Assembly (NCBI GenBank): GCA_002721545.1 | Contig: PBKR01000032.1 | Coordinates: forward strand, 1-64,000 | From: Nitrosomonadaceae bacterium | Lineage (GTDB): Bacteria; Pseudomonadota; Gammaproteobacteria; Burkholderiales; Nitrosomonadaceae | DNA length: 64,000 nt | Reading direction: 5' to 3' | Shown here: positions 1 to 64,000 of the stretch, one piece after another | How positions within the stretch are numbered: position 1 is the first letter of the stretch | Layout: each line of letters begins with the position of its first letter | Position numbers and translations under genes: made by a program | The notes under the pieces: model-generated | Databases searched by the model: none | What the model saw: only the letters and a program-made list of their open reading frames with translations | What the model was told of the DNA's origin: nothing

Positions 1-674
<674 letters not shown>

Positions 675-800
675 AATACTGTTAAAACTCTCGCTTGACT
701 TGTTACATCGTGCGAGCACTTCTACTTTTAGTTATCTAAAACTTCATTTCGAAAAATAAAGCATTTAGACACCCCTGCAAAATGCCCACACCTATCGGCT

Positions 801-820
801 GTAAATTTTTAAAGAACTAA
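801..820 (-). promoter_or_regulatory. rrn leader boxA-like antitermination element
   Basis: The reverse complement reads TTAGTTCTTTAAAAATTTAC, followed by CAGCCGATAGGTGTGGGC. This is the usual betaproteobacterial pre-16S leader, in which GTTCTTTAAAAAT matches the boxA element bound by the Nus antitermination complex. It lies about 130 nt upstream of the 16S 5' end. The identification rests on motif similarity and position. Confidence 0.65.
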
Positions 821-857
821 TTTACCCTATAACACATAACGTAAGGGCAAGCGATTA

Positions 858-886
858 ATTATATAACCAGCGAATCCGTATAGCAA
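858..886 (-). promoter_or_regulatory. Sigma-70 promoter of the rRNA operon
   Basis: On the minus strand TTGCTA (881-886) is followed by an exactly 17-bp spacer and a perfect TATAAT (858-863). It sits about 185 nt upstream of the 16S 5' end and just downstream of the tyrS stop codon, where an rrn promoter is expected. This is the best consensus promoter seen in the window. Confidence 0.7.
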
Positions 887-919
887 TGTATTTTTTTATT
901 CTAGAATATATTTTAAGCT

Positions 920-2122
920 TTAAAGGATTGTAATTTTAGAGAACCGTCTCTTTCCCACCTGAATCACAGAAGTTGTTCCAGATTTTATCTTAAGATTTTT
1001 ATCATTTACTTTTTCTCCATCCAGTCTCACACCCCTCTGCTCTATCATACGAAGAGCCTGGGTTGTGCTTTTTGTGAGACCAGTTTGTTTTAAAATTTTT
1101 ATTATAGGCAACCCATCATTTTCACCATTTAATTTTATTTCTGGAATATTTTCGGGTATTACCCCATGTTTAAAGCGTGCTTCAAAATTCAACGCTTCTT
1201 TTTTAGCTTCTTCCTTATTATGAAAACGCGCCACTATCTCCTTAGCCAGTATTACTTTTATATCTCGTGGATTACGACCTTGCTCTACCTCCTTCTTCCA
1301 TTTCTGGATAATAACTAAAGATTCAAAAGATAATAACTCTAAATAATTCCACATCAATTCATCAGAAATTGACATTATTTTTCCAAATATTTCCTCTGGT
1401 CTCTCATCTATACCAATATAATTATTTAATGATTTAGACATTTTATTTTTCCCATCAAGTCCAACCAAAAGCGGCATAGTCAGAATACATTGCGGGGACT
1501 GACCAAAATGTTTTTGTAGTTCTCGCCCAACTAATAAATTAAATTTCTGATCAGTGCCACCTAATTCAAGATCTGCTTTGAGCATGACTGAATCATAAGC
1601 TTGAATCAATGGATACAATAATTCATGTATAGCAATAGGCTGATTATTTTGATATCTCTTACCAAAGTCGTCTCGCTCTAGCATACGGGCTACAGTATGC
1701 GTTGAAGATATTTTTATTAAATCAGCTGTATTTAATTGACTCATCCATTTTGAATTAAATACAATTTCTGATTTGTCAGACCTTAGTATTTTAAATACTT
1801 GATCGGTATAAGTCTTTGCATTTTTTATTACCTGATTATGCGTTAAAGGAGGACGAGTAGTATTTTTCCCACTAGGGTCACCTATCATTCCTGTAAAGTC
1901 ACCAATTAAAAATAAAATATGATGGCCCAGGTCCTGTAATTGACGTAATTTATTGAGCAGAACCGTATGACCTAAATGTAAATCTGGGGCAGTAGGGTCG
2001 AAACCAGCCTTAATCCTTAAGGGAGTACCTGTAGTAAGTTTTTGTTTAAGCTCACTCTCAACCAAAAGCTCATCACAACCACGCTTAATAGTTTCCAACT
2101 GATTTTCTATATCTTTGAGCAC
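920..2122 (-). CDS. tyrS: Tyrosine--tRNA ligase
   Basis: Class I aminoacyl-tRNA synthetase that charges tRNA-Tyr with tyrosine in the cytoplasm. At 400 aa it has the usual length. The HIGH-type motif is HLGH at residues 49-52, and KMSKS at 227-231 is intact. An S4-like RNA-binding domain occupies roughly the last 65 residues. The tyrosine pocket region LGGTDQKFN is present at about 187-195. The start is GTG with no clear Shine-Dalgarno. The gene lies directly upstream of the rRNA promoter in the same orientation, an arrangement I recall from Nitrosomonadaceae. No anomaly is seen. Confidence 0.97.
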
Positions 2123-2392
2123 GATTATTATATGGATATATTATCTAAGATTATCTTCTGCAAAGCCCAAATTAATACTATATTCAAGCTCTAAATTCCT
2201 AAATAGGATACTACTAAATTTAGTAGATAGAAAAGAATAAATCATTCCGTTTAGTACGAAGCTAAATATATAGTGAGCATACTCACTCTAAAAGAGGCAA
2301 GCTAGATTAATAGCCCTCTTATTATCTTATAAAATAATTATGCCCCATTTAAACTAAAAATATCAGAATAATGCAAATAATAGATAACAAGA

Positions 2393-2797
2393 TTATGGTG
2401 CTTTTAGTTCCAATAAAGGCTGACCTGAATAGTGCTGCATCTGATATGCTGCCCATAATCTACTCGCAATCCGATAAGCAAGCATATTTACATGTTCTTG
2501 CAAAGGTTGATTACCAAGTTCTTCCGTAGTCTGTTTAAAAATTTTTAACCATTGCTCAAATAATTCAGGACGAAGATTTGGTATAGCCAAATGTTTTGGC
2601 ATAGGTGCCCCACTAAAACGATTAGTACCCAACAAATTCCCTGACCAAAAATTATTCATCTGTATAAAATGGGCTTCCCAATTAGTAACATGAGCTTCAA
2701 ATATTGGGCCTAATAAAGGGTCCTTTCTAGCTTTTGCATAAAAGGATCGTACTAATTGGTTAATCTCATTTTCAGTACATAAAGAAGAACTTAACAT
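2393..2797 (-). CDS. Truncated haemoglobin, group III-like
   Basis: A 134-aa globin of the short 2-on-2 type. The N-terminal LVRSFYAKARKDPLLGPIF, the FWSGNLLG segment and PMPKHLAIP with a probable proximal haem-ligating histidine (H69), followed by a Trp (W83), fit group III (P) truncated haemoglobins. Members bind oxygen or NO; the physiological role is usually unknown, with NO or reactive-nitrogen defence a common proposal. That would suit an ammonia oxidiser but is only inference. It stands alone, 270 bp upstream of tyrS and 40 bp downstream of nlpD. Start is ATG. Family assignment is firm, subgroup likely, function open. Confidence 0.88.
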   Translation of the reverse strand: MLSSSLCTENEINQLVRSFYAKARKDPLLGPIFEAHVTNWEAHFIQMNNFWSGNLLGTNRFSGAPMPKHLAIPNLRPELFEQWLKIFKQTTEELGNQPLQEHVNMLAYRIASRLWAAYQMQHYSGQPLLELKAP

Positions 2798-2839
2798 AGA
2801 AGAAATTGATTACAACATTTATTGATAAATTTAAATTTA

Positions 2840-3823
2840 CTAAAGTAAGGTATCTGAAGATTTTTCTGGTAAATGCTTTAGTGGATCTACTGGCTTTCCA
2901 TTTTTCCGAATTTCAAAATGAAGCCTTACTAACTTACTATCGGTTTTTCCCATCTCTGCAATTATTTGCCCCCTAGCTACTTTTTGCCCCTCCTTTACCA
3001 AAAGTTTACTGTTATGAGCATACGCGCTAAGGTAGGTATTGTTATGCTTTATAATAATAAGCTGCCCATATCCTCTTAACCCAGTTCCACTATAAACTAC
3101 CCTGCCTGCAGCTGAAGCTAAAATAGGTTGTCCTGTCTTACCTGAAATGTCCATACCTTTGGTACTTTCTGTAAAATGACTTGATACCCTTCCTTCAGTA
3201 GGCCAAATCCATTTAATACCAACATTGTCAGGAGTAATCCCACTTATTTCAGTAGACTCTTTTTTTCTTGAGCCTTCAACAATAGATGGAAGCACACTCT
3301 CTAATTCTTTTACCTGAGATATAGCTTGCTCTGAATATGCAAGCTTCAATGATTTTGGCTCCATCTTCAATAAAGTAACAGCTGTATCTTCTGGGATACT
3401 CCGCACTACTGATGATGGCTCTGGATCAGGAAGTGGAAATACAGATGGCTTCTTCATTAAGCTTGGTGGAGATATTATAAGTTGCTGACCAATATCGATA
3501 GAACTAGGGTCTGCTAAATTATTCCACTTTGCCAGATCTTTGTAATCGATATTATATATTTGAGAAATACTATAAAGCGTATCTCCTTTTCGCACAGTAT
3601 GTCTTTTTATAGATCCTTTAGAATGAAGTGATGCTGCAGAATTTTTTGTGTCTATTTGATTCTGTCGAATAGACACACAACCTACTAATGAAAGACAAAT
3701 AAAAAACTGAAGAAGAATAATGCCAAATATATGTTTCCTGCTACAAAAAGACTGCATACAGCATTTAACACCCTTAATAGAAAATAATACTTTATTCACA
3801 GAACTTATCTCACCTTTCTTCAT
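2840..3823 (-). CDS. nlpD: NlpD-type LysM/LytM lipoprotein, amidase activator
   Basis: Envelope lipoprotein thought to activate the septal amidase AmiC. A hydrophobic signal segment ends in a lipobox (LVGC, Cys at residue 49). A LysM peptidoglycan-binding domain spans about 75-118, followed by a low-complexity linker and a C-terminal LytM/M23 domain (about 205-315). The first metal-binding His of active M23 peptidases is replaced (TKGMDISG), and HFEIR keeps only part of the site, as is normal for non-catalytic NlpD/EnvC activators. The start at 3823 has an AAGG ribosome site 5 nt upstream; an internal ATG at 3757 would give a tighter signal peptide. The nlpD-pcm-surE order is conserved in beta- and gammaproteobacteria. 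Confidence 0.93.
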   Translation of the reverse strand: MKKGEISSVNKVLFSIKGVKCCMQSFCSRKHIFGIILLQFFICLSLVGCVSIRQNQIDTKNSAASLHSKGSIKRHTVRKGDTLYSISQIYNIDYKDLAKWNNLADPSSIDIGQQLIISPPSLMKKPSVFPLPDPEPSSVVRSIPEDTAVTLLKMEPKSLKLAYSEQAISQVKELESVLPSIVEGSRKKESTEISGITPDNVGIKWIWPTEGRVSSHFTESTKGMDISGKTGQPILASAAGRVVYSGTGLRGYGQLIIIKHNNTYLSAYAHNSKLLVKEGQKVARGQIIAEMGKTDSKLVRLHFEIRKNGKPVDPLKHLPEKSSDTLL

Positions 3824-3848
3824 TCACACCTTCTCTTGTCAGCAAAGT

Positions 3849-4511
3849 TTAATTTTTTACGATACCAGACAGTATTGGCACAAATTTTACTTCATCCAAA
3901 ATAGTTTCTTTATAACCCTGTATGTTACGTTCAATTACGCATAGATACTGCTCTTGACTACCTTTTGGATAAACCATTCTACCACCGATTGCTAATTGTG
4001 ACAGTAATGCAGAAGGAAGATGCATTGTTGCGCATGTCATAATAATGCCATCGAATGGTGCCGCTTCAGGCAGCCCATGGAGCCCATCTGCATGCTTCAA
4101 TCGTACATTATTAAGACGAGATTCTCGTAGACGTGAGCGGGTTCGGCTTAATAAAGATCCAATACGCTCCACTGAATAAACCTCATCTACAAACTGAGCT
4201 AAAATTGTTGTTTGATAGCCACATCCCGTTCCAATCTCAAGAACTTTCCCAAGATCTGATCCTGCGCGGAGTAATTCACTCATTCTCGCTACAATGAACG
4301 GACTGGAAATAGTTTGTCCAAAATTGATGGGGAGCGCAACATCATCATATGCACGACTTGCAATAGCCTCCTCAACAAATAAATGACGAAGTGCAGAATT
4401 CATTGCTGCCAACACTACTTCATCTTGTATATTTTGATCACGCAAACGACTAATCATTCTCGCGCGTGTGCGCTGAGAAGTCATGCCAATGCCAGAACGA
4501 TGTATACTCAA
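3849..4511 (-). CDS. pcm: Protein-L-isoaspartate O-methyltransferase
   Basis: Repairs isoaspartyl residues in aged proteins using S-adenosylmethionine. At 220 aa it has the usual length. The SAM-binding motif LEIGTGCGYQT is at about 91-101, and the substrate-site segment ALPINFGQTISSP at about 59-71 matches the family. The frame opens with TTG at 4511; the conserved MTSQRTRAR stretch starts at residue 10, so an ATG at 4484 is an alternative. It lies between nlpD (25 nt) and surE (57 nt) in the standard stress-survival cluster. Confidence 0.96.
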   Translation of the reverse strand: MSIHRSGIGMTSQRTRARMISRLRDQNIQDEVVLAAMNSALRHLFVEEAIASRAYDDVALPINFGQTISSPFIVARMSELLRAGSDLGKVLEIGTGCGYQTTILAQFVDEVYSVERIGSLLSRTRSRLRESRLNNVRLKHADGLHGLPEAAPFDGIIMTCATMHLPSALLSQLAIGGRMVYPKGSQEQYLCVIERNIQGYKETILDEVKFVPILSGIVKN

Positions 4512-4568
4512 ACTAATATCTCTTTAAATATTAAATATCAATATACTGAAATTTTCTATCTATAAATT

Positions 4569-5309
4569 TTATTTTAACCACTGCTTAACCATTTCTAGCT
4601 GATTATATTGAGTCAAATCAATCTGTAACGGTGTAATTGACACCCGATTTTGTTGAATTGCATGAAAATCTGTATTCTCACTTGCATCCTGCACAGCACC
4701 TGCAGCACCTACCCAATACACAATATCACCACGCGGGCTTTCTGACTTAATTACTGGCTCTGCTTTATGCCTCCGTCCAAGTCGTGTAACCGCAATACCC
4801 TGTAAATTATTATATGAAATATCTGGTACATTTATATTTAACAATATAGGTTCATGAAAATTATTTTTTCTAAACCTATTCACAATATCAACTGTAACAA
4901 AAGCTGCAGTAGAAAAATTTTCATCAGAAACATTTGCAAGAGATACAGCAAGTGAAGGTATTCCTAATAAAAAACCTTCAGTAGCAGCAGCCAGCGTTCC
5001 CGAATAAATAGTATCATCTCCCATATTGGCACCATTGTTTATACCTGATATAACCATATCAGGCAGCGTATCCAGCATGCCAGTAACTGCTAAATGCACA
5101 CAGTCTGTTGGCGTACCATTTACATAATAATAACCATTATGAGATTTATGTAAACTTAGGGGACGATCTAATGTAAGAGAATTGCTTGCGCCACTTCTAT
5201 CACGTTCTGGTGCAACCACTACTATATCTGCAATAGAAGATAGCGCTTCAGCAAGCGCTACCAAACCTGGTGCGAAATACCCGTCATCATTACTGAGCAA
5301 TATACGCAT
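4569..5309 (-). CDS. surE: 5'/3'-nucleotidase SurE
   Basis: Divalent-metal-dependent nucleoside monophosphate phosphatase, also active on short polyphosphates. At 246 aa it is full length. The metal site DD is at residues 8-9 of [16 protein letters not shown], the [14 protein letters not shown] loop carries the conserved Ser, and [18 protein letters not shown] carries the conserved Asn. It is the first gene of the surE-pcm-nlpD group on the minus strand. Start ATG. No anomaly is seen. Confidence 0.97.
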
Positions 5310-5375
5310 TTACAAAGAGCCAATTTATTCCAAACTTAATTCACACCTAAAAATCGATTAACCAAAATATACTAA

Positions 5376-5452
<77 letters not shown>

Positions 5453-5539
5453 AGGATGCGGATTATAGCAACAAGATCTGATACTAGGAATCGCTTTTAT
5501 CGCATCAATTAAAAAAAATTAAGAAACAAGAAAAGCTAA

Positions 5540-5929
5540 TCATGATCTCAGTAAAGAAACAACACTTTTGATCTCGCCCTGTAAAATTGATAAATTAACT
5601 GGGGTAAGATGTTCAGTAACAGAAGCATTATCTATTAAATCAGGTGCCGACTCTGATTGATTACTATGTCTTAGTTTCGCACGTGCACCATTGATAGTAA
5701 ATCCTTGCTCATAAAGTAATTCTCTAATTTGACGGATTAATAATACCTCATGACGTTGATAATATCGACGATTTCCACGCCGTTTAATTGGATTTAATTG
5801 TGAGAACTCCTGTTCCCAGTATCGAAGAACATGTGGCTTGACACAACATAGGCCGCCTACTTCACCTATGGTAAAATAACGCTTTTCTGGGATAGCTGGC
5901 AAAGAATTATTAGGCGCCATATTACCCAT
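5540..5929 (-). CDS. MerR-family transcriptional regulator next to ihfA
   Basis: A 129-aa protein with a winged-helix MerR DNA-binding domain at about residues 18-87: [22 protein letters not shown], then [13 protein letters not shown]. The short C-terminal tail shows no effector domain or conserved cysteine pair, so metal sensing is unlikely. Orthologues of this small regulator sit immediately downstream of ihfA in many beta- and gammaproteobacteria; their targets are not well defined. It overlaps the end of ihfA by 8 nt, indicating co-transcription and probably translational coupling. The family call is firm, the function unknown. Confidence 0.9.
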
Positions 5930-6215
5930 TGTGGTTTTTTTCCACCATCGCCTTCAATTTTTGACTAGCATGAAAAGTCACCACGCGTCGTGCTGTTATT
6001 TGAACCTCCTCACCAGTTTTAGGATTACGACCAGGCCGCTGAGGCTTTTCACGTAATTGAAAATTTCCAAATCCTGATAATTTTACACCATCACCATTCT
6101 GTAGTGCGGAGCGAATTTCTTCATAAAAGGAATCGACCATGTTTTTCGCTTCACGTTTGTTTAAACCTAATTTTTCAAATAATAAATCTGCTAATTGAGC
6201 CTTCGTTAAGGTCAT
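5922..6215 (-). CDS. ihfA: Integration host factor subunit alpha
   Basis: Nucleoid-associated DNA-bending protein that works as a heterodimer with IhfB. At 97 aa it has the family length. The beta-arm sequence [18 protein letters not shown], with the intercalating proline, is present at about residues 60-77, and [10 protein letters not shown] is at about 47-56. It is the usual downstream partner of pheT (50 nt away) and overlaps the MerR-type gene. Start ATG. Confidence 0.97.
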
Positions 6216-6265
6216 ACCCCCTCCTCTTACAAATTAATTCTTAAACTAAATTTAAACACTAATTT

Positions 6266-8644
6266 CTAATCACGAAGTTTCGCCTGGAATTTAGTTTCTA
6301 GGATGTTAATCAATTTCTGAATAACTAAATCTGCATCTACATCAGTTAAAGTCTTTTTAGTATCTTGTAATAATACACGGAATGCAAGACTTTTTTTACC
6401 ATCAACTACTCCACTACCACGATAAATATCAAATAAAGAAATCTCTATAACTGTAGGTAAATTAAGAACATTCATACCTTGTAGCAATGAGTCAACGCTA
6501 ATATTCTCGTCTACTATCACAGCAATATCACGCCGTACAGATGGATACTTTGGAATTTTACCTGCTTTTGGCACAACCCGCTGTACTAGAGCATTGACAT
6601 CTAATTCAAACAAGATAACAGGTCGCGATAGGGCTAATTTTTGTTGTATAACAGGATGCAACTCTCCTAGCCATCCAACTACTTTGTTTCCTATAAAAAC
6701 ATGTGATGATTTTCCAGGATGCAAAGCGATGTGAGGAGCTGCTTTAAAACTTATGCTCTCTGGCCAGAATAACGCCTCTACATCAGATTTTACATCATAA
6801 AAATCTGTATTACGCGCAGAAAATCCCCACTGTTCATCTACAACATCACCATAACATAGTCCTGCTAATTTTTCAGATTGATTATAGTAATTACCCTCTT
6901 TTAAGAAACATGAGCCGATTTCAAATATACGTACTCTAGTTTGCTTACGATTAAGATTAAACTGTAAATTTGAAACTAACCCCCCTATTAAGTTACTTCT
7001 CATTGCATTAAGTTGACTAGAAATAGGATTCTTTAACATTACTGTGAAGGACTGATCTGAGTAATTTTTTTCCCATTCTAAATCTACAAATGCATAATTT
7101 GTTACCTCTTGGTAATCACGTACAACACAAATTCTTCGTAACTGCATCGGGGTTTTTATCGTCTCAGGACTTGGTAGCATGCTCAAATTTACACTTGGCA
7201 AAATAGCAGGAATATTATGGTATCCATAAATTCGCGCTACTTCTTCAATTAAATCTTCCTCTATAGTCAGATCAAAACGATATGTAGGAGGCGTTACATG
7301 AAATACCGTATTTTTAATTAAAAACTCAAATTGTAAACGTTGTAATATCTCTGATATTTCATTTGCCTTAATAGGAATACCCAATATACTTTGTACTTGC
7401 TTCTCACGCAAAATAATAGGTTTACGCTGGGGAAGCTTTCCTTTTATTTCAGAAATTGGTCCTGAATGCCCCCCACAGATATCAATTATTAATCTTGTAG
7501 CTCTTTCCATAGCTAATCGTGTAGAACCAAAATCTACACCGCGCTCAAAACGATGAGCAGAATCAGAACTAATTCCCAATTGAATATGCTTTCCTGATAT
7601 TACTTTAGGAAGAAAGAATGCGCTTTCTAAAAATAGATCAGTAGTACCATGCCCTACTTTACTCTCATCTCCCCCCATAATTCCAGCCAATGCTAAAGGT
7701 TTAATTTCATCAGCAATCAGAAGCATATCAGGCTTTAATATTATTTTCTCACCATTTAGTAATTGAAGCTTTTCGCCAGGATTGGCAAAACGCACATAAA
7801 TTTTACCAGAAAGTTGATTAGTAATTTTTGCCAGATTAAAAGCATGCATAGGTTGACCAGTTTCCAACATTACATAATTAATTACATCTACTACAGCATT
7901 GATTAAATTAATCCCACTTCGTTCCAACCGCCGCTCAATCCATGCTGGTGTTGGTATTCCCAAATCTATGTTCTGAATTAATCTCCCACAATAAAGTGGG
8001 CATGAGCTTGGTTCATCTATACATATATCCAAGGTATCGCTATTTTCATTTTTAACTTGTTTAATTTCTGGGGGAGTAAATTTTTCAGAGAAGATTGCAG
8101 CCACTTCTCGGGATATACCTAACAGCCCTAAGCAGTCTGCACGATTAGGAGTTAATTTCAATGTGAAAACTGTATCATCAAGATCATAGTATTTACGAAA
8201 ATCTTCTCCATTAGGAGCATCTTCTGGAAGCAATAATAGACCTGTAGCTTCTTCTAGAATTCCCAATTCGCTAGCTGAGCATAACATGCCAAATGATTCT
8301 GTCCCCCTGATTCGAGCCTTCTTCACGACCATATTAGGGAGGTGTGCACCAATCAATGCACACGGTACCTTAGCTCCGGCATGAACATTATTAGCACCAC
8401 AAACAATTTGCAGAGACCCAGTATTTATAGCTCCTCCTACGCTTACCTGGCATACATTTAAACGATCAGCGTCAGGATGTTTATTTACTGACAGTATTTC
8501 AGCTACTACCACTTTATTAAAATCTGGTGCCGCAGGCTCAATATTCTCCACTTCTAAACCAGCCATTGTAAGAGAATGAGCAAGCTCACTGCCAGAAATT
8601 GATGGGTTCACTAAAGTACGAAGCCAACTCTCAGGAAATTTCAT
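6266..8644 (-). CDS. pheT: Phenylalanine--tRNA ligase beta subunit
   Basis: Large subunit of the (alpha-beta)2 phenylalanyl-tRNA synthetase. At 792 aa it is full length. It has an N-terminal EMAP/tRNA-binding domain (about 40-150), the B3/B4 editing domain in the middle (around 210-385), B5 and the catalytic-like core, and a C-terminal ferredoxin-fold anticodon-binding domain (about 700-792, beginning near PKYPSVRRDIAVIVDE). It lies 36 nt downstream of pheS in the thrS-infC-rpmI-rplT-pheST-ihfA operon. No frameshift or gap is seen. Confidence 0.97.
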   Translation of the reverse strand: MKFPESWLRTLVNPSISGSELAHSLTMAGLEVENIEPAAPDFNKVVVAEILSVNKHPDADRLNVCQVSVGGAINTGSLQIVCGANNVHAGAKVPCALIGAHLPNMVVKKARIRGTESFGMLCSASELGILEEATGLLLLPEDAPNGEDFRKYYDLDDTVFTLKLTPNRADCLGLLGISREVAAIFSEKFTPPEIKQVKNENSDTLDICIDEPSSCPLYCGRLIQNIDLGIPTPAWIERRLERSGINLINAVVDVINYVMLETGQPMHAFNLAKITNQLSGKIYVRFANPGEKLQLLNGEKIILKPDMLLIADEIKPLALAGIMGGDESKVGHGTTDLFLESAFFLPKVISGKHIQLGISSDSAHRFERGVDFGSTRLAMERATRLIIDICGGHSGPISEIKGKLPQRKPIILREKQVQSILGIPIKANEISEILQRLQFEFLIKNTVFHVTPPTYRFDLTIEEDLIEEVARIYGYHNIPAILPSVNLSMLPSPETIKTPMQLRRICVVRDYQEVTNYAFVDLEWEKNYSDQSFTVMLKNPISSQLNAMRSNLIGGLVSNLQFNLNRKQTRVRIFEIGSCFLKEGNYYNQSEKLAGLCYGDVVDEQWGFSARNTDFYDVKSDVEALFWPESISFKAAPHIALHPGKSSHVFIGNKVVGWLGELHPVIQQKLALSRPVILFELDVNALVQRVVPKAGKIPKYPSVRRDIAVIVDENISVDSLLQGMNVLNLPTVIEISLFDIYRGSGVVDGKKSLAFRVLLQDTKKTLTDVDADLVIQKLINILETKFQAKLRD

Positions 8645-8680
8645 AATGATCTATTATTACAAGCAATACAATTAATAATT

Positions 8681-9709
8681 TTAATTAAATTGTTTCAAGA
8701 AGCGTAAATCATTTTCAAAAAACAACCGTATATCATTTACCCCGTACTTAAGCATTGCTAGCCTCTCAACACCCATACCAAAAGCAAACCCTCTGTATTG
8801 CAAACTATCTATATTGACATGTTTTAAAACTTCAGGGTGCACCATTCCACAACCTAAAACTTCCAACCAACCTGTATGGCCGCATACCCTACAACCTTTG
8901 TTATTACACATAACACAACTAATATCCATTTCAGCAGAAGGCTCAGTAAATGGAAAGAAAGAGGGGCGAAACCGAGTTAATAATCCATCATACTCTAAGA
9001 ATTGTTTAATAAATCCTATTAATACCCCCTTTAACTCTGAAAAATTCACATACTCATCTACCCATAAGCCTTCTACTTGATGAAACATAGGCGTGTGAGT
9101 TACATCTGAATCACAACGGTAAACTCGCCCCGGAGCAATTACTCTAACAGGTGGATTTTTATTTTGCATGTAACGAATTTGGACTGGAGATGTATGGGTC
9201 CGTAACAAATGCTCATTTTTATCTTCAGCAATATAAAATGTATCGTGCATAGCACGCGCTGGGTGATTCTCTGGAATATTGAGCGCAGTAAAATTATAAA
9301 AATCAGTTTCAATCTCAGGACCTGAAGCAACAGTAAAGCCAATTGAACTAAATAAAATCTCAATCCGCTCTAATGTTCTTGTTATCGGATGCAAACCACC
9401 TACCCCTAAGCCACGGCTAGGTAAAGTTACATCAAGAGCCTCTCCTGCCAATTGTGCTTCCATTTTTTTAGATAGAATTAACTCGCGACGGTCATTTATT
9501 CTTGACTCCAATACTTCTTTTGCCTGATTAATTTGACTACCTATAACTGGACGATCTTCTGGAGAAAGACTCGCCAATCCTTTTAATCTTTTAGTTAATA
9601 TCCCATTCTTACCAAGATAACGTGATTTCGCCTGCTCAAGATCGCTAGTATTATCTATGCTATCAAACAGATTTGTTGCTTCATTAAGAATTTCTTCTAG
9701 ATTATTCAT
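8681..9709 (-). CDS. pheS: Phenylalanine--tRNA ligase alpha subunit
   Basis: Catalytic class II subunit of phenylalanyl-tRNA synthetase. At 342 aa it has the usual length. An N-terminal coiled-coil region (about 1-85) is followed by the class II core with motif 2 ([20 protein letters not shown]) and motif 3 ([11 protein letters not shown]) near the C terminus. [13 protein letters not shown] stretch (about 265-276) gives four cysteines, as seen in many proteobacterial PheS proteins. It is preceded by a strong hairpin-plus-T-run that separates it from rplT and could tune its expression. Start ATG. Confidence 0.97.
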
Positions 9710-9747
9710 GAGGACATAAATATAGCCAGCTATTTACTATGTATACA

Positions 9748-9780
9748 AGAAAAAAGGCCAAGGTATATTCCCTTAGCCTT
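9748..9780 (-). terminator. Intrinsic terminator or attenuator between rplT and pheS
   Basis: On the minus strand AAGGCTAAGG (9771-9780), a 7-nt loop and CCTTGGCCTT (9754-9763) form a 10-bp stem with one G-U pair, followed by a T-run (TTTTTTCTT). This is the clearest Rho-independent terminator structure in the window. It lies after the rplT stop codon and about 40 nt before pheS, where E. coli has the pheM attenuator. No Phe-rich leader peptide is visible here, so it may just be a partial terminator that lowers pheST transcription relative to the ribosomal genes. Confidence 0.75.
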
Positions 9781-9806
9781 CTGATTATTATTTTTCTATC
9801 AACAAA

Positions 9807-10166
9807 CTATGCAGCAAGGCTTGATTTTGCTTTCTCAACCAACTTCATAAAAGCAGGCTTATCAAAAACAGCAATATCAGCCAATACCTTTCTATCGACT
9901 TCAATTGAGGACTTCTTCAATCCACTCATAAATACACTATAAGATAATCCACATTCACGTGTAGCAGCATTAATACGAGCTATCCAAAGAGCTCGAAATA
10001 CACGCTTCTTCTGACGCCGATCACGGTAAGCATATTCTCCTGCTTTCATTACTGCTTCTTTTGCAACACGATAAACATTCTTACGACGTCCACGATATCC
10101 TTTCGCTAAGCCCAGTATTTTTTTATGACGGGCATGAGCAGTAACTCCACGTTTTACTCTTGGCAT
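9807..10166 (-). CDS. rplT: 50S ribosomal protein L20
   Basis: Large-subunit protein that binds 23S rRNA early in assembly and, in E. coli, represses its own operon. At 119 aa, with an N terminus rich in basic residues ([29 protein letters not shown]) and the globular C-terminal segment [12 protein letters not shown]. It lies 12 nt downstream of rpmI in the IF3-L35-L20 operon. Start ATG. No anomaly is seen. Confidence 0.98.
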
Positions 10167-10178
10167 AAAAAATTCTCC

Positions 10179-10376
10179 CTATGCGTAAGGTAACATAGCA
10201 TGTACAGCCGCCACATCACTAAAATTAACTTCAGCAGTTCCTCTCAAATGACGCTTAAGCTTAGTAGTTTTTTTAGTAAGAATATGGCGCTTAAATGCAT
10301 AAGAGCGCCTGACAGTACCACCAGGCCTAACTTTAAAACGCTTAGCGGCACCCCGCTTAGTTTTCATTTTTGGCAT
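10179..10376 (-). CDS. rpmI: 50S ribosomal protein L35
   Basis: Small basic large-subunit protein of 65 aa. [20 protein letters not shown] and the [21 protein letters not shown] segment are the family signature. It lies in the standard position between infC (146 nt upstream) and rplT. The spacer upstream shows no clear L20-binding pseudoknot that I can identify by eye. Start ATG preceded by AGGAG. Confidence 0.98.
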
Positions 10377-10522
10377 AACTACTCCTAGTTCTTATATGAT
10401 ATTAGGTGACCCCTCTAGTTTAAGACACTTCCATAACCTAAGTATCACTTATTTTTATACAGTTTAGAATCTCTAAATCACTTACATTTCAGTATTAATT
10501 TTTTCACTACTATCTCAAATTT

Positions 10523-11122
10523 TTATTTTATGTTGCTAAGTTCTTTAACATTATTTGAGCTAGCTTCTTTTGCTTTAGTATCTTTATTTTTAGCCGCTGT
10601 TGATTCCTTCTTTTTAGGAGATAAAACCATTACTATTTGTCTCCCTTCCATCCTAGGCCATTGCTCAACCATTGCATATTCTTCTAGGTCATCTCTTACC
10701 CGCTCCAACAGACGCATACCAAATTCTTGATGCGCCATTTCACGTCCACGAAAACGAAGTGTTACCTTAGCCTTATCCCCATCAACCAGAAAATTAATTA
10801 AGTTACGAAGCTTAATATTATAATCACCATCATCAGTATTCGGACGAAATTTTACTTCTTTGATCTGAACTTGTTTTTGTTTAAGCTTGGCTTCATGTTT
10901 TTTCTTACTTTCTTGATAACGAAATTTACCATAATCCATTAAACGACATACTGGAGGCTTAGCAGTAGGGGCAATTTCCACAAGGTCTATTTCTGCTTCA
11001 TCAGCCATAGATACAGCAACCCCCAGAGCGACAATTCCTATCTGTTCCCCTTCCACACCAATTAACCGCACCTCTGGCGCATTAATCTCATGATTGATAC
11101 GTGCCTCTTTTTCCTGAGCTAT
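10523..11122 (-). CDS. infC: Translation initiation factor IF-3 (rare start codon)
   Basis: Binds the 30S subunit and checks start-codon selection. The conserved N terminus ([19 protein letters not shown]) lies upstream of the first GTG in frame (11071), so that GTG cannot be the real start. Between the upstream in-frame stop and this region the only plausible initiators are ATA (11120-11122), preceded 7 nt away by GGGG, and ATT (11135-11137). A non-canonical start is the rule for infC and permits autoregulation by IF3. I chose ATA, giving 199 aa; ATT would give 204. The core includes [10 protein letters not shown] and the C-domain [14 protein letters not shown]. It starts 27 nt after the thrS stop codon. 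Confidence 0.93.
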
Positions 11123-11149
11123 AGTAGTTCCCCGAATTTGTTAAATAAA

Positions 11150-13066
11150 TTAAACTGAGCTTACCTTTTTAGATATCTCTAATTTAAGACGATCAATCAG
11201 CACTTGAAGAGACATTTGACCAAGATCAGAACCAGACCGGGTTCGTACTGAAACCGTTTGTGCTGCAACTTCCTTTTCACCCACAATAATCTGATAAGGC
11301 AATTTCTGCAGACTATGCTCTCTTATTTTAAAGGGTATCTTTTCATTTCTCAAGTCTATATGCACTCGAATACCACTATGCTTCAATTCATCTGTTATTT
11401 CTTTTGCATAATTTGCCTGCTTTTCAGAAATATTAAGGACAACTACCTGATAGGGAGAAAGCCACAAAGGCAAAGATCCAGCATGGTTCTCAATAAGAAT
11501 ACCAATAAAACGCTCCAATGACCCTAAAATTGCACGATGCAACATTACAGGTGTTTGACGAGAATTATCTTCTGCAACAAATTCTGCTCCTAGTCTTTTA
11601 GGCATAGAGAAGTCAAGCTGTAAAGTACCGCATTGCCACATCCTCCCAATACTATCTTTTAAAGAAAAATCAATTTTAGGCCCATAAAAAGCACCTTCCC
11701 CTTCTTCAAGGTCCCAATCAAGATTCTTATTGTTTAATGCCATTTCAAGTGCATTCTCAGCCTCATCCCACTGCTCCTCAGTACCAACTCTCATATGTGG
11801 ACGTGTTGACAATTTTACAAAAACTTCATTGAAACCAAAGTCCGTATAAACTTTCTGCAATAGATCAATAAAGCTTACTACCTCATCTTGTATTTGAGCA
11901 GCAGTACAAAAAATATGTGCATCATCTTGAGTAAATGCCCTTACTCGCATAAGACCATGCAGTGCACCTGAAGGCTCGTTACGATGACACGAACCAAATT
12001 CTGTTAATCGTAATGGTAAATCACGGTAACTCTTTAATCCCTGATTAAATACCTGAACATGACCTGGGCAATTCATTGGTTTAATCGCAAAATTACGCTC
12101 TTCTGAATGCGTAGTAAACATATTTTCACGAAAATTTTCCCAATGGCCAGAGTGTTCCCATAGAGACTTATCAAGCACTTGAGGTGTCCGAATTTCTTGA
12201 TAAGAATTTTCTTTAAGTATTTTCCGCATATACTGCTCTACCTGCTGCCAGATGCTCCATCCATTAGGATGCCAAAACACCATACCGGGAGATTCCTCCT
12301 GGATATGAAATAAATTCAACTTCTTACCAAGCTTACGGTGATCTCTTTTCTCGGCCTGCTCCAGACGATGAAGGTATGCATCTTGATCTTCTTTTTTGAT
12401 CCAGGCTGTACCGTAAATTCTTTGTAGCATCTCATTTTGAGAATCTCCACGCCAGTAAGCACCAGCCACTTTCATTAATTTAAAAACTTTAAGCCTAGAA
12501 GTTACTGGAACATGTGGACCACGGCAGAGATCAGTAAAATTTCCCTGAGAATAAAGTGATAATTTCTCATCACCTGGAATATCTTCAATAATTTGCGCTT
12601 TATAATGCTCATTCTGACTTTTAAAGAAATTAATCGCCTCAGATCTATCCAGAGTTTTACGCTCAATTTGTAAACCACTTTTACTAATCTCGGACATACG
12701 TTTCTCAATTTCCTGCAAGTCATCTACTGTAAAAGGGCGCTTATAAGAAAAATCGTAGTAAAACCCATCCTCAATTATCGGCCCGATTGTTACCTGAGCA
12801 TCCGGAAATAATTCTTTTACTGCATGCGCTAATAAATGTGCACTAGAATGGCGAATAATTTCTAAGCCCTCTGCATCTTTCTCAGTCACGATAGATAGAT
12901 CACTATCATCTTTAATAAGGTTAGATGTATCTACTAACTTACCATTTATTTTACCTGCTATCGCTGCACGTGCTAACCCGGAACCAATTGATTCAGCAAC
13001 TTCCATTACTGTCACAGGCTGATCAAATTGACGCTCAGAACCATCCGGTAAACGAACAACTAACAC
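11150..13066 (-). CDS. thrS: Threonine--tRNA ligase
   Basis: Class II synthetase of 638 aa, full length. It has an N-terminal TGS domain (about 1-60), an editing domain with [10 protein letters not shown] (about 73-82) and CRGPHVP (about 182), a catalytic core with NCPGHVQVF and [18 protein letters not shown], and a C-terminal anticodon-binding domain (about 540-638). The start is GTG at 13066, with AAGGAA a few nt upstream and an extended -10 promoter about 35 nt upstream. It heads the thrS-infC-rpmI-rplT operon. Confidence 0.97.
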
Positions 13067-13097
13067 AATTTATTCCTTAGAAAAAGAAGTAGAGAAA

Positions 13098-13106
13098 ATT
13101 ATACCA
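13098..13106 (-). promoter_or_regulatory. Extended -10 promoter of the thrS-infC operon
   Basis: On the minus strand TGG is joined directly to TATAAT (13098-13103), an extended -10 element. The predicted start site near 13091 leaves a leader of about 25 nt that still contains the thrS ribosome site. The -35 region is poor, as expected for extended -10 promoters. This is a motif-based prediction. Confidence 0.5.
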
Positions 13107-13207
13107 GCGAATGTAATTTAAGATACGGATCTTAAGAAAATTACTCAATTTTAAATTAGTATAAATATATAGAATCGCTATTTATTGATATGAATAGAAC
13201 ACTAATA

Positions 13208-14572
13208 TTAATTCTCTAGTCTTATTTCTTTTCTTAAAATTTTGGAAATATACTCAGCCCAATGCTCTACCTTCTGTTTTGATTCTCCCTCTACCATTAC
13301 CCGTACAAGTAGCTCTGTACCAGATGTCCTTATTAAAACACGGCCCTTTTTCCCAAGGTCATTCTCGGCCTTTATCTGAGCTGCCTGAACTGATTTAATG
13401 GCATGAAAATCGAATCCTTTTGTTATTTTTATATTGATAAGATGTTGCGGATAAAGTACAACATCATGCAAAAGTTCTGCCAGCGTTTTATTGTCGTCCT
13501 TCATTGCATGCAACACCTGTAATGCCGAAATGATCCCATCACCTGTACTATGTTTATCAAGACAGATTATGTGGCCAGACCCCTCTCCTCCTAACTCCCA
13601 TCCTTTTTTTTGTAATAATGACAACACATACCTATCTCCAACTTTAGCACGAGCAAACGGAATATTTAATTTTTTAAAACAACTTTCTATAGCAAGGTTA
13701 GTCATCAAAGTACCTACCACTCCGCCATTTAACAAATTTTTATTTTGACGGTGTTTAGCTATGATGCAAACCAACTGATCGCCATCATATAGCCAACCTT
13801 TATTATCGGCCATAATTAAACGATCTCCGTCCCCATCAAGTGCAATACCGATATCAGCCTTATATTGTTTAACAGCTTGCTGTATTGTTTTAGCATGCGT
13901 GGCACCGCATTCTTGATTAATATTCAACCCATCAGGCTTAGCCCCAATAAGAATTACATCTGCTCCTAATTCATGAAATACATGACCAGCAATATGATAA
14001 GCTGCCCCATGGGCACAATCAACAACAATACGCATGCCATGCAAGTCAAGATGATTTGGGAAAGTACTCTTACAAAATTCTATATAGCGTCCAGGTGCAT
14101 CATTGACTCTCCTCGCTTTACCAAGAAGGGCAGATGGCATAGATATTAACGGCGCACTTAAACCCGCCTCAATACTTCTTTCAGCCTGATCAGATAATTT
14201 ATTTCCCAAAGAAGAAAAAAACTTTATGCCATTATCTTCAGATGTATTATGAGATGCTGAGATTACAATTCCAGCTTGAAGTCTCAACGCACGGGTTAGG
14301 TAGGCAACACCCGGGGTAGGCATAGGGCCAGTTAATAACACATCAACTCCCGCAGCAGATAATCCTGTTTCTAACGCTGCCTCTAGCATATATCCTGATA
14401 TACGGGTATCTTTTCCTATTAATACTGCAGGGCGTTCATTCTTAGATAGTGATCTGTTAGAAGCAAATGCTTTTCCTGCAGAATATCCTAAATGTATGAA
14501 TAACTCTGGCGTAATAGGATCTTCTCCTACTCGCCCGCGTATACCATCAGTACCGAAAGAAAATTGTTGCAC
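13208..14572 (-). CDS. glmM: Phosphoglucosamine mutase
   Basis: Interconverts glucosamine-6-phosphate and glucosamine-1-phosphate for UDP-GlcNAc, and so for peptidoglycan and LPS synthesis. At 454 aa it has the usual length. The phosphoserine loop ISASHN (active Ser at about 107), the metal loop DGDGDR (about 245-250), the sugar-binding loop GGEGSGH and the C-terminal phosphate-binding RTSGTE are all present. The start is GTG at 14572, directly at FGTDGIRG, with no clear Shine-Dalgarno. It follows folP by 68 nt, the common folP-glmM pairing. Confidence 0.97.
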
Positions 14573-14640
14573 TATAATTATCCATTAATAATTATAAACA
14601 TAAAACTTACCAACTAACCCTTACCTTATCATTTTTACAT

Positions 14641-15468
14641 CTAACTAGTTACAGAGTTATAAACCTTCAGAGCATCTTTTGTTGCTTTAACATCATGTAC
14701 GCGTAAAATTCTAGCACCATTCACTGCAGCCATTAAAGCAGCTGCAATACTGGGATACACTAGATCCCCCTTTTTATTCCCTGTGATCTCTTTCAACATA
14801 GACTTACGCGATAACCCTGCCATAATAGGCACACTCAGATCTATAAATTGATCAAGATATCGTAGCAATTTAAGGTTATGCTCTAGAGTTTTACCAAACC
14901 CAAATCCAGGATCTATTACTATCCGATCTGGCGCTATTCCTGCAGCTTTCACTACATCTATACGTTGCTGTAAAAAATATTTTATTTCTGCAATCACATC
15001 CTTATATTGAGGATCTGATTGCATATATTTTGGCCTCCCTTGCATATGCATTAAACAAATTGTCACATCGCTATCTGCTACCACTTCAAGTGCCCCAGGC
15101 GATTGCAGAGCATTAATATCGTTAATCATATTCGCACCAGCTTTTATCGTTTCAAGCATTACCTCAGGTTTAGAGGTGTCAACTGAAATCGGAATATCCA
15201 CATTTGCCAAAGCTTGTACCACAGGAAGAACACGACGTAATTCTTCTTCACTGCTAACAGGAATGCTACCAGGTCGAGTTGACTCACCACCAATATCGAG
15301 AATATCAACCCCTTCTCTAATTAATCGTTCAGCTTGAAGCACAGCATCATTGGTAGATGCATACAGACCACCATCAGAAAAAGAATCTGGTGTTACGTTC
15401 ACTATCCCCATTACAACAGGTCTGCTATAAGAAGAAAGTTCTATATTTTTTCGCAATGGAGGAACCAA
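14641..15468 (-). CDS. folP: Dihydropteroate synthase
   Basis: Condenses p-aminobenzoate with hydroxymethyl-dihydropterin pyrophosphate in folate synthesis; target of sulfonamides. At 275 aa, with NVTPDSFSDGG (about 24-34), DIGGESTRPGS and the C-terminal RVHDV motif. The frame opens with TTG at 15468 and a second TTG four codons in; neither has a good Shine-Dalgarno, so the exact start is uncertain. A stem-loop lies immediately upstream. It lies between ftsH and glmM, as in many proteobacteria. Confidence 0.95.
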   Translation of the reverse strand: MVPPLRKNIELSSYSRPVVMGIVNVTPDSFSDGGLYASTNDAVLQAERLIREGVDILDIGGESTRPGSIPVSSEEELRRVLPVVQALANVDIPISVDTSKPEVMLETIKAGANMINDINALQSPGALEVVADSDVTICLMHMQGRPKYMQSDPQYKDVIAEIKYFLQQRIDVVKAAGIAPDRIVIDPGFGFGKTLEHNLKLLRYLDQFIDLSVPIMAGLSRKSMLKEITGNKKGDLVYPSIAAALMAAVNGARILRVHDVKATKDALKVYNSVTS

Positions 15469-15476
15469 GATTAGGC

Positions 15477-15520
15477 TTAGGTAGTATAAAATTTATAATC
15501 CTATACTACCCTAATTTTTT
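15477..15520 (+). terminator. Terminator-like hairpin on the strand opposite folP
   Basis: Read on the plus strand, TTAGGTAGTATA (15477-15488) pairs with TATACTACCCTAA (15502-15514, one bulged base), followed at once by TTTTTTCTTTC. This has the form of an intrinsic terminator pointing away from folP, though no plus-strand gene precedes it. On the minus strand the same bases form a hairpin just upstream of the folP start. Its role is unknown. Confidence 0.4.
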
Positions 15521-15605
15521 CTTTCTAATTATTGATGAAGGTCTATATTAATAGACAATCTCTATAACAGGACAGCAATTTCACATGCCTCTTACTTCAC
15601 ACTTA

Positions 15606-17537
15606 TTATGCTTCCGGCGCAGGAGCCGAAGGAGCATCAGGAGACTTAGGAGATTTAGTGTCGGTAGTAGCTTCTGCAGGTGATCCAGGTGGCGCTGAAT
15701 CATCTTTTGGCGGAACCGGGGAGGATTGAGCTGGTTTTGGTGGACGAGGATCACGACCATTCATAATATCCTGAATTTGTTCTGAATTTATGGTTTCCCA
15801 CTCCAACAAAGCTTTAGCCATAACCTCTATTTTGTCTTTATTCTCTTCAATTAATTTACGAGCAAGAGCATACTGTTGATCTATTATACGACGAATTTCT
15901 TTATCCACATTCTTCATCGTAGCTTCACTCATATTATTATTAGAAATCATAGGATTATAAGCTTCTCCTTGGTTATCCCCATATATCATTGGACCTAGCG
16001 ATTCAGACATACCCCATTGAGTTACCATATTCCTAGCCATCTGTGTAGCACGCTCAAAATCGTTAGATGCACCTGTAGTCATCTGGTTCATAAATACTTC
16101 TTCGGCAATACGTCCACCAAATAGTACAGCTATAGTCTGAAGTATTTCTTCACGATCCATGCTAAAACGATCTTCAACAGGCAGTTGCATTGTTACACCC
16201 AATGCACGACCCCTTGGAATAATAGTGACTTTATGTACAGGATCAGTTTTATCCAAAAGCTCTGCTACCACGGCATGTCCAGATTCATGATAAGCGGTAT
16301 TACGCTTTTCTTGTTCTGGCATTATCATTGTACGTCGCTCAACACCCATAAATATTTTATCTTTAGCTTTTTCAAAATCATCCATATCTACAAGGCGTTT
16401 GTTCGCACGTGCTGCAAATAGAGCTGCTTCATTTACTAAATTTGCTAAATCAGCACCAGACATTCCAGGGGTACCTCGCGCAATAATATCTGCCTTAACA
16501 TCAGGAGAAATTGGCACTTTTCGCATATGAACATGAAGAATTTGCTCACGTCCACGTATATCAGGAAGTGGAACCGTTACTTGTCTATCAAACCGACCAG
16601 GACGCAATAATGCCTCATCAAGAACATCCGCTCGATTAGTTGCTGCTATAACAATGACACCATCTGTACCCACAAAGCCATCCATTTCAACTAATAGTGC
16701 ATTTAAAGTTTGCTCTCTTTCATCGTTCCCACCGCCCATTCCTGTGCCGCGCTTACGACCTACTGCATCAATTTCATCTATAAAAATTATACAAGGAGAA
16801 CTTTTTTTAGCCTGCTCAAACATATCCCGTACCCTTGCTGCACCTACACCAACAAACATTTCAACAAAATCTGATCCTGAGATAGTGAAAAAAGGAACCT
16901 TTGCTTCACCAGCAACTGCACGTGCCAAAAGGGTTTTACCTGTGCCAGGACTACCAACCATCAATACGCCACGTGGGATATGGCCACCAAGTTTCTGAAA
17001 TTTACTTGGGTCGCGTAAAAAATCAACTAACTCTGACACCTCTTCTTTAGCTTCTTCACAGCCTGCTACATCGGAAAACGTTATATCATTATTATTCTCA
17101 TCTAACATACGGGCCTTACTCTTACCAAATGAGAAGGCCCCACCCCCTTTCCCACCACCCTGCATTTGACGCATGAAGAAAATCCAAACAGCTATTAACA
17201 ACAACATTGGGAACCATGATACAAAGATATTCATCAATACTGACGGCTCTTCATCAGGCTTAGCTTCAACAACTACACCTGCATTTAGCAAATCACTTAC
17301 CAACCAAGGGTCAGAGGGAGAGTAGCTAGTAAATCTTCTACCATCTGCTTTGATACCTTTTAACGTACGCCCCTCAATAATCACCTTAGATATTCTTCCA
17401 CGTTTCACCTCGTCGATGAACTGAGAATATTCCATTGGCGCCTGTGTAGTTTGACGCGTACTAAATTGATTAAACACTGTCATCAATACCAGCGCAATAA
17501 CGAGCCAAATAACCATGTTTTTAATGAGATTGTTCAA
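15606..17537 (-). CDS. ftsH: ATP-dependent zinc metalloprotease FtsH
   Basis: Membrane-anchored AAA+ protease that degrades misfolded membrane proteins and regulators; in E. coli it controls LpxC and sigma-32. At 643 aa it has two N-terminal membrane segments (about 8-25 and 103-122), Walker A GSPGTGKT (195-202), Walker B IIFIDEID (about 250-257), the second region of homology and the zinc site HESGH (417-421). The last 45 residues are a Pro/Ser/Ala-rich tail, probably disordered and longer than in E. coli. It lies downstream of rlmE, the conserved pair. Confidence 0.98.
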
Positions 17538-17712
17538 GATAGCTCCTTAGGTTTCCTCGTAAAAATTCTTAATATCCTATTTTAAACCCATTTCTGGATT
17601 TAAAACAGATAGGGCATTAATTAGAAATAAATTTCATTGTGTCAAAATGAATAATTTTTATAATTAGCAATAAACACCCATAATTCCCCTAAACTAATAT
17701 AGTAATAAATAA

Positions 17713-18345
17713 TTACAGAATTTTCCTATATTTTTTTAATCCCAGTATATATATTTCATTACTACGATCACGTGATGCCTTTGGTTTTCTTGTTATTACC
17801 AATTTAAATGACATACGCATGACCCTCATAAACTCCTCAAAACCAGAACCTTGAAATACTTTGACTAAAAAATTACCATCAGAGTTCAATTGTTCCATTG
17901 AAAATTCTAAGGCTAACTCAGCTAAATATATGGAACGCGCTTGATCGCTTATTGCGACACCTGTCATATTGGGAGCCATATCAGAAATAACAAGATCAAC
18001 CTGCCTTTCTCCAATATTTTCTTTTAACTTAACTAGAACAGATTCTTCTTCAAAGCCGCCCTGTATAAATGTAACACCAGGAATAGGGACCATTTCCAAC
18101 ACATCAAGTGAAAATACACTACCATTTTGTCCCACTTTATTAGCTGCCACCTGAGACCAACTACCAGGTGTTGCACCTAAATCTACTACCGTCATTCCAG
18201 ATTTTAATAAATTATTACGCTCAGAAATCTCTATCAGTTTATAAGCAGCACGTGATCGGTAACCTTCTATCTTAGCTTTCTTTACATAAAAATCATTTAC
18301 GTGATCTTTCATCCAAGTATTACTAGATCTCGTATTCTTCATCAA
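17713..18345 (-). CDS. rlmE: 23S rRNA (uridine-2'-O)-methyltransferase RlmE
   Basis: Methylates U2552 in the A-loop of 23S rRNA late in 50S assembly; a heat-shock protein in E. coli (FtsJ/RrmJ). At 210 aa, with YRSRAAYKL (catalytic Lys region), the SAM motif VVDLGATPGSWSQ, SDMAPNMTG, FLVKVFQGSG and the C-terminal SNEIYILG, which together supply the K-D-K-E tetrad. It lies 175 nt upstream of ftsH and 43 nt downstream of greA. The yhbY gene often found beside it is absent here. Confidence 0.96.
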   Translation of the reverse strand: MMKNTRSSNTWMKDHVNDFYVKKAKIEGYRSRAAYKLIEISERNNLLKSGMTVVDLGATPGSWSQVAANKVGQNGSVFSLDVLEMVPIPGVTFIQGGFEEESVLVKLKENIGERQVDLVISDMAPNMTGVAISDQARSIYLAELALEFSMEQLNSDGNFLVKVFQGSGFEEFMRVMRMSFKLVITRKPKASRDRSNEIYILGLKKYRKIL

Positions 18346-18388
18346 AAAATTTTGAATTTTTTATAATAAGTAATAATATTTTATAACT

Positions 18389-18865
18389 CTATATATATTT
18401 TACATTGAGAATCTCATATTCTCTTGTACCACCTGGAGCAATAACTTCTACTATGTCACCTTGATACTTACCAATTAATGCCCGAGAGATAGGTGAGCTT
18501 ACAGAAATCTTACCTTGCTTAATATCAGCCTCATCATCACCAACTATCTGATATGTAACAATTTTATCATTATCCACATCCTCAAGATCAATCGTTGCCC
18601 CAAATACACAAGCACCATCAGCATCTAATTGTGCTGGATTGATAATTTGCGCATTAGAAAGCATATTCTCTAATTCGGAAATACGCCCCTCAACAAATCC
18701 TTGTTTCTCCTTAGCAGCATCATATTCTGCATTTTCTGAAAGATCACCATGTGAACGAGCTTCAGCAATAGCAGCAATAACTGCCGGGCGCTGCACTGTT
18801 TTCATTTCTTGCAATTCAATACGTAATTTTTCTGCCCCAACCTCAGTTAATGGAATTGTGCTCAT
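18389..18865 (-). CDS. greA: Transcription elongation factor GreA
   Basis: Rescues backtracked RNA polymerase by stimulating transcript cleavage in the secondary channel. At 158 aa it has an N-terminal antiparallel coiled coil (about 1-75) with the acidic tip segment [13 protein letters not shown], and a C-terminal FKBP-like domain (about 80-158, with the [14 protein letters not shown] segment). It lies between carB and rlmE, the usual order carA-carB-greA. Start ATG. Confidence 0.97.
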
Positions 18866-18983
18866 AGAATCTAGTCTCTTTAGTTATTTTCTATATTTTA
18901 ATTACTATTCTAATATATGATTTTATCAAACTCTGATTTCTTAAAATTGCAGACAGTATAATTTCAGTACACAATTATAAATA

Positions 18984-21900
18984 TTAATGAATTAACTCAA
19001 ATTCAATTGATTTATGCAAAGCATGCAAATCATAAACCTGTAATTCTTTTATGTCAGCCATACTAATACATGCAGCACGCGCACCTGCTAATGTAGTAAA
19101 GTAAGTTACTCTTGCTTGCAGTACGGCATGACGAATAGAATATGAATCCTGCACTGCGCTCCGCTTCTCTCCTACCGTATTAAGAATTAAACATATTTCC
19201 CCATTCTTAATCATATCAACAATATGAGGACGCCCTTCTGTAACTTTATTTACTGAAACAACTTCAAGCCCTGCTTTAGATAAAGCAGACGCAGTACCTC
19301 TTGTAGCATAAAGGGTGAACCCTAGTTCTGCAAGTTTACGAGCAATTTCTACTGCAGGAATTCTATCTGATTTACGTACACTGATAAAAACTTTTCCTTC
19401 TGTTGGTAATTTCACTCCAGCTGCTAATTGAGATTTTACAAACGCCTCAGCAAAAGTACGTCCGACTCCCATTACCTCACCAGTAGATTTCATTTCCGGG
19501 CCAAGGATCGTGTCAACACCAGGGAATTTAATAAATGGAAAAACAGCCTCCTTAACAGAATAATAAGAAGGGATGATTTCATCACCTAGACCCTGTTGAG
19601 AAAGGGATTTTCCTACCATACAACGAGCAGCAATTTTCGCTAGCTGTAAACCTGTAGCTTTAGACACAAAAGGTACAGTCCGTGATGCCCTTGGGTTCAC
19701 TTCAAGCACATATACAATATCACCTTGAATAGCAAATTGTACGTTCATTAGGCCTACCACCTGTAGAGCTCTAGCCATAGATATAGTTTGTCTATTTAAT
19801 TCTTTTTTCATCGTAGATGAAAGGCTAAACGGGGGCAATGAACAAGCCGAATCTCCTGAATGTACCCCAGCCTGTTCAATGTGCTCCATAACACCACCTA
19901 TTAATACATTTTCACCATCACAAATAGCATCCACATCTACTTCAATTGCATTATTAAGGAAATAATCCAATAAAACTGGTGAATCGTGTGACACTTTAAC
20001 CGCCTCACGCATGTATCGTTCAAGATCTATCCTCTCATGAATTATCTCCATAGCACGCCCGCCCAATACGTAACTTGGACGTACTACCAATGGGTAACCA
20101 ATCTCATCAGCAGCGGTTAAGGCAGCAGTATAATCACGTGCAGTACGATTTACTGGTTGTTTTAATCCAAGTTGGCGCAATAGATTTTGGAACCGCTCTC
20201 GATCCTCTGCACAATCTATCATATCTGGACTAGTACCAATAATTGGCACCCCATTCTGCTCAAGATCACGCGCTAATTTTAATGGTGTTTGACCACCATA
20301 ATGAACAATTACTCCAAAAGGTTTTTCTAGCGCTACAATTTCAAGTACGTCTTCCAAAGTTAATGGCTCAAAATATAACCGATCAGAAGTATCGTAATCA
20401 GTAGAAACTGTTTCTGGATTACAATTTACCATAATAGTCTCAAAGCCATCCTCACGTAGAGCTAATGCAGCATGAACACAACAATAGTCAAATTCAATAC
20501 CTTGACCAATTCGGTTTGGCCCCCCACCTAATACAATTATTTTTTTTCTATCAGTAGGTGATGCTTCACATTCCTCTTCATAAGTTGAGTACATATAAGC
20601 GGTATGAGTTGAAAATTCTGCTGCACATGTATCTACCCGTTTATATACAGGACGTATATTGTAACGATGTCGTTCAGCACGTACCAAAGCTTGTTCAGTA
20701 TTCATTAGCTTCGCTAGGCGCTTATCAGAAAAGCCACTACGCTTTAATTTTAGCAATACACTGGAATCAATTTCTCCAACCAATTTGCCAGTTAACGCTG
20801 CCTCTTGTTTAACCAAATCTTCTATTTGTACCAAGAACCATAAATCAATTTTTGTTAATGCATGAATTTCTTCGAGATCCATTCCACAACGGAATGCGTC
20901 AGCTATATACCAAATACGCTCTGGTCCAGGATCACCAAGCTCAGTTTCAATAATTTCAATATCAGTTGTTTTTTCTCCTAAGCCATCAGAACCAGTTTCA
21001 AGACCTCTAAGAGCTTTCTGAAATGATTCCTGAAAAGTCCGACCGATAGCCATAACCTCTCCAACTGATTTCATTTGTGTTGTTAGTCGATCATTAGCTT
21101 GTGGAAATTTTTCAAAAGCAAAACGTGGAATCTTGGTAACAACATAATCAAGAGTCGGCTCAAATGAAACAGGCGTCATTTTGTTAGTAATCTCATTCCT
21201 AAGCTCATCTAGTGTGTAGCCTATCGCAAGCTTAGATGCTATTTTAGCAATAGGAAATCCAGTTGCCTTTGATGCTAAAGCAGAAGAGCGCGAAACTCTT
21301 GGGTTCATCTCAATTACAAGCATACGACCATCTTCAGGGTTAATCGCAAATTGTACATTTGATCCCCCCGTTTCCACGCCAATCTCTCTCAATACTGAGA
21401 TTGAGGCATTACGCATAATTTGATATTCCTTATCTGTAAGGGTCTGCGCCGGAGCAACTGTTATAGAGTCACCCGTATGGACTCCCATAGGATCGATATT
21501 TTCTATAGCACATACAATAATACAATTGTCCAAATTATCTCGTACCACTTCCATTTCAAACTCTTTCCAGCCAATTACTGATTCCTCTATCAATAGCTCT
21601 TTAGTTGGAGAAGCTTCTAACCCATTCTCACAAATACTAAGAAATTCTTCCTTATTGTAGGCAATGCCCCCTCCACTACCACCCATAGTAAAGGAAGGAC
21701 GGACTATAGTTGGGTAACCAACCATTGCTTGCACCTGTAATGCTTCTTCAAGGCTATGAGCAATTGCAGAACGCGCAGAATTTAAATTAATATTCTTCAT
21801 AGCCTTTTTAAATTTCTCACGATCTTCTGCTTTATCAATAGCCTCACGTGATGCACCAATCAATTCCACATTGTATTTTTTTAATACTCCATGTTTAGCT

Positions 21901-22205
21901 AAATCTAAAGCACAATTCAGTGCGGTTTGCCCTCCCATTGTGGGAAGTAATGCATCAGGACATTCCTTAACAATTATTTTTTCTACTGCCCTCCATGTAA
22001 TCGTCTCTATGTATGTAGAATCTGCCATCTCTGGATCGGTCATTATTGTAGCCGGATTAGAATTAACTAAAATTACCCGATAGCCCTCCTCACGGAGGGC
22101 TTTACATGCCTGTGCACCAGAGTAATCAAATTCACAAGCCTGACCAATAATAATCGGCCCTGCCCCAATAATAAGAATAGAATTAATATCTGTGCGTTTA
22201 GGCAT
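18984..22205 (-). CDS. carB: Carbamoyl-phosphate synthase large subunit
   Basis: Makes carbamoyl phosphate from bicarbonate, ATP and ammonia supplied by CarA, for arginine and pyrimidines. At 1073 aa it has the full two-half architecture: two ATP-grasp units (about 1-400 and 550-935, each opening with a [10 protein letters not shown]-type loop), an oligomerisation domain between, and a C-terminal allosteric MGS domain (about 936-1073, [11 protein letters not shown] onward). Metal and ATP residues look intact. It lies 68 nt downstream of carA. Start ATG. Confidence 0.98.
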
Positions 22206-22273
22206 ATTTTTTAACTACAATCTTGTAAAACCATGAAATTGTCCTATAGATACTTTTTATGCATACCCAAATA

Positions 22274-23428
22274 CTATTGTTTAACTTGATTTTTTTTATT
22301 CCTAATTATTCTGACAAAACGGTCAAATAAATAGTCGACATCATGTGGGCCAGGACTTGCTTCTGGGTGACCCTGAAAAGAAAAGGCCAAGCAGTCAGTT
22401 AACTCAATTCCTTGTAAACTACCGTCAAATAAAGACAAATGCGTAATTTTTACATTTTCTGGTAAAGTTTTAGCATCAATTGCAAAGCCATGATTCTGAC
22501 TAGAAATCATAACCCTTTTATTATCCAGATTTTGGACCGGATGATTAGCACCATGGTGTCCAAATTTCATTTTTATTGTTTTAGCACCGCAAGCAAGCCC
22601 TAATAGCTGATGGCCTAAACATATACCAAAAACTGGAAACTTTTTCTCAAGCAATTTTTTAATAGTTTCAATTGCATAACTACATGGCTCTGGATCTCCT
22701 GGCCCATTAGAAAGAAACACGCCATCAGGATGTAAAGCAATAATCTCATAAAATTTAGTTTGAGCAGGAACAACTGTAACTTTACAATTTAGCTGAGCCA
22801 GTTTCCTTAAAATACTTTGCTTAATTCCAAAATCTAGAGCAACAATATGGAAAAGAAATTTTTTCTTTGTCTGATAGCTTGGTTCTAGCTTTTTCTCTCC
22901 CTCCGTCCACTCATAAGACTGTTTACAGCTTACTATTTTAGCAAGATCCATACCAGCCAGCCCTGGAAATCTTTTAGCTCTTTTTAAAGCTTCATCTTCA
23001 TCAATATTTCCCGCCATCAAGCAACCTATTTGCACTCCCTTTTCACGTAGAATACGCGTAAGTTTACGTGTATCTAATTCAGCAATAGCAATTACATTAT
23101 GCTCTTTAAGATATTCTGATAGTGTCTGAGTTTTTCGCCAATTACTTGAAATAATAGGTAGATCACGAATAACTAACCCTGCAGCATGAATCTTATGCAG
23201 ATTCCCAGACTCAACATCATTCATGTTGACTCCTGTATTTCCTATATGCGGGTAGGTCAGTGTAACAATTTGATGGCAATATGAAGGGTCAGTGAGAATC
23301 TCCTGATATCCGGTCATTGCTGTATTAAAAACCACTTCGCCCGTACTAATTCCCTCCGCTCCAATTGAGATTCCGCGAAGAATAGTGCCGTCAGCAAGTA
23401 CAAGAACGGCAGGTAAGCGTTGTGACAC
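22274..23428 (-). CDS. carA: Carbamoyl-phosphate synthase small subunit
   Basis: Glutamine amidotransferase subunit that delivers ammonia to CarB. The open frame reaches 23539, but the GTG at 23428 is preceded 6 nt upstream by a perfect AAGGAG and begins just ahead of the conserved [13 protein letters not shown], so I place the start there, giving 384 aa, the family length. The class I amidotransferase domain has the nucleophile elbow [10 protein letters not shown], and the His-Glu pair lies in [11 protein letters not shown]. The last residues are lysine-rich. Confidence 0.96.
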
Positions 23429-23686
23429 TAAAGACTCCTTGAGTACTGACCAGACATGATAAGAAGGACGGTATAATAATCCCACCTCACCAATTTTCTT
23501 TATTATACGTGGAAATTGACTATTTTTCAATCTAAACACAAGCGTTCTGTAGGAAAGATCAAGTATCTTTTTACTAGATCAAATAGATATAACATTTGCC
23601 ATGCCTTTGGTAATACTAGAAGAATAAAATTAGAAAATATTCCCCTTGTTGTACCTCAAATCATTTGCATAAGAATTTTGATCTAA

Positions 23687-24454
23687 TTATTGAGTTATAA
23701 AGTTCGTAATTGCCACAAATTGTGCAACAGATAAATTTTCAGCACGTAACCTAGGATTAATTTCTAATACGTCGAAGTCTTCTGGCTTTAAGTAATCCTG
23801 TAATGTATTACTAATAGTTTTACGTCTTTTTGAGAATGCAGCAGTAACAATAGCAGAAAATAAATCTTCCTCATCTTCATTAATCATTTTTCGATTTAGT
23901 GGGATCATACGTACAATAGCCGACTGTATTTTAGGTGCTGGCAAGAAAGATTCTGGTTGGACAGTAAACAGCTGCTCCATTTCAAAATGACATTGCAGCA
24001 TAATTGATAGCCGACCATAGCTAGATGTAGAAGGCTCAGCAACCATACGCTCTACAACTTCTTTTTGGAGCATAAAGTGCATATCACATATGTTTTTTGA
24101 AAATTTACGTAAATGAAATAGAATAGGTGTTGAAATATTGTATGGAAGATTACCAACTACTCGAACATTTTTTCCTAAAGTAGAAAAATTGAATTTTAAT
24201 GCATCAGATGAATGCACTGTCAGCTTTTCTACACTGTATTTTTGAGTAAGACACGAAACAATATCACGATCAATCTCTATTACATGTAAATGATTAATTG
24301 AGTCCAATAGTGGTTTTGTCAGGGCGCCTAGTCCAGGTCCAATTTCAACCAAGATATCATTTCTTAATGGAAGAATAGCCTGTAGAATATTATGTACAAC
24401 CTGAGGGTCAACTAAAAAATTCTGGCCAAATCGTTTACGAGGGATATGACGCAT
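23687..24454 (-). CDS. rsmA: 16S rRNA dimethyladenosine transferase RsmA (KsgA)
   Basis: Dimethylates A1518 and A1519 of 16S rRNA as a late quality check on the 30S subunit. At 255 aa, with KRFGQNFLVD at the N terminus, the SAM motif EIGPGLGALT, the catalytic motif NLPYNIST and the C-terminal helical domain with FSKRRKTISN. It lies 46 nt downstream of pdxA in the lptD-surA-pdxA-rsmA operon. Start ATG. Confidence 0.97.
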   Translation of the reverse strand: MRHIPRKRFGQNFLVDPQVVHNILQAILPLRNDILVEIGPGLGALTKPLLDSINHLHVIEIDRDIVSCLTQKYSVEKLTVHSSDALKFNFSTLGKNVRVVGNLPYNISTPILFHLRKFSKNICDMHFMLQKEVVERMVAEPSTSSYGRLSIMLQCHFEMEQLFTVQPESFLPAPKIQSAIVRMIPLNRKMINEDEEDLFSAIVTAAFSKRRKTISNTLQDYLKPEDFDVLEINPRLRAENLSVAQFVAITNFITQ

Positions 24455-24500
24455 AATCTAGAAAAAATATATAAAATTATATATGATATAAATTTTATAT

Positions 24501-25505
24501 CTATCCATTAAGACTTCTATTTTTAATTAATGTTATAGCCATTTCAATGGCTGCAAGTAAGCTCCCAGATTTAGCTTGGCCCGTAGCAGCTAAATTTAGA
24601 GCAGTACCATGATCTACCGAAGTACGGATTATGGGTAGCCCAAGAGTAACATTCACTCCCATACCAAAATTTGCATACTTAAAAACTGGAAGCCCCTGAT
24701 CATGATACATAGCAAAGACACAATCATAATTTGCAAGCTCTACAGGATTAAAGAGAGTATCAGCTGGTAAAGGCCCAATTACATTTATCCCTTCTGCTCG
24801 TAATTTTTTCAGCACTGGAATAATAACTTCTACCTCTTCCCTACCAAGATACCCAGATTCTCCAGAATGAGGGTTCAACCCTGCAACTACAATGCGTGGA
24901 GATGGAAGCAAGAAATGTGTTCTCAAACTTAGATTAATGATGCGCAGTTTTTGTTCCAATTTTAGGGGTGTAATAGCTTTAGCAACATCCTTAATAGGTA
25001 GGTGAGTTGTAGCAAGAGTTACACGCATATTACCTCCAATTAACATCATTACTACCTTCGTGTTTGTAAATCGAGATAAATATTCGGTATGGCCAGTAAA
25101 GGCTATCCCAGCATCATTAATTATGCCTTTGTGTACTGGTGCAGTTACTATTCCATCAAATTCTCCACTACAACAACCTTCAATTGCCCTTTCTAAAATT
25201 TTTAAGACATACCTAGAATTAGCCAAGTCAAGCTTTCCTGGAACAGAAGGTCTATCTAATGGCACATGAAGCACTATCAATCTACCGGGCCGATGATTAT
25301 CTACGGTAGTCACAGAATAATCTAATAATTTTAATGGAAGCCGCATTGCTCGTGCTCGATCTTGTAACAAATTCTTATCTGCAATTACGACCAAATTACA
25401 TGGTAAAATCTTTTGCGCTATTTTCACACAGAGATCTGGCCCAATACCAGCCGGCTCACCAGCAGTAAGGATCAGAGTTGGATTCTTTAATCTAACTGAA
25501 ATCAA
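24501..25505 (-). CDS. pdxA: 4-hydroxythreonine-4-phosphate dehydrogenase
   Basis: NAD-dependent enzyme of the DXP-dependent vitamin B6 pathway that oxidises 4-phosphohydroxy-L-threonine. At 334 aa, with TAGEPAGIGPDL near the N terminus, a metal-binding His in FTGHTEYLS, and MYHDQGLPVFKY near the C terminus. The frame starts with TTG at 25505, 9 nt after the surA stop codon, and probably relies on coupling because the ribosome site is weak. Its DXP substrate pathway is served by dxs in this same window. Confidence 0.95.
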   Translation of the reverse strand: MISVRLKNPTLILTAGEPAGIGPDLCVKIAQKILPCNLVVIADKNLLQDRARAMRLPLKLLDYSVTTVDNHRPGRLIVLHVPLDRPSVPGKLDLANSRYVLKILERAIEGCCSGEFDGIVTAPVHKGIINDAGIAFTGHTEYLSRFTNTKVVMMLIGGNMRVTLATTHLPIKDVAKAITPLKLEQKLRIINLSLRTHFLLPSPRIVVAGLNPHSGESGYLGREEVEVIIPVLKKLRAEGINVIGPLPADTLFNPVELANYDCVFAMYHDQGLPVFKYANFGMGVNVTLGLPIIRTSVDHGTALNLAATGQAKSGSLLAAIEMAITLIKNRSLNG

Positions 25506-25514
25506 TGAGCAAAC

Positions 25515-26837
25515 CTAAATATCCTCGGCACGATAATCAACATAAGCTCGATCACGCAATTGCTGCAACCATTCTTGGTAAAATTTTTCAGTTTTACGGA
25601 CCCTTATTGCATTACTTGCTTCTTGTCGTTGCCGTTCCCTACTTACATCCTTAGTACGACGCTCTATAATTTGAATTAGGTGCCAGCCAAAAGCTGTTTG
25701 TACCGGATCACTAATTTCATTTATCTGAAGCCTGTTCATAGCTCCTTCAAATTCAGGAACAGTATCACCCGGTGAAACCCAGCCCAAATCACCCCCTGAA
25801 GAACTGCTAGAATCCTCAGAATGAATTTTTGCTAACTCTTCAAAACTTGCGCCATTATCTATACGCTCTTTCAAACGAACTATTTGAAGCCTTGCCTCAT
25901 CTTCAGCTGTTAATTGATTAACTTTTATGAGAATATGGCGCACATGAGTTTGGTCTACCACTACTTCTTTATTATTATTTCCTCCTCGTCTATCGTGTAG
26001 TTTAAGTATATGGAAACCACTTGAACTTTTAATTATCGGTGTAACCTCATTCTTTGACATAGACTGTAATTCTTCAGAAAATTTTGTTAGTAATTGTGTT
26101 GATAGACGCCAACCAAGTTCCCCACCCTGTAAAGCATCAGCCGCATCAGAGAATTCGGCAGCAACCTGCGCAAAATCATTACCATTTTTTAATTTAGCTA
26201 AGGCCGCTTCTGCACGCTTTCTTCTATTATCAATTTTTTCTGGACTAGCTAACTCTGGAATCCTTATCATGATATGAGACAACTTATATTCTTCAACAGA
26301 CTCAGATGAATTTCTTTCATTAGTCAAGAAATCATCTATCTCCCTTTCAGTTACTTTTATTCTTTTATTAACCTCACGATCCTTTAATCGAATTAAAAGC
26401 ATTTCTTTTCTTATTTCCTCACGAAATTTATCATAACTAACTCCTTCAATAGCAAGAAGTTCAAAAAATTTTTCTTTAGACATTTTGTTTGCACTTGCAA
26501 TACGATTAAGTGATTTTTCAAGTGCTGTATCGCCTACAGTTATGCCAATTTCATTTGCAAGCTGAACCTGTGCACGAGTAAGTATTTCCCTCTCAAGCAT
26601 TTGGCTTTCTAAAACTTCTCTTGGTGGTGGTTCTATACCTTGTTTTTCTAATTGCCTAATACCCAATTCTAACAACTCATCAAGCTCTTGCCGTGTTATA
26701 ACCGATCCATTGACAACTGCAACTATATGATCAATTTTTTTAACAGCGCCAATGTCATCAAATTCTTGTGCAGCAACAGTATGCAATACAAACCAAAAAA
26801 ATAGATATAATAAATTAAAAAGATATTTAAAATTCAT
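25515..26837 (-). CDS. surA: Periplasmic chaperone / peptidyl-prolyl isomerase SurA
   Basis: Escorts outer-membrane proteins, including LptD, to the BAM complex. At 440 aa it has a signal peptide (about 1-23, ending TVAAQ), an N-terminal chaperone domain (about 30-175), and two parvulin domains (about 178-280 and 293-393, each with the GGDLGW/GGELGW signature). It lies 66 nt downstream of lptD, its client, in the conserved lptD-surA-pdxA-rsmA order. Start ATG. Confidence 0.96.
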   Translation of the reverse strand: MNFKYLFNLLYLFFWFVLHTVAAQEFDDIGAVKKIDHIVAVVNGSVITRQELDELLELGIRQLEKQGIEPPPREVLESQMLEREILTRAQVQLANEIGITVGDTALEKSLNRIASANKMSKEKFFELLAIEGVSYDKFREEIRKEMLLIRLKDREVNKRIKVTEREIDDFLTNERNSSESVEEYKLSHIMIRIPELASPEKIDNRRKRAEAALAKLKNGNDFAQVAAEFSDAADALQGGELGWRLSTQLLTKFSEELQSMSKNEVTPIIKSSSGFHILKLHDRRGGNNNKEVVVDQTHVRHILIKVNQLTAEDEARLQIVRLKERIDNGASFEELAKIHSEDSSSSSGGDLGWVSPGDTVPEFEGAMNRLQINEISDPVQTAFGWHLIQIIERRTKDVSRERQRQEASNAIRVRKTEKFYQEWLQQLRDRAYVDYRAEDI

Positions 26838-26903
26838 CTTATAGTAGGGATATAGAAACCACAGTATATTTAAATATAAAATACATCATGCATATAATTT
26901 TTC

Positions 26904-29516
26904 TCATCGTAATTCTGCCATATCATCCATCATTTCATTTCCCCGTCCATCAAAATTAGTATAGCCTGGAATACCCCTAGTCAGAACCTTCAGTGGGTCA
27001 GAACCAATTTGTAATAGACCACCGAGCTCTAACTGCAAGAAGAAAGTAGTATTTGTTCTTGTAGATGAAGTACGAATCTTCTGATATATAAAGCGTGCTG
27101 TCCAGCAACAAGCGTTATACTCAACTCCTGCAATCTCTGAGAGATCTCTAGTGTCTCTAAGTGAGTAATTTTTACGAGCAACAACCCTCCATTTGTTAGA
27201 TATTGGCCACTGACCTGAAATATCATATTGTGCTAATACTCCACGGGTATAGCGATAGCCAAGATTTAATACTTTTCCTGTTTCTGGCTGATAGCTGAGA
27301 ATTGAACGCATTACATCGGTATGACCTTTACTTTGATCAATTTGCATAGTGTGCTTAGCACTCAAAGATGGCGTAATATTTCCTGATAATTGAACGATAA
27401 TATCTGAATTTCTTTTTGGGTTTGCCACAACCCCAACACGTTGTTCTCTTAAATGCAGCTGTTTTGCTACAGCTATACGAAACCTTTCTATACCAGTATC
27501 CTCATCAATCAACCGTGATGTAAGCGCCATAGTAAACTGATTTGCATCATTGATCCTATCACTACCACTGAAGCGATTCTCAGAAAAAATTCTGCCAAAA
27601 GTAAAGCCCTGCACCCAAGAATCAAAATTTGGCATTAGACTTTGATTTTTATATGGAACATAAACATAAAAAAGCCGCGGTTCAATAGTTTGGGTGAATC
27701 CCTCTCCAAATATTTTAGTTTCACGATCAAATGTGACACCACTATCTATACTCAGAATAGGTAATGTACGGCTTATATTTTTTTCTGGTATATTTATAGT
27801 TGAACGATTCAGCATATACCCAGTATGATGTATACCGATTTTCGGTGTAATAAACCCAAATGAGTTTTCCATAGGCACACTAACATTAGGAAAGATCGTA
27901 TAGCGACTACCAGCAACTTTATTTGGGTCTTTCTTGTCATCTACATGACTAAACTCCGTAAAGCTGCCTTTAAAATCAAAATCCGCTCCAAATACATCTC
28001 GTTGCGTTGCTCTAAGAAGGATTTGAGGTAGTTTTTTATATGGTGCACTAGCTGGCCTGGCAGGATCCTGAACAGTTTGAAATTGTTGAACTTGAGTACT
28101 AAATGATAACAGACCATTCTCCCCTAAAGCGCCGTTATATGCTATCTTTCCTTGCTGCAACAGTTGGGTCCTTGATGTTACTTTAAGACCCTTTCCTAGA
28201 TCACGAAAATACAAATCATCTGAAACTCTATTGTAATCGAGTCTATAGCTCCACCCATGACCTAAACCTTGGCCATGCTCAAATTGCACACGATTACGAT
28301 TTTCCTCTGTTATTTCATCATTTGGAAGAACATCAAAATATAACCCACCCGTCATACTCTTGCTTTTATAACGAACTTCATTGTTTATCATTACTCCACG
28401 TTTAGACATTCCCCTAACCTTGAATGTCGCATCAGCATTAGGTGCTATATTCCAATAAAATGGCACAGAAATGTCGATTCCAGTTCTACCATTTGCACTA
28501 TAAATAGGAGCAAGGAAACCTGTTTTACGCTCCCCACTATATGAGAAGCTACCCCATGGCGTATAACCTATCGGTACACCTAGGAATTTTAGCTTGGCAT
28601 GACGAGCAACACCTGTTTTCTCATTGTCATTCATTTCCAAATCATCAGCTTCTACCATCCAATCTTCATTTCCTTCAGGGCAAGTAGTATATCTTGCTTG
28701 CTGGAACCTATATTGCCCTTCCCCTTCAATAAAAACTATCTCGGCATCCCCTCTACGACTACCATCTTTAAATTGATAAACTGGATGGTCCATCTCCCCA
28801 ATCTTACTATCTAGATTCATTGTAAGCCGGGAACCCTCTATTACATCCTCTTGTCGCTCTACACGAACTCCTCCTTCCACCTCAATATCATCAGTGTCTT
28901 GAAAATATTTTATTCGATCTGCTGAAATAATTTGATCATCACTACGTATCTCAGCATCACCAATTCCTTCAACCTCCAACTCGTTATAACCTTGTATTAA
29001 ATTAGCTTCAATATATACCGGATTCTCAGTACTATCTGTTTTAGCAATAGGTGCGATTATTTCCCGCTCAATTTCTAATTTCGGTAATTGTGGTTTCATC
29101 AATGCAATCTGCTCACCATTACGCAGCCCAGAATCAGCTATAGATTCAGGACTATGAGTCCCTTGATTATCTATGTGCTGAGACTCAACAAATAAAGGTT
29201 GACTCCTATTACTTTCATTTCTTACAGTATTTAAGGCAATCTTTTGTTTAGATAATGGTGAGGTGTCAAATGCCAGATGCTTGTTACTACGTAACTCTTT
29301 TTTACCTATAGATTCAATCTCAAACTCACTATAGTTTTTTAATCTCTTAGAACGAGTTAATATAGATTTTCTTTTAGGGGATCTATTCTCACTAGATGAC
29401 GTTGCCATTTCATTATCAATTATCTGCTTTGAAGACCGTTCGTCAGCAGATACACTGAAAGAAATACAAAGTAAAAAAATAGACCAACAAATAAAAAGAT
29501 AAAATTGCAGTCTCAT
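26904..29516 (-). CDS. lptD: LPS-assembly protein LptD
   Basis: Outer-membrane beta-barrel that, with LptE, inserts LPS into the outer leaflet. At 870 aa it has a signal peptide (about 1-24, ending SVSA), an unusually long polar Ser/Lys-rich stretch before the first LptA-like repeat (to about residue 165), the beta-jellyroll (LEVEGIGDAEIRSDDQIIS onward) and a C-terminal barrel. The C-terminal Cys pair is visible (YNACCWTARF). The extended N-terminal segment is of low complexity and I cannot assign a role to it. It heads the operon; an 8-bp inverted repeat lies just upstream. Confidence 0.95.
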   Translation of the reverse strand: MRLQFYLFICWSIFLLCISFSVSADERSSKQIIDNEMATSSSENRSPKRKSILTRSKRLKNYSEFEIESIGKKELRSNKHLAFDTSPLSKQKIALNTVRNESNRSQPLFVESQHIDNQGTHSPESIADSGLRNGEQIALMKPQLPKLEIEREIIAPIAKTDSTENPVYIEANLIQGYNELEVEGIGDAEIRSDDQIISADRIKYFQDTDDIEVEGGVRVERQEDVIEGSRLTMNLDSKIGEMDHPVYQFKDGSRRGDAEIVFIEGEGQYRFQQARYTTCPEGNEDWMVEADDLEMNDNEKTGVARHAKLKFLGVPIGYTPWGSFSYSGERKTGFLAPIYSANGRTGIDISVPFYWNIAPNADATFKVRGMSKRGVMINNEVRYKSKSMTGGLYFDVLPNDEITEENRNRVQFEHGQGLGHGWSYRLDYNRVSDDLYFRDLGKGLKVTSRTQLLQQGKIAYNGALGENGLLSFSTQVQQFQTVQDPARPASAPYKKLPQILLRATQRDVFGADFDFKGSFTEFSHVDDKKDPNKVAGSRYTIFPNVSVPMENSFGFITPKIGIHHTGYMLNRSTINIPEKNISRTLPILSIDSGVTFDRETKIFGEGFTQTIEPRLFYVYVPYKNQSLMPNFDSWVQGFTFGRIFSENRFSGSDRINDANQFTMALTSRLIDEDTGIERFRIAVAKQLHLREQRVGVVANPKRNSDIIVQLSGNITPSLSAKHTMQIDQSKGHTDVMRSILSYQPETGKVLNLGYRYTRGVLAQYDISGQWPISNKWRVVARKNYSLRDTRDLSEIAGVEYNACCWTARFIYQKIRTSSTRTNTTFFLQLELGGLLQIGSDPLKVLTRGIPGYTNFDGRGNEMMDDMAELR

Positions 29517-29531
29517 TTTTTAGATATCTAG

Positions 29532-29573
29532 CCTGAAAAGAATATATATCTATGTTTTATCAATATTTTCAGG
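29532..29573. repeat. Inverted repeat upstream of lptD
   Basis: CCTGAAAA (29532-29539) and TTTTCAGG (29566-29573) are perfect 8-bp inverted copies separated by 26 bp, ending 16 bp upstream of the lptD start codon. A separate perfect 10-bp palindrome, TAGATATCTA, lies at 29521-29530. They could be a regulator site or a 5' UTR stem-loop. No known operator is recognised. Confidence 0.4.
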
Positions 29574-29974
29574 TTTGTAAGTATCAAATTACCAATATTG
29601 ATGCGTAACAGAAAAATTTTTTCATCATCACTTTGCATAAAAGGAAAGATAAAACCGAACCAATTATTATGCTTGTTTGGCTATGATTTATTTGAGAAAT
29701 AGTATAAGTGTAACAAAAAACTGGAGACAAGCCATATACATGCTTCTATGATATAGATACTAGAAATACAAAATAATTCAAATTAAATGGCAAATCAATT
29801 ACACCTAAATGGTTAATAAACTGATTATGGGTTGTGTAATAATAAAAAACTAAGAAGAAAATTTTGATTAATTTGGCTTTGTTTCAATTTAAATTATTAT
29901 CACTAAGAGTAATTTAGTAACCGAAATAAAGCATCGACATATTTAAACATAAGCTTTAATTGGAGAATCATGCT
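29574..29974. other. AT-rich divergent spacer lptD/mpl
   Basis: About 400 bp of AT-rich sequence between the divergent lptD and mpl genes. It must hold promoters for both, but no -35/-10 pair stands out. I see no RNA gene, no convincing ORF and no transposon remnant. The mpl ribosome site (GGAG, 29962-29965) is at its right end. Confidence 0.6.
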
Positions 29975-31339
29975 ATGCATATCCATATTCTTGGTATCTG
30001 TGGCACCTTTATGGGCGGTATAGCAGTACTTGCTCGACAAGCTGGGCATAAAGTTACTGGGTGTGATACTAATGTTTACCCCCCCATGAGTACCCAGCTT
30101 GAATCTCAAGATATTAAATTAATTGAAGGCTATAACGCTAATCAAATTAAATTGAACCCTGATCTTTTTCTGATCGGTAACGTTATTTCACGAGGAAACC
30201 CATTGATAGAAGAAATATTAAATTGCAATTTACTATATGCTTCTGCCCCTCAATGGCTCTCAGAAAATATACTTAAAGATAAGTGGGTATTGGCGGTCTC
30301 TGGTACTCATGGGAAAACCACAACGAGTTCGATGTTAGCGTGGATACTAGAATATGCAGGAATGAAACCAGGATTCCTTATTGGGGGAATACCTGAAAAT
30401 TTTAGTGTCTCTGCTAGGCTAAGTAATAACTCTCCCTTCTTTATTATTGAAGCAGATGAGTACGATACAGCCTTCTTTGATAAGCGCTCCAAATTCATCC
30501 ACCTGCGGCCAAAAACAGCAGTCCTTAATAATTTAGAGTTTGATCATGCTGATATCTTCTCCGATCTAGCATCTATAATGCAGGAATTTCATCATTTCGT
30601 ACGCTTAATTCCTGCAAATGGTCTGATAATTACTAATGGAAGAGACAAGAATTTAATTAAAGTTCTGGATAAGGGCTGCTGGACACCAGTAGAAAAAATT
30701 GGAGTAAGTGATGGTTGGCAAGCAAGACCATCAACTAATAACAGTACTGAAATTTCATTTAAGGGAAAATTATACGGCAATTTATATTGGGATCTAATGG
30801 GTGAGCATAACCAAATGAATGCACTAGCCGCATTAGCTGCCGCACATCATACTGGCGTAAAGATTAAAACAGGGATTAAAGCACTTACGCAGTTTAAAAA
30901 TGTTAAACGACGTATGGAGTTATCAGGCATAGCAAATGGTATTACTGTGTATGATGATTTTGCACATCATCCTACATCAATTCAGACAACGCTAGAAGGA
31001 TTAAGGTCTAAAGTGAATGACGCACGAATTATTGCGGTACTAGAGCCACGTTCCAACACTATGAAAATGGGAACATGGAAGAAAAATCTTGCTGAAAGCG
31101 TAAAAACTGCTGATTTGGTTTTTTTTTATACCCATGGTCTAGAATGGAACATACAGGAGGTATTAAAGCCAATGAAATCAGAGGCTATAAGTAGCGATAA
31201 TATTGATCATTTAATTCAGTTAATAACTATTAACGCACGCCCAGGTGATTATATATTGATCATGAGCAATGGAGGGTTCGGTGGTATTCATAAAAAACTA
31301 CTCAAATCATTAAACATTAATCATAAATCACAAACGTAA
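29975..31339 (+). CDS. mpl: UDP-N-acetylmuramate:L-Ala-gamma-D-Glu-meso-DAP ligase (murein recycling)
   Basis: Joins recycled murein tripeptide to UDP-MurNAc in the cytoplasm. The open frame begins at a TTG at 29960, but the ATG at 29975 has GGAG 9 nt upstream and starts exactly at MHIHILGICGTFMGG, giving 454 aa, the family length. The Mur-ligase ATP loop GTHGKTTT is at about 110-117, with EADEYDTAFFD and YDDFAHHPTS downstream. It is monocistronic, divergent from lptD and convergent with ureD. Confidence 0.96.
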   Translation: MHIHILGICGTFMGGIAVLARQAGHKVTGCDTNVYPPMSTQLESQDIKLIEGYNANQIKLNPDLFLIGNVISRGNPLIEEILNCNLLYASAPQWLSENILKDKWVLAVSGTHGKTTTSSMLAWILEYAGMKPGFLIGGIPENFSVSARLSNNSPFFIIEADEYDTAFFDKRSKFIHLRPKTAVLNNLEFDHADIFSDLASIMQEFHHFVRLIPANGLIITNGRDKNLIKVLDKGCWTPVEKIGVSDGWQARPSTNNSTEISFKGKLYGNLYWDLMGEHNQMNALAALAAAHHTGVKIKTGIKALTQFKNVKRRMELSGIANGITVYDDFAHHPTSIQTTLEGLRSKVNDARIIAVLEPRSNTMKMGTWKKNLAESVKTADLVFFYTHGLEWNIQEVLKPMKSEAISSDNIDHLIQLITINARPGDYILIMSNGGFGGIHKKLLKSLNINHKSQT

Positions 31340-31366
31340 TTATTATTTAAGGAAGTTATAGGCACT

Positions 31367-31383
31367 ACTAAATCTTATTTAGT
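31367..31383. terminator. Possible weak bidirectional terminator between mpl and ureD
   Basis: ACTAAAT, a 3-nt loop and ATTTAGT form a perfect 7-bp stem in the 70-bp space between the convergent mpl and ureD genes. The stem is AT-rich and only short T-runs flank it, so a terminator role is plausible from position but weak in structure. Confidence 0.3.
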
Positions 31384-31409
31384 TCCTATTCTAATCAATA
31401 ATAATTATT

Positions 31410-32273
31410 CTAAACAGTACAAGAACCTTCTATACCACTCAAAGCACAATCCTCTTGTCTATCCCATAAAAAATCTTTGATTTGTTGGAAGCAGTTAAAT
31501 AATTGCTCACCTCCATTCCCTAATACCCTTAATACAAAACCATTTTCCGCCATTTCAGAAATCCCAAAAGAAATATCCCTCTCATTTTTAAGAGATTCTA
31601 AAATCACCTCTATTTTTTCTGTTAATTGATAAACACCATTTATATTTTTAGTATTCATATATATAAATGTAGCTTGGTGAGTATATTCTTCTAACTGTAT
31701 AACTGTATTCACCGATTTTATTCTAGGCTCAAGTATGATTTTGTCTTTTAGAACTAATAAATCTTTAAAGTATATCTCTGTTACATTTTGGAAATAAGTG
31801 AACCGAAATATCTCTCCTAAAATTTTCTTTCTAGGGTATATATACTCAGAGTTTTTTCTACCACAAGTTATAATTTCACTTAAAATTAATTCGCAGTCCT
31901 TTTCGAGATTAATAATAGTCTGATTTCTAAATATGGAATTTTCCTGCGGGACAACTGGATGAGGAACATAACAAAAAGAACTATTAGGAGCAAGCGTAAC
32001 TTGCGTGATTTGAGAAGAACCTTGCTTCATATTATACAAACGCTGGTATGATTGTGTCTGTAATTGAAATCGACTATTTTCCTCAATATTAATTTCTATC
32101 TTATGATTATCCGAATCTAATAAGCCAGGAGATGAGCTTCCAAGCATCATATATAAGCAGCCATCATCTTTAACCTGTCCAACATTCGTAATACGGAAAG
32201 GAACGCTAACATAACTGTCTATTAGATAAGACTTCCCCTCTTTAAATCCTGTTTTAATATTTAAATTGGCCAT
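31410..32273 (-). CDS. ureD: Urease accessory protein UreD (UreH), orphan copy
   Basis: UreD binds apo-urease with UreF and UreG during nickel insertion. At 287 aa it has the family length. The segment FQLQTQSYQRLYNMKQG (about 68-84) matches the conserved LTTQ...KVY region, followed by FCYVPHPVVPQENSIF, SEIITCGRK and FVLRVLGNGGEQLF. These variants resemble, from memory, the Bacteroidota type of UreD rather than the usual betaproteobacterial LEWLPQE form. A charged stretch of roughly 10 residues after the CGRK motif looks inserted. No ureABC or ureEFG is nearby. Function depends on a urease elsewhere; a NicO-type transporter lies 13 kb away. Start ATG, weak ribosome site. Confidence 0.85.
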   Translation of the reverse strand: MANLNIKTGFKEGKSYLIDSYVSVPFRITNVGQVKDDGCLYMMLGSSSPGLLDSDNHKIEINIEENSRFQLQTQSYQRLYNMKQGSSQITQVTLAPNSSFCYVPHPVVPQENSIFRNQTIINLEKDCELILSEIITCGRKNSEYIYPRKKILGEIFRFTYFQNVTEIYFKDLLVLKDKIILEPRIKSVNTVIQLEEYTHQATFIYMNTKNINGVYQLTEKIEVILESLKNERDISFGISEMAENGFVLRVLGNGGEQLFNCFQQIKDFLWDRQEDCALSGIEGSCTV

Positions 32274-32813
32274 AGATCAATTTACAACCTTTACGAGCAT
32301 TTTTAAGCAATAATAATTAGTATTGGATTGGAAGTAAGGAATGAAATCTAATACTCACTAGATCAAAATCAGTATTCTGAACTAATAATTTCCTAAATTA
32401 TCTTATCCCAATAAGCAAAGATTAAATACCTCAAATAATCATGTAATAACTATTTTATAATCCATCTTAAGAAATATAGATTTAGCTTGTTCGCTACAAT
32501 TAAATACTCTTGTAGAGATTACAAAATAATATAAATCCTAGCAGAGTCAGTCTAATAAGTCACATACATGCTTAATGTTTATAATTTTGAGATTAACATT
32601 TGCAATTACTCAATTGAATTAATAAAAGCTATACTGAATTGAGTATAGTTTAGCAAAATATCATATAATAATGGCATCAAATATGACTTTCATGCTTATA
32701 GAAAAGTAGTGCTTCCCTTTCTGGCAATTTTTAGATATTATATTTAAAAGATTTAAAATAAATCACAGATTACTCTTTACCATTCTTCTTACATATTAAA
32801 TTTAAATTTTTTC
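32274..32813. other. 540-bp AT-rich divergent spacer ureD/trxA with an inverted repeat
   Basis: The spacer has no convincing ORF or RNA gene. At 32629-32648 CTATACT and AGTATAG form a perfect 7-bp inverted repeat around GAATTG, and a TATAAT lies at 32664-32669. TTGAGT, overlapping the right arm, could be a -35, but the spacing to TATAAT is 19 bp. This might be the trxA promoter with an overlapping operator; the evidence is motif-level only. Confidence 0.4.
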
Positions 32814-33140
32814 ATGAGCCAGATAATTAATAATGTCTCCGATGAGACATTTGAAAAGGAAGTAATACAATCAAGTATACCAGTACTAGTTGATTACTGG
32901 GCACCATGGTGTGGCCCATGTAAAATGATTGCACCCATACTAATTGAGATTGCTGAGGAGTATGGTGATCGACTAAAGGTAGCAAAACTTAATATAGACG
33001 AAAACCAAGCTACACCACTTAAATTAAAAATTAGAGGGATACCAACGCTAATGTTATTTAAAAATGGGAATATTGAAGCAACTAAAGTTGGCCAGCTATC
33101 TAAGGCTCAATTAGCTGCTTTTATTGACAGTCATATCTAA
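32814..33140 (+). CDS. trxA: Thioredoxin 1
   Basis: Cytoplasmic dithiol-disulfide oxidoreductase supplying electrons to ribonucleotide reductase and others. At 108 aa it has the canonical active site WCGPC at residues 32-36, the buried Asp in VLVDYWA, and the cis-proline loop GIPTLMLF. It lies 180 nt upstream of rho, the conserved trxA-rho pair of proteobacteria. Start ATG. Confidence 0.98.
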
Positions 33141-33157
33141 ATCCGATAACCTAAAGG

Positions 33158-33202
33158 ACAAGTGTACATATAAAGCTAAATTCGAAGCTAAACTATACTT
33201 GT
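33158..33202 (+). promoter_or_regulatory. Stem-loop in the trxA-rho spacer (rho leader)
   Basis: ACAAGTGTA (33158-33166) and TATACTTGT (33194-33202) can form a 9-bp stem with one G-U pair around a 27-nt loop containing two AAGCTAAA copies. No T-run follows, so it is not an intrinsic terminator. rho leaders commonly carry Rho-dependent autoregulation; this structure may belong to that, which is inference. Confidence 0.3.
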
Positions 33203-33319
33203 AATTCTTGTACTGCCGCATAATAACCCAATCGTCATAAAACACTTCTAAGCGTAATACATGCTCTATTAATTCTTTACACCTTACACCTAAGTTTCCT
33301 TTATTTCTGAGTATTCCAA

Positions 33320-34579
33320 ATGCATTTATCTGACCTTAAGAATCTTCATGTAACTGAACTAGTAGAAATGGCCATTGCTAATAAAATTGATGGCGCAAAT
33401 CGATTACGTAAACAGGATCTAATTTTTTCCTTACTGAAAAATCAAGCAAGAAAAGGAGAAAGTATTTTTGGTGAAGGAACTCTTGAAGTTCTTCAAGATG
33501 GCTTTGGTTTTCTACGGTCACCTGATACGTCTTATTTAGCGGGTCCTGATGACATATATGTTTCTCCCAGTCAAATAAGAAGGTTTAATTTACATACAGG
33601 AGACTCTATTGACGGTGAAATTCGTACGCCAAAAGATGGAGAACGCTATTTCGCATTAGTAAAAGTTGATAAAGTCAATAGTGATTCTCCGGATAATTCT
33701 AAGCATAAAATTCTATTTGAGAACCTAACTCCATTATTTCCTACAAGACGACTTCTTCTAGAACGAGATATTAAAGCTGAAGAAAATGTTACTAGTCGTA
33801 TTATTGATCTTATAGCACCTATTGGCATGGGGCAGAGAGCTCTACTTGTTTCAAGTCCTAAGTCTGGAAAGACTGTGATGCTTCAAAATATTGCTCATGC
33901 AATATCATCTAATCACCCAGATGTCCTCCTCATGGTTTTATTAATTGACGAACGGCCAGAAGAAGTAACTGAAATGATCCGTTCAGTACGAGGGGAAGTT
34001 GTTTCATCAACATTTGATGAACCAGCCGTACGCCATGTACAAGTAGCCGATATGGTGATTGAAAAAGCTAAACGCCTAGTGGAGCATAAAAAAGATGTTG
34101 TGATTCTTCTAGACTCAATCACACGCCTAGCCCGTGCCTACAATACTGTAATACCTGCTTCTGGCAAAGTTCTCACTGGCGGCGTGGATGCAAATGCCCT
34201 ACAACGCCCAAAGCGCTTCTTTGGGGCTGCACGTAATATAGAAGAAGGGGGGTCCTTAACTATCATTGCAACTGCTTTAGTGGATACTGGTTCGCGTATG
34301 GATGATGTTATATATGAAGAATTTAAAGGTACTGGCAACATGGAAATTCACCTTGATAGACGCATGGCAGAGAAACGTACTTATCCAGCTATAAATGTTA
34401 ATCGTTCTGGCACACGTAAAGAAGAGCTGCTTATCAAACCAGATGACTTGCAAAAAATTTGGGTATTGAGGAAATTGCTATACCCAATGGATGATGTTGA
34501 GGCAATGGAGTTTCTACTAGATAAAATAAAAGCCACAAAAAATAATGGAGATTTCTTTGATTCAATGAAAAGGCAATAA
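33320..34579 (+). CDS. rho: Transcription termination factor Rho
   Basis: Hexameric RNA helicase that ends transcription at unstructured C-rich RNA. At 419 aa it has the usual length. It has an N-terminal helical region (about 1-47), a cold-shock-like RNA-binding domain (about 50-120, [18 protein letters not shown]), Walker A SSPKSGKT (178-185), Walker [17 protein letters not shown], and the Q/R-loop region with [22 protein letters not shown]. It starts with ATG after a 179-nt leader that follows trxA. Confidence 0.98.
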
Positions 34580-34789
34580 GATTTATACTATATATTATTT
34601 TTTTCTACCATATAAAAACAAACTCCTCCTACTAAATTTTATTCACTATACTTCTAATTATTAACCACATAAATTTTACTCTATTGTAGAAGATAGCATA
34701 TAAGTTGCAACCCAATACATATTAAAGGATAATACCCCACTTTCCATCTAGCTATTTATAGCATTATGGTAGAATAAGGACTTAAAGAA

Positions 34790-35017
34790 ATGAAAGCTGA
34801 AATTCATCCAAATTACCAAAAAATTAAAGTAACATGCAGTTGTGGTAATACATTCCAAACAAGATCTACTCTAGATAAAACACTAAAAATTGAAGTATGT
34901 TCTGTCTGTCATCCATTTTATACTGGAAAACAAAAAATAGTCGATACAGCTGGAAGGGTTGAGAAATTCAGGAAAAAATATGGTGCTAGTAATACTATGG
35001 AAGACAAATCCAAATAA
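34790..35017 (+). CDS. rpmE: 50S ribosomal protein L31 (zinc-binding form)
   Basis: Ribosomal protein at the subunit bridge. At 75 aa it keeps four cysteines (C16, C18, C37, C40), the zinc-ribbon C+ form that is displaced by a C- paralogue under zinc limitation in some bacteria. The [17 protein letters not shown] motif is complete. The ribosome site is AAGGA at 34776-34780. It is monocistronic, downstream of rho, with a 210-bp AT-rich spacer before it. Convergent with the sphingolipid-type operon. Confidence 0.97.
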
Positions 35018-35097
35018 TAAAATTTATTATATATGACTTAAAAACTTTAACTAATCACAGTCTGTATTAAATATTAATTGAAAGTAGATACTATTTA

Positions 35098-36282
35098 TTA
35101 AGAAATATTTTTCTGTAATTCAGAAAAAGTATTTACAACATAATCTATCTGTTCCTCAGTATGCGCTGCACTAACACTACACCGAACCAATGATTTACCA
35201 TCAGGAGCAGCAGGAGGCAGAATCAAATTAACATAAATACCATGCTCATATAAAGATTTCCAAAGCATTATCGCATGTTGAGGGCTATCTAATATTGTTG
35301 CCACTATTGGACTAGGCTCTGGCCCAAGCTGATAGCCTTGGCTCTCTAATCCCGAATAAAGCTGATGTGCATTTTTCCAAAGACTATTACGTAATTCTGT
35401 ACCATCCCTCAATAATTTTAGTGCGGCTCTTGTAGATGCAATAGTAGAAGGTGAAGGTGATGCCGTAAAAATATAGGGGCGGCTAACATATCTCAATAAA
35501 TCAAGCTGTACATGATTACTAACGCAATAACCTCCTATACTACCAAGGCTCTTGCTAAAAGTTCCAGTAATAAAATCAACTTCACTTATAAGTCCTGTCT
35601 CCTCCACAAGACCCTGCCCAGTTTTACCTAAGACTCCAATAGAGTGTGCTTCATCAAGAAGCAGGATACTACCGTAAGAATTCTTTATGCTAACAATATC
35701 TGCAAGAGGAGCACGATCACCTAACATGCTATAAATACCTTCAATTACAATCAAAGTGGAACTTGATTTTTCACCTAAACGTTTAAGCCGTTTTTCCATG
35801 TCTACTACATCATTATGCCGAAACCTAATGATTTCAGCACCACTCAAACGACAACCATCATAAATACTAGCATGAGAGTCCCCATCAATAAGAATGACAT
35901 CATTTGCACCAGCTAAGCCAGAGATCATTGCTAGATTTGCTTGATAACCAGTTGTAAAAACTATGCTAGATTGACAGTTATAAAATTCAGAGAACTCCTG
36001 CTCAAGAGCACGATGTCCGCTATAGCTTCCATTTGCCATACGCGAGCCAGTTGTACCAGTACCTTCTTGATCTATCGCTTTATGTGCAGCCTCTAAACAT
36101 TCTGGTGAAAAAGTTAACCCTAAATAATTATTCGTACCAAAAAATAAAATACGACGACCACCTACATTTGCTTCAGTTGTGGAATATACCTCTTCTATAG
36201 GCATACCAAATATATCAAGTTCTTCTGGTAATAAATCCTTTCTAGCTACAGCAACTGCATCTAACTTATCTAATAAACTCAT
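35098..36282 (-). CDS. spt: Serine palmitoyltransferase-like alpha-oxoamine synthase
   Basis: PLP enzyme expected to condense L-serine with an acyl thioester to 3-ketosphinganine, the first step of sphingolipid synthesis. At 394 aa, fold type I: PLP-stacking His in GDSHASI (H137), DEAHSIG (210-216), Schiff-base Lys in GTFSKSLGSIGGY (K244). RPYIFTAS and NLILPPAAPDG followed by RCSVSAAHT resemble bacterial serine palmitoyltransferase more than KBL or BioF. Its ATG overlaps the ACP stop codon (ATGA), so the pair is translationally coupled. It is the last gene of the operon acyl ligase - reductase - ACP - SPT. Alternative: another ACP-dependent alpha-oxoamine synthase. Confidence 0.85.
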   Translation of the reverse strand: MSLLDKLDAVAVARKDLLPEELDIFGMPIEEVYSTTEANVGGRRILFFGTNNYLGLTFSPECLEAAHKAIDQEGTGTTGSRMANGSYSGHRALEQEFSEFYNCQSSIVFTTGYQANLAMISGLAGANDVILIDGDSHASIYDGCRLSGAEIIRFRHNDVVDMEKRLKRLGEKSSSTLIVIEGIYSMLGDRAPLADIVSIKNSYGSILLLDEAHSIGVLGKTGQGLVEETGLISEVDFITGTFSKSLGSIGGYCVSNHVQLDLLRYVSRPYIFTASPSPSTIASTRAALKLLRDGTELRNSLWKNAHQLYSGLESQGYQLGPEPSPIVATILDSPQHAIMLWKSLYEHGIYVNLILPPAAPDGKSLVRCSVSAAHTEEQIDYVVNTFSELQKNIS

Positions 36283-36527
36283 TGTGATTTAATCTTAAAA
36301 ATTAAATTTGCTAAATCCCGAACAGTATGTACATCTGCCAGAACATTTATTGGTACTGAAATATCAAACTCATCTTCAATTTCCATAATTAAATTTAATA
36401 ATTTAACAGAATCTATCGCTAACTCATTAATAAGATCAGTGTCTGGTGTAATCTCTATCTCTGAACTAACAAAACTCTCAAGATGTTTACAAAGATTCTG
36501 CAAAATACTATTCTGATCATATTCCAT
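36279..36527 (-). CDS. Dedicated acyl carrier protein of the sphingolipid-type operon
   Basis: An 82-aa acidic four-helix carrier protein. The phosphopantetheine attachment site is S40 in the motif IDSVKLL, where housekeeping AcpP has DSLDTV. The sequence MEIEDEFDISVPINVLADVHTVRDLANLI is typical of helices II-IV. It lies between the reductase (33 nt upstream) and the SPT (4-nt overlap). It probably receives a fatty acyl group from the AMP ligase of the same operon and offers it to the SPT. Not the fatty-acid-synthesis ACP, which usually sits with fabD-fabG. Confidence 0.88.
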   Translation of the reverse strand: MEYDQNSILQNLCKHLESFVSSEIEITPDTDLINELAIDSVKLLNLIMEIEDEFDISVPINVLADVHTVRDLANLIFKIKSQ

Positions 36528-36560
36528 TATTCAAACTCTTAAAATTAATGTTTATAAATA

Positions 36561-37475
36561 TTAAATAGCTTTCATTAAAGCATCACGTAAACGTACACCT
36601 GGCTGCCAATTAGGTAATACTTGAGCCAATGGTGAAATATCACATACCCAATCTGGGTGTCTTATCTCACGTACTTTCCCAGGAGTTAACATTGGTGAAT
36701 ACTGCAAAATACCAGCTAACCAAAGATTAATTTCTGCAAATAATGAAACTAACGTTACTGGTATAAAAAAGCAACGTACTGGCCGCTTCCAAACATCCTG
36801 TGCTATTGAGGCCAAGGAGTAACAGCTATATCCCCCATGTGTTCCATCATCAATCTCATATACACCCTTTATATGCTCATTTGTTATAAGCCAGCACAAC
36901 ATTGCCGATACTAGATCACTAACATGTATAAGACTATAGCGTGCGGTTTTTTTTCCTACCATAGGTAAAACTCCATACCGAGTTGCCCTAAGAAGCGGGC
37001 TAAGTTCTTTATCACCCGGACCATATACTGCAGTTGGCCTAAAAATAGTCCATGGCATAATACCAGAATTATCAGATACTATCTGCTCAGCTAAATACTT
37101 ACTTTTTGCGTACCAAGAAAGACTCGGCTCTCTAGCAGCTAAAGAAGAAACAAATAGGAACTTTGGTGGTGGAATTTGTTTTATAGATACATTTACAAGA
37201 TTATTTGTACCATCAACATTGTTATATGCAAACTCTTTAAAAGAACCACCTCGAACTACGCCCGCACAATGAATAACTGCGAAAACATTTTTTACAAGAC
37301 TCTGTAGCGCAACCTGGTTGCCCAGATCCCCCATTATCCATTCTATGTTTTCATTACTAACACGAGGGCTTCTTGTCAGTGCCCTAACTTTCCAGCCTTT
37401 TTTGATAAGTGATTGAACAAGTAATTGGCCAATAAATCCAGTAGCACCAGTTACAGCCACCGTTAATTCTGGCAT
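36561..37475 (-). CDS. cerR: NAD-dependent epimerase/dehydratase, ceramide-reductase (CerR) type
   Basis: Extended short-chain dehydrogenase. The frame is open to 37556, but the ATG at 37475 begins exactly at MPELTVAVTGATGFIG and lies 7 nt after the ligase stop codon, so I take it as the start (304 aa); no clear Shine-Dalgarno, so coupling is likely. The dinucleotide loop TGATGFIG is at about 9-16, Ser in FVSSLAA, YxxxK at Y122/K126, and FRPTAVYGPGD at about 145. TPGKVREIRHPDW is near the C terminus. By position beside SPT, ACP and an acyl ligase it matches the reductase of bacterial ceramide synthesis, which reduces the 3-keto group. Family is certain, substrate inferred. Confidence 0.8.
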   Translation of the reverse strand: MPELTVAVTGATGFIGQLLVQSLIKKGWKVRALTRSPRVSNENIEWIMGDLGNQVALQSLVKNVFAVIHCAGVVRGGSFKEFAYNNVDGTNNLVNVSIKQIPPPKFLFVSSLAAREPSLSWYAKSKYLAEQIVSDNSGIMPWTIFRPTAVYGPGDKELSPLLRATRYGVLPMVGKKTARYSLIHVSDLVSAMLCWLITNEHIKGVYEIDDGTHGGYSCYSLASIAQDVWKRPVRCFFIPVTLVSLFAEINLWLAGILQYSPMLTPGKVREIRHPDWVCDISPLAQVLPNWQPGVRLRDALMKAI

Positions 37476-37482
37476 ATTGAAA

Positions 37483-39309
37483 TTATCTGTCTTTATACTC
37501 GACTGATATTGGGGCTGCAAAATCTGCTCTTTGTATAAAACCTTTGCGTGCTGCATGACGTGAGAGCTTTCCAGATGAGGTGCGTGGTAAGGTGTGTGGA
37601 GGTACTAACTCTACTAAGCTTTTGACACCAAATGCCATATATACTAATTTTTGCAAGCGATTTACTAAAGACTGTCGATCTACTGATGAGGTCAAGCGGC
37701 ATTCAATAACTAATACAATTGATGTTATATCATTACTATCAGTTATGCTAAATGCAGATGCTTCTCGGGCCCTTATTTCTGGCTGCTGCTCTGCAAGTTC
37801 TTCTACATCCTGAGCGCGAATGTTACGTCCATTAACTATAATTACATCTGTACGACGTCCAGTAATATATAGATTACCCTCAAATAAAAATCCAAGATCT
37901 CCTGTATCAAGCCAATTATCTGGTTTTAAAGTTTTTTCGGTATCATCTGGACAATGAAAGTAACCTGTCATAATACTGGGCCCACGCATTAAAACACTAC
38001 CTACCCTTAAATCAGGTAATTCTCTTTCAGAATCATCTATTACCTTAATCATATGACCCGGCAATGGACTACCACAATTTACAAATTCGTTATATTTCCT
38101 ACCATCCGCCTGCACTCTTACCGCAATTCTCTTATCTATTAAAGTACCGGCATCAACTTTAATGCTTTGGAATCCTTTACCAGTATGAGAAAACGTTACT
38201 GCCAAGGTTGATTCTGCGAGCCCATAGCATGGTAAAAACGAGTCTATGCTAAAACCAGCTGGTGCAAATTTCTCTGCAAACTTCCTTAGGATATCTGGCC
38301 GTATCATTTCAGCACCTACACCTGCTACCCGCCAACAACTAAGATCAAGTTTTTCCAAATCAGAACTACGAACCCTTAAAGTACACAGCTTAAGGCCAAA
38401 GGGCTGACTAAATGCAACGGTACAACGGTTACGGCTTATCAATTTTAACCATTGTAATGGTCGTATTGCAAAATCTCTGGTAGCCAAGTAATCTACAGAA
38501 ACTTGTGCAACCATTGGCGCCATTAACATACCGACTAAGCCCATATCATGATAAAAAGGCAACCAAGATGCCGCACGATCATCAGAATTTATTTCTAAAC
38601 CACTACGAACTATACCCTTAAGATTACTCATTAATGCACGTTCTGTAATAATTACACCTCGCGGAGCACGTGTACTACCTGAGGTGTACTGCAAATAGGC
38701 GGTTTCACTTTGCTGATTTCGTTGTAGTGTTTTATCTGGAGAAGGTAACTCTGTCAGCTGTTCAGGTGTTCCAACCCATCGCAATGCTTGCAAACCCTCT
38801 GCAGCCTCTATTAGAAAATTAATGTAGTCTTCATTGGCTAATGCAGCACTTGCCTGACTACCTTCAAGAATACCACGAAGCTGCTGAACATAAACTGCAT
38901 GACTACCTAGATTAACCGGAACTGGCATTGCAAAAGGAATTAATCCTGCATAACGACATGCGAAAAATAATTCGATAAACTCTGGTGTTGTATCAGCAAT
39001 AATTGCAACACGTTCACCACTCGTCAAGCCAAGACCTAATAAACGTTTAGCTGAGACACGTGCCTTCTTTCTTAATACATTATAAGAAAGAACCGAACGT
39101 AAATTCCCTTTCGCATCATAAAAATTGTATCCAGTCGTGCCACTGGCAGCAAAGTCCAACGCTTCAGTTAGAGTATCAAAATCTGCTAATCTTTGAGTTT
39201 GTGAATTCTTTGTTGGTGTTGGCTTGATCGCCATTTTTTGCTTATCAGATGACTTGGAATCCAATACTTGCGTTGAGACTACGGTTAAATCTGCAATTTT
39301 TGAATTCAA
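37483..39309 (-). CDS. Fatty acyl-AMP ligase / acyl-ACP synthetase
   Basis: ANL-superfamily enzyme that adenylates a fatty acid and, given the next genes, probably loads it on the operon's ACP. About 608 aa. The P-loop-like YTSGSTRAPRG is at about 208-218; SWLPFYHDMGLVG, PCYGLAEST and WLDTGDLGFL follow, and the catalytic C-terminal Lys is in PRTSSGKLSR (about 581). The HDMGL pattern is typical of the fatty acyl-AMP ligase branch. The frame opens with TTG at 39336; I prefer the TTG at 39309, which has GGAG 9 nt upstream. An ATG at 39234, lacking a ribosome site, is the other candidate. First gene of the operon, preceded by a long AT-rich spacer. Confidence 0.85.
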   Translation of the reverse strand: MNSKIADLTVVSTQVLDSKSSDKQKMAIKPTPTKNSQTQRLADFDTLTEALDFAASGTTGYNFYDAKGNLRSVLSYNVLRKKARVSAKRLLGLGLTSGERVAIIADTTPEFIELFFACRYAGLIPFAMPVPVNLGSHAVYVQQLRGILEGSQASAALANEDYINFLIEAAEGLQALRWVGTPEQLTELPSPDKTLQRNQQSETAYLQYTSGSTRAPRGVIITERALMSNLKGIVRSGLEINSDDRAASWLPFYHDMGLVGMLMAPMVAQVSVDYLATRDFAIRPLQWLKLISRNRCTVAFSQPFGLKLCTLRVRSSDLEKLDLSCWRVAGVGAEMIRPDILRKFAEKFAPAGFSIDSFLPCYGLAESTLAVTFSHTGKGFQSIKVDAGTLIDKRIAVRVQADGRKYNEFVNCGSPLPGHMIKVIDDSERELPDLRVGSVLMRGPSIMTGYFHCPDDTEKTLKPDNWLDTGDLGFLFEGNLYITGRRTDVIIVNGRNIRAQDVEELAEQQPEIRAREASAFSITDSNDITSIVLVIECRLTSSVDRQSLVNRLQKLVYMAFGVKSLVELVPPHTLPRTSSGKLSRHAARKGFIQRADFAAPISVEYKDR

Positions 39310-39336
39310 GGGCTTTATCTCCAGTACTTTTATCAA

Positions 39337-39742
39337 ATGATAATTAATACAATTCCAATATCATATTGAATACTTAAAAATAAACTACTAGTTTGTAACT
39401 TCATTTAAAATAAACTTTATAGCTGTATTTTGTACGAGTTCTGCACTGATAGATAGCTATTTAAGGGAATTTAAAAGGAATATGTTGCTTTTTTACAACA
39501 GTATGTCTTATACATTCTTTCCCACCCATACAAAATAGCAACAAAATTAATCAATAATACAAGTACAAAACTACTATTCATACTACACAATATACTGATA
39601 AACAACAGCTATATTTCTTTTATGCCATTATAGTACCCTTAAAAATATTTTCTTAAATACTATAATTACTACCAGCTTAAATAATTAATACTAATAGCTC
39701 ACAAGCTAAAAAATCTAATATTAACAGACCTATTAATATTCA
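39337..39742. other. 406-bp AT-rich spacer upstream of the acyl-ligase operon
   Basis: No convincing ORF, RNA gene or mobile-element remnant. Two small hairpins are visible: TGTTG/CAACA at 39483-39500 and TAGCT/AGCTA at 39695-39708. Neither has a T-run fit for termination of the upstream EamA gene. The promoter of the four-gene operon must lie here but I cannot point to it. Confidence 0.55.
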
Positions 39743-40594
39743 TTATTTACTAATGCGAGTGGGTATAGAAATTTTCATGCTTAATATCCCGCCTACAACG
39801 ATTAGCCCTGTACCCATTAATGACATAAAAGACAAAACCTCACTCCAAATTAGAATACCCCAAATACATGCAAATAATACGGTACTATAAGCTAAAGCAC
39901 TTACTATTAAAAGCTTCCCTGTACGATAAGCACGTGTCAATGCAAGCTGTGCCAATGTGGCTGTAATACCAACCCCCAGAAGCAATAAAAAGCTGAAAGG
40001 TGTGATGTCATGGAATGTTTCAAATATCATAAAAATACCAGTAACAATAGTACTAATTAATGTGAAATAAAACACTATCCGCCAATCAGGCTCCCCTAAA
40101 TTACCAAGGAATTTAATATTCAGATAGGCAACAGCTGCCAAGAAACCAGCAGCTAGGCCAATTAGTCCCCCAGCCCACTGCCCCTCCTGTATGGAGGGAT
40201 CTAATATTAAAATAACACCAAAAAATCCAACTGCAACTGCAACTGCAAGTTGCCAGTGGAAATGCTCTTTTAGTATTAAGGTAGTAAATAGAGTTAAAAA
40301 AAGTGGTGATGTATAACTAAGAGTTACTGCCGTAGCTAGGGGTAATATTGTAATACAATAAAAAAACATTAATAGTGAGATAACACCCGATAACCCTCTC
40401 CAGAAATGATTCTTCCAATGTACTGTTATAATAGAATATCGTTTAATTCCAACAAATACACAAATAATAAAAAAACCTATTATTGAACGATAAAATACAA
40501 GCTCGGTACTTGAAAAATACACCGAACCAAGCTTTACAAATACTCCCATAAAGCTAAAAAGCAAACCAGCAACAAGCATCCAAAGAGAACACAT
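39743..40594 (-). CDS. EamA/DMT-family membrane transporter
   Basis: A 283-aa inner-membrane protein with about ten hydrophobic segments arranged as two EamA repeats (about 1-135 and 145-275). FYRSIIGFF and the SYTSPLFLTLFT segment of repeat one are typical of the drug/metabolite transporter superfamily; repeat two has the weaker matching ALAYSTVLFACIWGILIW. The substrate cannot be read from the sequence. It has the same orientation as the sphingolipid-type operon but lies 400 bp upstream, so co-transcription is doubtful. Start ATG without a clear ribosome site. Confidence 0.88.
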   Translation of the reverse strand: MCSLWMLVAGLLFSFMGVFVKLGSVYFSSTELVFYRSIIGFFIICVFVGIKRYSIITVHWKNHFWRGLSGVISLLMFFYCITILPLATAVTLSYTSPLFLTLFTTLILKEHFHWQLAVAVAVGFFGVILILDPSIQEGQWAGGLIGLAAGFLAAVAYLNIKFLGNLGEPDWRIVFYFTLISTIVTGIFMIFETFHDITPFSFLLLLGVGITATLAQLALTRAYRTGKLLIVSALAYSTVLFACIWGILIWSEVLSFMSLMGTGLIVVGGILSMKISIPTRISK

Positions 40595-40872
40595 TAATAT
40601 TTCAGGAGTAGTAGGGATGTTGGCATTTTATATCTATTTTAATGTCACAAATTTAGTTTTATTGAATATACAGATTTAATAAATCACCTTACAAACCAAT
40701 TCTTGCTCTACTAAAGAGAAAATGAATTTCTAATATACTCATAATTAAGAATGGGAAATTAAATTCTTAAAGAAAATTTTTATGCAATTTAATTGACCAA
40801 ACCAAGTAAATTGCGTTACTTTTAGCATTTTCATGTAGACCATTTTTATACCATTTAGACAATAAGCTTATC

Positions 40873-41127
40873 ATGGCCAAATCTATTAGACCCGTCAAAT
40901 CATCCCCACCTAAAAATTTTGAAGAGGGGTTAGCTGAATTGGAGAATATAGTAAATTCTATGGAAGAGGGACAAATGCCTTTAGAAGCATCACTTTTGGC
41001 TCACAAACGCGGCACGGAATTACTTCAATACTGTCAAGCTACGCTACAAAATGCACAGCAACAAATACGAATTCTTGAAGCCAATACACCCAAAGATTTC
41101 TCACCAACTAGTATCGATGAAAGATAA
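40873..41127 (+). CDS. xseB: Exodeoxyribonuclease VII small subunit
   Basis: Small helical subunit that packs on XseA in the single-strand exonuclease VII complex. At 84 aa, with FEEGLAELENIVNSMEEGQM followed by LEASLLAHKRGTELLQYC, the family signature. It overlaps the start of ispA by 11 nt, the conserved xseB-ispA-dxs arrangement. Start ATG. Confidence 0.96.
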   Translation: MAKSIRPVKSSPPKNFEEGLAELENIVNSMEEGQMPLEASLLAHKRGTELLQYCQATLQNAQQQIRILEANTPKDFSPTSIDER

Positions 41128-42010
41128 CTTTCAAGATTGGACAAGAGCCAACCAATCAAGAATTGAAGCTTCCCTTGATAACCTTCTCCCAGCCGCGAAC
41201 ATCTCACCAAAAAGGCTACATAACGCTATGCGTTTTTCCGTGATAGGGGGAGGAAAAAGAATACGACCACTTCTTGCATTTGCTGCAGGAGAAATTAGTG
41301 AAGCGAAGGAAGAACGTGTGACTATTGTAGCTGTTGCAGTAGAATTAATTCATGCATACTCCCTAGTTCATGATGATCTCCCCTGTATGGATGACGATGT
41401 GCTAAGGAGAGGCAAACCAGCCTGTCATATAGAATATAATGAAGCTACTGCTTTGCTAGTTGGAGATAGCCTTCAAAGTCTCGCCTTTCAACTATTATCG
41501 GAAAGTTGCTTAGCTGATACACCCCGAATACAATTGAATATGATTAATAACCTAGCCCAAGCAGCAGGATCATGTGGCATGGCTGGTGGACAAGCATTTG
41601 ATCTAGATAGTGTTGGAAAAGAATTAAACCTACAAGAGCTTGAATTTATGCATGTACACAAGACAGGAGCATTAATTCGTTCTGCTATTATGATGGGGGC
41701 TTGCTGTGGTAAGAATATGAGTGCCTTACAGCTAAAAAATCTTGATAATTTTGCAAAATATATTGGCCTTGCCTTCCAAGTAGTAGATGATGTACTTGAT
41801 ACTGAAGCCACTACAGCTACTTTAGGGAAAACTGCAGGTAAAGATGCAGATAATAATAAACCGACATATGTAAGTATTCTAGGAGTTAAAAAAGCTCGTG
41901 AATTAGCTGAGAAATTACGTCAGAATGCATATCAGGAGCTTGAAACTTTTGGCAAAGCAGCAACACGGTTACGACAATTAACAGACTACATTATTCAACG
42001 GGAGTCTTAG
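41117..42010 (+). CDS. ispA: Farnesyl diphosphate synthase (polyprenyl synthetase)
   Basis: Condenses IPP with DMAPP/GPP to farnesyl diphosphate. The frame is open from 41051, but the ATG at 41117, overlapping the xseB stop, gives the usual N terminus and 297 aa. The first Asp-rich motif DDLPCMDDD is at about 86-94 and the second, DDVLD, is in FQVVDDVLDTEA. GGGKRIRP (about 44-51) binds the IPP diphosphate. The next gene, dxs, feeds the same pathway. Confidence 0.96.
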   Translation: MKDNFQDWTRANQSRIEASLDNLLPAANISPKRLHNAMRFSVIGGGKRIRPLLAFAAGEISEAKEERVTIVAVAVELIHAYSLVHDDLPCMDDDVLRRGKPACHIEYNEATALLVGDSLQSLAFQLLSESCLADTPRIQLNMINNLAQAAGSCGMAGGQAFDLDSVGKELNLQELEFMHVHKTGALIRSAIMMGACCGKNMSALQLKNLDNFAKYIGLAFQVVDDVLDTEATTATLGKTAGKDADNNKPTYVSILGVKKARELAEKLRQNAYQELETFGKAATRLRQLTDYIIQRES

Positions 42011-42062
42011 GCTAATGCCCACCTACTTAGTAACTAAAAAATTCTTAACTTTTAGGATTTAA

Positions 42063-43910
42063 ATGTATCCTCTACTAGATACCATTAATTACCCAAATCA
42101 GTTACGTGAATTAGAGCGGGATAAACTACCCCAGCTTACCATTGAGTTACGTAACTTTCTAATTGAATCAGTATCTAAAACTGGTGGTCACTTATCCTCT
42201 AATCTAGGTACAGTTGAACTTACAGTTGCTTTACATTATGTATTCAATACACCGCATGATCGTTTAGTATGGGATGTTGGCCACCAGACATACGCCCATA
42301 AAATTCTAACAGGTAGGCGTAAAGGTATGGAGAAATTACGCATGCATGGGGGCATGGCAGGATTTCCTCGTCGTGATGAAAGTGAATATGATGCCTTTGG
42401 AACAGCACATTCGAGCACTTCAATCAGTGCCGCATTAGGTATGGCCGTTGCAGCAGAGCTAGAAAATAAAGACCGGCATGTAACGGCTATAATTGGTGAT
42501 GGTGCAATGAGCGGAGGATTGGCATTTGAAGCCTTAAATAATGCAGGTGCAATGGACACAAATATTCTTGTAATTTTAAATGACAATGACATGTCAATCT
42601 CTCCTCCAGTAGGAGCACTTAATAATTATCTTACTAGCCTTTTAAGTGGCAAAGCTTATGCTACAGCTCGTCAAGCTGGAGAAAAAGTGCTTAAGGCTGT
42701 CCCATCTGTCCTTGAACTTGCTAATCGAACCCAAGTACATGTAAAAGGCATGCTTTCACCCAGTACTTTATTTGAACAATTTGGCTTCAATTATATTGGC
42801 CCCGTTGATGGCCATGATCTTGACAAACTAATCACCACATTAAATGGTATTAAAAACTTAAGTGGACCACAATTCCTACATATAATCACACGCAAAGGAC
42901 AAGGTTATAAGGTAGCGGAAAAGGACCCTATTCTTTATCATGGCGTAGGAAAATTTAACTCTAATGTAGGTATTGTTCCTAAAACCCCTAGTAAACCCAC
43001 TTATACTCAAATATTCGGTAACTGGCTATGTGATATGGCTGCTCTTGATCAACGTTTAGTTGGCATTACACCTGCTATGCGTGAAGGATCGGGGCTAGTA
43101 AAATTTTCTCAAGAGTATCCTGACCGCTATTTTGATGTAGGTATTGCGGAGCAACATGCTGTTACCTTTGCTGCAGGTTTAGCATGTGATGGAATGAAAC
43201 CAGTTGTAGCAATTTATTCTACATTCTTACAACGTGCTTACGATCAATTGATACATGATGTAGCTATCCAAAACTTACCAATAGTATTTGCTATTGATAG
43301 AGCTGGGCTGGTAGGGGCAGATGGACCCACCCATGCTGGAAGCTTTGATTTAACCTATTTACGTTGTATACCAAACATGACAGTAATGACACCTTCTGAT
43401 GAAAATGAATGCCGGCAAATGCTATACACTGCTTTCCAAATGGATAGTCCATCAGCAGTACGCTATCCACGTGGAGCTGGTATTGGGGCGACACCTATAC
43501 AAGAAATGAAGGCACTGAAAATTGGACTTGGTGAAATACGCCGCAAAGGAGAAAAGATTGCTATATTAGCATTTGGAAGCATGCTAAAGTCTTCTTTAGA
43601 AGCTGCTGAAGCACTGAATGCTACCGTTGCAAATATGAGATTTGTCAAACCAGTAGATGAAAATCTGATATTGTCTTTAGCTAAAGACCATGATCTCCTT
43701 GTAACCATTGAAGAAAACACTATTATGGGTGGAGCAGGAAGTGCTGTACTTGAATCTCTTGAAAATAAAAACATTACTACTTCAGTATTGCAGCTAGGAC
43801 TACCAGACACTTTTATAGACCAGGGCGATCCTATTAAGATGCTAGCAGAATGTGGAAGAGATAAAATTGGAATTATTAAAGCAATAAAAGATAGGCTATC
43901 TGATAAATGA
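42063..43910 (+). CDS. dxs: 1-deoxy-D-xylulose-5-phosphate synthase
   Basis: TPP-dependent enzyme joining pyruvate and glyceraldehyde-3-phosphate; first step of the MEP isoprenoid pathway and source of DXP for vitamins B1 and B6. At 615 aa it is full length. The TPP motif GDGAMSGG with FEALNNAG (about 146-162), the central [15 protein letters not shown] pyrimidine-domain motif, and the C-terminal transketolase domain are intact. It is 52 nt downstream of ispA. Start ATG. Confidence 0.98.
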
Positions 43911-43975
43911 GCAAATTTTTTATAAAAAGTATATGACCCATCTCATCTAGTTTTACCCTCATAGAGATAGAAAAT

Positions 43976-44779
43976 ATGAATAAACGAGCTGATTCTCTCA
44001 TAGCTGATGTTCAAAGCACACCTGACACCAGGCATATAGAGATAGACAGAGTAGGAATAAAAGCTATTCGCCATCCAATAAAAGTAGCAGATAAAACAGG
44101 CGGTGTTCAACATACTGTTGCAATGTTCAATATGTACGTAAATTTACCACATAACTTCAAAGGAACCCACATGTCACGATTTGTGGAAATACTGAATAGC
44201 CATGATCGTGAGATTTCTGTTGAATCATTTGAGAAAATATTACGTACTATGTTGGAAAGATTAGAAACACAGTCAGGACATATTGAAATGACATTTCCCT
44301 ATTTTATTAATAAATTTGCTCCAGTTTCTAAGGTTAAAAGCCTATTAGACTATGACGTGACTTTTATTGGAGAAATAAAAAACGGATGCTATGAATTTAC
44401 TATAAAAGTAGTAGTCCCTGTAACTAGTTTATGCCCTTGCTCTAAGAAAATTTCTGATTATGGGGCACATAATCAACGTTCCCACATCTCTATCTCTGCA
44501 CGTACTAATAGCTTTGTTTGGATAGAAGATATTATCCAAATTGCAGAAGAAAAAGCATCATGCGAGCTTTATGGATTGCTTAAAAGACCTGATGAAAAAT
44601 ATGTAACAGAAAAAGCTTACAACAACCCAAAATTTGTTGAGGATTTAGTACGTGATGTGGCCATAGAGTTAAATAAAGATTCGCGAATTGATGCGTACAC
44701 AGTAGAATCAGAAAATTTTGAATCCATACACAACCATTCTGCATATGCGCTCATTGAACAAAATAAGATGAAAAGCTAA
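43976..44779 (+). CDS. folE2: GTP cyclohydrolase FolE2 (type IB)
   Basis: Converts GTP to dihydroneopterin triphosphate for folate, using Mn or Fe where FolE uses zinc. At 267 aa, with the metal-binding Cys region [20 protein letters not shown] and the conserved Glu in [21 protein letters not shown] split over two segments. FolE2 often replaces FolE or backs it up under zinc limitation. It follows dxs by 65 nt. Start ATG. Confidence 0.96.
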
Positions 44780-44800
44780 AGGAAGCGTACTACCATACCG

Positions 44801-45499
44801 CTACCAACCCAGAAAGAGCATGCCCGCTCCACATATGGCTATAACTAAGCCTCCAATTGCATGCATATACTTTTCTAATTTTTCTGTACTATAAAACGAA
44901 TATCCATACAAACCCAATAAAACCATTGTGACCATTGTTAGAACTGTACATATTGCAAAAACGCTAATTAACACTATAATTTCTAAATAAGATCTCTGTA
45001 TGCCTGAGTAAAATAGCAACGGAAGTAAAGGCTCAGTTGGCCCCATCACAAATATTACGAATAGAACTAATGGTGTAACTTTTACTCTGCTTTTTGGTGC
45101 GGCCATATCACTATGGTTGTGCTCATAAACATATACGTCATCATCCATAACGTCAAAATGTTTATGCGGCTTATTTTTTCCTGCTTTCCACAAACCATAA
45201 AATAAATAAACCACCCCAAACCCAAATAAACACCATGCTGCAATATCACCCCGATACCCTTCAAACGCATCTAAGTTCGATAGCTGCCACCCTAAAAAAA
45301 CCCCAATCATACCAATAGCTACTGAGCTTAAAATATGTCCAAAACCACAAATGACTGTAATAGAAATTGTTTTTATAATTGACCATCTCTGTGAACGTGA
45401 TAACACAATAAATGGTAAATAATGATCTGGTCCTGTTGCTGTATGTAAACAGCTAATTGTGATGGCAGATAAAATAAGTGTTATTAATTCAGATGTCAT
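44801..45499 (-). CDS. NicO-type nickel/cobalt transporter
   Basis: Polytopic inner-membrane protein of the NicO/TauE-like group. A His/Asp motif, HTATGPDH, lies in the first membrane helix and resembles the Ni/Co-binding signature of NicO and NiCoT permeases. A hydrophilic loop rich in His and Asp follows the third helix (HKHFDVMDDDVYVYEHNHSD). About six hydrophobic segments. The frame is open to an ATG at 45589; I prefer the ATG at 45499, directly before the first helix (232 aa), because the extra 30 residues look unconserved. Uptake versus export cannot be told. Nickel supply to a urease is a possible role, given ureD. Convergent with folE2. Confidence 0.75.
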   Translation of the reverse strand: MTSELITLILSAITISCLHTATGPDHYLPFIVLSRSQRWSIIKTISITVICGFGHILSSVAIGMIGVFLGWQLSNLDAFEGYRGDIAAWCLFGFGVVYLFYGLWKAGKNKPHKHFDVMDDDVYVYEHNHSDMAAPKSRVKVTPLVLFVIFVMGPTEPLLPLLFYSGIQRSYLEIIVLISVFAICTVLTMVTMVLLGLYGYSFYSTEKLEKYMHAIGGLVIAICGAGMLFLGW

Positions 45500-45610
45500 T
45501 AAAACTATAATACCTTGTTTTATTTTTAAAATATTCGATATTTGTCCTATAACTAAACTATTGGACTGGCTAAAAAAAAATGCTGCCATGTCAAATCAGC
45601 ATATAAGACT

Positions 45611-45630
45611 CAACTAACTGCGGTTAGTTG
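45611..45630. repeat. Perfect 8-bp hairpin upstream of the nickel transporter gene
   Basis: CAACTAAC (45611-45618), a 4-nt loop and GTTAGTTG (45623-45630) form a perfect stem, 21 bp upstream of the longer possible start of the NicO-type gene. No T-run follows on either strand, so a dyad operator is more likely than a terminator. No known metal-regulator consensus is recognised. Confidence 0.4.
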
Positions 45631-45830
45631 ATATCTCAAAGACTTAAAATTTTTTATTCTATAACGGACTGCATACATAATTACCTAAAACTCTGCGCAT
45701 ATGTTATCAGCAACTATCAGATTAGTAATTATTATTCCTTTTAGAGTTATAATTAATATTTACTATAAAGTGATTAATTTTCGTATCATCAAGCTCAATT
45801 CCCCCTATTATCTCACCTACAACAAAAGAT

Positions 45831-47690
45831 ATGAACGTATTTTATGAAGAGAAAGGTACCTTTAAAGTAGGTAGGATTCTTTCTAGCAATGTGTCCTCAC
45901 TACAAATAGAAGCCCCATATGGTAAACGATCAAAAATTAAAATTTCTTCAGTACTTCTTCGATTTGATGAACCACCTATATCATCATTTATGAAGCATGC
46001 GGAAAAATTAGCAAATAATATAGATATAAATTTTCTGTGGGATTGCTGTGAATGCGATCTAGAATTTAATAGCGAATCCTTAGCCGCCGAATACTTTGGA
46101 CACTCACCTAATCCGATAGAATCTGCTGCAATTTTAATTAAACTTAATAACGCACCAATATATTTTTACAAAAAAGGTAAGGGCCGATATAAATCTGCCT
46201 CACCTCAGGCACTCAAATCTGCTCTTATAAGCCAAAAAAAGAAAAAAGAACAAGCAGAGCAACAATCACTCTATATTCAGAGTCTGAAAAAATTTATTAT
46301 ACCAGAGCAGTTCAAACCCTTATTACCAAATCTCCTCTATAAACCAAATAAAAATTCAATTGAATGGAAAGCACTTAATGCAGCCTGTATTGCAACAAAT
46401 TTAAGCGTATTACACCTATTAGAAAAATGCGGCGCAATATCGTCCCCGCATGATTACCACCTGAATCAATTTCAAATGGAATATTTCCCAAATGATGCTA
46501 AATTTGATATACCTAAAGATAGCAATAATGAGCCAGACAATATAAATTCTCTTCCCATATCCGATGCAGTTGTTTTTAGTATTGATGATGAGAACACCAC
46601 TGAAATTGACGATGCTTTTTCTGTTACATTGTTACCGCTAGGAAGCTTTCGCATTGGTATACATATCGCCGCTCCTTCTTTAGGAATCATTAAAGACTCA
46701 CCTCTTGATAAAATGGCGGCATACCACCTTTCTACGGTTTATTCACCAAGCAATAAAATTACTATGCTGCCTGAAACAGTAATACACCAATATACTCTTG
46801 GAGAAAAAAGAATATGCCCTGCTGTATCAATGTATATTGAGGTGGCAGATGACTTCACAGTAACTTCTATAAATAGTCACATAGAAAGAATAAAAATTGC
46901 AGCAAACTTAAGGTACGAGAAATTAGAGGTAGATTTTAATGAAACGAAATTAGCTAAAAATGAAATTAATTGTGTCTTTGGTCATGAATTAAAATTGTTG
47001 TGGAATTTTGCCTGTAAAATGGAATATTCTAGGAAAAAAGAAAATAACAATAATAATGAAAGAATTGATTATAGTTTTAGCGTAAAGAATGGAAATATTA
47101 CTATTAAAGAAAGATGGCGTGATTCTCCTATTAATAAACTAGTTTCGGAGTTGATGATTTTTGTCAATGCCGAATGGGGAAAGCAGCTAACAAATGGTAG
47201 AGTTACTGGAATATATCGCAACCAAAGTGGTGGCAAAGTCAAAATGAATACGTCACCTGCAACTCACCAGGGTTTAGGTGTCTCTCAATATGCCTGGTTT
47301 AGCTCACCAATACGTCGCTATGTTGATCTTATTAATCAAAGACAATTAATATCGCTTCTACAAGGAAAAAAACCACCTCACTCCAAAGAATGTAATAATT
47401 TACAAGAAATTATTATAAACTTTGAAGAAGCGTATGATGCTTATAGTAGGTTCCAGCGCAAAATGGAGAAATATTGGTGCTTGTGCTGGTTATTACAAAA
47501 AAAAATAAAGACTACTAAGGCGACAGTGGTTAAGGAGAACTATGTGAAATTTGATTCTCTACCACTTGTAATAAGCGTACCTTCTTTACCGGACGTATTC
47601 CCTGAGACATATGTTGAGTTGGAAATACTACAGATTGATTTGCTAGAATTAACAGTAAACACTAAATTTACCAGAAAATTAGAAACATAG
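45831..47690 (+). CDS. RNB-domain (RNase II family) exoribonuclease
   Basis: A 619-aa protein with a central RNB nuclease domain (about 240-560). The active-site block IDDENTTEIDDAF (about 251-263) keeps three Asp (D252, D260, D261), with Glu at 258 where E. coli RNase II has its fourth Asp; this E-variant is, as I recall, normal for the cyanobacterial/betaproteobacterial RNB subfamily. YAWFSSPIRRYVDLINQRQL near 490 is the conserved basic motif. The N-terminal 240 residues are poorly conserved and Lys-rich in places. It is likely a 3'-5' RNA exonuclease; not an orthologue of RNase R, which is longer. Divergent from the NicO gene. Start ATG. Confidence 0.88.
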   Translation: MNVFYEEKGTFKVGRILSSNVSSLQIEAPYGKRSKIKISSVLLRFDEPPISSFMKHAEKLANNIDINFLWDCCECDLEFNSESLAAEYFGHSPNPIESAAILIKLNNAPIYFYKKGKGRYKSASPQALKSALISQKKKKEQAEQQSLYIQSLKKFIIPEQFKPLLPNLLYKPNKNSIEWKALNAACIATNLSVLHLLEKCGAISSPHDYHLNQFQMEYFPNDAKFDIPKDSNNEPDNINSLPISDAVVFSIDDENTTEIDDAFSVTLLPLGSFRIGIHIAAPSLGIIKDSPLDKMAAYHLSTVYSPSNKITMLPETVIHQYTLGEKRICPAVSMYIEVADDFTVTSINSHIERIKIAANLRYEKLEVDFNETKLAKNEINCVFGHELKLLWNFACKMEYSRKKENNNNNERIDYSFSVKNGNITIKERWRDSPINKLVSELMIFVNAEWGKQLTNGRVTGIYRNQSGGKVKMNTSPATHQGLGVSQYAWFSSPIRRYVDLINQRQLISLLQGKKPPHSKECNNLQEIIINFEEAYDAYSRFQRKMEKYWCLCWLLQKKIKTTKATVVKENYVKFDSLPLVISVPSLPDVFPETYVELEILQIDLLELTVNTKFTRKLET

Positions 47691-47802
47691 AATATGTCTT
47701 AACAATATGACAAGTATGCCATGGTTACTTACAATAAATGAGATTATTAAATTTCTAGTTTAAATTCTCTATACTTCTAGTACATTGACTTCTATAGCAA
47801 AT

Positions 47803-48702
47803 ATGACTCAATTTATACTAGCCTTGTTACGAGGCTGGTTACTTAACCCATCTTCACGCTTAAATTTAGCTATACTTATATCTCTTACTGTCCACACATT
47901 TATAGTATTTGGTATCACCTTTAGACTACCAGAGACAATAAATAATAAAGAGGCTATGCCACTAGAAGTAGTACTGGTAAATAAAAAGTCTAAATCAGAA
48001 CCTATTAAAGCAGACTCTATGGCACAAGCTAATCTAGATGGAGGAGGAAATACCAATAAAGATCGACGCGCCAAAACTCCTTTTCCTTTATTTCCTTTAA
48101 ATAAGCAATCAGCTGATATACTTAAAGCTAAGCAAAGAACAAAACAGCTAGAACTCGAAGCAAAGAAATTAATGGCAGCAGTCAATAGAAAGAAAAAAAT
48201 TCTACAACCAAAATCACGTAAAGAAAAATCAGAGAAAGAAGAAAAAAATCTAAGTGCCGCTGATTTACTTCAACGTAGTCGAGAAATTATTCGACTAGAA
48301 GCACAGATAGCCAAAGATCACGAAACATACCAAAAACGACCAAAACGTAAATATATTGGTGCTCGTACAAAAGAATACCGCTTTGCACGTTATGTAGAAG
48401 ACTGGCGCACTAAAGTAGAGAGAATTGGAAATTTAAATTATCCTGAAGCGGCTAAAAAAGATAGACTATATGGAACTCTAGTACTCACAGTTGGCATTAT
48501 GGCAAATGGCTCAATTGAATCAATTGAAATTAATCGCTCATCTGGAAATAAAGTATTAGATCAAGCGGCTATAAATATAGTTAAGCTTGCAGGGCAAAGT
48601 GGCTTTTCTCCCTTTCCTCCTGACATAAGTATAGATACCGACATCCTTCATATTACACGTACATGGATGTTTACCCGTTCAGATGCACTAACAAGCAAAT
48701 AA
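47803..48702 (+). CDS. tonB: TonB-family energy transducer
   Basis: Inner-membrane protein coupling the proton gradient to outer-membrane receptors. The frame opens with TTG at 47785; the ATG at 47803 is six codons in and preferred (299 aa). One membrane helix (about 24-45), a charged Lys/Glu-rich middle region (about 60-190) instead of the classic Pro-rich rod, then a C-terminal TonB domain (about 200-295) with YPEAAKKDRLYGTLVLTVGI and the DQAAINIVKLAG segment. No exbB-exbD nearby. It sits directly before aroE (17 nt), an order known in related betaproteobacteria. Confidence 0.9.
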   Translation: MTQFILALLRGWLLNPSSRLNLAILISLTVHTFIVFGITFRLPETINNKEAMPLEVVLVNKKSKSEPIKADSMAQANLDGGGNTNKDRRAKTPFPLFPLNKQSADILKAKQRTKQLELEAKKLMAAVNRKKKILQPKSRKEKSEKEEKNLSAADLLQRSREIIRLEAQIAKDHETYQKRPKRKYIGARTKEYRFARYVEDWRTKVERIGNLNYPEAAKKDRLYGTLVLTVGIMANGSIESIEINRSSGNKVLDQAAINIVKLAGQSGFSPFPPDISIDTDILHITRTWMFTRSDALTSK

Positions 48703-48719
48703 ATTGGATTACAATTATT

Positions 48720-49541
48720 ATGTCTGATGCTTACGCTGTTATTGGAAACCCTATTATTCACAGCAAATCACCACTAATCCATACTGCATTCTCGAAACAA
48801 ACCAAACAAAAAATGCATTATAAAGCTCTATTCGCACCACTAAATGGTTTTGCAGAAGCAATTAAAGTTTTCCGGAAAAATAATGGGAAGGGTATGAATG
48901 TAACTACCCCCTTTAAATTTGATGCTTACAAAATTTCAACTCAACTAACTGAGCATGCTGAAGCTGCGCAAGCTGTTAACACATTACTATTTAATAGTAA
49001 CGAAATTTATGGGCATAACACTGATGGTATTGGCCTGATACGAGATATCGTTACTAATTTAGGGTTTGCAATTACAGCTAAAAGAATACTAATATGTGGG
49101 GCTGGTGGTGCTGCCAGTGGCATAATACTCCCACTATTACAAAAAAATCCAAGTACGCTAGTAATTTCGAATCGTACTGTACAGAAAGCATATAAATTGC
49201 AGGATCAATTCTCATCATTTAACAATATTATTGTCGCTAATGACAATATGGATATTGCCAAGAGAGAATTTGACCTTGTAATCAATGCCACTTCCACAAG
49301 CCTGATCGGAAAATCATTAATTTTACCTAGAAATATATTTGCTTCTGGGTCGCTTGCATATGACTTAATGTACAGTAATAAACAAACTCCTTTCTTAAAA
49401 TTTGCTCAAAAAGAAGGAGCAGAATATTTATCAGATGGCACAGGTATGCTAGTAGAACAAGCTGCTGAGTCATTTTTCCTTTGGCGTGGAATTAGGCCTA
49501 AAACTAAAGAAATAATCAAGAATATTAGAAATGGATCTTGA
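48720..49541 (+). CDS. aroE: Shikimate dehydrogenase (NADP+)
   Basis: Reduces 3-dehydroshikimate in aromatic amino-acid synthesis. The frame is open from 48663, but the ATG at 48720 starts at MSDAYAVIGNPIIHSKSP, giving 273 aa, the family length. Catalytic Lys is K66 in NVTTPFK, catalytic Asp lies in HNTDGIG, and the NADP loop is GAGGAASG with the NRT phosphate-binding motif. Followed 16 nt later by mtgA; aroE-mtgA is a conserved pair. Confidence 0.96.
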   Translation: MSDAYAVIGNPIIHSKSPLIHTAFSKQTKQKMHYKALFAPLNGFAEAIKVFRKNNGKGMNVTTPFKFDAYKISTQLTEHAEAAQAVNTLLFNSNEIYGHNTDGIGLIRDIVTNLGFAITAKRILICGAGGAASGIILPLLQKNPSTLVISNRTVQKAYKLQDQFSSFNNIIVANDNMDIAKREFDLVINATSTSLIGKSLILPRNIFASGSLAYDLMYSNKQTPFLKFAQKEGAEYLSDGTGMLVEQAAESFFLWRGIRPKTKEIIKNIRNGS

Positions 49542-49557
49542 GTATAAATTATGAAGA

Positions 49558-50265
49558 ATGAATAAAAAAAAATACAAATACTGGCCCTGGAAAATTTTAT
49601 TATTTTTTTTATTTTTGTTTTTTGTCTATCAAACTTGGATTCTCTGTCAGATTGTTTATTGGAATTTTTATAATCCATCTACAAGCTCATTCATGCAATA
49701 TCGTTTAGATGCATTAAGGAAAATTCACCCTAATACCAAAATAAAATTACAATACAAATGGGTATCTTATAATCTCATCCCATCTCATCTAAAACGTGCC
49801 GTTATTGCTGCTGAAGATTCTCAGTTTATAAGTCATAATGGATTTGACTTTAAGGCAATAAAAATAGCCTATAAAAAAAATATAAAAGAAAAAAGAATTG
49901 TTGCCGGAGGATCTACTATCAGTCAACAACTTGCAAAGAACTTATTCCTTTCTACAGAAAAAACTATTTGGCGTAAAATAGAAGAGGCTATCATTACGTT
50001 AATGATAGAAAATATAATGAGTAAGCGTAGAATTTTAGAGATTTATTTAAATATAATTGAATGGGGAAACAGTGTATTCGGAATAAAAGCAGCAACTATT
50101 CATTATTATAATATCCCTATTTCTTCTCTTTCAGAAGAGCAATCTTGCTACCTTGCCGCTATGATCCCTAATCCAAAATTTTATGATAAGAACCGTAATG
50201 CCCCATTACTATCAAAAAAAGCAAATGTCATTCAGAATAGATTAGCTTCAGTAAGAATTCCATAA
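49558..50265 (+). CDS. mtgA: Monofunctional peptidoglycan glycosyltransferase
   Basis: Polymerises lipid II glycan chains without a transpeptidase domain. At 235 aa: an N-terminal membrane helix (about 12-32) after a Lys-rich cytoplasmic start, then a GT51 domain with catalytic Glu E86 in AAEDSQF, and GGSTISQQLAKNLFLS. The sequence is rich in Lys and Ile, matching the local AT bias. Start ATG, 16 nt after aroE. Confidence 0.96.
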   Translation: MNKKKYKYWPWKILLFFLFLFFVYQTWILCQIVYWNFYNPSTSSFMQYRLDALRKIHPNTKIKLQYKWVSYNLIPSHLKRAVIAAEDSQFISHNGFDFKAIKIAYKKNIKEKRIVAGGSTISQQLAKNLFLSTEKTIWRKIEEAIITLMIENIMSKRRILEIYLNIIEWGNSVFGIKAATIHYYNIPISSLSEEQSCYLAAMIPNPKFYDKNRNAPLLSKKANVIQNRLASVRIP

Positions 50266-50389
50266 GATTAGTAAATAATAATTTATAGAGAAAGAGATTT
50301 AAATAACGCTCCTTTCTTCTGACAAAAATTCGACGTATATATTTATATTCCTTACAATTCAGTAGTCTTTTCTATTTACTGGAACGACC

Positions 50390-51835
50390 ATGACCAGAAC
50401 AACTAATCATAACGACAATGAAACCGATAATCCAGAACAACACCTCCAACGAGTAGTGTATTTACTAAGTAGAAATAAGCTTGTAGCAGGCTTTGTGCAA
50501 ATGCAAGATGAGCGGAAAGAACTGGATGAGTCTCTGGTTCATGAGAAAAATTTTACAGAGCTACAAGAATTGCTTGATATGCTACATCCTGCTGATATTG
50601 CCTATATTCTTGAAGCATTACCTCTAGATGAGCGCCTTATAGTCTGGGAAATGGCTAAATTAGAACAAGATGGTGAAATCTTGTTAGAAACCTCAGATGC
50701 TGTTCGGGAAACATTAATAGCAACTATGAACAGTAATGAGTTAGTAGCTGCCACAGGACAATTAGATGCTGACGAAATAGCTGATTTGGCTCCAGACTTA
50801 CCAAGTCATGTGCTGGATGACTTATTCCAAAAACTTCCTATAGCAGAACGTGAACGGTTACGTGCAGCTATGTCTTACCCAGAAGATTCTGTAGGAGCAT
50901 TAATGGATTTTGATATGGTAACTGTCCGGAAGGATGTAAAGTTAGAAGTAGTTTTACGTTATCTACGGCGCTTGGAAGAAATGCCTGACCACACAGATCA
51001 ACTATTTATAATAGATCGAAATGAAAAATTAATTGGTGTATTGCCCGTAAATCTTCTATTGATCAATGACCCTGATATTGAAGTTTCAAAAGTCATGTCA
51101 AAAAAAATGATGAAATTTCATGCTAATGACAAAGCACAACAAGCAACACATGCATTTGAACGATACAATCTTGTTACTGCCCCAGTAGTAGATATAGACA
51201 ATAAATTATTAGGTAGAGTAACGGTCAATGAAGTTATGGATTTTATTCGTGAAGAATCTGAAAATGAAGCGTTAAATTTAGCAGGCCTACGCGAAGAAGA
51301 GGATTTATTTGCACCTGTATGGAAAAGTATAAAAAATCGTTGGGTATGGCTAGCAATAAACTTAATAACAGCCTTCATTGCATCCCGTGTAATTGGGGTA
51401 TTTGAGGGATCTATAGAAAAATTGGTAGCTCTAGCAGCTCTTATGCCAATTATTGCCAGTATTGGAGGAAACTCTGGTAATCAAACTATTACCATGATTG
51501 TCCGTGCGCTTGCCTTAGGCCAACTTAATACTAATAATACAAAAAAATTATTTGCTAAAGAAATAGGTGTAAGCTCTGTTAATGGCTTCGTTTGTGGCAG
51601 TATAGTAGGACTATTTTCTTTTATTATTTATGAAAATGCCTCCCTTAGCTTAGTAATGACTATGGCAATGACATTAACTTTCTTACTAGCTGCAATATTA
51701 GGAGTATTTGTTCCATTAACACTTCAGAAACTTGGCCGTGACCCCGCAACAGGATCTAATATAGTGGTTACCGCAATACTAGATAGTGGCGGATTTTTTA
51801 TTTTTCTAGGACTAGCTACAATATTATTGATATAA
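50390..51835 (+). CDS. mgtE: Magnesium transporter MgtE
   Basis: Mg2+-gated magnesium channel. At 481 aa it has an N-terminal superhelical domain (about 40-135), two CBS domains (about 145-275) and five membrane helices (about 295-480). PIIASIGGNSGNQTITMIVR and the C-terminal DPATGSNIV segment are pore signatures. The gene is monocistronic with a 124-nt leader, too short and unstructured for a magnesium riboswitch that I could recognise. Convergent with lysA. Start ATG. Confidence 0.96.
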   Translation: MTRTTNHNDNETDNPEQHLQRVVYLLSRNKLVAGFVQMQDERKELDESLVHEKNFTELQELLDMLHPADIAYILEALPLDERLIVWEMAKLEQDGEILLETSDAVRETLIATMNSNELVAATGQLDADEIADLAPDLPSHVLDDLFQKLPIAERERLRAAMSYPEDSVGALMDFDMVTVRKDVKLEVVLRYLRRLEEMPDHTDQLFIIDRNEKLIGVLPVNLLLINDPDIEVSKVMSKKMMKFHANDKAQQATHAFERYNLVTAPVVDIDNKLLGRVTVNEVMDFIREESENEALNLAGLREEEDLFAPVWKSIKNRWVWLAINLITAFIASRVIGVFEGSIEKLVALAALMPIIASIGGNSGNQTITMIVRALALGQLNTNNTKKLFAKEIGVSSVNGFVCGSIVGLFSFIIYENASLSLVMTMAMTLTFLLAAILGVFVPLTLQKLGRDPATGSNIVVTAILDSGGFFIFLGLATILLI

Positions 51836-51922
51836 ACAAATTTGATCGATAACTAAGAATAAAATAACTATACCTATTAGATCTGTTAATTAAAAATTAT
51901 ATCTATACTTACAAGCAGCGTA

Positions 51923-53176
51923 CTATGGTAGAATTATTTCATTGGCAAATAATTCATCTATAGATTCTCTTTTTCTAATAAGATGAATACTATCATAATC
52001 CACCATTACCTCAGGAGCTCGGGGACGGCTATTATAGTTAGAGCTCATACTCATGCCATAAGCCCCAGCAGACATAACAGCAAGTAAATCTCCTTGTGAC
52101 AAAGAAATTTTCCGATCATATCCAAGGAAGTCTCCTGTTTCGCATACAGGACCCACTATCTGATAAGATTTAGCTTTCTGTTCATTTATAATTACCGGTA
52201 AAATTTCATGGTACGCATTATATAAGGCAGGACGAAGTAAATCATTCATAGCTGCATCTACTATAGCAAAATTACGATGAGGTGTATGTTTTAGATATTC
52301 GACACGGGTAAGCAACACTCCTGCATTTCCCACTAATGATCGACCCGGCTCTATCAAAATACGATGAGTTCGATTTTCAAGACCTGCACATAGCGCAGTA
52401 ATATAATTCTGAGCTGATGGTGGGTTTTCTTTTGAATAACGAATCCCTAACCCACCACCAAAATCAAGGTGATCTATTTTAATTTTTTTACTTTCTAATC
52501 TATCTAGCAAGCCAATTACTTTCTCACTAGCTTCGGAAAAAGGGGACAGATCAGTTAACTGAGACCCAATATGAAAGTCCAATCCAGTCATACGAATATT
52601 AGATAGTTCTTTTCCTGATAGATAAAGCTTCTCGGCCTCATTAAATGGTACTCCAAATTTATTCTCTTTTAGTCCGGTAGCAATATATGGATGAGTTTTT
52701 GCATCTACATCAGGATTAACTCTTATACTAACCGGTGCAATTTTATTCATCCCCTTTGCAATCTGATTTAAAACTAGAAGTTCAGCTTCTGATTCTACGT
52801 TAAAGCACAGAATATTTACTGATAGTGCAGCTTGTATTTCAGCTGAATTTTTTCCCACACCAGAAAATACTATTTTTTTTGGATCTCCTCCAACTTTAAG
52901 AACCCGCTGCAATTCTCCTCCAGATACTATATCAAACCCACTACCAAGCTTGGCAAATAAATCAAGAATAGCAATATTAGGATTAGCTTTAACTGCGTAG
53001 CATAATAAATGATCCCTATCAGAAAATGCGGCATCAAATTCCCTATACGCTTTATCTAATGCTGCTTGAGAATAGACATAACATGGAGTACCAAATTCTC
53101 GAGCAATCTTATCTAGAGAAACAGATTCAGCAGAAAGCGTAGAAGCACGATAAGTAAAAAAAGGGAAACCGATCAA
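51923..53176 (-). CDS. lysA: Diaminopimelate decarboxylase
   Basis: PLP enzyme converting meso-DAP to L-lysine. At 417 aa, fold type III: Schiff-base Lys K63 in YAVKANPN, HIGSQLTD, the Gly-rich DFGGGLGIRY, and EPGRSLVGNAG for the cofactor phosphate, with the substrate Cys-Glu in CETGDFL. The start is TTG at 53176 with GGAAG just upstream; it overlaps the lptM stop codon by four bases (TTGA), so translation is coupled. The lptM-lysA order is conserved in beta- and gammaproteobacteria. Confidence 0.97.
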   Translation of the reverse strand: MIGFPFFTYRASTLSAESVSLDKIAREFGTPCYVYSQAALDKAYREFDAAFSDRDHLLCYAVKANPNIAILDLFAKLGSGFDIVSGGELQRVLKVGGDPKKIVFSGVGKNSAEIQAALSVNILCFNVESEAELLVLNQIAKGMNKIAPVSIRVNPDVDAKTHPYIATGLKENKFGVPFNEAEKLYLSGKELSNIRMTGLDFHIGSQLTDLSPFSEASEKVIGLLDRLESKKIKIDHLDFGGGLGIRYSKENPPSAQNYITALCAGLENRTHRILIEPGRSLVGNAGVLLTRVEYLKHTPHRNFAIVDAAMNDLLRPALYNAYHEILPVIINEQKAKSYQIVGPVCETGDFLGYDRKISLSQGDLLAVMSAGAYGMSMSSNYNSRPRAPEVMVDYDSIHLIRKRESIDELFANEIILP

Positions 53177-53304
53177 TTCTTCTTCCCTTCTAACTTAGAA
53201 GTATTTTTATCTAATGGTCGATCTTCTGGTAGATAAAGAGGACCTTTTAAGCCACAGGCTCCTAAAATCAGACCTAATAAAATTAAACTACTTAATATAC
53301 GCAT
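53173..53304 (-). CDS. lptM: LPS-translocon lipoprotein LptM (YifL-like)
   Basis: A 43-aa lipoprotein. A short signal peptide runs to a lipobox (LGAC, Cys at residue 17), followed at once by the invariant GLKGPLYLP motif that defines the LptM/YifL family. In E. coli LptM binds LptD-LptE and helps form LptD disulfides. It fits the presence of lptD and surA in this window. Its TGA overlaps the TTG of lysA. Short, but the motif leaves little doubt. Confidence 0.92.
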   Translation of the reverse strand: MRILSSLILLGLILGACGLKGPLYLPEDRPLDKNTSKLEGKKN

Positions 53305-53398
53305 GAAAAATTCCCAAAATCAATGATATAAAATACTAACACAAATAAAAATCAATAAATAATCATAGATATACTTAATAATCCTAGTAAATTTATAT

Positions 53399-54154
53399 TT
53401 ATCCTATTCCTTTCAATTCATCCCGAACGGCCAAATAGTCTGGACAAATACTTTCAACTGTTCTCCAGAATGCTGAAGAGTGGTTCATTTCAATAAGATG
53501 TGATAATTCATGAGCAATAACATAATCTACCAAACGAATTGATAAATGAATTAATCTCCAATTCAAATGAACAATTCCACGCATATCACAGCTACCCCAT
53601 TGAGTTCTAGCATGCGACAATCTCAGTTGTGGACATGTCACTCGAAGTTTTTCTGAGAAATATTTAATACGCTTTCTAAAATAGATGCGCGCCTGCTGGT
53701 AGTACCAATCCATTACAATTTTCTCAATTTCCCGAGCAGCTATTATAGATGGCAATGCCAATTCCAATTGATTCTTTTCTGCTAGAGACTGCTTTTTCAC
53801 TCGAACCATTCTCACCACTCCAGTAGATGTTATTGCTATTTTCCATGGCTCTCCAAGCAATGGGAAAATAGCTGATTCCTCCCACACCAATCTTATTAAT
53901 TCTTTTTCTTCCCATTCATCAAGTTTCTTTAGAATCCAAGATCTTCTTTCCTGTAACACAAACTCAATCCAACTTAATTTCTCACCAATAGGAGCGTTAA
54001 TCGTCAAACCATCACAGTCTATTTTAATGCTTATTGATTTACATCTACGCCTTTTTAAGACATACGATACTTCTTTATCATTTAAAATAATATGATGTAT
54101 ATTCCTTTTAATTATTTTTCTATTATCTGGCAGTTGATATGAATGCTTTCTCAT
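53399..54154 (-). CDS. YgjP-like zinc metallopeptidase (DUF45, SprT-related fold)
   Basis: A 251-aa cytoplasmic protein. Zinc site HELSH at residues 215-219 with a third likely ligand H225 in MNHSSAFW, and upstream TQWGSC (about 185-190), both conserved in the YgjP/DUF45 family. The N-terminal half (about 20-150) is a beta-rich region with a KxISIKID pattern. The family's cellular role is unsettled. It lies 5 nt downstream of plsC, so part of the glyQS-gmhB-plsC run. Start ATG. Confidence 0.9.
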   Translation of the reverse strand: MRKHSYQLPDNRKIIKRNIHHIILNDKEVSYVLKRRRCKSISIKIDCDGLTINAPIGEKLSWIEFVLQERRSWILKKLDEWEEKELIRLVWEESAIFPLLGEPWKIAITSTGVVRMVRVKKQSLAEKNQLELALPSIIAAREIEKIVMDWYYQQARIYFRKRIKYFSEKLRVTCPQLRLSHARTQWGSCDMRGIVHLNWRLIHLSIRLVDYVIAHELSHLIEMNHSSAFWRTVESICPDYLAVRDELKGIG

Positions 54155-54159
54155 TTTAC

Positions 54160-54891
54160 TTAAGTGATCCCCTTATCACATATACGATTCATTTCTAATT
54201 CAATCCACTCCTCCACTTTATCATTTAGTTCATTAGCATCCATCCCCACAGGATCTATCAACTCACCAATACTCACTGTTATAGTCCCAGGAAATTTAAT
54301 AAAAGAGTTTTTTCCCCACAGTATTCCAGCATTATGGGCAACCGGGACTACAGACACACCAGTTCTTGTTGCTAGCAATGCACCACCAATCCCATATTTT
54401 CCTTTCTTCCCAGGATCTATACGTGTGCCTTCAGGAAAAACAACTACCCAAAGCCCTTTCTCTAACCTATCCTTCCCCTGTTTTATAATTTGTTTCAGTG
54501 CTGCTCTTCCTAAACTCCTATTTATCGCGATAGGGCTTGTCATTGCTAGCCCCCAACCAAAAAATGGAATATAAAGTAATTCTTTTTTTAATACCCATGC
54601 CTGTGGCGGAAAAATCTTCTGAAAAGCAAGTGTCTCCCAGGCTGATTGATGTTTTGATAATATAATAGCTGGTTTTCTAGGAATATTCTCTGCCCCTAAT
54701 ACGCAATAATTAACCCCACATATCACTCGAGAAAAGAACAGCATCATATGTGCCCATCCAGAAATGACATAATATCGCTTAAGGGGAGACAATGGGTATG
54801 AAGCTAGAACAATTAATGCGTAAGGAGGTGTAATTATAATTTGCAGTATAAAATAAATTATCGAACGTAGCCCAGCAATAAAAAGTCTCAT
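54160..54891 (-). CDS. plsC: 1-acyl-sn-glycerol-3-phosphate acyltransferase
   Basis: Adds the second acyl chain to make phosphatidic acid. At 243 aa, with an N-terminal hydrophobic region (about 8-32). Motif I is KHQSAWE (H81 to E86), an HX4E form instead of the textbook HX4D; I recall this form from other betaproteobacterial homologues in the gmhB-plsC pair. Motif III FPEGTR (about 150) is intact. It overlaps gmhB by 4 nt. Start ATG. Confidence 0.92.
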   Translation of the reverse strand: MRLFIAGLRSIIYFILQIIITPPYALIVLASYPLSPLKRYYVISGWAHMMLFFSRVICGVNYCVLGAENIPRKPAIILSKHQSAWETLAFQKIFPPQAWVLKKELLYIPFFGWGLAMTSPIAINRSLGRAALKQIIKQGKDRLEKGLWVVVFPEGTRIDPGKKGKYGIGGALLATRTGVSVVPVAHNAGILWGKNSFIKFPGTITVSIGELIDPVGMDANELNDKVEEWIELEMNRICDKGIT

Positions 54892-55418
54892 TTGACCAGA
54901 GTATCAACAACAGAAGCAAGATCGGAAAATATTCTTGTGTTTTTAGGAAGGCTCTTGGTGCTCTTAATTTTTCCACCTTTCCCAGTAAGAACTAATATTG
55001 GTAACGCACCTGAAGATGCTGCCGCCTTTAAATAACGTAAATTATCTCCAACTATAAAAACATTATTTATATCAACACCAAATCGTTGAGTAACCTCCTC
55101 AAACATTATGCTCAATAACTTACTACGGTTATATTTCTTAGTATTTGACTGCGGACTTAAAAATATTGCATCAATACGCCCTCCAGCCTGATTCACAGCC
55201 TTACACATTCTATCATTGATAGAATTAAATCTTGGCATATCAATGATCTTCTTATCACATGATCGATTACTAGCAACGACTATCCGATACCCCATTTGAT
55301 TTAGATACGATATAGCCTCAATACTCCCCTGAATTGGGGTCCATTCGACAGAGGATTTAGTAATAATATTACTATAATTATTTATTACAACATCATGATC
55401 AAGAATAATCAATTTCAT
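54888..55418 (-). CDS. gmhB: Divergent GmhB-like HAD phosphatase, probably degenerate
   Basis: By position (glyS-gmhB-plsC) and overall sequence this is D-glycero-beta-D-manno-heptose-1,7-bisphosphate phosphatase, which supplies ADP-heptose for the LPS core. At 176 aa it is full length. However, motif I reads LDHDVVIN (D7 and D9 kept, usual LDRDGVIN altered), motif II reads ASNRS instead of TNQSG, the zinc loop CPHxP...CxC is replaced by SPQSNTKKYN (88-97, no Cys or His), and motif IV GDSLRD is GDNLRY (124-129). There is no frameshift or stop. Catalysis is doubtful. It overlaps plsC by 4 nt. Confidence 0.8.
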   Translation of the reverse strand: MKLIILDHDVVINNYSNIITKSSVEWTPIQGSIEAISYLNQMGYRIVVASNRSCDKKIIDMPRFNSINDRMCKAVNQAGGRIDAIFLSPQSNTKKYNRSKLLSIMFEEVTQRFGVDINNVFIVGDNLRYLKAAASSGALPILVLTGKGGKIKSTKSLPKNTRIFSDLASVVDTLVK

Positions 55419-55424
55419 AGATTA

Positions 55425-57557
55425 TTAAGACACCATTAAACTTAAATCAGCAACTTGGTTCATATAAGCACGCCCATATTGTAATAATAAGAACCTATTG
55501 TTCCTTATTTTCTTATCTTCAGCATTTACCATAACCTGGTCAAAAAAATCCTCCACTGGAGAGGCAAGATTTACTAATATGCTTAATGCCTCTGAGAACC
55601 TTCTCTCAGATCTAAGCGCTTCAGATTCTTTTCCTATCTTCTGTAGGGAATTCCATAAGTTTATTTCAGCATCGATTTCAAATAAATTAGGATCAGGCAT
55701 ATCTATATTTTCCAAAGAGTAATTAGCACAGATAATATCTTGACCTGATTTCTTTAGAATATTTGTAATACGTTTATTCGCATTAGCAAGAATACGACCT
55801 TCCTCAGTTGAAAGGAATTTTTCTGCCATAGGAATAATATCTGCAAGCGTGGCTAAAGAATTAACACTACCAAATGGAGTAATAACTGATTCTATAGCAT
55901 GATAATTGTTCCCTTGATCAGAGAAATATCTTCTCGCTCTATCTAATAAAAAGTTTTTTATAATCATAGAATCAAATTTAGTGTTATGCCTGATATTTGT
56001 TGGCATATATTCTTTTGTAATAAGAATTAATTCATGCAAATTAATCTCAAGTCTCTTCTGTATCAATATTCTTATAACTCCAGATGCATGGCGGCGCAAA
56101 GCAAATGGATCCTTATCACCTGAAGGAAGCTGTCCAATACCAAACATTCCAATTAATATCTCCAATTTATCTGCAAGTGCAACACAAACACCCACCATGT
56201 TACGAGGTAAGTCATCGCCAGAAAATCTAGGCTTGTAGTGATCCTCAATTGCAGTAGCTAATTCATCACTTATCCCATCATGAATTGCATAATAACGGCC
56301 CATAACACCTTGAAGCTCAGGAAATTCTCCAACCATTTCGGTAAGTAAATCAGCCTTAGATAACATCGCAACTTCACTTGCTAGAGCAGAAATTTTTTTT
56401 CCACCCAAGTGTAGGCCAATTTTCTGTGAAATTTTTGATACACGATCAACTCGATCACGTAATGTTCCAAGTTTACTGTGATACACGACACCACATAAGC
56501 TTTCTATACGAGAAACTAATGTTTTCTTTCGGTCTTGGTTATAAAAAAATTCCGCATCTGCCAATCGTGCATGAAGAACCATCTCATTACCGCTTATAAT
56601 AGTTGAAGGCTTATTGGTTGCAATATTACTTACTATTAAGAACCTCGATAATAAATTTCCTTTATTATCAAGCAACGGGAAATATTTCTGGTGTTGCTTC
56701 ATCGATAATATCAAGCATTCCTGAGGAATATTAAGAAATGTTTTGTTAAATTCCCCCATATAAACCTCTGGATACTCAACCAATGAAGTAACCTCATTTA
56801 ATAATATATTGTCTTGTACCAAGTTTCCTTTTGCTTTTTTACTAGCTGCATTTAATTTCTCTACTATTATTTCTTTCCTTTTCTCAAAATCAACTATGAC
56901 AAACCCTTTCTCAAGTAAAATTTTCTCATACTCATTAGCATGCGATAATGCAATGCGACCATTACTTAAGAATCGATGACCTAGCGTCTCCAGTTTAGAA
57001 CTTTTTAATCCAAATATCTCTATTGGCTCATATAGTAAATTTTCTCCATATAGCATAATAAAATTATGTACTGGGCGAATAAAATGCTCGCTCCCACTAC
57101 CCCAGCGCATCATTCTCGGAGCTGAAATCTTTGTCAATAAATCTTTTAGATTGCTAATAAGTATTTCCCCAAGACTCTGTCCTGGTTGTTTATATTTATA
57201 GATATAACAAAGAGTCCCTTTAGTATCAGTCCCCTGCTTTAAGCTATCTACTGCAACTCCACATGAACGAGCAAAGCCTTGCAATGCTGGAGTAATCCTA
57301 CCTAAATCATCGTGAGCCGCAGTTACTGCAGGCCCCTTTCTTTCAATCAGTCTCTCAGTCTGAATATCCAATACTGCAGTTATAGTTAAAGCTAGACGGC
57401 GAGGCGTAACATATGATGTCAACTTACTTTCTGAGGTTAATAAGAAGTTCTGATCCAGTATATTAAATACACCATCAGAGAAATTACTGCTCAAATCTTG
57501 TAATAATTTTGGCGGTAATTCTTCAGTTATAATTTCAATAAGCAGTGTATCTTGCAT
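55425..57557 (-). CDS. glyS: Glycine--tRNA ligase beta subunit
   Basis: Large subunit of the alpha2-beta2 bacterial glycyl-tRNA synthetase. At 710 aa it is full length, with the N-terminal LLIEIITEELPPK, the GHRFLSNGRI region, the HD-like central domain and a C-terminal anticodon-binding helical domain (SPVEDFFDQVMVNAED near 665). It is 15 nt downstream of glyQ. No interruption is seen. Start ATG. Confidence 0.97.
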   Translation of the reverse strand: MQDTLLIEIITEELPPKLLQDLSSNFSDGVFNILDQNFLLTSESKLTSYVTPRRLALTITAVLDIQTERLIERKGPAVTAAHDDLGRITPALQGFARSCGVAVDSLKQGTDTKGTLCYIYKYKQPGQSLGEILISNLKDLLTKISAPRMMRWGSGSEHFIRPVHNFIMLYGENLLYEPIEIFGLKSSKLETLGHRFLSNGRIALSHANEYEKILLEKGFVIVDFEKRKEIIVEKLNAASKKAKGNLVQDNILLNEVTSLVEYPEVYMGEFNKTFLNIPQECLILSMKQHQKYFPLLDNKGNLLSRFLIVSNIATNKPSTIISGNEMVLHARLADAEFFYNQDRKKTLVSRIESLCGVVYHSKLGTLRDRVDRVSKISQKIGLHLGGKKISALASEVAMLSKADLLTEMVGEFPELQGVMGRYYAIHDGISDELATAIEDHYKPRFSGDDLPRNMVGVCVALADKLEILIGMFGIGQLPSGDKDPFALRRHASGVIRILIQKRLEINLHELILITKEYMPTNIRHNTKFDSMIIKNFLLDRARRYFSDQGNNYHAIESVITPFGSVNSLATLADIIPMAEKFLSTEEGRILANANKRITNILKKSGQDIICANYSLENIDMPDPNLFEIDAEINLWNSLQKIGKESEALRSERRFSEALSILVNLASPVEDFFDQVMVNAEDKKIRNNRFLLLQYGRAYMNQVADLSLMVS

Positions 57558-57572
57558 ATAAATAATTCTGTT

Positions 57573-58445
57573 CTATTTCAAAAGCATTGGAAAACCAAGT
57601 CCCTTACGAGAATTATAATATTCCCTTGCAACTAATCTAGCTAAAACTCTTATCCTACCAATATAGGCAGCACGCTCAGTAACCGAAATTGCTCCACTCG
57701 CATCTAATAAATTAAAAGTATGAGAGCACTTCAATACTTGTTCATAACTTGGTATTGATAAATTCAATTCAAGTAGACGCTTTGCCTCAGATTCATACAT
57801 AATAAATTGCTTTAAAAGGAGAGGCACATTACTCTGATCAAAATTATATTTGGACTGCTCTACTTCATTTTGATGGTATACATCCCCATATGTAATTCCA
57901 TCTGTCCAAACTAAATTAAACACATCTTGAATATCTTGAAGATTCATTGCAAGACGTTCCAACCCATAGGTAATTTCACCTAGTACTGGTTTACAATCAA
58001 GACCACCTACTTGCTGAAAATAAGTAAACTGGCTTATTTCCATTCCATTTAACCATACCTCCCAACCTAAACCCCACGACCCAAGTGTAGGCGATTCCCA
58101 ATTATCCTCAACAAATCTAATATCATTAACTTCAGGATTAATTTTTAGTTCCCGCAATGAATCAAGATATAAGTCTTGAATATTAATAGGTGAAGGCTTC
58201 ATTACCACCTGATATTGATAGTAGTGCTGCAAACGATTTGGGTTTTTTCCATAACGCCCATCTTTAGGGCGACGAGATGGCTGAATATAAGAAGATCTCC
58301 ATGGCTCAGGCCCAATTGCTCTTAAAAAAGTTGCCGGATGAAAAGTCCCTGCTCCCATTTCTATATCATATGGCTGAAGTAAAACACAGCCCTGGTTGCT
58401 CCAGTAGCGCTGCAAAGTAAAAATAATTTCCTGGAATGTAAGCAT
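57573..58445 (-). CDS. glyQ: Glycine--tRNA ligase alpha subunit
   Basis: Catalytic class II subunit of the tetrameric GlyRS. At 290 aa, with [20 protein letters not shown] at the N terminus, [19 protein letters not shown] (about 32-50) and the [10 protein letters not shown] motif 3 (about 176-185). It is followed by glyS and preceded by lnt, the common corC-lnt-glyQS order. Start ATG. Confidence 0.97.
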
Positions 58446-58488
58446 GAATCTACCTAAATGAAATCTGCAATAAACTAAAAAATAGATT

Positions 58489-60036
58489 TTACAGGTTTTT
58501 TCTTATACCAAATAAAGTCTGAATAAAACAAATAAATAAAGAGAACCAAACAAATCCTAATACTAAACTATTTCCAAAAAAAACAAACGGGGTTGAGCCA
58601 GTGTATCCCTGTACTAGACCATGTAATATTGTCTCTTTAAATATATCAGCTTGCTGTATGACAACACCACGTTCATTTATAATAGCGCTTACTCCAGTAT
58701 TGGTAGCACGCAACATATATCGCCCTGTCTCAAGTGCCCGCATTTGCGAGACCTGTAAGTGCTGATAAGGGCCAATAGAACGGCCAAACCAGGCGTCATT
58801 ACTCACATTAACAAGTAATGACGCTTGCGGTAATTTATAGATTAATTCCTCACCAAATGCATCTTCATAACAAATATTTACTGCAACACTCTGCCCTGCA
58901 ATATTCATAGGTTTTTGTTTCAGTTCACCACGAGAAAAGTCTGTTAATGGAATCTTTAGACTATTTATAATCCAACCAAAAACAGGCTTAAATGGAATAA
59001 ACTCGCCAAATGGTAATAAATGAAATTTACGGTATATCTGCTCAGGAGAAATACCAAAACTAAACATAGAATTATAATAACTTCCTGAATTATTTTCAGT
59101 CTCTACCATACCAATAAGTATATCTCCATTATTTTCTTTTGCATGGGTAGAAATCTGTGCAAGATACTTGTCAGATACTTTATCACGAGTCAACGGCAAA
59201 GATATTTCTGGTGCAACAATCAGACGGCTATTGCTATTAAGTGCTAACTTAGCATACGTACCCATTGTATGGGTAACATGCTCCGGGTTCCATTTCATTT
59301 CCTGAGAAATATTTCCCTGTAGCAAGCTTACTGTTACAGGATCACCTTGTGGCTCACCCCAATTAATAAACTGCAAGCTAAAACCAACAAACCAAATTAT
59401 AGGTAAAAATATAATATTACGCCAAGAACGTAATTCCCTTTCAAAAAATAAGCTTATACATGCAGAACTTAAAATAAGCACCAATGAAATACCATATACA
59501 CCTGTCACTGCAGCATATCCCACAATAGGACTAAAAGGAGCCTGAGAATAACCCATTGTCAACCATGGAAAACCAAAAAAAGGCATTACGCCACGAAGCC
59601 ATTCAGATAACGTCCAAATACTAGCCACAAATATTACCCAGACTAATGGCTCCCCAAAATGAAATTTTTTTATCAACCAACCTATTATAGTTATATATAA
59701 AGAAAGATAAGCACAAAGAATTATTAAAAGAAAAATTGCAGTTGGCATGGGTAGCGCCCCAAACTCATGCAAACTAATATATATCCATGTAACTCCCACA
59801 CCAAACATTCCCATACCGAAAAAGAAGCCAAGCGTGGCTGCTTGTATGGGTGATGTGCTTTTACGCCAAAAATAAAGTAAACATGCAACTGTTATAACTG
59901 GAATGGGGAAAAGATAAAATGGAGCAAACCCTAGAACTGTTATTGCACCAAGTAATAAAACAATAATTAAATGAAACATTCTCTGTTTTGAGCTCTGAAT
60001 TTTAATTATTGATTCTTCACTACTCAATCCTTGCAC
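58489..60036 (-). CDS. lnt: Apolipoprotein N-acyltransferase
   Basis: Adds the third acyl chain to outer-membrane lipoproteins. At 515 aa, with about seven N-terminal membrane helices (to about residue 205), a periplasmic nitrilase domain (about 220-480) with catalytic Glu in APEISLPL, Lys in the LPFGEFIPF region and Cys in [11 protein letters not shown], then a last helix. The start is GTG at 60036 inside the end of corC, with GAGGA 6 nt upstream. NlpD and LptM in this window are expected substrates. Confidence 0.96.
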
Positions 60037-60872
60037 TGATTTTCCTCAGGCTTGTGTCTCTCAACTAAAACCATATGTAGTCTGCGACTATCGGCTCTCA
60101 ATACTATAAACCTTAAATCTCCAATGACAACTGACTCGCCGCTCTTAGGCAATCTGCCAAATTTATTTAATACTAATCCACCAACTGTGTCGAAGTCATC
60201 ATTACTATATTTTGTACCTAAAGATTCATTAAAATCTATTATCTCAGTAACTGCTTTAATTCGATAACGACCATCTAACTCTTGAACAATATTATCTTCT
60301 GACTCATCATAATCATATTCATCTTCAATATCGCCAACAATCTGCTCCAATACGTCTTCAATAGTAACCAAGCCAGCTACACCACCATATTCATCAACAA
60401 CAATTGCCATGTGATTTCTATTACTACGGAAATCTTTTAGCAATACATTTAATCTTTTAGATTCAGGAATAAATACCACTGGACGTAATATTTCTCGTGC
60501 ATTGAATTCCTCTCCTCCAGCATAATATCGTAGCAAATCCTTTGCTAATAAAATCCCAATTACATTATCTTTTCCATTTTCAGTCACTGGAAAACGAGAA
60601 TGTGCAGTTTCTATCATAAATGGAACAAATGTATCTGGTGTCTCACTTATATCGATTACATCCATTTGCGAACGAGGAACCATAATATCACTCGCCTTCA
60701 TTTCTGAAACCTGCATAACACCTTCAATCATGCTCAAAGCATCTGAATCAAGTAAATCACGTTCAAATGAAGAGTGTAATAGCTCTATTAACTGCTCACG
60801 ATCTTCTGGTTCACGTAAAAGCAATGCACTTAATTGTTCAAACCATTTAGGTTTAGGTACAGAATCATTCAT
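60024..60872 (-). CDS. corC: CorC/HlyC-type CBS and transporter-associated domain protein
   Basis: A 282-aa cytoplasmic protein with two CBS domains (about 65-185, with MVPRSQMDVID at the start), the VVDEYGGVAGLVTIEDVLEQIVGDI block, and a C-terminal CorC/HlyC domain (about 200-275). It lacks the membrane domain of the long CNNM/CorC forms. Proposed roles in magnesium/cobalt homeostasis are weakly supported. Its 3' end overlaps lnt by 13 nt; the order ybeZ-ybeY-corC-lnt is conserved. Confidence 0.94.
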   Translation of the reverse strand: MNDSVPKPKWFEQLSALLLREPEDREQLIELLHSSFERDLLDSDALSMIEGVMQVSEMKASDIMVPRSQMDVIDISETPDTFVPFMIETAHSRFPVTENGKDNVIGILLAKDLLRYYAGGEEFNAREILRPVVFIPESKRLNVLLKDFRSNRNHMAIVVDEYGGVAGLVTIEDVLEQIVGDIEDEYDYDESEDNIVQELDGRYRIKAVTEIIDFNESLGTKYSNDDFDTVGGLVLNKFGRLPKSGESVVIGDLRFIVLRADSRRLHMVLVERHKPEENQCKD

Positions 60873-60938
60873 ATTAAATTTTTAATGTTGAATACTAATA
60901 AAAGATCTATAACTATCCTATTAAACAAATACATAAAT

Positions 60939-61457
60939 TTAATTTCCATACTGATATGGATCATCAAACCCTAAGCTAACAACAATTTCTTTTTCAAGTT
61001 TTTCCATTATAATCGCATCATCTTCATTTTCATGTATATACCCTTGCAAATGTAAAGAACTATGCACTGTAAGGTGCGCATAGTGTGCCAGCAAATCCTT
61101 ATGCTGTTGATTTGCTTCTTTCTCTATTACTGCCGCGCATAACACAATATCCCCAGATAAGGGTAAGGTTTCTCCATATACAAAAACTAATACATTAGTA
61201 GCATAATCTTTGCCACGATAATCTCGATTGTATCTGCGACCTTCTACCTCATCAACTATACGTATGGTGACTTGTGCATTCTGCCTTAATCCAGCTTTAA
61301 ACCATTTACAAAACTGAAAACGTGTTGGAATTTCTTTTAAATGTGACCTAATATTAGAGGAATACTGTACCGTTAGCTCTAATTCTATTTTATTAATTGT
61401 TGGAACCAACTCGTCACATATGGACTTACTATTTTTTATCATATCTTTCATAGGCAT
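60939..61457 (-). CDS. ybeY: Endoribonuclease YbeY
   Basis: Zinc-dependent RNase for 16S 3'-end maturation and ribosome quality control. At 172 aa, with the metal site HLTVHSSLHLQGYIH (H132, H136, H142 as ligands) and NVLVFVYGE upstream. It overlaps the end of phoH by 29 nt; ATGs at 61457, 61451 and 61442 are all possible starts, and none has a strong ribosome site. The extra N-terminal 20 residues are not conserved. Confidence 0.95.
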   Translation of the reverse strand: MPMKDMIKNSKSICDELVPTINKIELELTVQYSSNIRSHLKEIPTRFQFCKWFKAGLRQNAQVTIRIVDEVEGRRYNRDYRGKDYATNVLVFVYGETLPLSGDIVLCAAVIEKEANQQHKDLLAHYAHLTVHSSLHLQGYIHENEDDAIIMEKLEKEIVVSLGFDDPYQYGN

Positions 61458-62409
61458 TTACAATTCTTTGTACCAAAGGATGCCTTACCACATCACTTGC
61501 TTCAAAATTAGTAAAAGCAACACCATGTACCTTCTCTAATATCTTTTTAGCTTCAACTAAGCCACTTTTCTGATTTCTTGCTAAATCAATTTGTGTGATA
61601 TCCCCAGTTACAACAACCTTAGAACCAAATCCAATACGAGTTAAAAACATTTTAATCTGCTCTGGTGTAGTATTTTGCGCTTCATCAAGAATAATAAATG
61701 ATTTATTCAATGTGCGCCCGCGCATAAAAGCAAGTGGCGCAGCTTCAATTATTCCACGTTCAAATAGCTTGCTAGCTTTAGCAATCCCCATCAAATCGTA
61801 TAGCGCATCATAAAGTGGTCTCAAATAAGGATCCACTTTCTGTGCCATATCACCTGGAAGAAAACCAAGTCTCTCACCTGCCTCAACTGCTGGACGTACT
61901 AATATTATGCGCTCTACTAAATCTCGCTCCAGTGCATCTACCGCGCTAGCTACAGCAAGATAAGTCTTGCCTGTACCTGCGGGGCCAATAGCAAAAGAAA
62001 TGTCATGATCTTGAATTTGCTCTAGATACCCTACTTGACGTGGTGTCCGACCATGCAAATTACTATGGCGTGTAACAAGAGGGGATATTGGCATATCATC
62101 TCCATCAACAAAATCAAGAAAGCTATGTTTTACTGGATTCTCAGAGCTCATTAATTCAATTAAACCTAACTGAATTTGTTCAATACTAAGACTAATTTTA
62201 GCTTGATTATAAAATTTTTTTAATGCGCATGATGCCATCTTTGTTTGATTAATTTTACCTCTAATACTAAAATTTTCATTACGATGGCTAATAGAAACGC
62301 TAAGAATTGACTCAATTTGTTTAAGATTTTCATCCAACGCACCACATAAATTCGCAAGACGCTGGTTATCATCTGCAGGGAAAGAAATTTCTTCTAATGT
62401 AGGTCTCAA
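61429..62409 (-). CDS. ybeZ: PhoH-like ATPase (YbeZ)
   Basis: P-loop ATPase that partners YbeY in RNA processing. At 326 aa, with an N-terminal KH-like segment (to about 115), Walker A GPAGTGKT (142-149), RPAVEAGERLGFLPGD, Walker B FIILDEAQNTTPEQ and VVTGDITQIDL. The start is TTG at 62409 with no strong ribosome site. It lies 31 nt downstream of miaB in the miaB-ybeZ-ybeY-corC-lnt run. Confidence 0.95.
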   Translation of the reverse strand: MRPTLEEISFPADDNQRLANLCGALDENLKQIESILSVSISHRNENFSIRGKINQTKMASCALKKFYNQAKISLSIEQIQLGLIELMSSENPVKHSFLDFVDGDDMPISPLVTRHSNLHGRTPRQVGYLEQIQDHDISFAIGPAGTGKTYLAVASAVDALERDLVERIILVRPAVEAGERLGFLPGDMAQKVDPYLRPLYDALYDLMGIAKASKLFERGIIEAAPLAFMRGRTLNKSFIILDEAQNTTPEQIKMFLTRIGFGSKVVVTGDITQIDLARNQKSGLVEAKKILEKVHGVAFTNFEASDVVRHPLVQRIVNAYERYDKK

Positions 62410-62440
62410 GAGAATGTTATACCCAACTAAAATTACATTT

Positions 62441-63838
62441 TTAGTGACAAAAATTATGTTCTATAAAAGATGAAGGCTCAACTATACTTTGTACAATTTC
62501 ACCACGTAATAACTTTGATGAAGCAGTGGTTATTTTAACGTCAACAAAATGCCCTGTTTTATTCAAATCTCCAGAAAAATATACCATACGGTTATTATCT
62601 GTTCGCCCACACAACTCCTTAGGATTTTTTCTGGAAGACCCTTCAACCAATATACGCTGGATTGTACCCACCATATTTTTACATGCAATACTTGCTTGAT
62701 ATTTAATCTTTTCCTGAACTTTTAATAACCTTTCCTGCTTGATTTTATGAGGAATATCATCAGGTAAATCAGCTGCTGGAGTTCCTGGTCGCTGACTATA
62801 AATAAAACTAAAAGAGTCGTCAAAGCCTATTTCCTCAATCAGTTTCATAGTTGCATTAAAATCAGCCTCCGTTTCACCAGGAAAACCAATAATAAAATCA
62901 GAGGTAAAAGACATATCTGGACAAACAGAACGAAGATTTCTAATAATTGATTTATATTCTAGAACCGTATAGCCACGTTTCATTGCCGCTAACACCCGAT
63001 CAGAACCAGACTGTACTGGCAAATGTACATGGTTAACTAGTTTATTTACTTTCTTATGGGCATCTACAAGGCGTTGTGTAAATTCCCTAGGATGAGAAGT
63101 TGTATACCGAATACGCTCAATTCCAGGCACTTCATTTATATATGCAAGTAATAATGCCAAATCTGCCATGCTTTCTTCTTCCTCACTTTCTATTGCTCCA
63201 CTATAAGCATTAACGTTTTGCCCAAGCAATGTTATTTCTTTAATCCCCTGATCAGCTAAACTAACAACCTCCATTAAAACCTCACGTAATGGACGAGAAA
63301 CCTCCTCACCACGAGTATAGGGAACCACACAAAAACTACAATACTTACTACAACCTTCCATAATAGAAACAAATGCACTTACATTCCCCTTACGTCTATC
63401 ACTATAAGCCAGTGACTCAGGTAAATAATCAAATTTCTCAATTTCAGGGAAACTTATATCTACTTGAGGTTTTCCACTAATCTTCCTTGCTTCTATCAAC
63501 TGTGGTAAGCGGTGTAAAGTTTGTGGCCCAAAAACTATATCCACATAAGGTGCCCGCTGAATTATATTTTCTCCTTCTTGACTAGCCACACAACCCCCTA
63601 CACCAATCAACAAATCAGGATTCATTTTTTTAAGCGCTCGAACACGCCCTAAATCATGAAATACCTTTTCCTGTGCCTTTTCCCTAATTGAACAAGTATT
63701 AAAAAGAATCATATCGGCACCATCAGGGTTATCAATCTGGTCCATACTCTGAGTTGCACGAAGCAAATCTACAATTTTTGTAGAATCATACTCGTTCATC
63801 TGACAGCCAAATGTTTTAATATAAAGTTTTTTACTCAT
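62441..63838 (-). CDS. miaB: tRNA-2-methylthio-N6-dimethylallyladenosine synthase
   Basis: Radical-SAM methylthiotransferase acting on i6A37 of tRNAs that read UNN codons. At 465 aa it has an N-terminal UPF0004 domain with three cluster cysteines (C12, C49, C83), the radical-SAM CxxxCxxC (C163, C167, C170) in [16 protein letters not shown], and a C-terminal TRAM domain (about 385-450). First gene of the run towards lnt. Start ATG; 160 bp of AT-rich sequence with no recognised feature precedes it to the window end. Confidence 0.97.
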
Positions 63839-64000
63839 ACAATTTCTTCAATTAAAATATTCTCATTATATTAATTTTTAATACTGCTTCTATCTTATTT
63901 GTTTCTCTATAAATGAATTTCTAAACGTACTGCAAATCTCCTTAAAAAACAGATTAAATAATACTAGACTAATTATTCTCTATCTATAAATAGCTATTTT

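What the first reader, a model, noticed from the sequence alone, without database searches (positions are those of the whole stretch)
35098..39309. Four-gene operon with the core bacterial sphingolipid (ceramide) gene set in a probable Nitrosomonadaceae chromosome
Seen: acyl-AMP ligase, SDR-type reductase, stand-alone ACP (Ser in DSVK) and a serine-palmitoyltransferase-like PLP enzyme in one tight minus-strand operon (7 nt, 33 nt and a 4-nt ATGA overlap). Known: in Caulobacter crescentus spt, acp, cerR and an acyl-ACP synthetase are neighbours and are required for ceramide synthesis. The set and order match as I recall them. Inference: this bacterium makes a sphingoid base from an ACP-bound acyl group. 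Sphingolipids are not an expected trait of ammonia-oxidising betaproteobacteria. The ceramide N-acyltransferase (bCerS) is not in the window, so the end product may be a free long-chain base or may need genes elsewhere.
Basis: partly seen in the sequence, partly recalled or inferred. Interest (0 to 1): 0.8.

Follow-up and report, generated by a model that had tools for sequence, protein, structure and literature searches.

The report
Sphingolipid operon in endotoxin-free ammonia oxidisers
The four genes make the backbone of a sphingolipid, as already proposed for a related nitrifying bacterium; new here is that nearly all genomes checked from this bacterial family carry the pathway, lack a gene needed to make ordinary endotoxin, and seem to have kept only the sphingolipid-type version of the endotoxin exporter.

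Summary
The operon is real: aasR, cerR, acpR, spt, minus strand, spacings as stated. The PLP enzyme is serine palmitoyltransferase (NF047599, 604.8 bits, cut-off 500) and groups with SPTs, not KBL or BioF. The same operon is in print for Nitrosomonas eutropha (PMC9386255), so alone it is a new member of a known kind. The missing ceramide synthase lies about 61 kb away on the same contig, beside a lipid kinase, a Tam41-fold CDP-lipid synthase, a CDP-alcohol transferase and LptF/LptG. Lipid A gene loss in two members was published in 2010 without this link (PMC3087551). Best reading: LPS was replaced by a phosphosphingolipid exported by a re-purposed Lpt machine. No lipid was measured; other lpx genes were not searched family-wide.

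The parts
35098..36282 (-). spt, serine palmitoyltransferase
   Evidence: NF047599 604.8 bits (cut-off 500); 2x8u 419 bits; tree
36279..36527 (-). acpR, dedicated acyl carrier protein (Ser of IDSVK)
   Evidence: PF00550 46.9 bits; 51% over 53 aa to the E. coli cluster ACP
36561..37475 (-). cerR, SDR-type 3-oxo-ceramide/3-oxo-sphinganine reductase (an upstream start at 37556 is possible)
   Evidence: PF01370 96.8 bits; 42% over 301 aa to the E. coli cluster epimerase
37483..39309 (-). aasR, fatty acyl-AMP ligase / acyl-AcpR synthetase (start 39309 TTG or 39234 ATG)
   Evidence: NF006624 849.3 bits (cut-off 600); 45% over 570 aa to E. coli
26904..29516 (-). LptD-type outer-membrane translocon, kept although LpxC was not found
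   Evidence: PF04453 324.6 bits

Best explanation
AasR activates a fatty acid as acyl-AMP and loads it on AcpR. SPT condenses acyl-AcpR with serine to 3-oxo-sphinganine. bCerS, encoded about 61 kb away on the same contig, adds the amide acyl chain, and CerR reduces the ketone to give dihydroceramide. Genes beside bCerS then phosphorylate ceramide (lipid kinase), probably activate it as CDP-ceramide (Tam41-fold enzyme) and attach a glycerate-type head group (CDP-alcohol transferase), giving a ceramide phosphoglycerate. The family lacks LpxC and, in the genomes checked, has only the sphingolipid-type LptFG pair, so this anionic lipid most likely stands in for LPS in the outer leaflet and is carried there by LptF2G2 and LptD. 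Shown here: gene content, families, order, trees and distribution. Inferred: every enzymatic step in this organism, the head group, transport by Lpt, and absence of LPS as a molecule. My confidence is about 0.95 for sphingoid base and ceramide synthesis, about 0.8 for a ceramide phosphoglycerate-type product, and about 0.6 for the LPS stand-in exported by Lpt.
For: SPT, ligase, ACP and reductase families. bCerS 48% identical to E. coli YghO. Second cluster conserved in the 17 relatives' LptFG neighbourhoods that I fetched. p333: PF09139 Tam41 in 11 of 12 aligned members at the lax limit of E 10, best 8.3e-9; PDB 6ig2, E 4.4e-5; a model of the Nitrosomonas sp. Nm51 homologue matches Tam41 at Foldseek E 4.9e-9 and Z 16.7 over 227 residues, next unrelated entry 9.6. 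SPT over cut-off 119 of 125, CerS 120 of 125, LpxC 0 of 125. One LptFG pair in the own genome and exactly two matches in 111 of 125; of sphingolipid type in the trees. N. europaea has only lpxK and N. multiformis only lpxA of nine lipid A genes (PMC3087551 section 14).
Against: No lipid data. Only LpxC of the lipid A genes was searched family-wide. The half of the own genome that I read holds no ftsZ, bamA or rpoN landmark, so the usual lpx neighbourhoods were not seen. A KdsB-like cytidylyltransferase and an MsbA-like flippase (459.6 bits, below the cut-off of 602) are still encoded, though they may serve capsule or sphingolipid. LptA and LptC gave no hit in that half, LptE was not queried, and no LptB was singled out. 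The trees hold 18 genomes of the family from three of its four genera. cerS and LptFG lie on different contigs in some genomes (G027, G028, G054, G103). Orthology to Caulobacter CC_1152-CC_1161 rests on domains and on a published statement for N. eutropha; I aligned no Caulobacter protein.
Confidence: 0.7

Rival explanations
1. Sphingolipids are made, but LPS is made too, by divergent or unrecognised lipid A enzymes. The single LptFG pair then serves LPS, and its place beside ceramide genes is a leftover of the transferred cluster.
For: LptD, a KdsB-like and an MsbA-like protein are kept. lpxK was reported in N. europaea and lpxA in N. multiformis. NCBIfam scores the pair as LptF and LptG equivalogs, though the E. 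coli island pair scores likewise.
Against: LpxC 0 of 125 while the same search rings in E. coli and Caulobacter. In the genomes put in the trees the canonical pair of the order is gone and only the sphingolipid-type pair remains.
Confidence: 0.2
2. The pathway ends at ceramide or a free long-chain base with no phosphoglycerate head group. The kinase, Tam41-like and CDP-alcohol genes do something else.
For: None of these enzymes has been assayed in this family, and the Caulobacter steps after ceramide phosphate are themselves not settled (PMC11324152 Conclusions passage). The CDP-alcohol gene gave no hit in 3 of 17 family neighbourhoods and in five gammaproteobacterial spt loci that hold the kinase and p333 (L075, L077, L081, L086, L087).
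Against: bCerS and p333 are neighbours of LptFG in 17 of 17 family stretches, the kinase in 16 and the CDP-alcohol gene in 14, and most of the set lies next to spt in several gammaproteobacterial MAGs.
Confidence: 0.12
3. The operon makes another alpha-amino ketone (an autoinducer- or antibiotic-type product) rather than a sphingoid base.
For: Alpha-oxoamine synthases are a broad family; the protein also matches KBL, BioF, ALAS and quorum-sensing autoinducer synthase models below their cut-offs.
Against: Only an SPT model is passed, the tree places it with SPTs, and CerS co-occurs.
Confidence: 0.03

Closest known systems
aasR-epi-acpR-spt operon Neut_0458-0461 of Nitrosomonas eutropha C91 (PMC9386255, Figure 9 legend)
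   Same: Same four genes in the same order, in a Nitrosomonas; ceramide synthase gene elsewhere in the genome (Neut_1100).
   Different: No difference in kind was found. The section and passages I read do not mention LPS loss or the LptFG exchange.
Caulobacter crescentus ceramide and CPG/CPG2 cluster CC_1152-CC_1168 (PMC11324152, PMC9386255)
   Same: aasR, cerR, acpR, spt, cerS, kinase, nucleotidyltransferase and CDP-alcohol transferase genes, plus an LptF/LptG pair in the cluster.
   Different: There the cluster's LptF/LptG are described as second versions (LptF2, LptG2), and a Caulobacter control genome has LpxC. Here the genes are split over separate places of one contig, the cluster-type pair is the only pair, and LpxC is not found.
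E. coli B-type sphingolipid island (yghO, aasR, epi, acpR, spt, LptF/LptG-like; SCU-485)
   Same: Same four-gene order, CerS and an LptFG pair of the same clade.
   Different: E. coli also has a canonical LptFG pair (K-12 lptF/lptG; in SCU-485 itself this was not looked up).
LPS-free, sphingolipid-bearing sphingomonads (Sphingomonas koreensis, named in the PMC11324152 Introduction passage)
   Same: Sphingolipid with no LPS.
   Different: The product here is predicted to be a phosphosphingolipid rather than a glycosphingolipid (that sphingomonads make glycosphingolipids is recalled), and the lineage is betaproteobacterial.

Membership tests
Serine palmitoyltransferase (NF047599) | Score over the curated equivalog cut-off, and grouping with SPTs apart from KBL and BioF | tested here: met
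   604.8 vs 500 bits; all 21 SPT rows on one side of a 100/99 branch from E. coli KBL, E. coli BioF and an own-genome BioF-like protein. No ALAS (HemA) row was in the tree.
Serine palmitoyltransferase (NF047599) | Catalytic Lys, His and Asp | tested here: met
   K244, D210, H213 and H137 align with 2jg2 chain positions 265, 231, 234 and 159 in the alignment, by my count; that these are the catalytic residues of S. paucimobilis SPT is recalled.
Serine palmitoyltransferase (NF047599) | Forms 3-oxo-sphinganine from serine | not testable with these tools
   needs an enzyme assay
Rhodobacterial AasR-AcpR-SPT system | ligase and dedicated ACP gene next to spt, ACP immediately upstream | tested here: met
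Rhodobacterial AasR-AcpR-SPT system | AasR acylates AcpR and not CoA or housekeeping ACP | not testable with these tools
   shown for Caulobacter in PMC9386255 (abstract)
Bacterial ceramide pathway | bCerS in the genome | tested here: met
   C32:100605-101714, 48% to YghO, E 5.6e-120
Ceramide phosphoglycerate pathway | ceramide kinase (DAGK_cat), CDP-lipid synthase-like and CDP-alcohol transferase genes with cerS | tested here: met
   orthology to CC_1159-1161 by domain only
Ceramide phosphoglycerate pathway | CPG in membrane lipids | not testable with these tools
   needs mass spectrometry
Sphingolipid-cluster LptF2G2 | LptF and LptG fall in the clade of spt-cluster pairs, apart from the canonical pair of the order | tested here: met
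   100/100 in both trees; 100/99 for LptF; LptG joins four gammaproteobacterial cluster pairs at 100/99 while its wider place is open
LPS-producing Gram-negative with canonical lipid A pathway | LpxC | tested here: not met
   0 of 125 genomes, own included
LPS-producing Gram-negative with canonical lipid A pathway | LpxA, LpxB, LpxD, LpxK, WaaA | tested here: inconclusive
   no hit with E. coli queries in about 980 kb (48.6%) of the own genome (window, the rest), but no landmark genes there either; literature for two species
KBL / BioF / ALAS | Score over the curated cut-off | tested here: not met
   328.8 of 460, 337.6 of 426.45 and 243.9 of 338.55 bits

The most novel reading that the evidence does not exclude
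The betaproteobacterial ammonia-oxidiser family as a whole has an outer membrane without LPS, in which an imported ceramide-phosphoglycerate pathway took over. The Lpt bridge was re-purposed: the canonical LptFG was lost and the sphingolipid-cluster LptFG became the only pair, so Lpt here is a dedicated sphingolipid exporter.
Probability: 0.58. Interest if true: 0.82.

Novelty: new variant of a known kind. Interest (0 to 1): 0.62.

Why it matters
Bacterial ammonia oxidisers drive nitrification in soil and wastewater (recalled), and their outer-membrane chemistry is usually assumed to be ordinary. If the reading is right, the family is a natural LPS-free lineage whose Lpt genes have no LPS to carry. 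That makes an open question directly testable: how bacterial sphingolipids reach the outer membrane (stated as unknown in PMC11324152, Introduction passage). It also gives a functional reason for the lipid A gene loss that PMC3087551 put down to genome reduction.

Tried and rejected
Rejected: the PLP enzyme as KBL, BioF or ALAS. Rejected: the product as a free long-chain base for lack of CerS. Rejected: the LptFG pair as the canonical betaproteobacterial pair. The promoter and terminator scan gave no more sites than shuffles (24 vs mean 25.1; 3 vs 3.3). NCBIfam does not separate canonical from cluster-type LptFG.

Led nowhere: reading stretches of the own genome for the ftsZ-lpxC and bamA-lpxD neighbourhoods found neither landmark. 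The genome papers of N. europaea and N. multiformis are not held. Literature searches that bear on 'not in print'. In their listings I saw no paper that links LPS loss in this family to sphingolipids; subscription papers and preprints are not covered. Papers: PMC9386255 abstract/outline, section 13 and passages; PMC11324152 section 9 and passages; PMC3087551 section 14 and passages; PMC11087976 and PMC10331486 passages only; all others search listings only.

Rows dropped: duplicate loci (L017, L018, L139-L158) and proteins under 300 aa were left out. In one search two spurious LptG ORFs (L189_1530, L188_1377) were left out, every second order row was used, and 11 of the 18 family loci L119-L136 were used. 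The order's rows come from the 30 best-scoring loci. L131, an extra LptF of one genome, was kept. Proteins over 420 aa were cut to their last 420 residues.

Full report
1. Observation. The window is G000:C32:1-64000 of a 2.01 Mb, 37-contig assembly, 99.05% complete with 7.52% contamination. The four ORFs exist as described, with 4-nt overlap and 33-nt and 7-nt spacings. Only the aasR start is open (39309 TTG or 39234 ATG).

2. Identity of the four proteins. SPT: NF047599 604.8 bits against a cut-off of 500; KBL, BioF and ALAS models stay below theirs; the nearest solved structures are SPTs, 2x8u at 419 bits. Tree: 21 SPT rows against E. coli KBL, E. coli BioF and an own-genome BioF-like protein, branch 100/99. 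The eight family rows form one clade, and their sisters are two SPTs of gammaproteobacterial MAGs, L075 and L086. No ALAS row was available. The ligase passes the fatty acyl-AMP ligase model (849.3 of 600); the ACP and reductase match general models only. All four match the E. coli island proteins in order and at 42-55% identity.

3. What is in print. PMC9386255 lists aasR, epi, acpR and spt of N. eutropha C91 as Neut_0458, 0459, 0460 and 0461, with the N-acyltransferase as Neut_1100 (section 13). PMC11324152 predicts CPG and CPG2 in N. eutropha, with good orthologues of at least 13 of 17 Caulobacter cluster genes in three genome regions (section 9). The operon is therefore a new member of a published kind.

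4. The missing genes. bCerS lies at C32:100605-101714, 48% identical to YghO. Around it on the minus strand (L011, C32:86000-105900): a MobA-like nucleotidyltransferase, LptF, LptG, a CDP-alcohol phosphatidyltransferase, a DAGK_cat lipid kinase and a 333-aa protein (p333) with no Pfam match at E 0.001. p333 is a Tam41-type enzyme: the profile finds 6ig2 at E 4.4e-5; PF09139 appears in 11 of 12 members at the lax limit of E 10, best 8.3e-9, own member 0.0024 and 17.7 bits, below the Pfam cut-off of 24. The AlphaFold model of the Nitrosomonas sp. Nm51 homologue (mean pLDDT 78.1, six sequences) has Tam41 as its five best Foldseek hits, and Z 16.7 over 227 residues, rmsd 3.2, against 9.6 for the next unrelated entry. 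This supports a CDP-ceramide step, close to the idea for CC_1161 in PMC11324152 (passage). A nucleotidyltransferase of the sugar-phosphate type and a fatty acid desaturase-type protein lie at C32:83982-86484; they are candidates for CC_1152 and CC_0202 by description only.

5. Conservation of the second cluster. I took twenty 20-kb stretches from relatives; two of them are spt loci and one (L131) is an extra LptF copy. In the other 17 LptFG neighbourhoods, from 17 genomes of three genera, cerS and p333 are present in 17 of 17, the nucleotidyltransferase in 15, the kinase in 16 and the CDP-alcohol gene in 14 (my count; BLAST with a 45% length limit). These are chosen genomes: in G027, G028, G054 and G103 the coordinates put cerS and LptFG on different contigs. 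In several gammaproteobacterial MAGs most of the set lies next to spt in one stretch (L075, L076, L086; L077, L081 and L087 are cut at an end). No single locus shows every gene: the CDP-alcohol gene gave no hit in five of these six, and cerS none in L076. So the family seems to hold a split form of one cluster.

6. Distribution. SPT over cut-off in 119 of 125 genomes of the family. The six misses are G005, G016, G027, G038, G055 and G119 (completeness 66-91%; G016 has a fragment). CerS in 120 of 125 (misses G006, G016, G038, G055, G119). LptFG in 121 of 125 (misses G006, G038, G055, G119); exactly two matches in 111 of 125, three in eight, four in one, one in one, by my count. G038, G055 and G119 lack all three, which incompleteness may or may not explain. 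In an even draw of 399 genomes of the order, 16 match SPT at E 1e-140: 13 of this family and 3 of others; the controls that ring are E. coli and Caulobacter (family members without a match may be among the unlisted rows).

7. LPS. LpxC (PF03331): 0 of 125, with controls ringing in E. coli, Caulobacter, Synechococcus and Bacteroides. PMC3087551 reported only lpxK in N. europaea and only lpxA in N. multiformis and ascribed this to genome reduction (section 14); the word sphingolipid does not occur in its main text. LptD is in the window (PF04453 324.6 bits). An MsbA-like protein is kept but scores under its model cut-off (459.6 of 602), and a KdsB-like protein, 35% identical to E. coli KdsB, lies near the second cluster.

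8. Which LptFG? In 60 sampled genomes of the order 58 have LptFG, 56 of them exactly two matches (two of the 60 are of this family). Trees put LptF and LptG of the own genome and 17 relatives with pairs from spt clusters of gamma- and deltaproteobacterial and Nitrospirota MAGs and the E. coli island, apart from the order's canonical pair. LptF: 100/99. LptG: with four gammaproteobacterial cluster pairs at 100/99, wider place open. With second pairs added and fewer family rows: 100/100 for both LptF (27 rows) and LptG (25 rows). Some outer placements meet on long branches, as the program warns. The fourth genus of the family was not in the trees. Of 15 genomes outside the family that hold spt, 14 have four matches over cut-off (two pairs) and one (G525) has two. 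In the five gammaproteobacterial genomes nearest to the family (G511, G512, G514, G518, G524) one pair is of cluster type and the other is not; G525 has only a canonical-type pair, 61% identical to one of the order's. The family is thus unusual in keeping only the cluster-type pair.

9. Mechanism. Shown: gene content, order, families, trees, distribution. From published work on relatives: SPTs of Caulobacter, E. coli B and Sphingomonas wittichii prefer acyl-AcpR (PMC9386255 abstract), SPT and bCerS are cytoplasmic and CerR periplasmic in Caulobacter (PMC11087976 passages), and CpgB is a ceramide kinase (PMC10331486 passages). Inferred: each step here, the head group, export by LptF2G2 and LptD, and replacement of LPS.

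10. Against. No lipid was measured; only one lipid A gene was tested family-wide; LptA and LptC were not found in the half of the own genome read, and LptE was not queried; the own genome has no amoA match (3 of 8 in its genus have one), so ammonia oxidation by this strain is by kinship. The 7.5% contamination estimate is unlikely to touch this result, because both clusters are on the window's contig and recur across the family.

11. Verdict. Operon: real, correctly read, a new member of a published kind. Wider finding: a family-wide combination of sphingolipid genes, missing LpxC and, in the genomes checked, a cluster-type-only LptFG, which I did not find in the papers searched.

Noticed in passing
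G000 whole genome: No amoA (PF02461) match in the window's own assembly; 3 of 8 genomes of the genus have it. Either a gap of the assembly or a member that does not oxidise ammonia.
   Followed up: no
L009 5961-13742 (E. coli SCU-485): A yghO, aasR, epi, acpR, spt island with an LptF/LptG pair. A short stretch of aasR (8% of the query) has a match in 934 of 5,426 complete E. coli genomes, so many E. coli may carry sphingolipid genes.
   Followed up: partly
L011 531-4599 (C32:86530-90598): A KdsB-like cytidylyltransferase with an HpcH aldolase, a 2-hydroxyacid dehydrogenase, an epimerase and a HAD phosphatase, also beside the second cluster in 4 of the 17 stretches of relatives (L130, L133, L134, L135): perhaps a 3-deoxy sugar for a capsule in a lineage without LpxC.
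   Followed up: partly
L074 1-2864: In Nitrosomonas sp. Nm51 the CDP-alcohol (cut at the locus end), kinase and Tam41-like genes lie about 4 kb from the spt operon, a link between the two split parts.
   Followed up: no
L075, L072, L023, L055: MAG titles Klebsiella pneumoniae, Bacteroidetes, Moraxellaceae and Gammaproteobacteria sit on loci with spt 67-83% identical to the window; the names of some of these bins are doubtful.
   Followed up: no
G038, G055, G119: Three family genomes lack SPT (over cut-off), CerS and LptFG together, although the two clusters are separate loci.
   Followed up: no
G157, G162: Two genomes of the order, 98-99% complete, have no LptF/LptG match at all.
   Followed up: no
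window 31410-32273: A UreD urease accessory protein gene near the operon.
   Followed up: no
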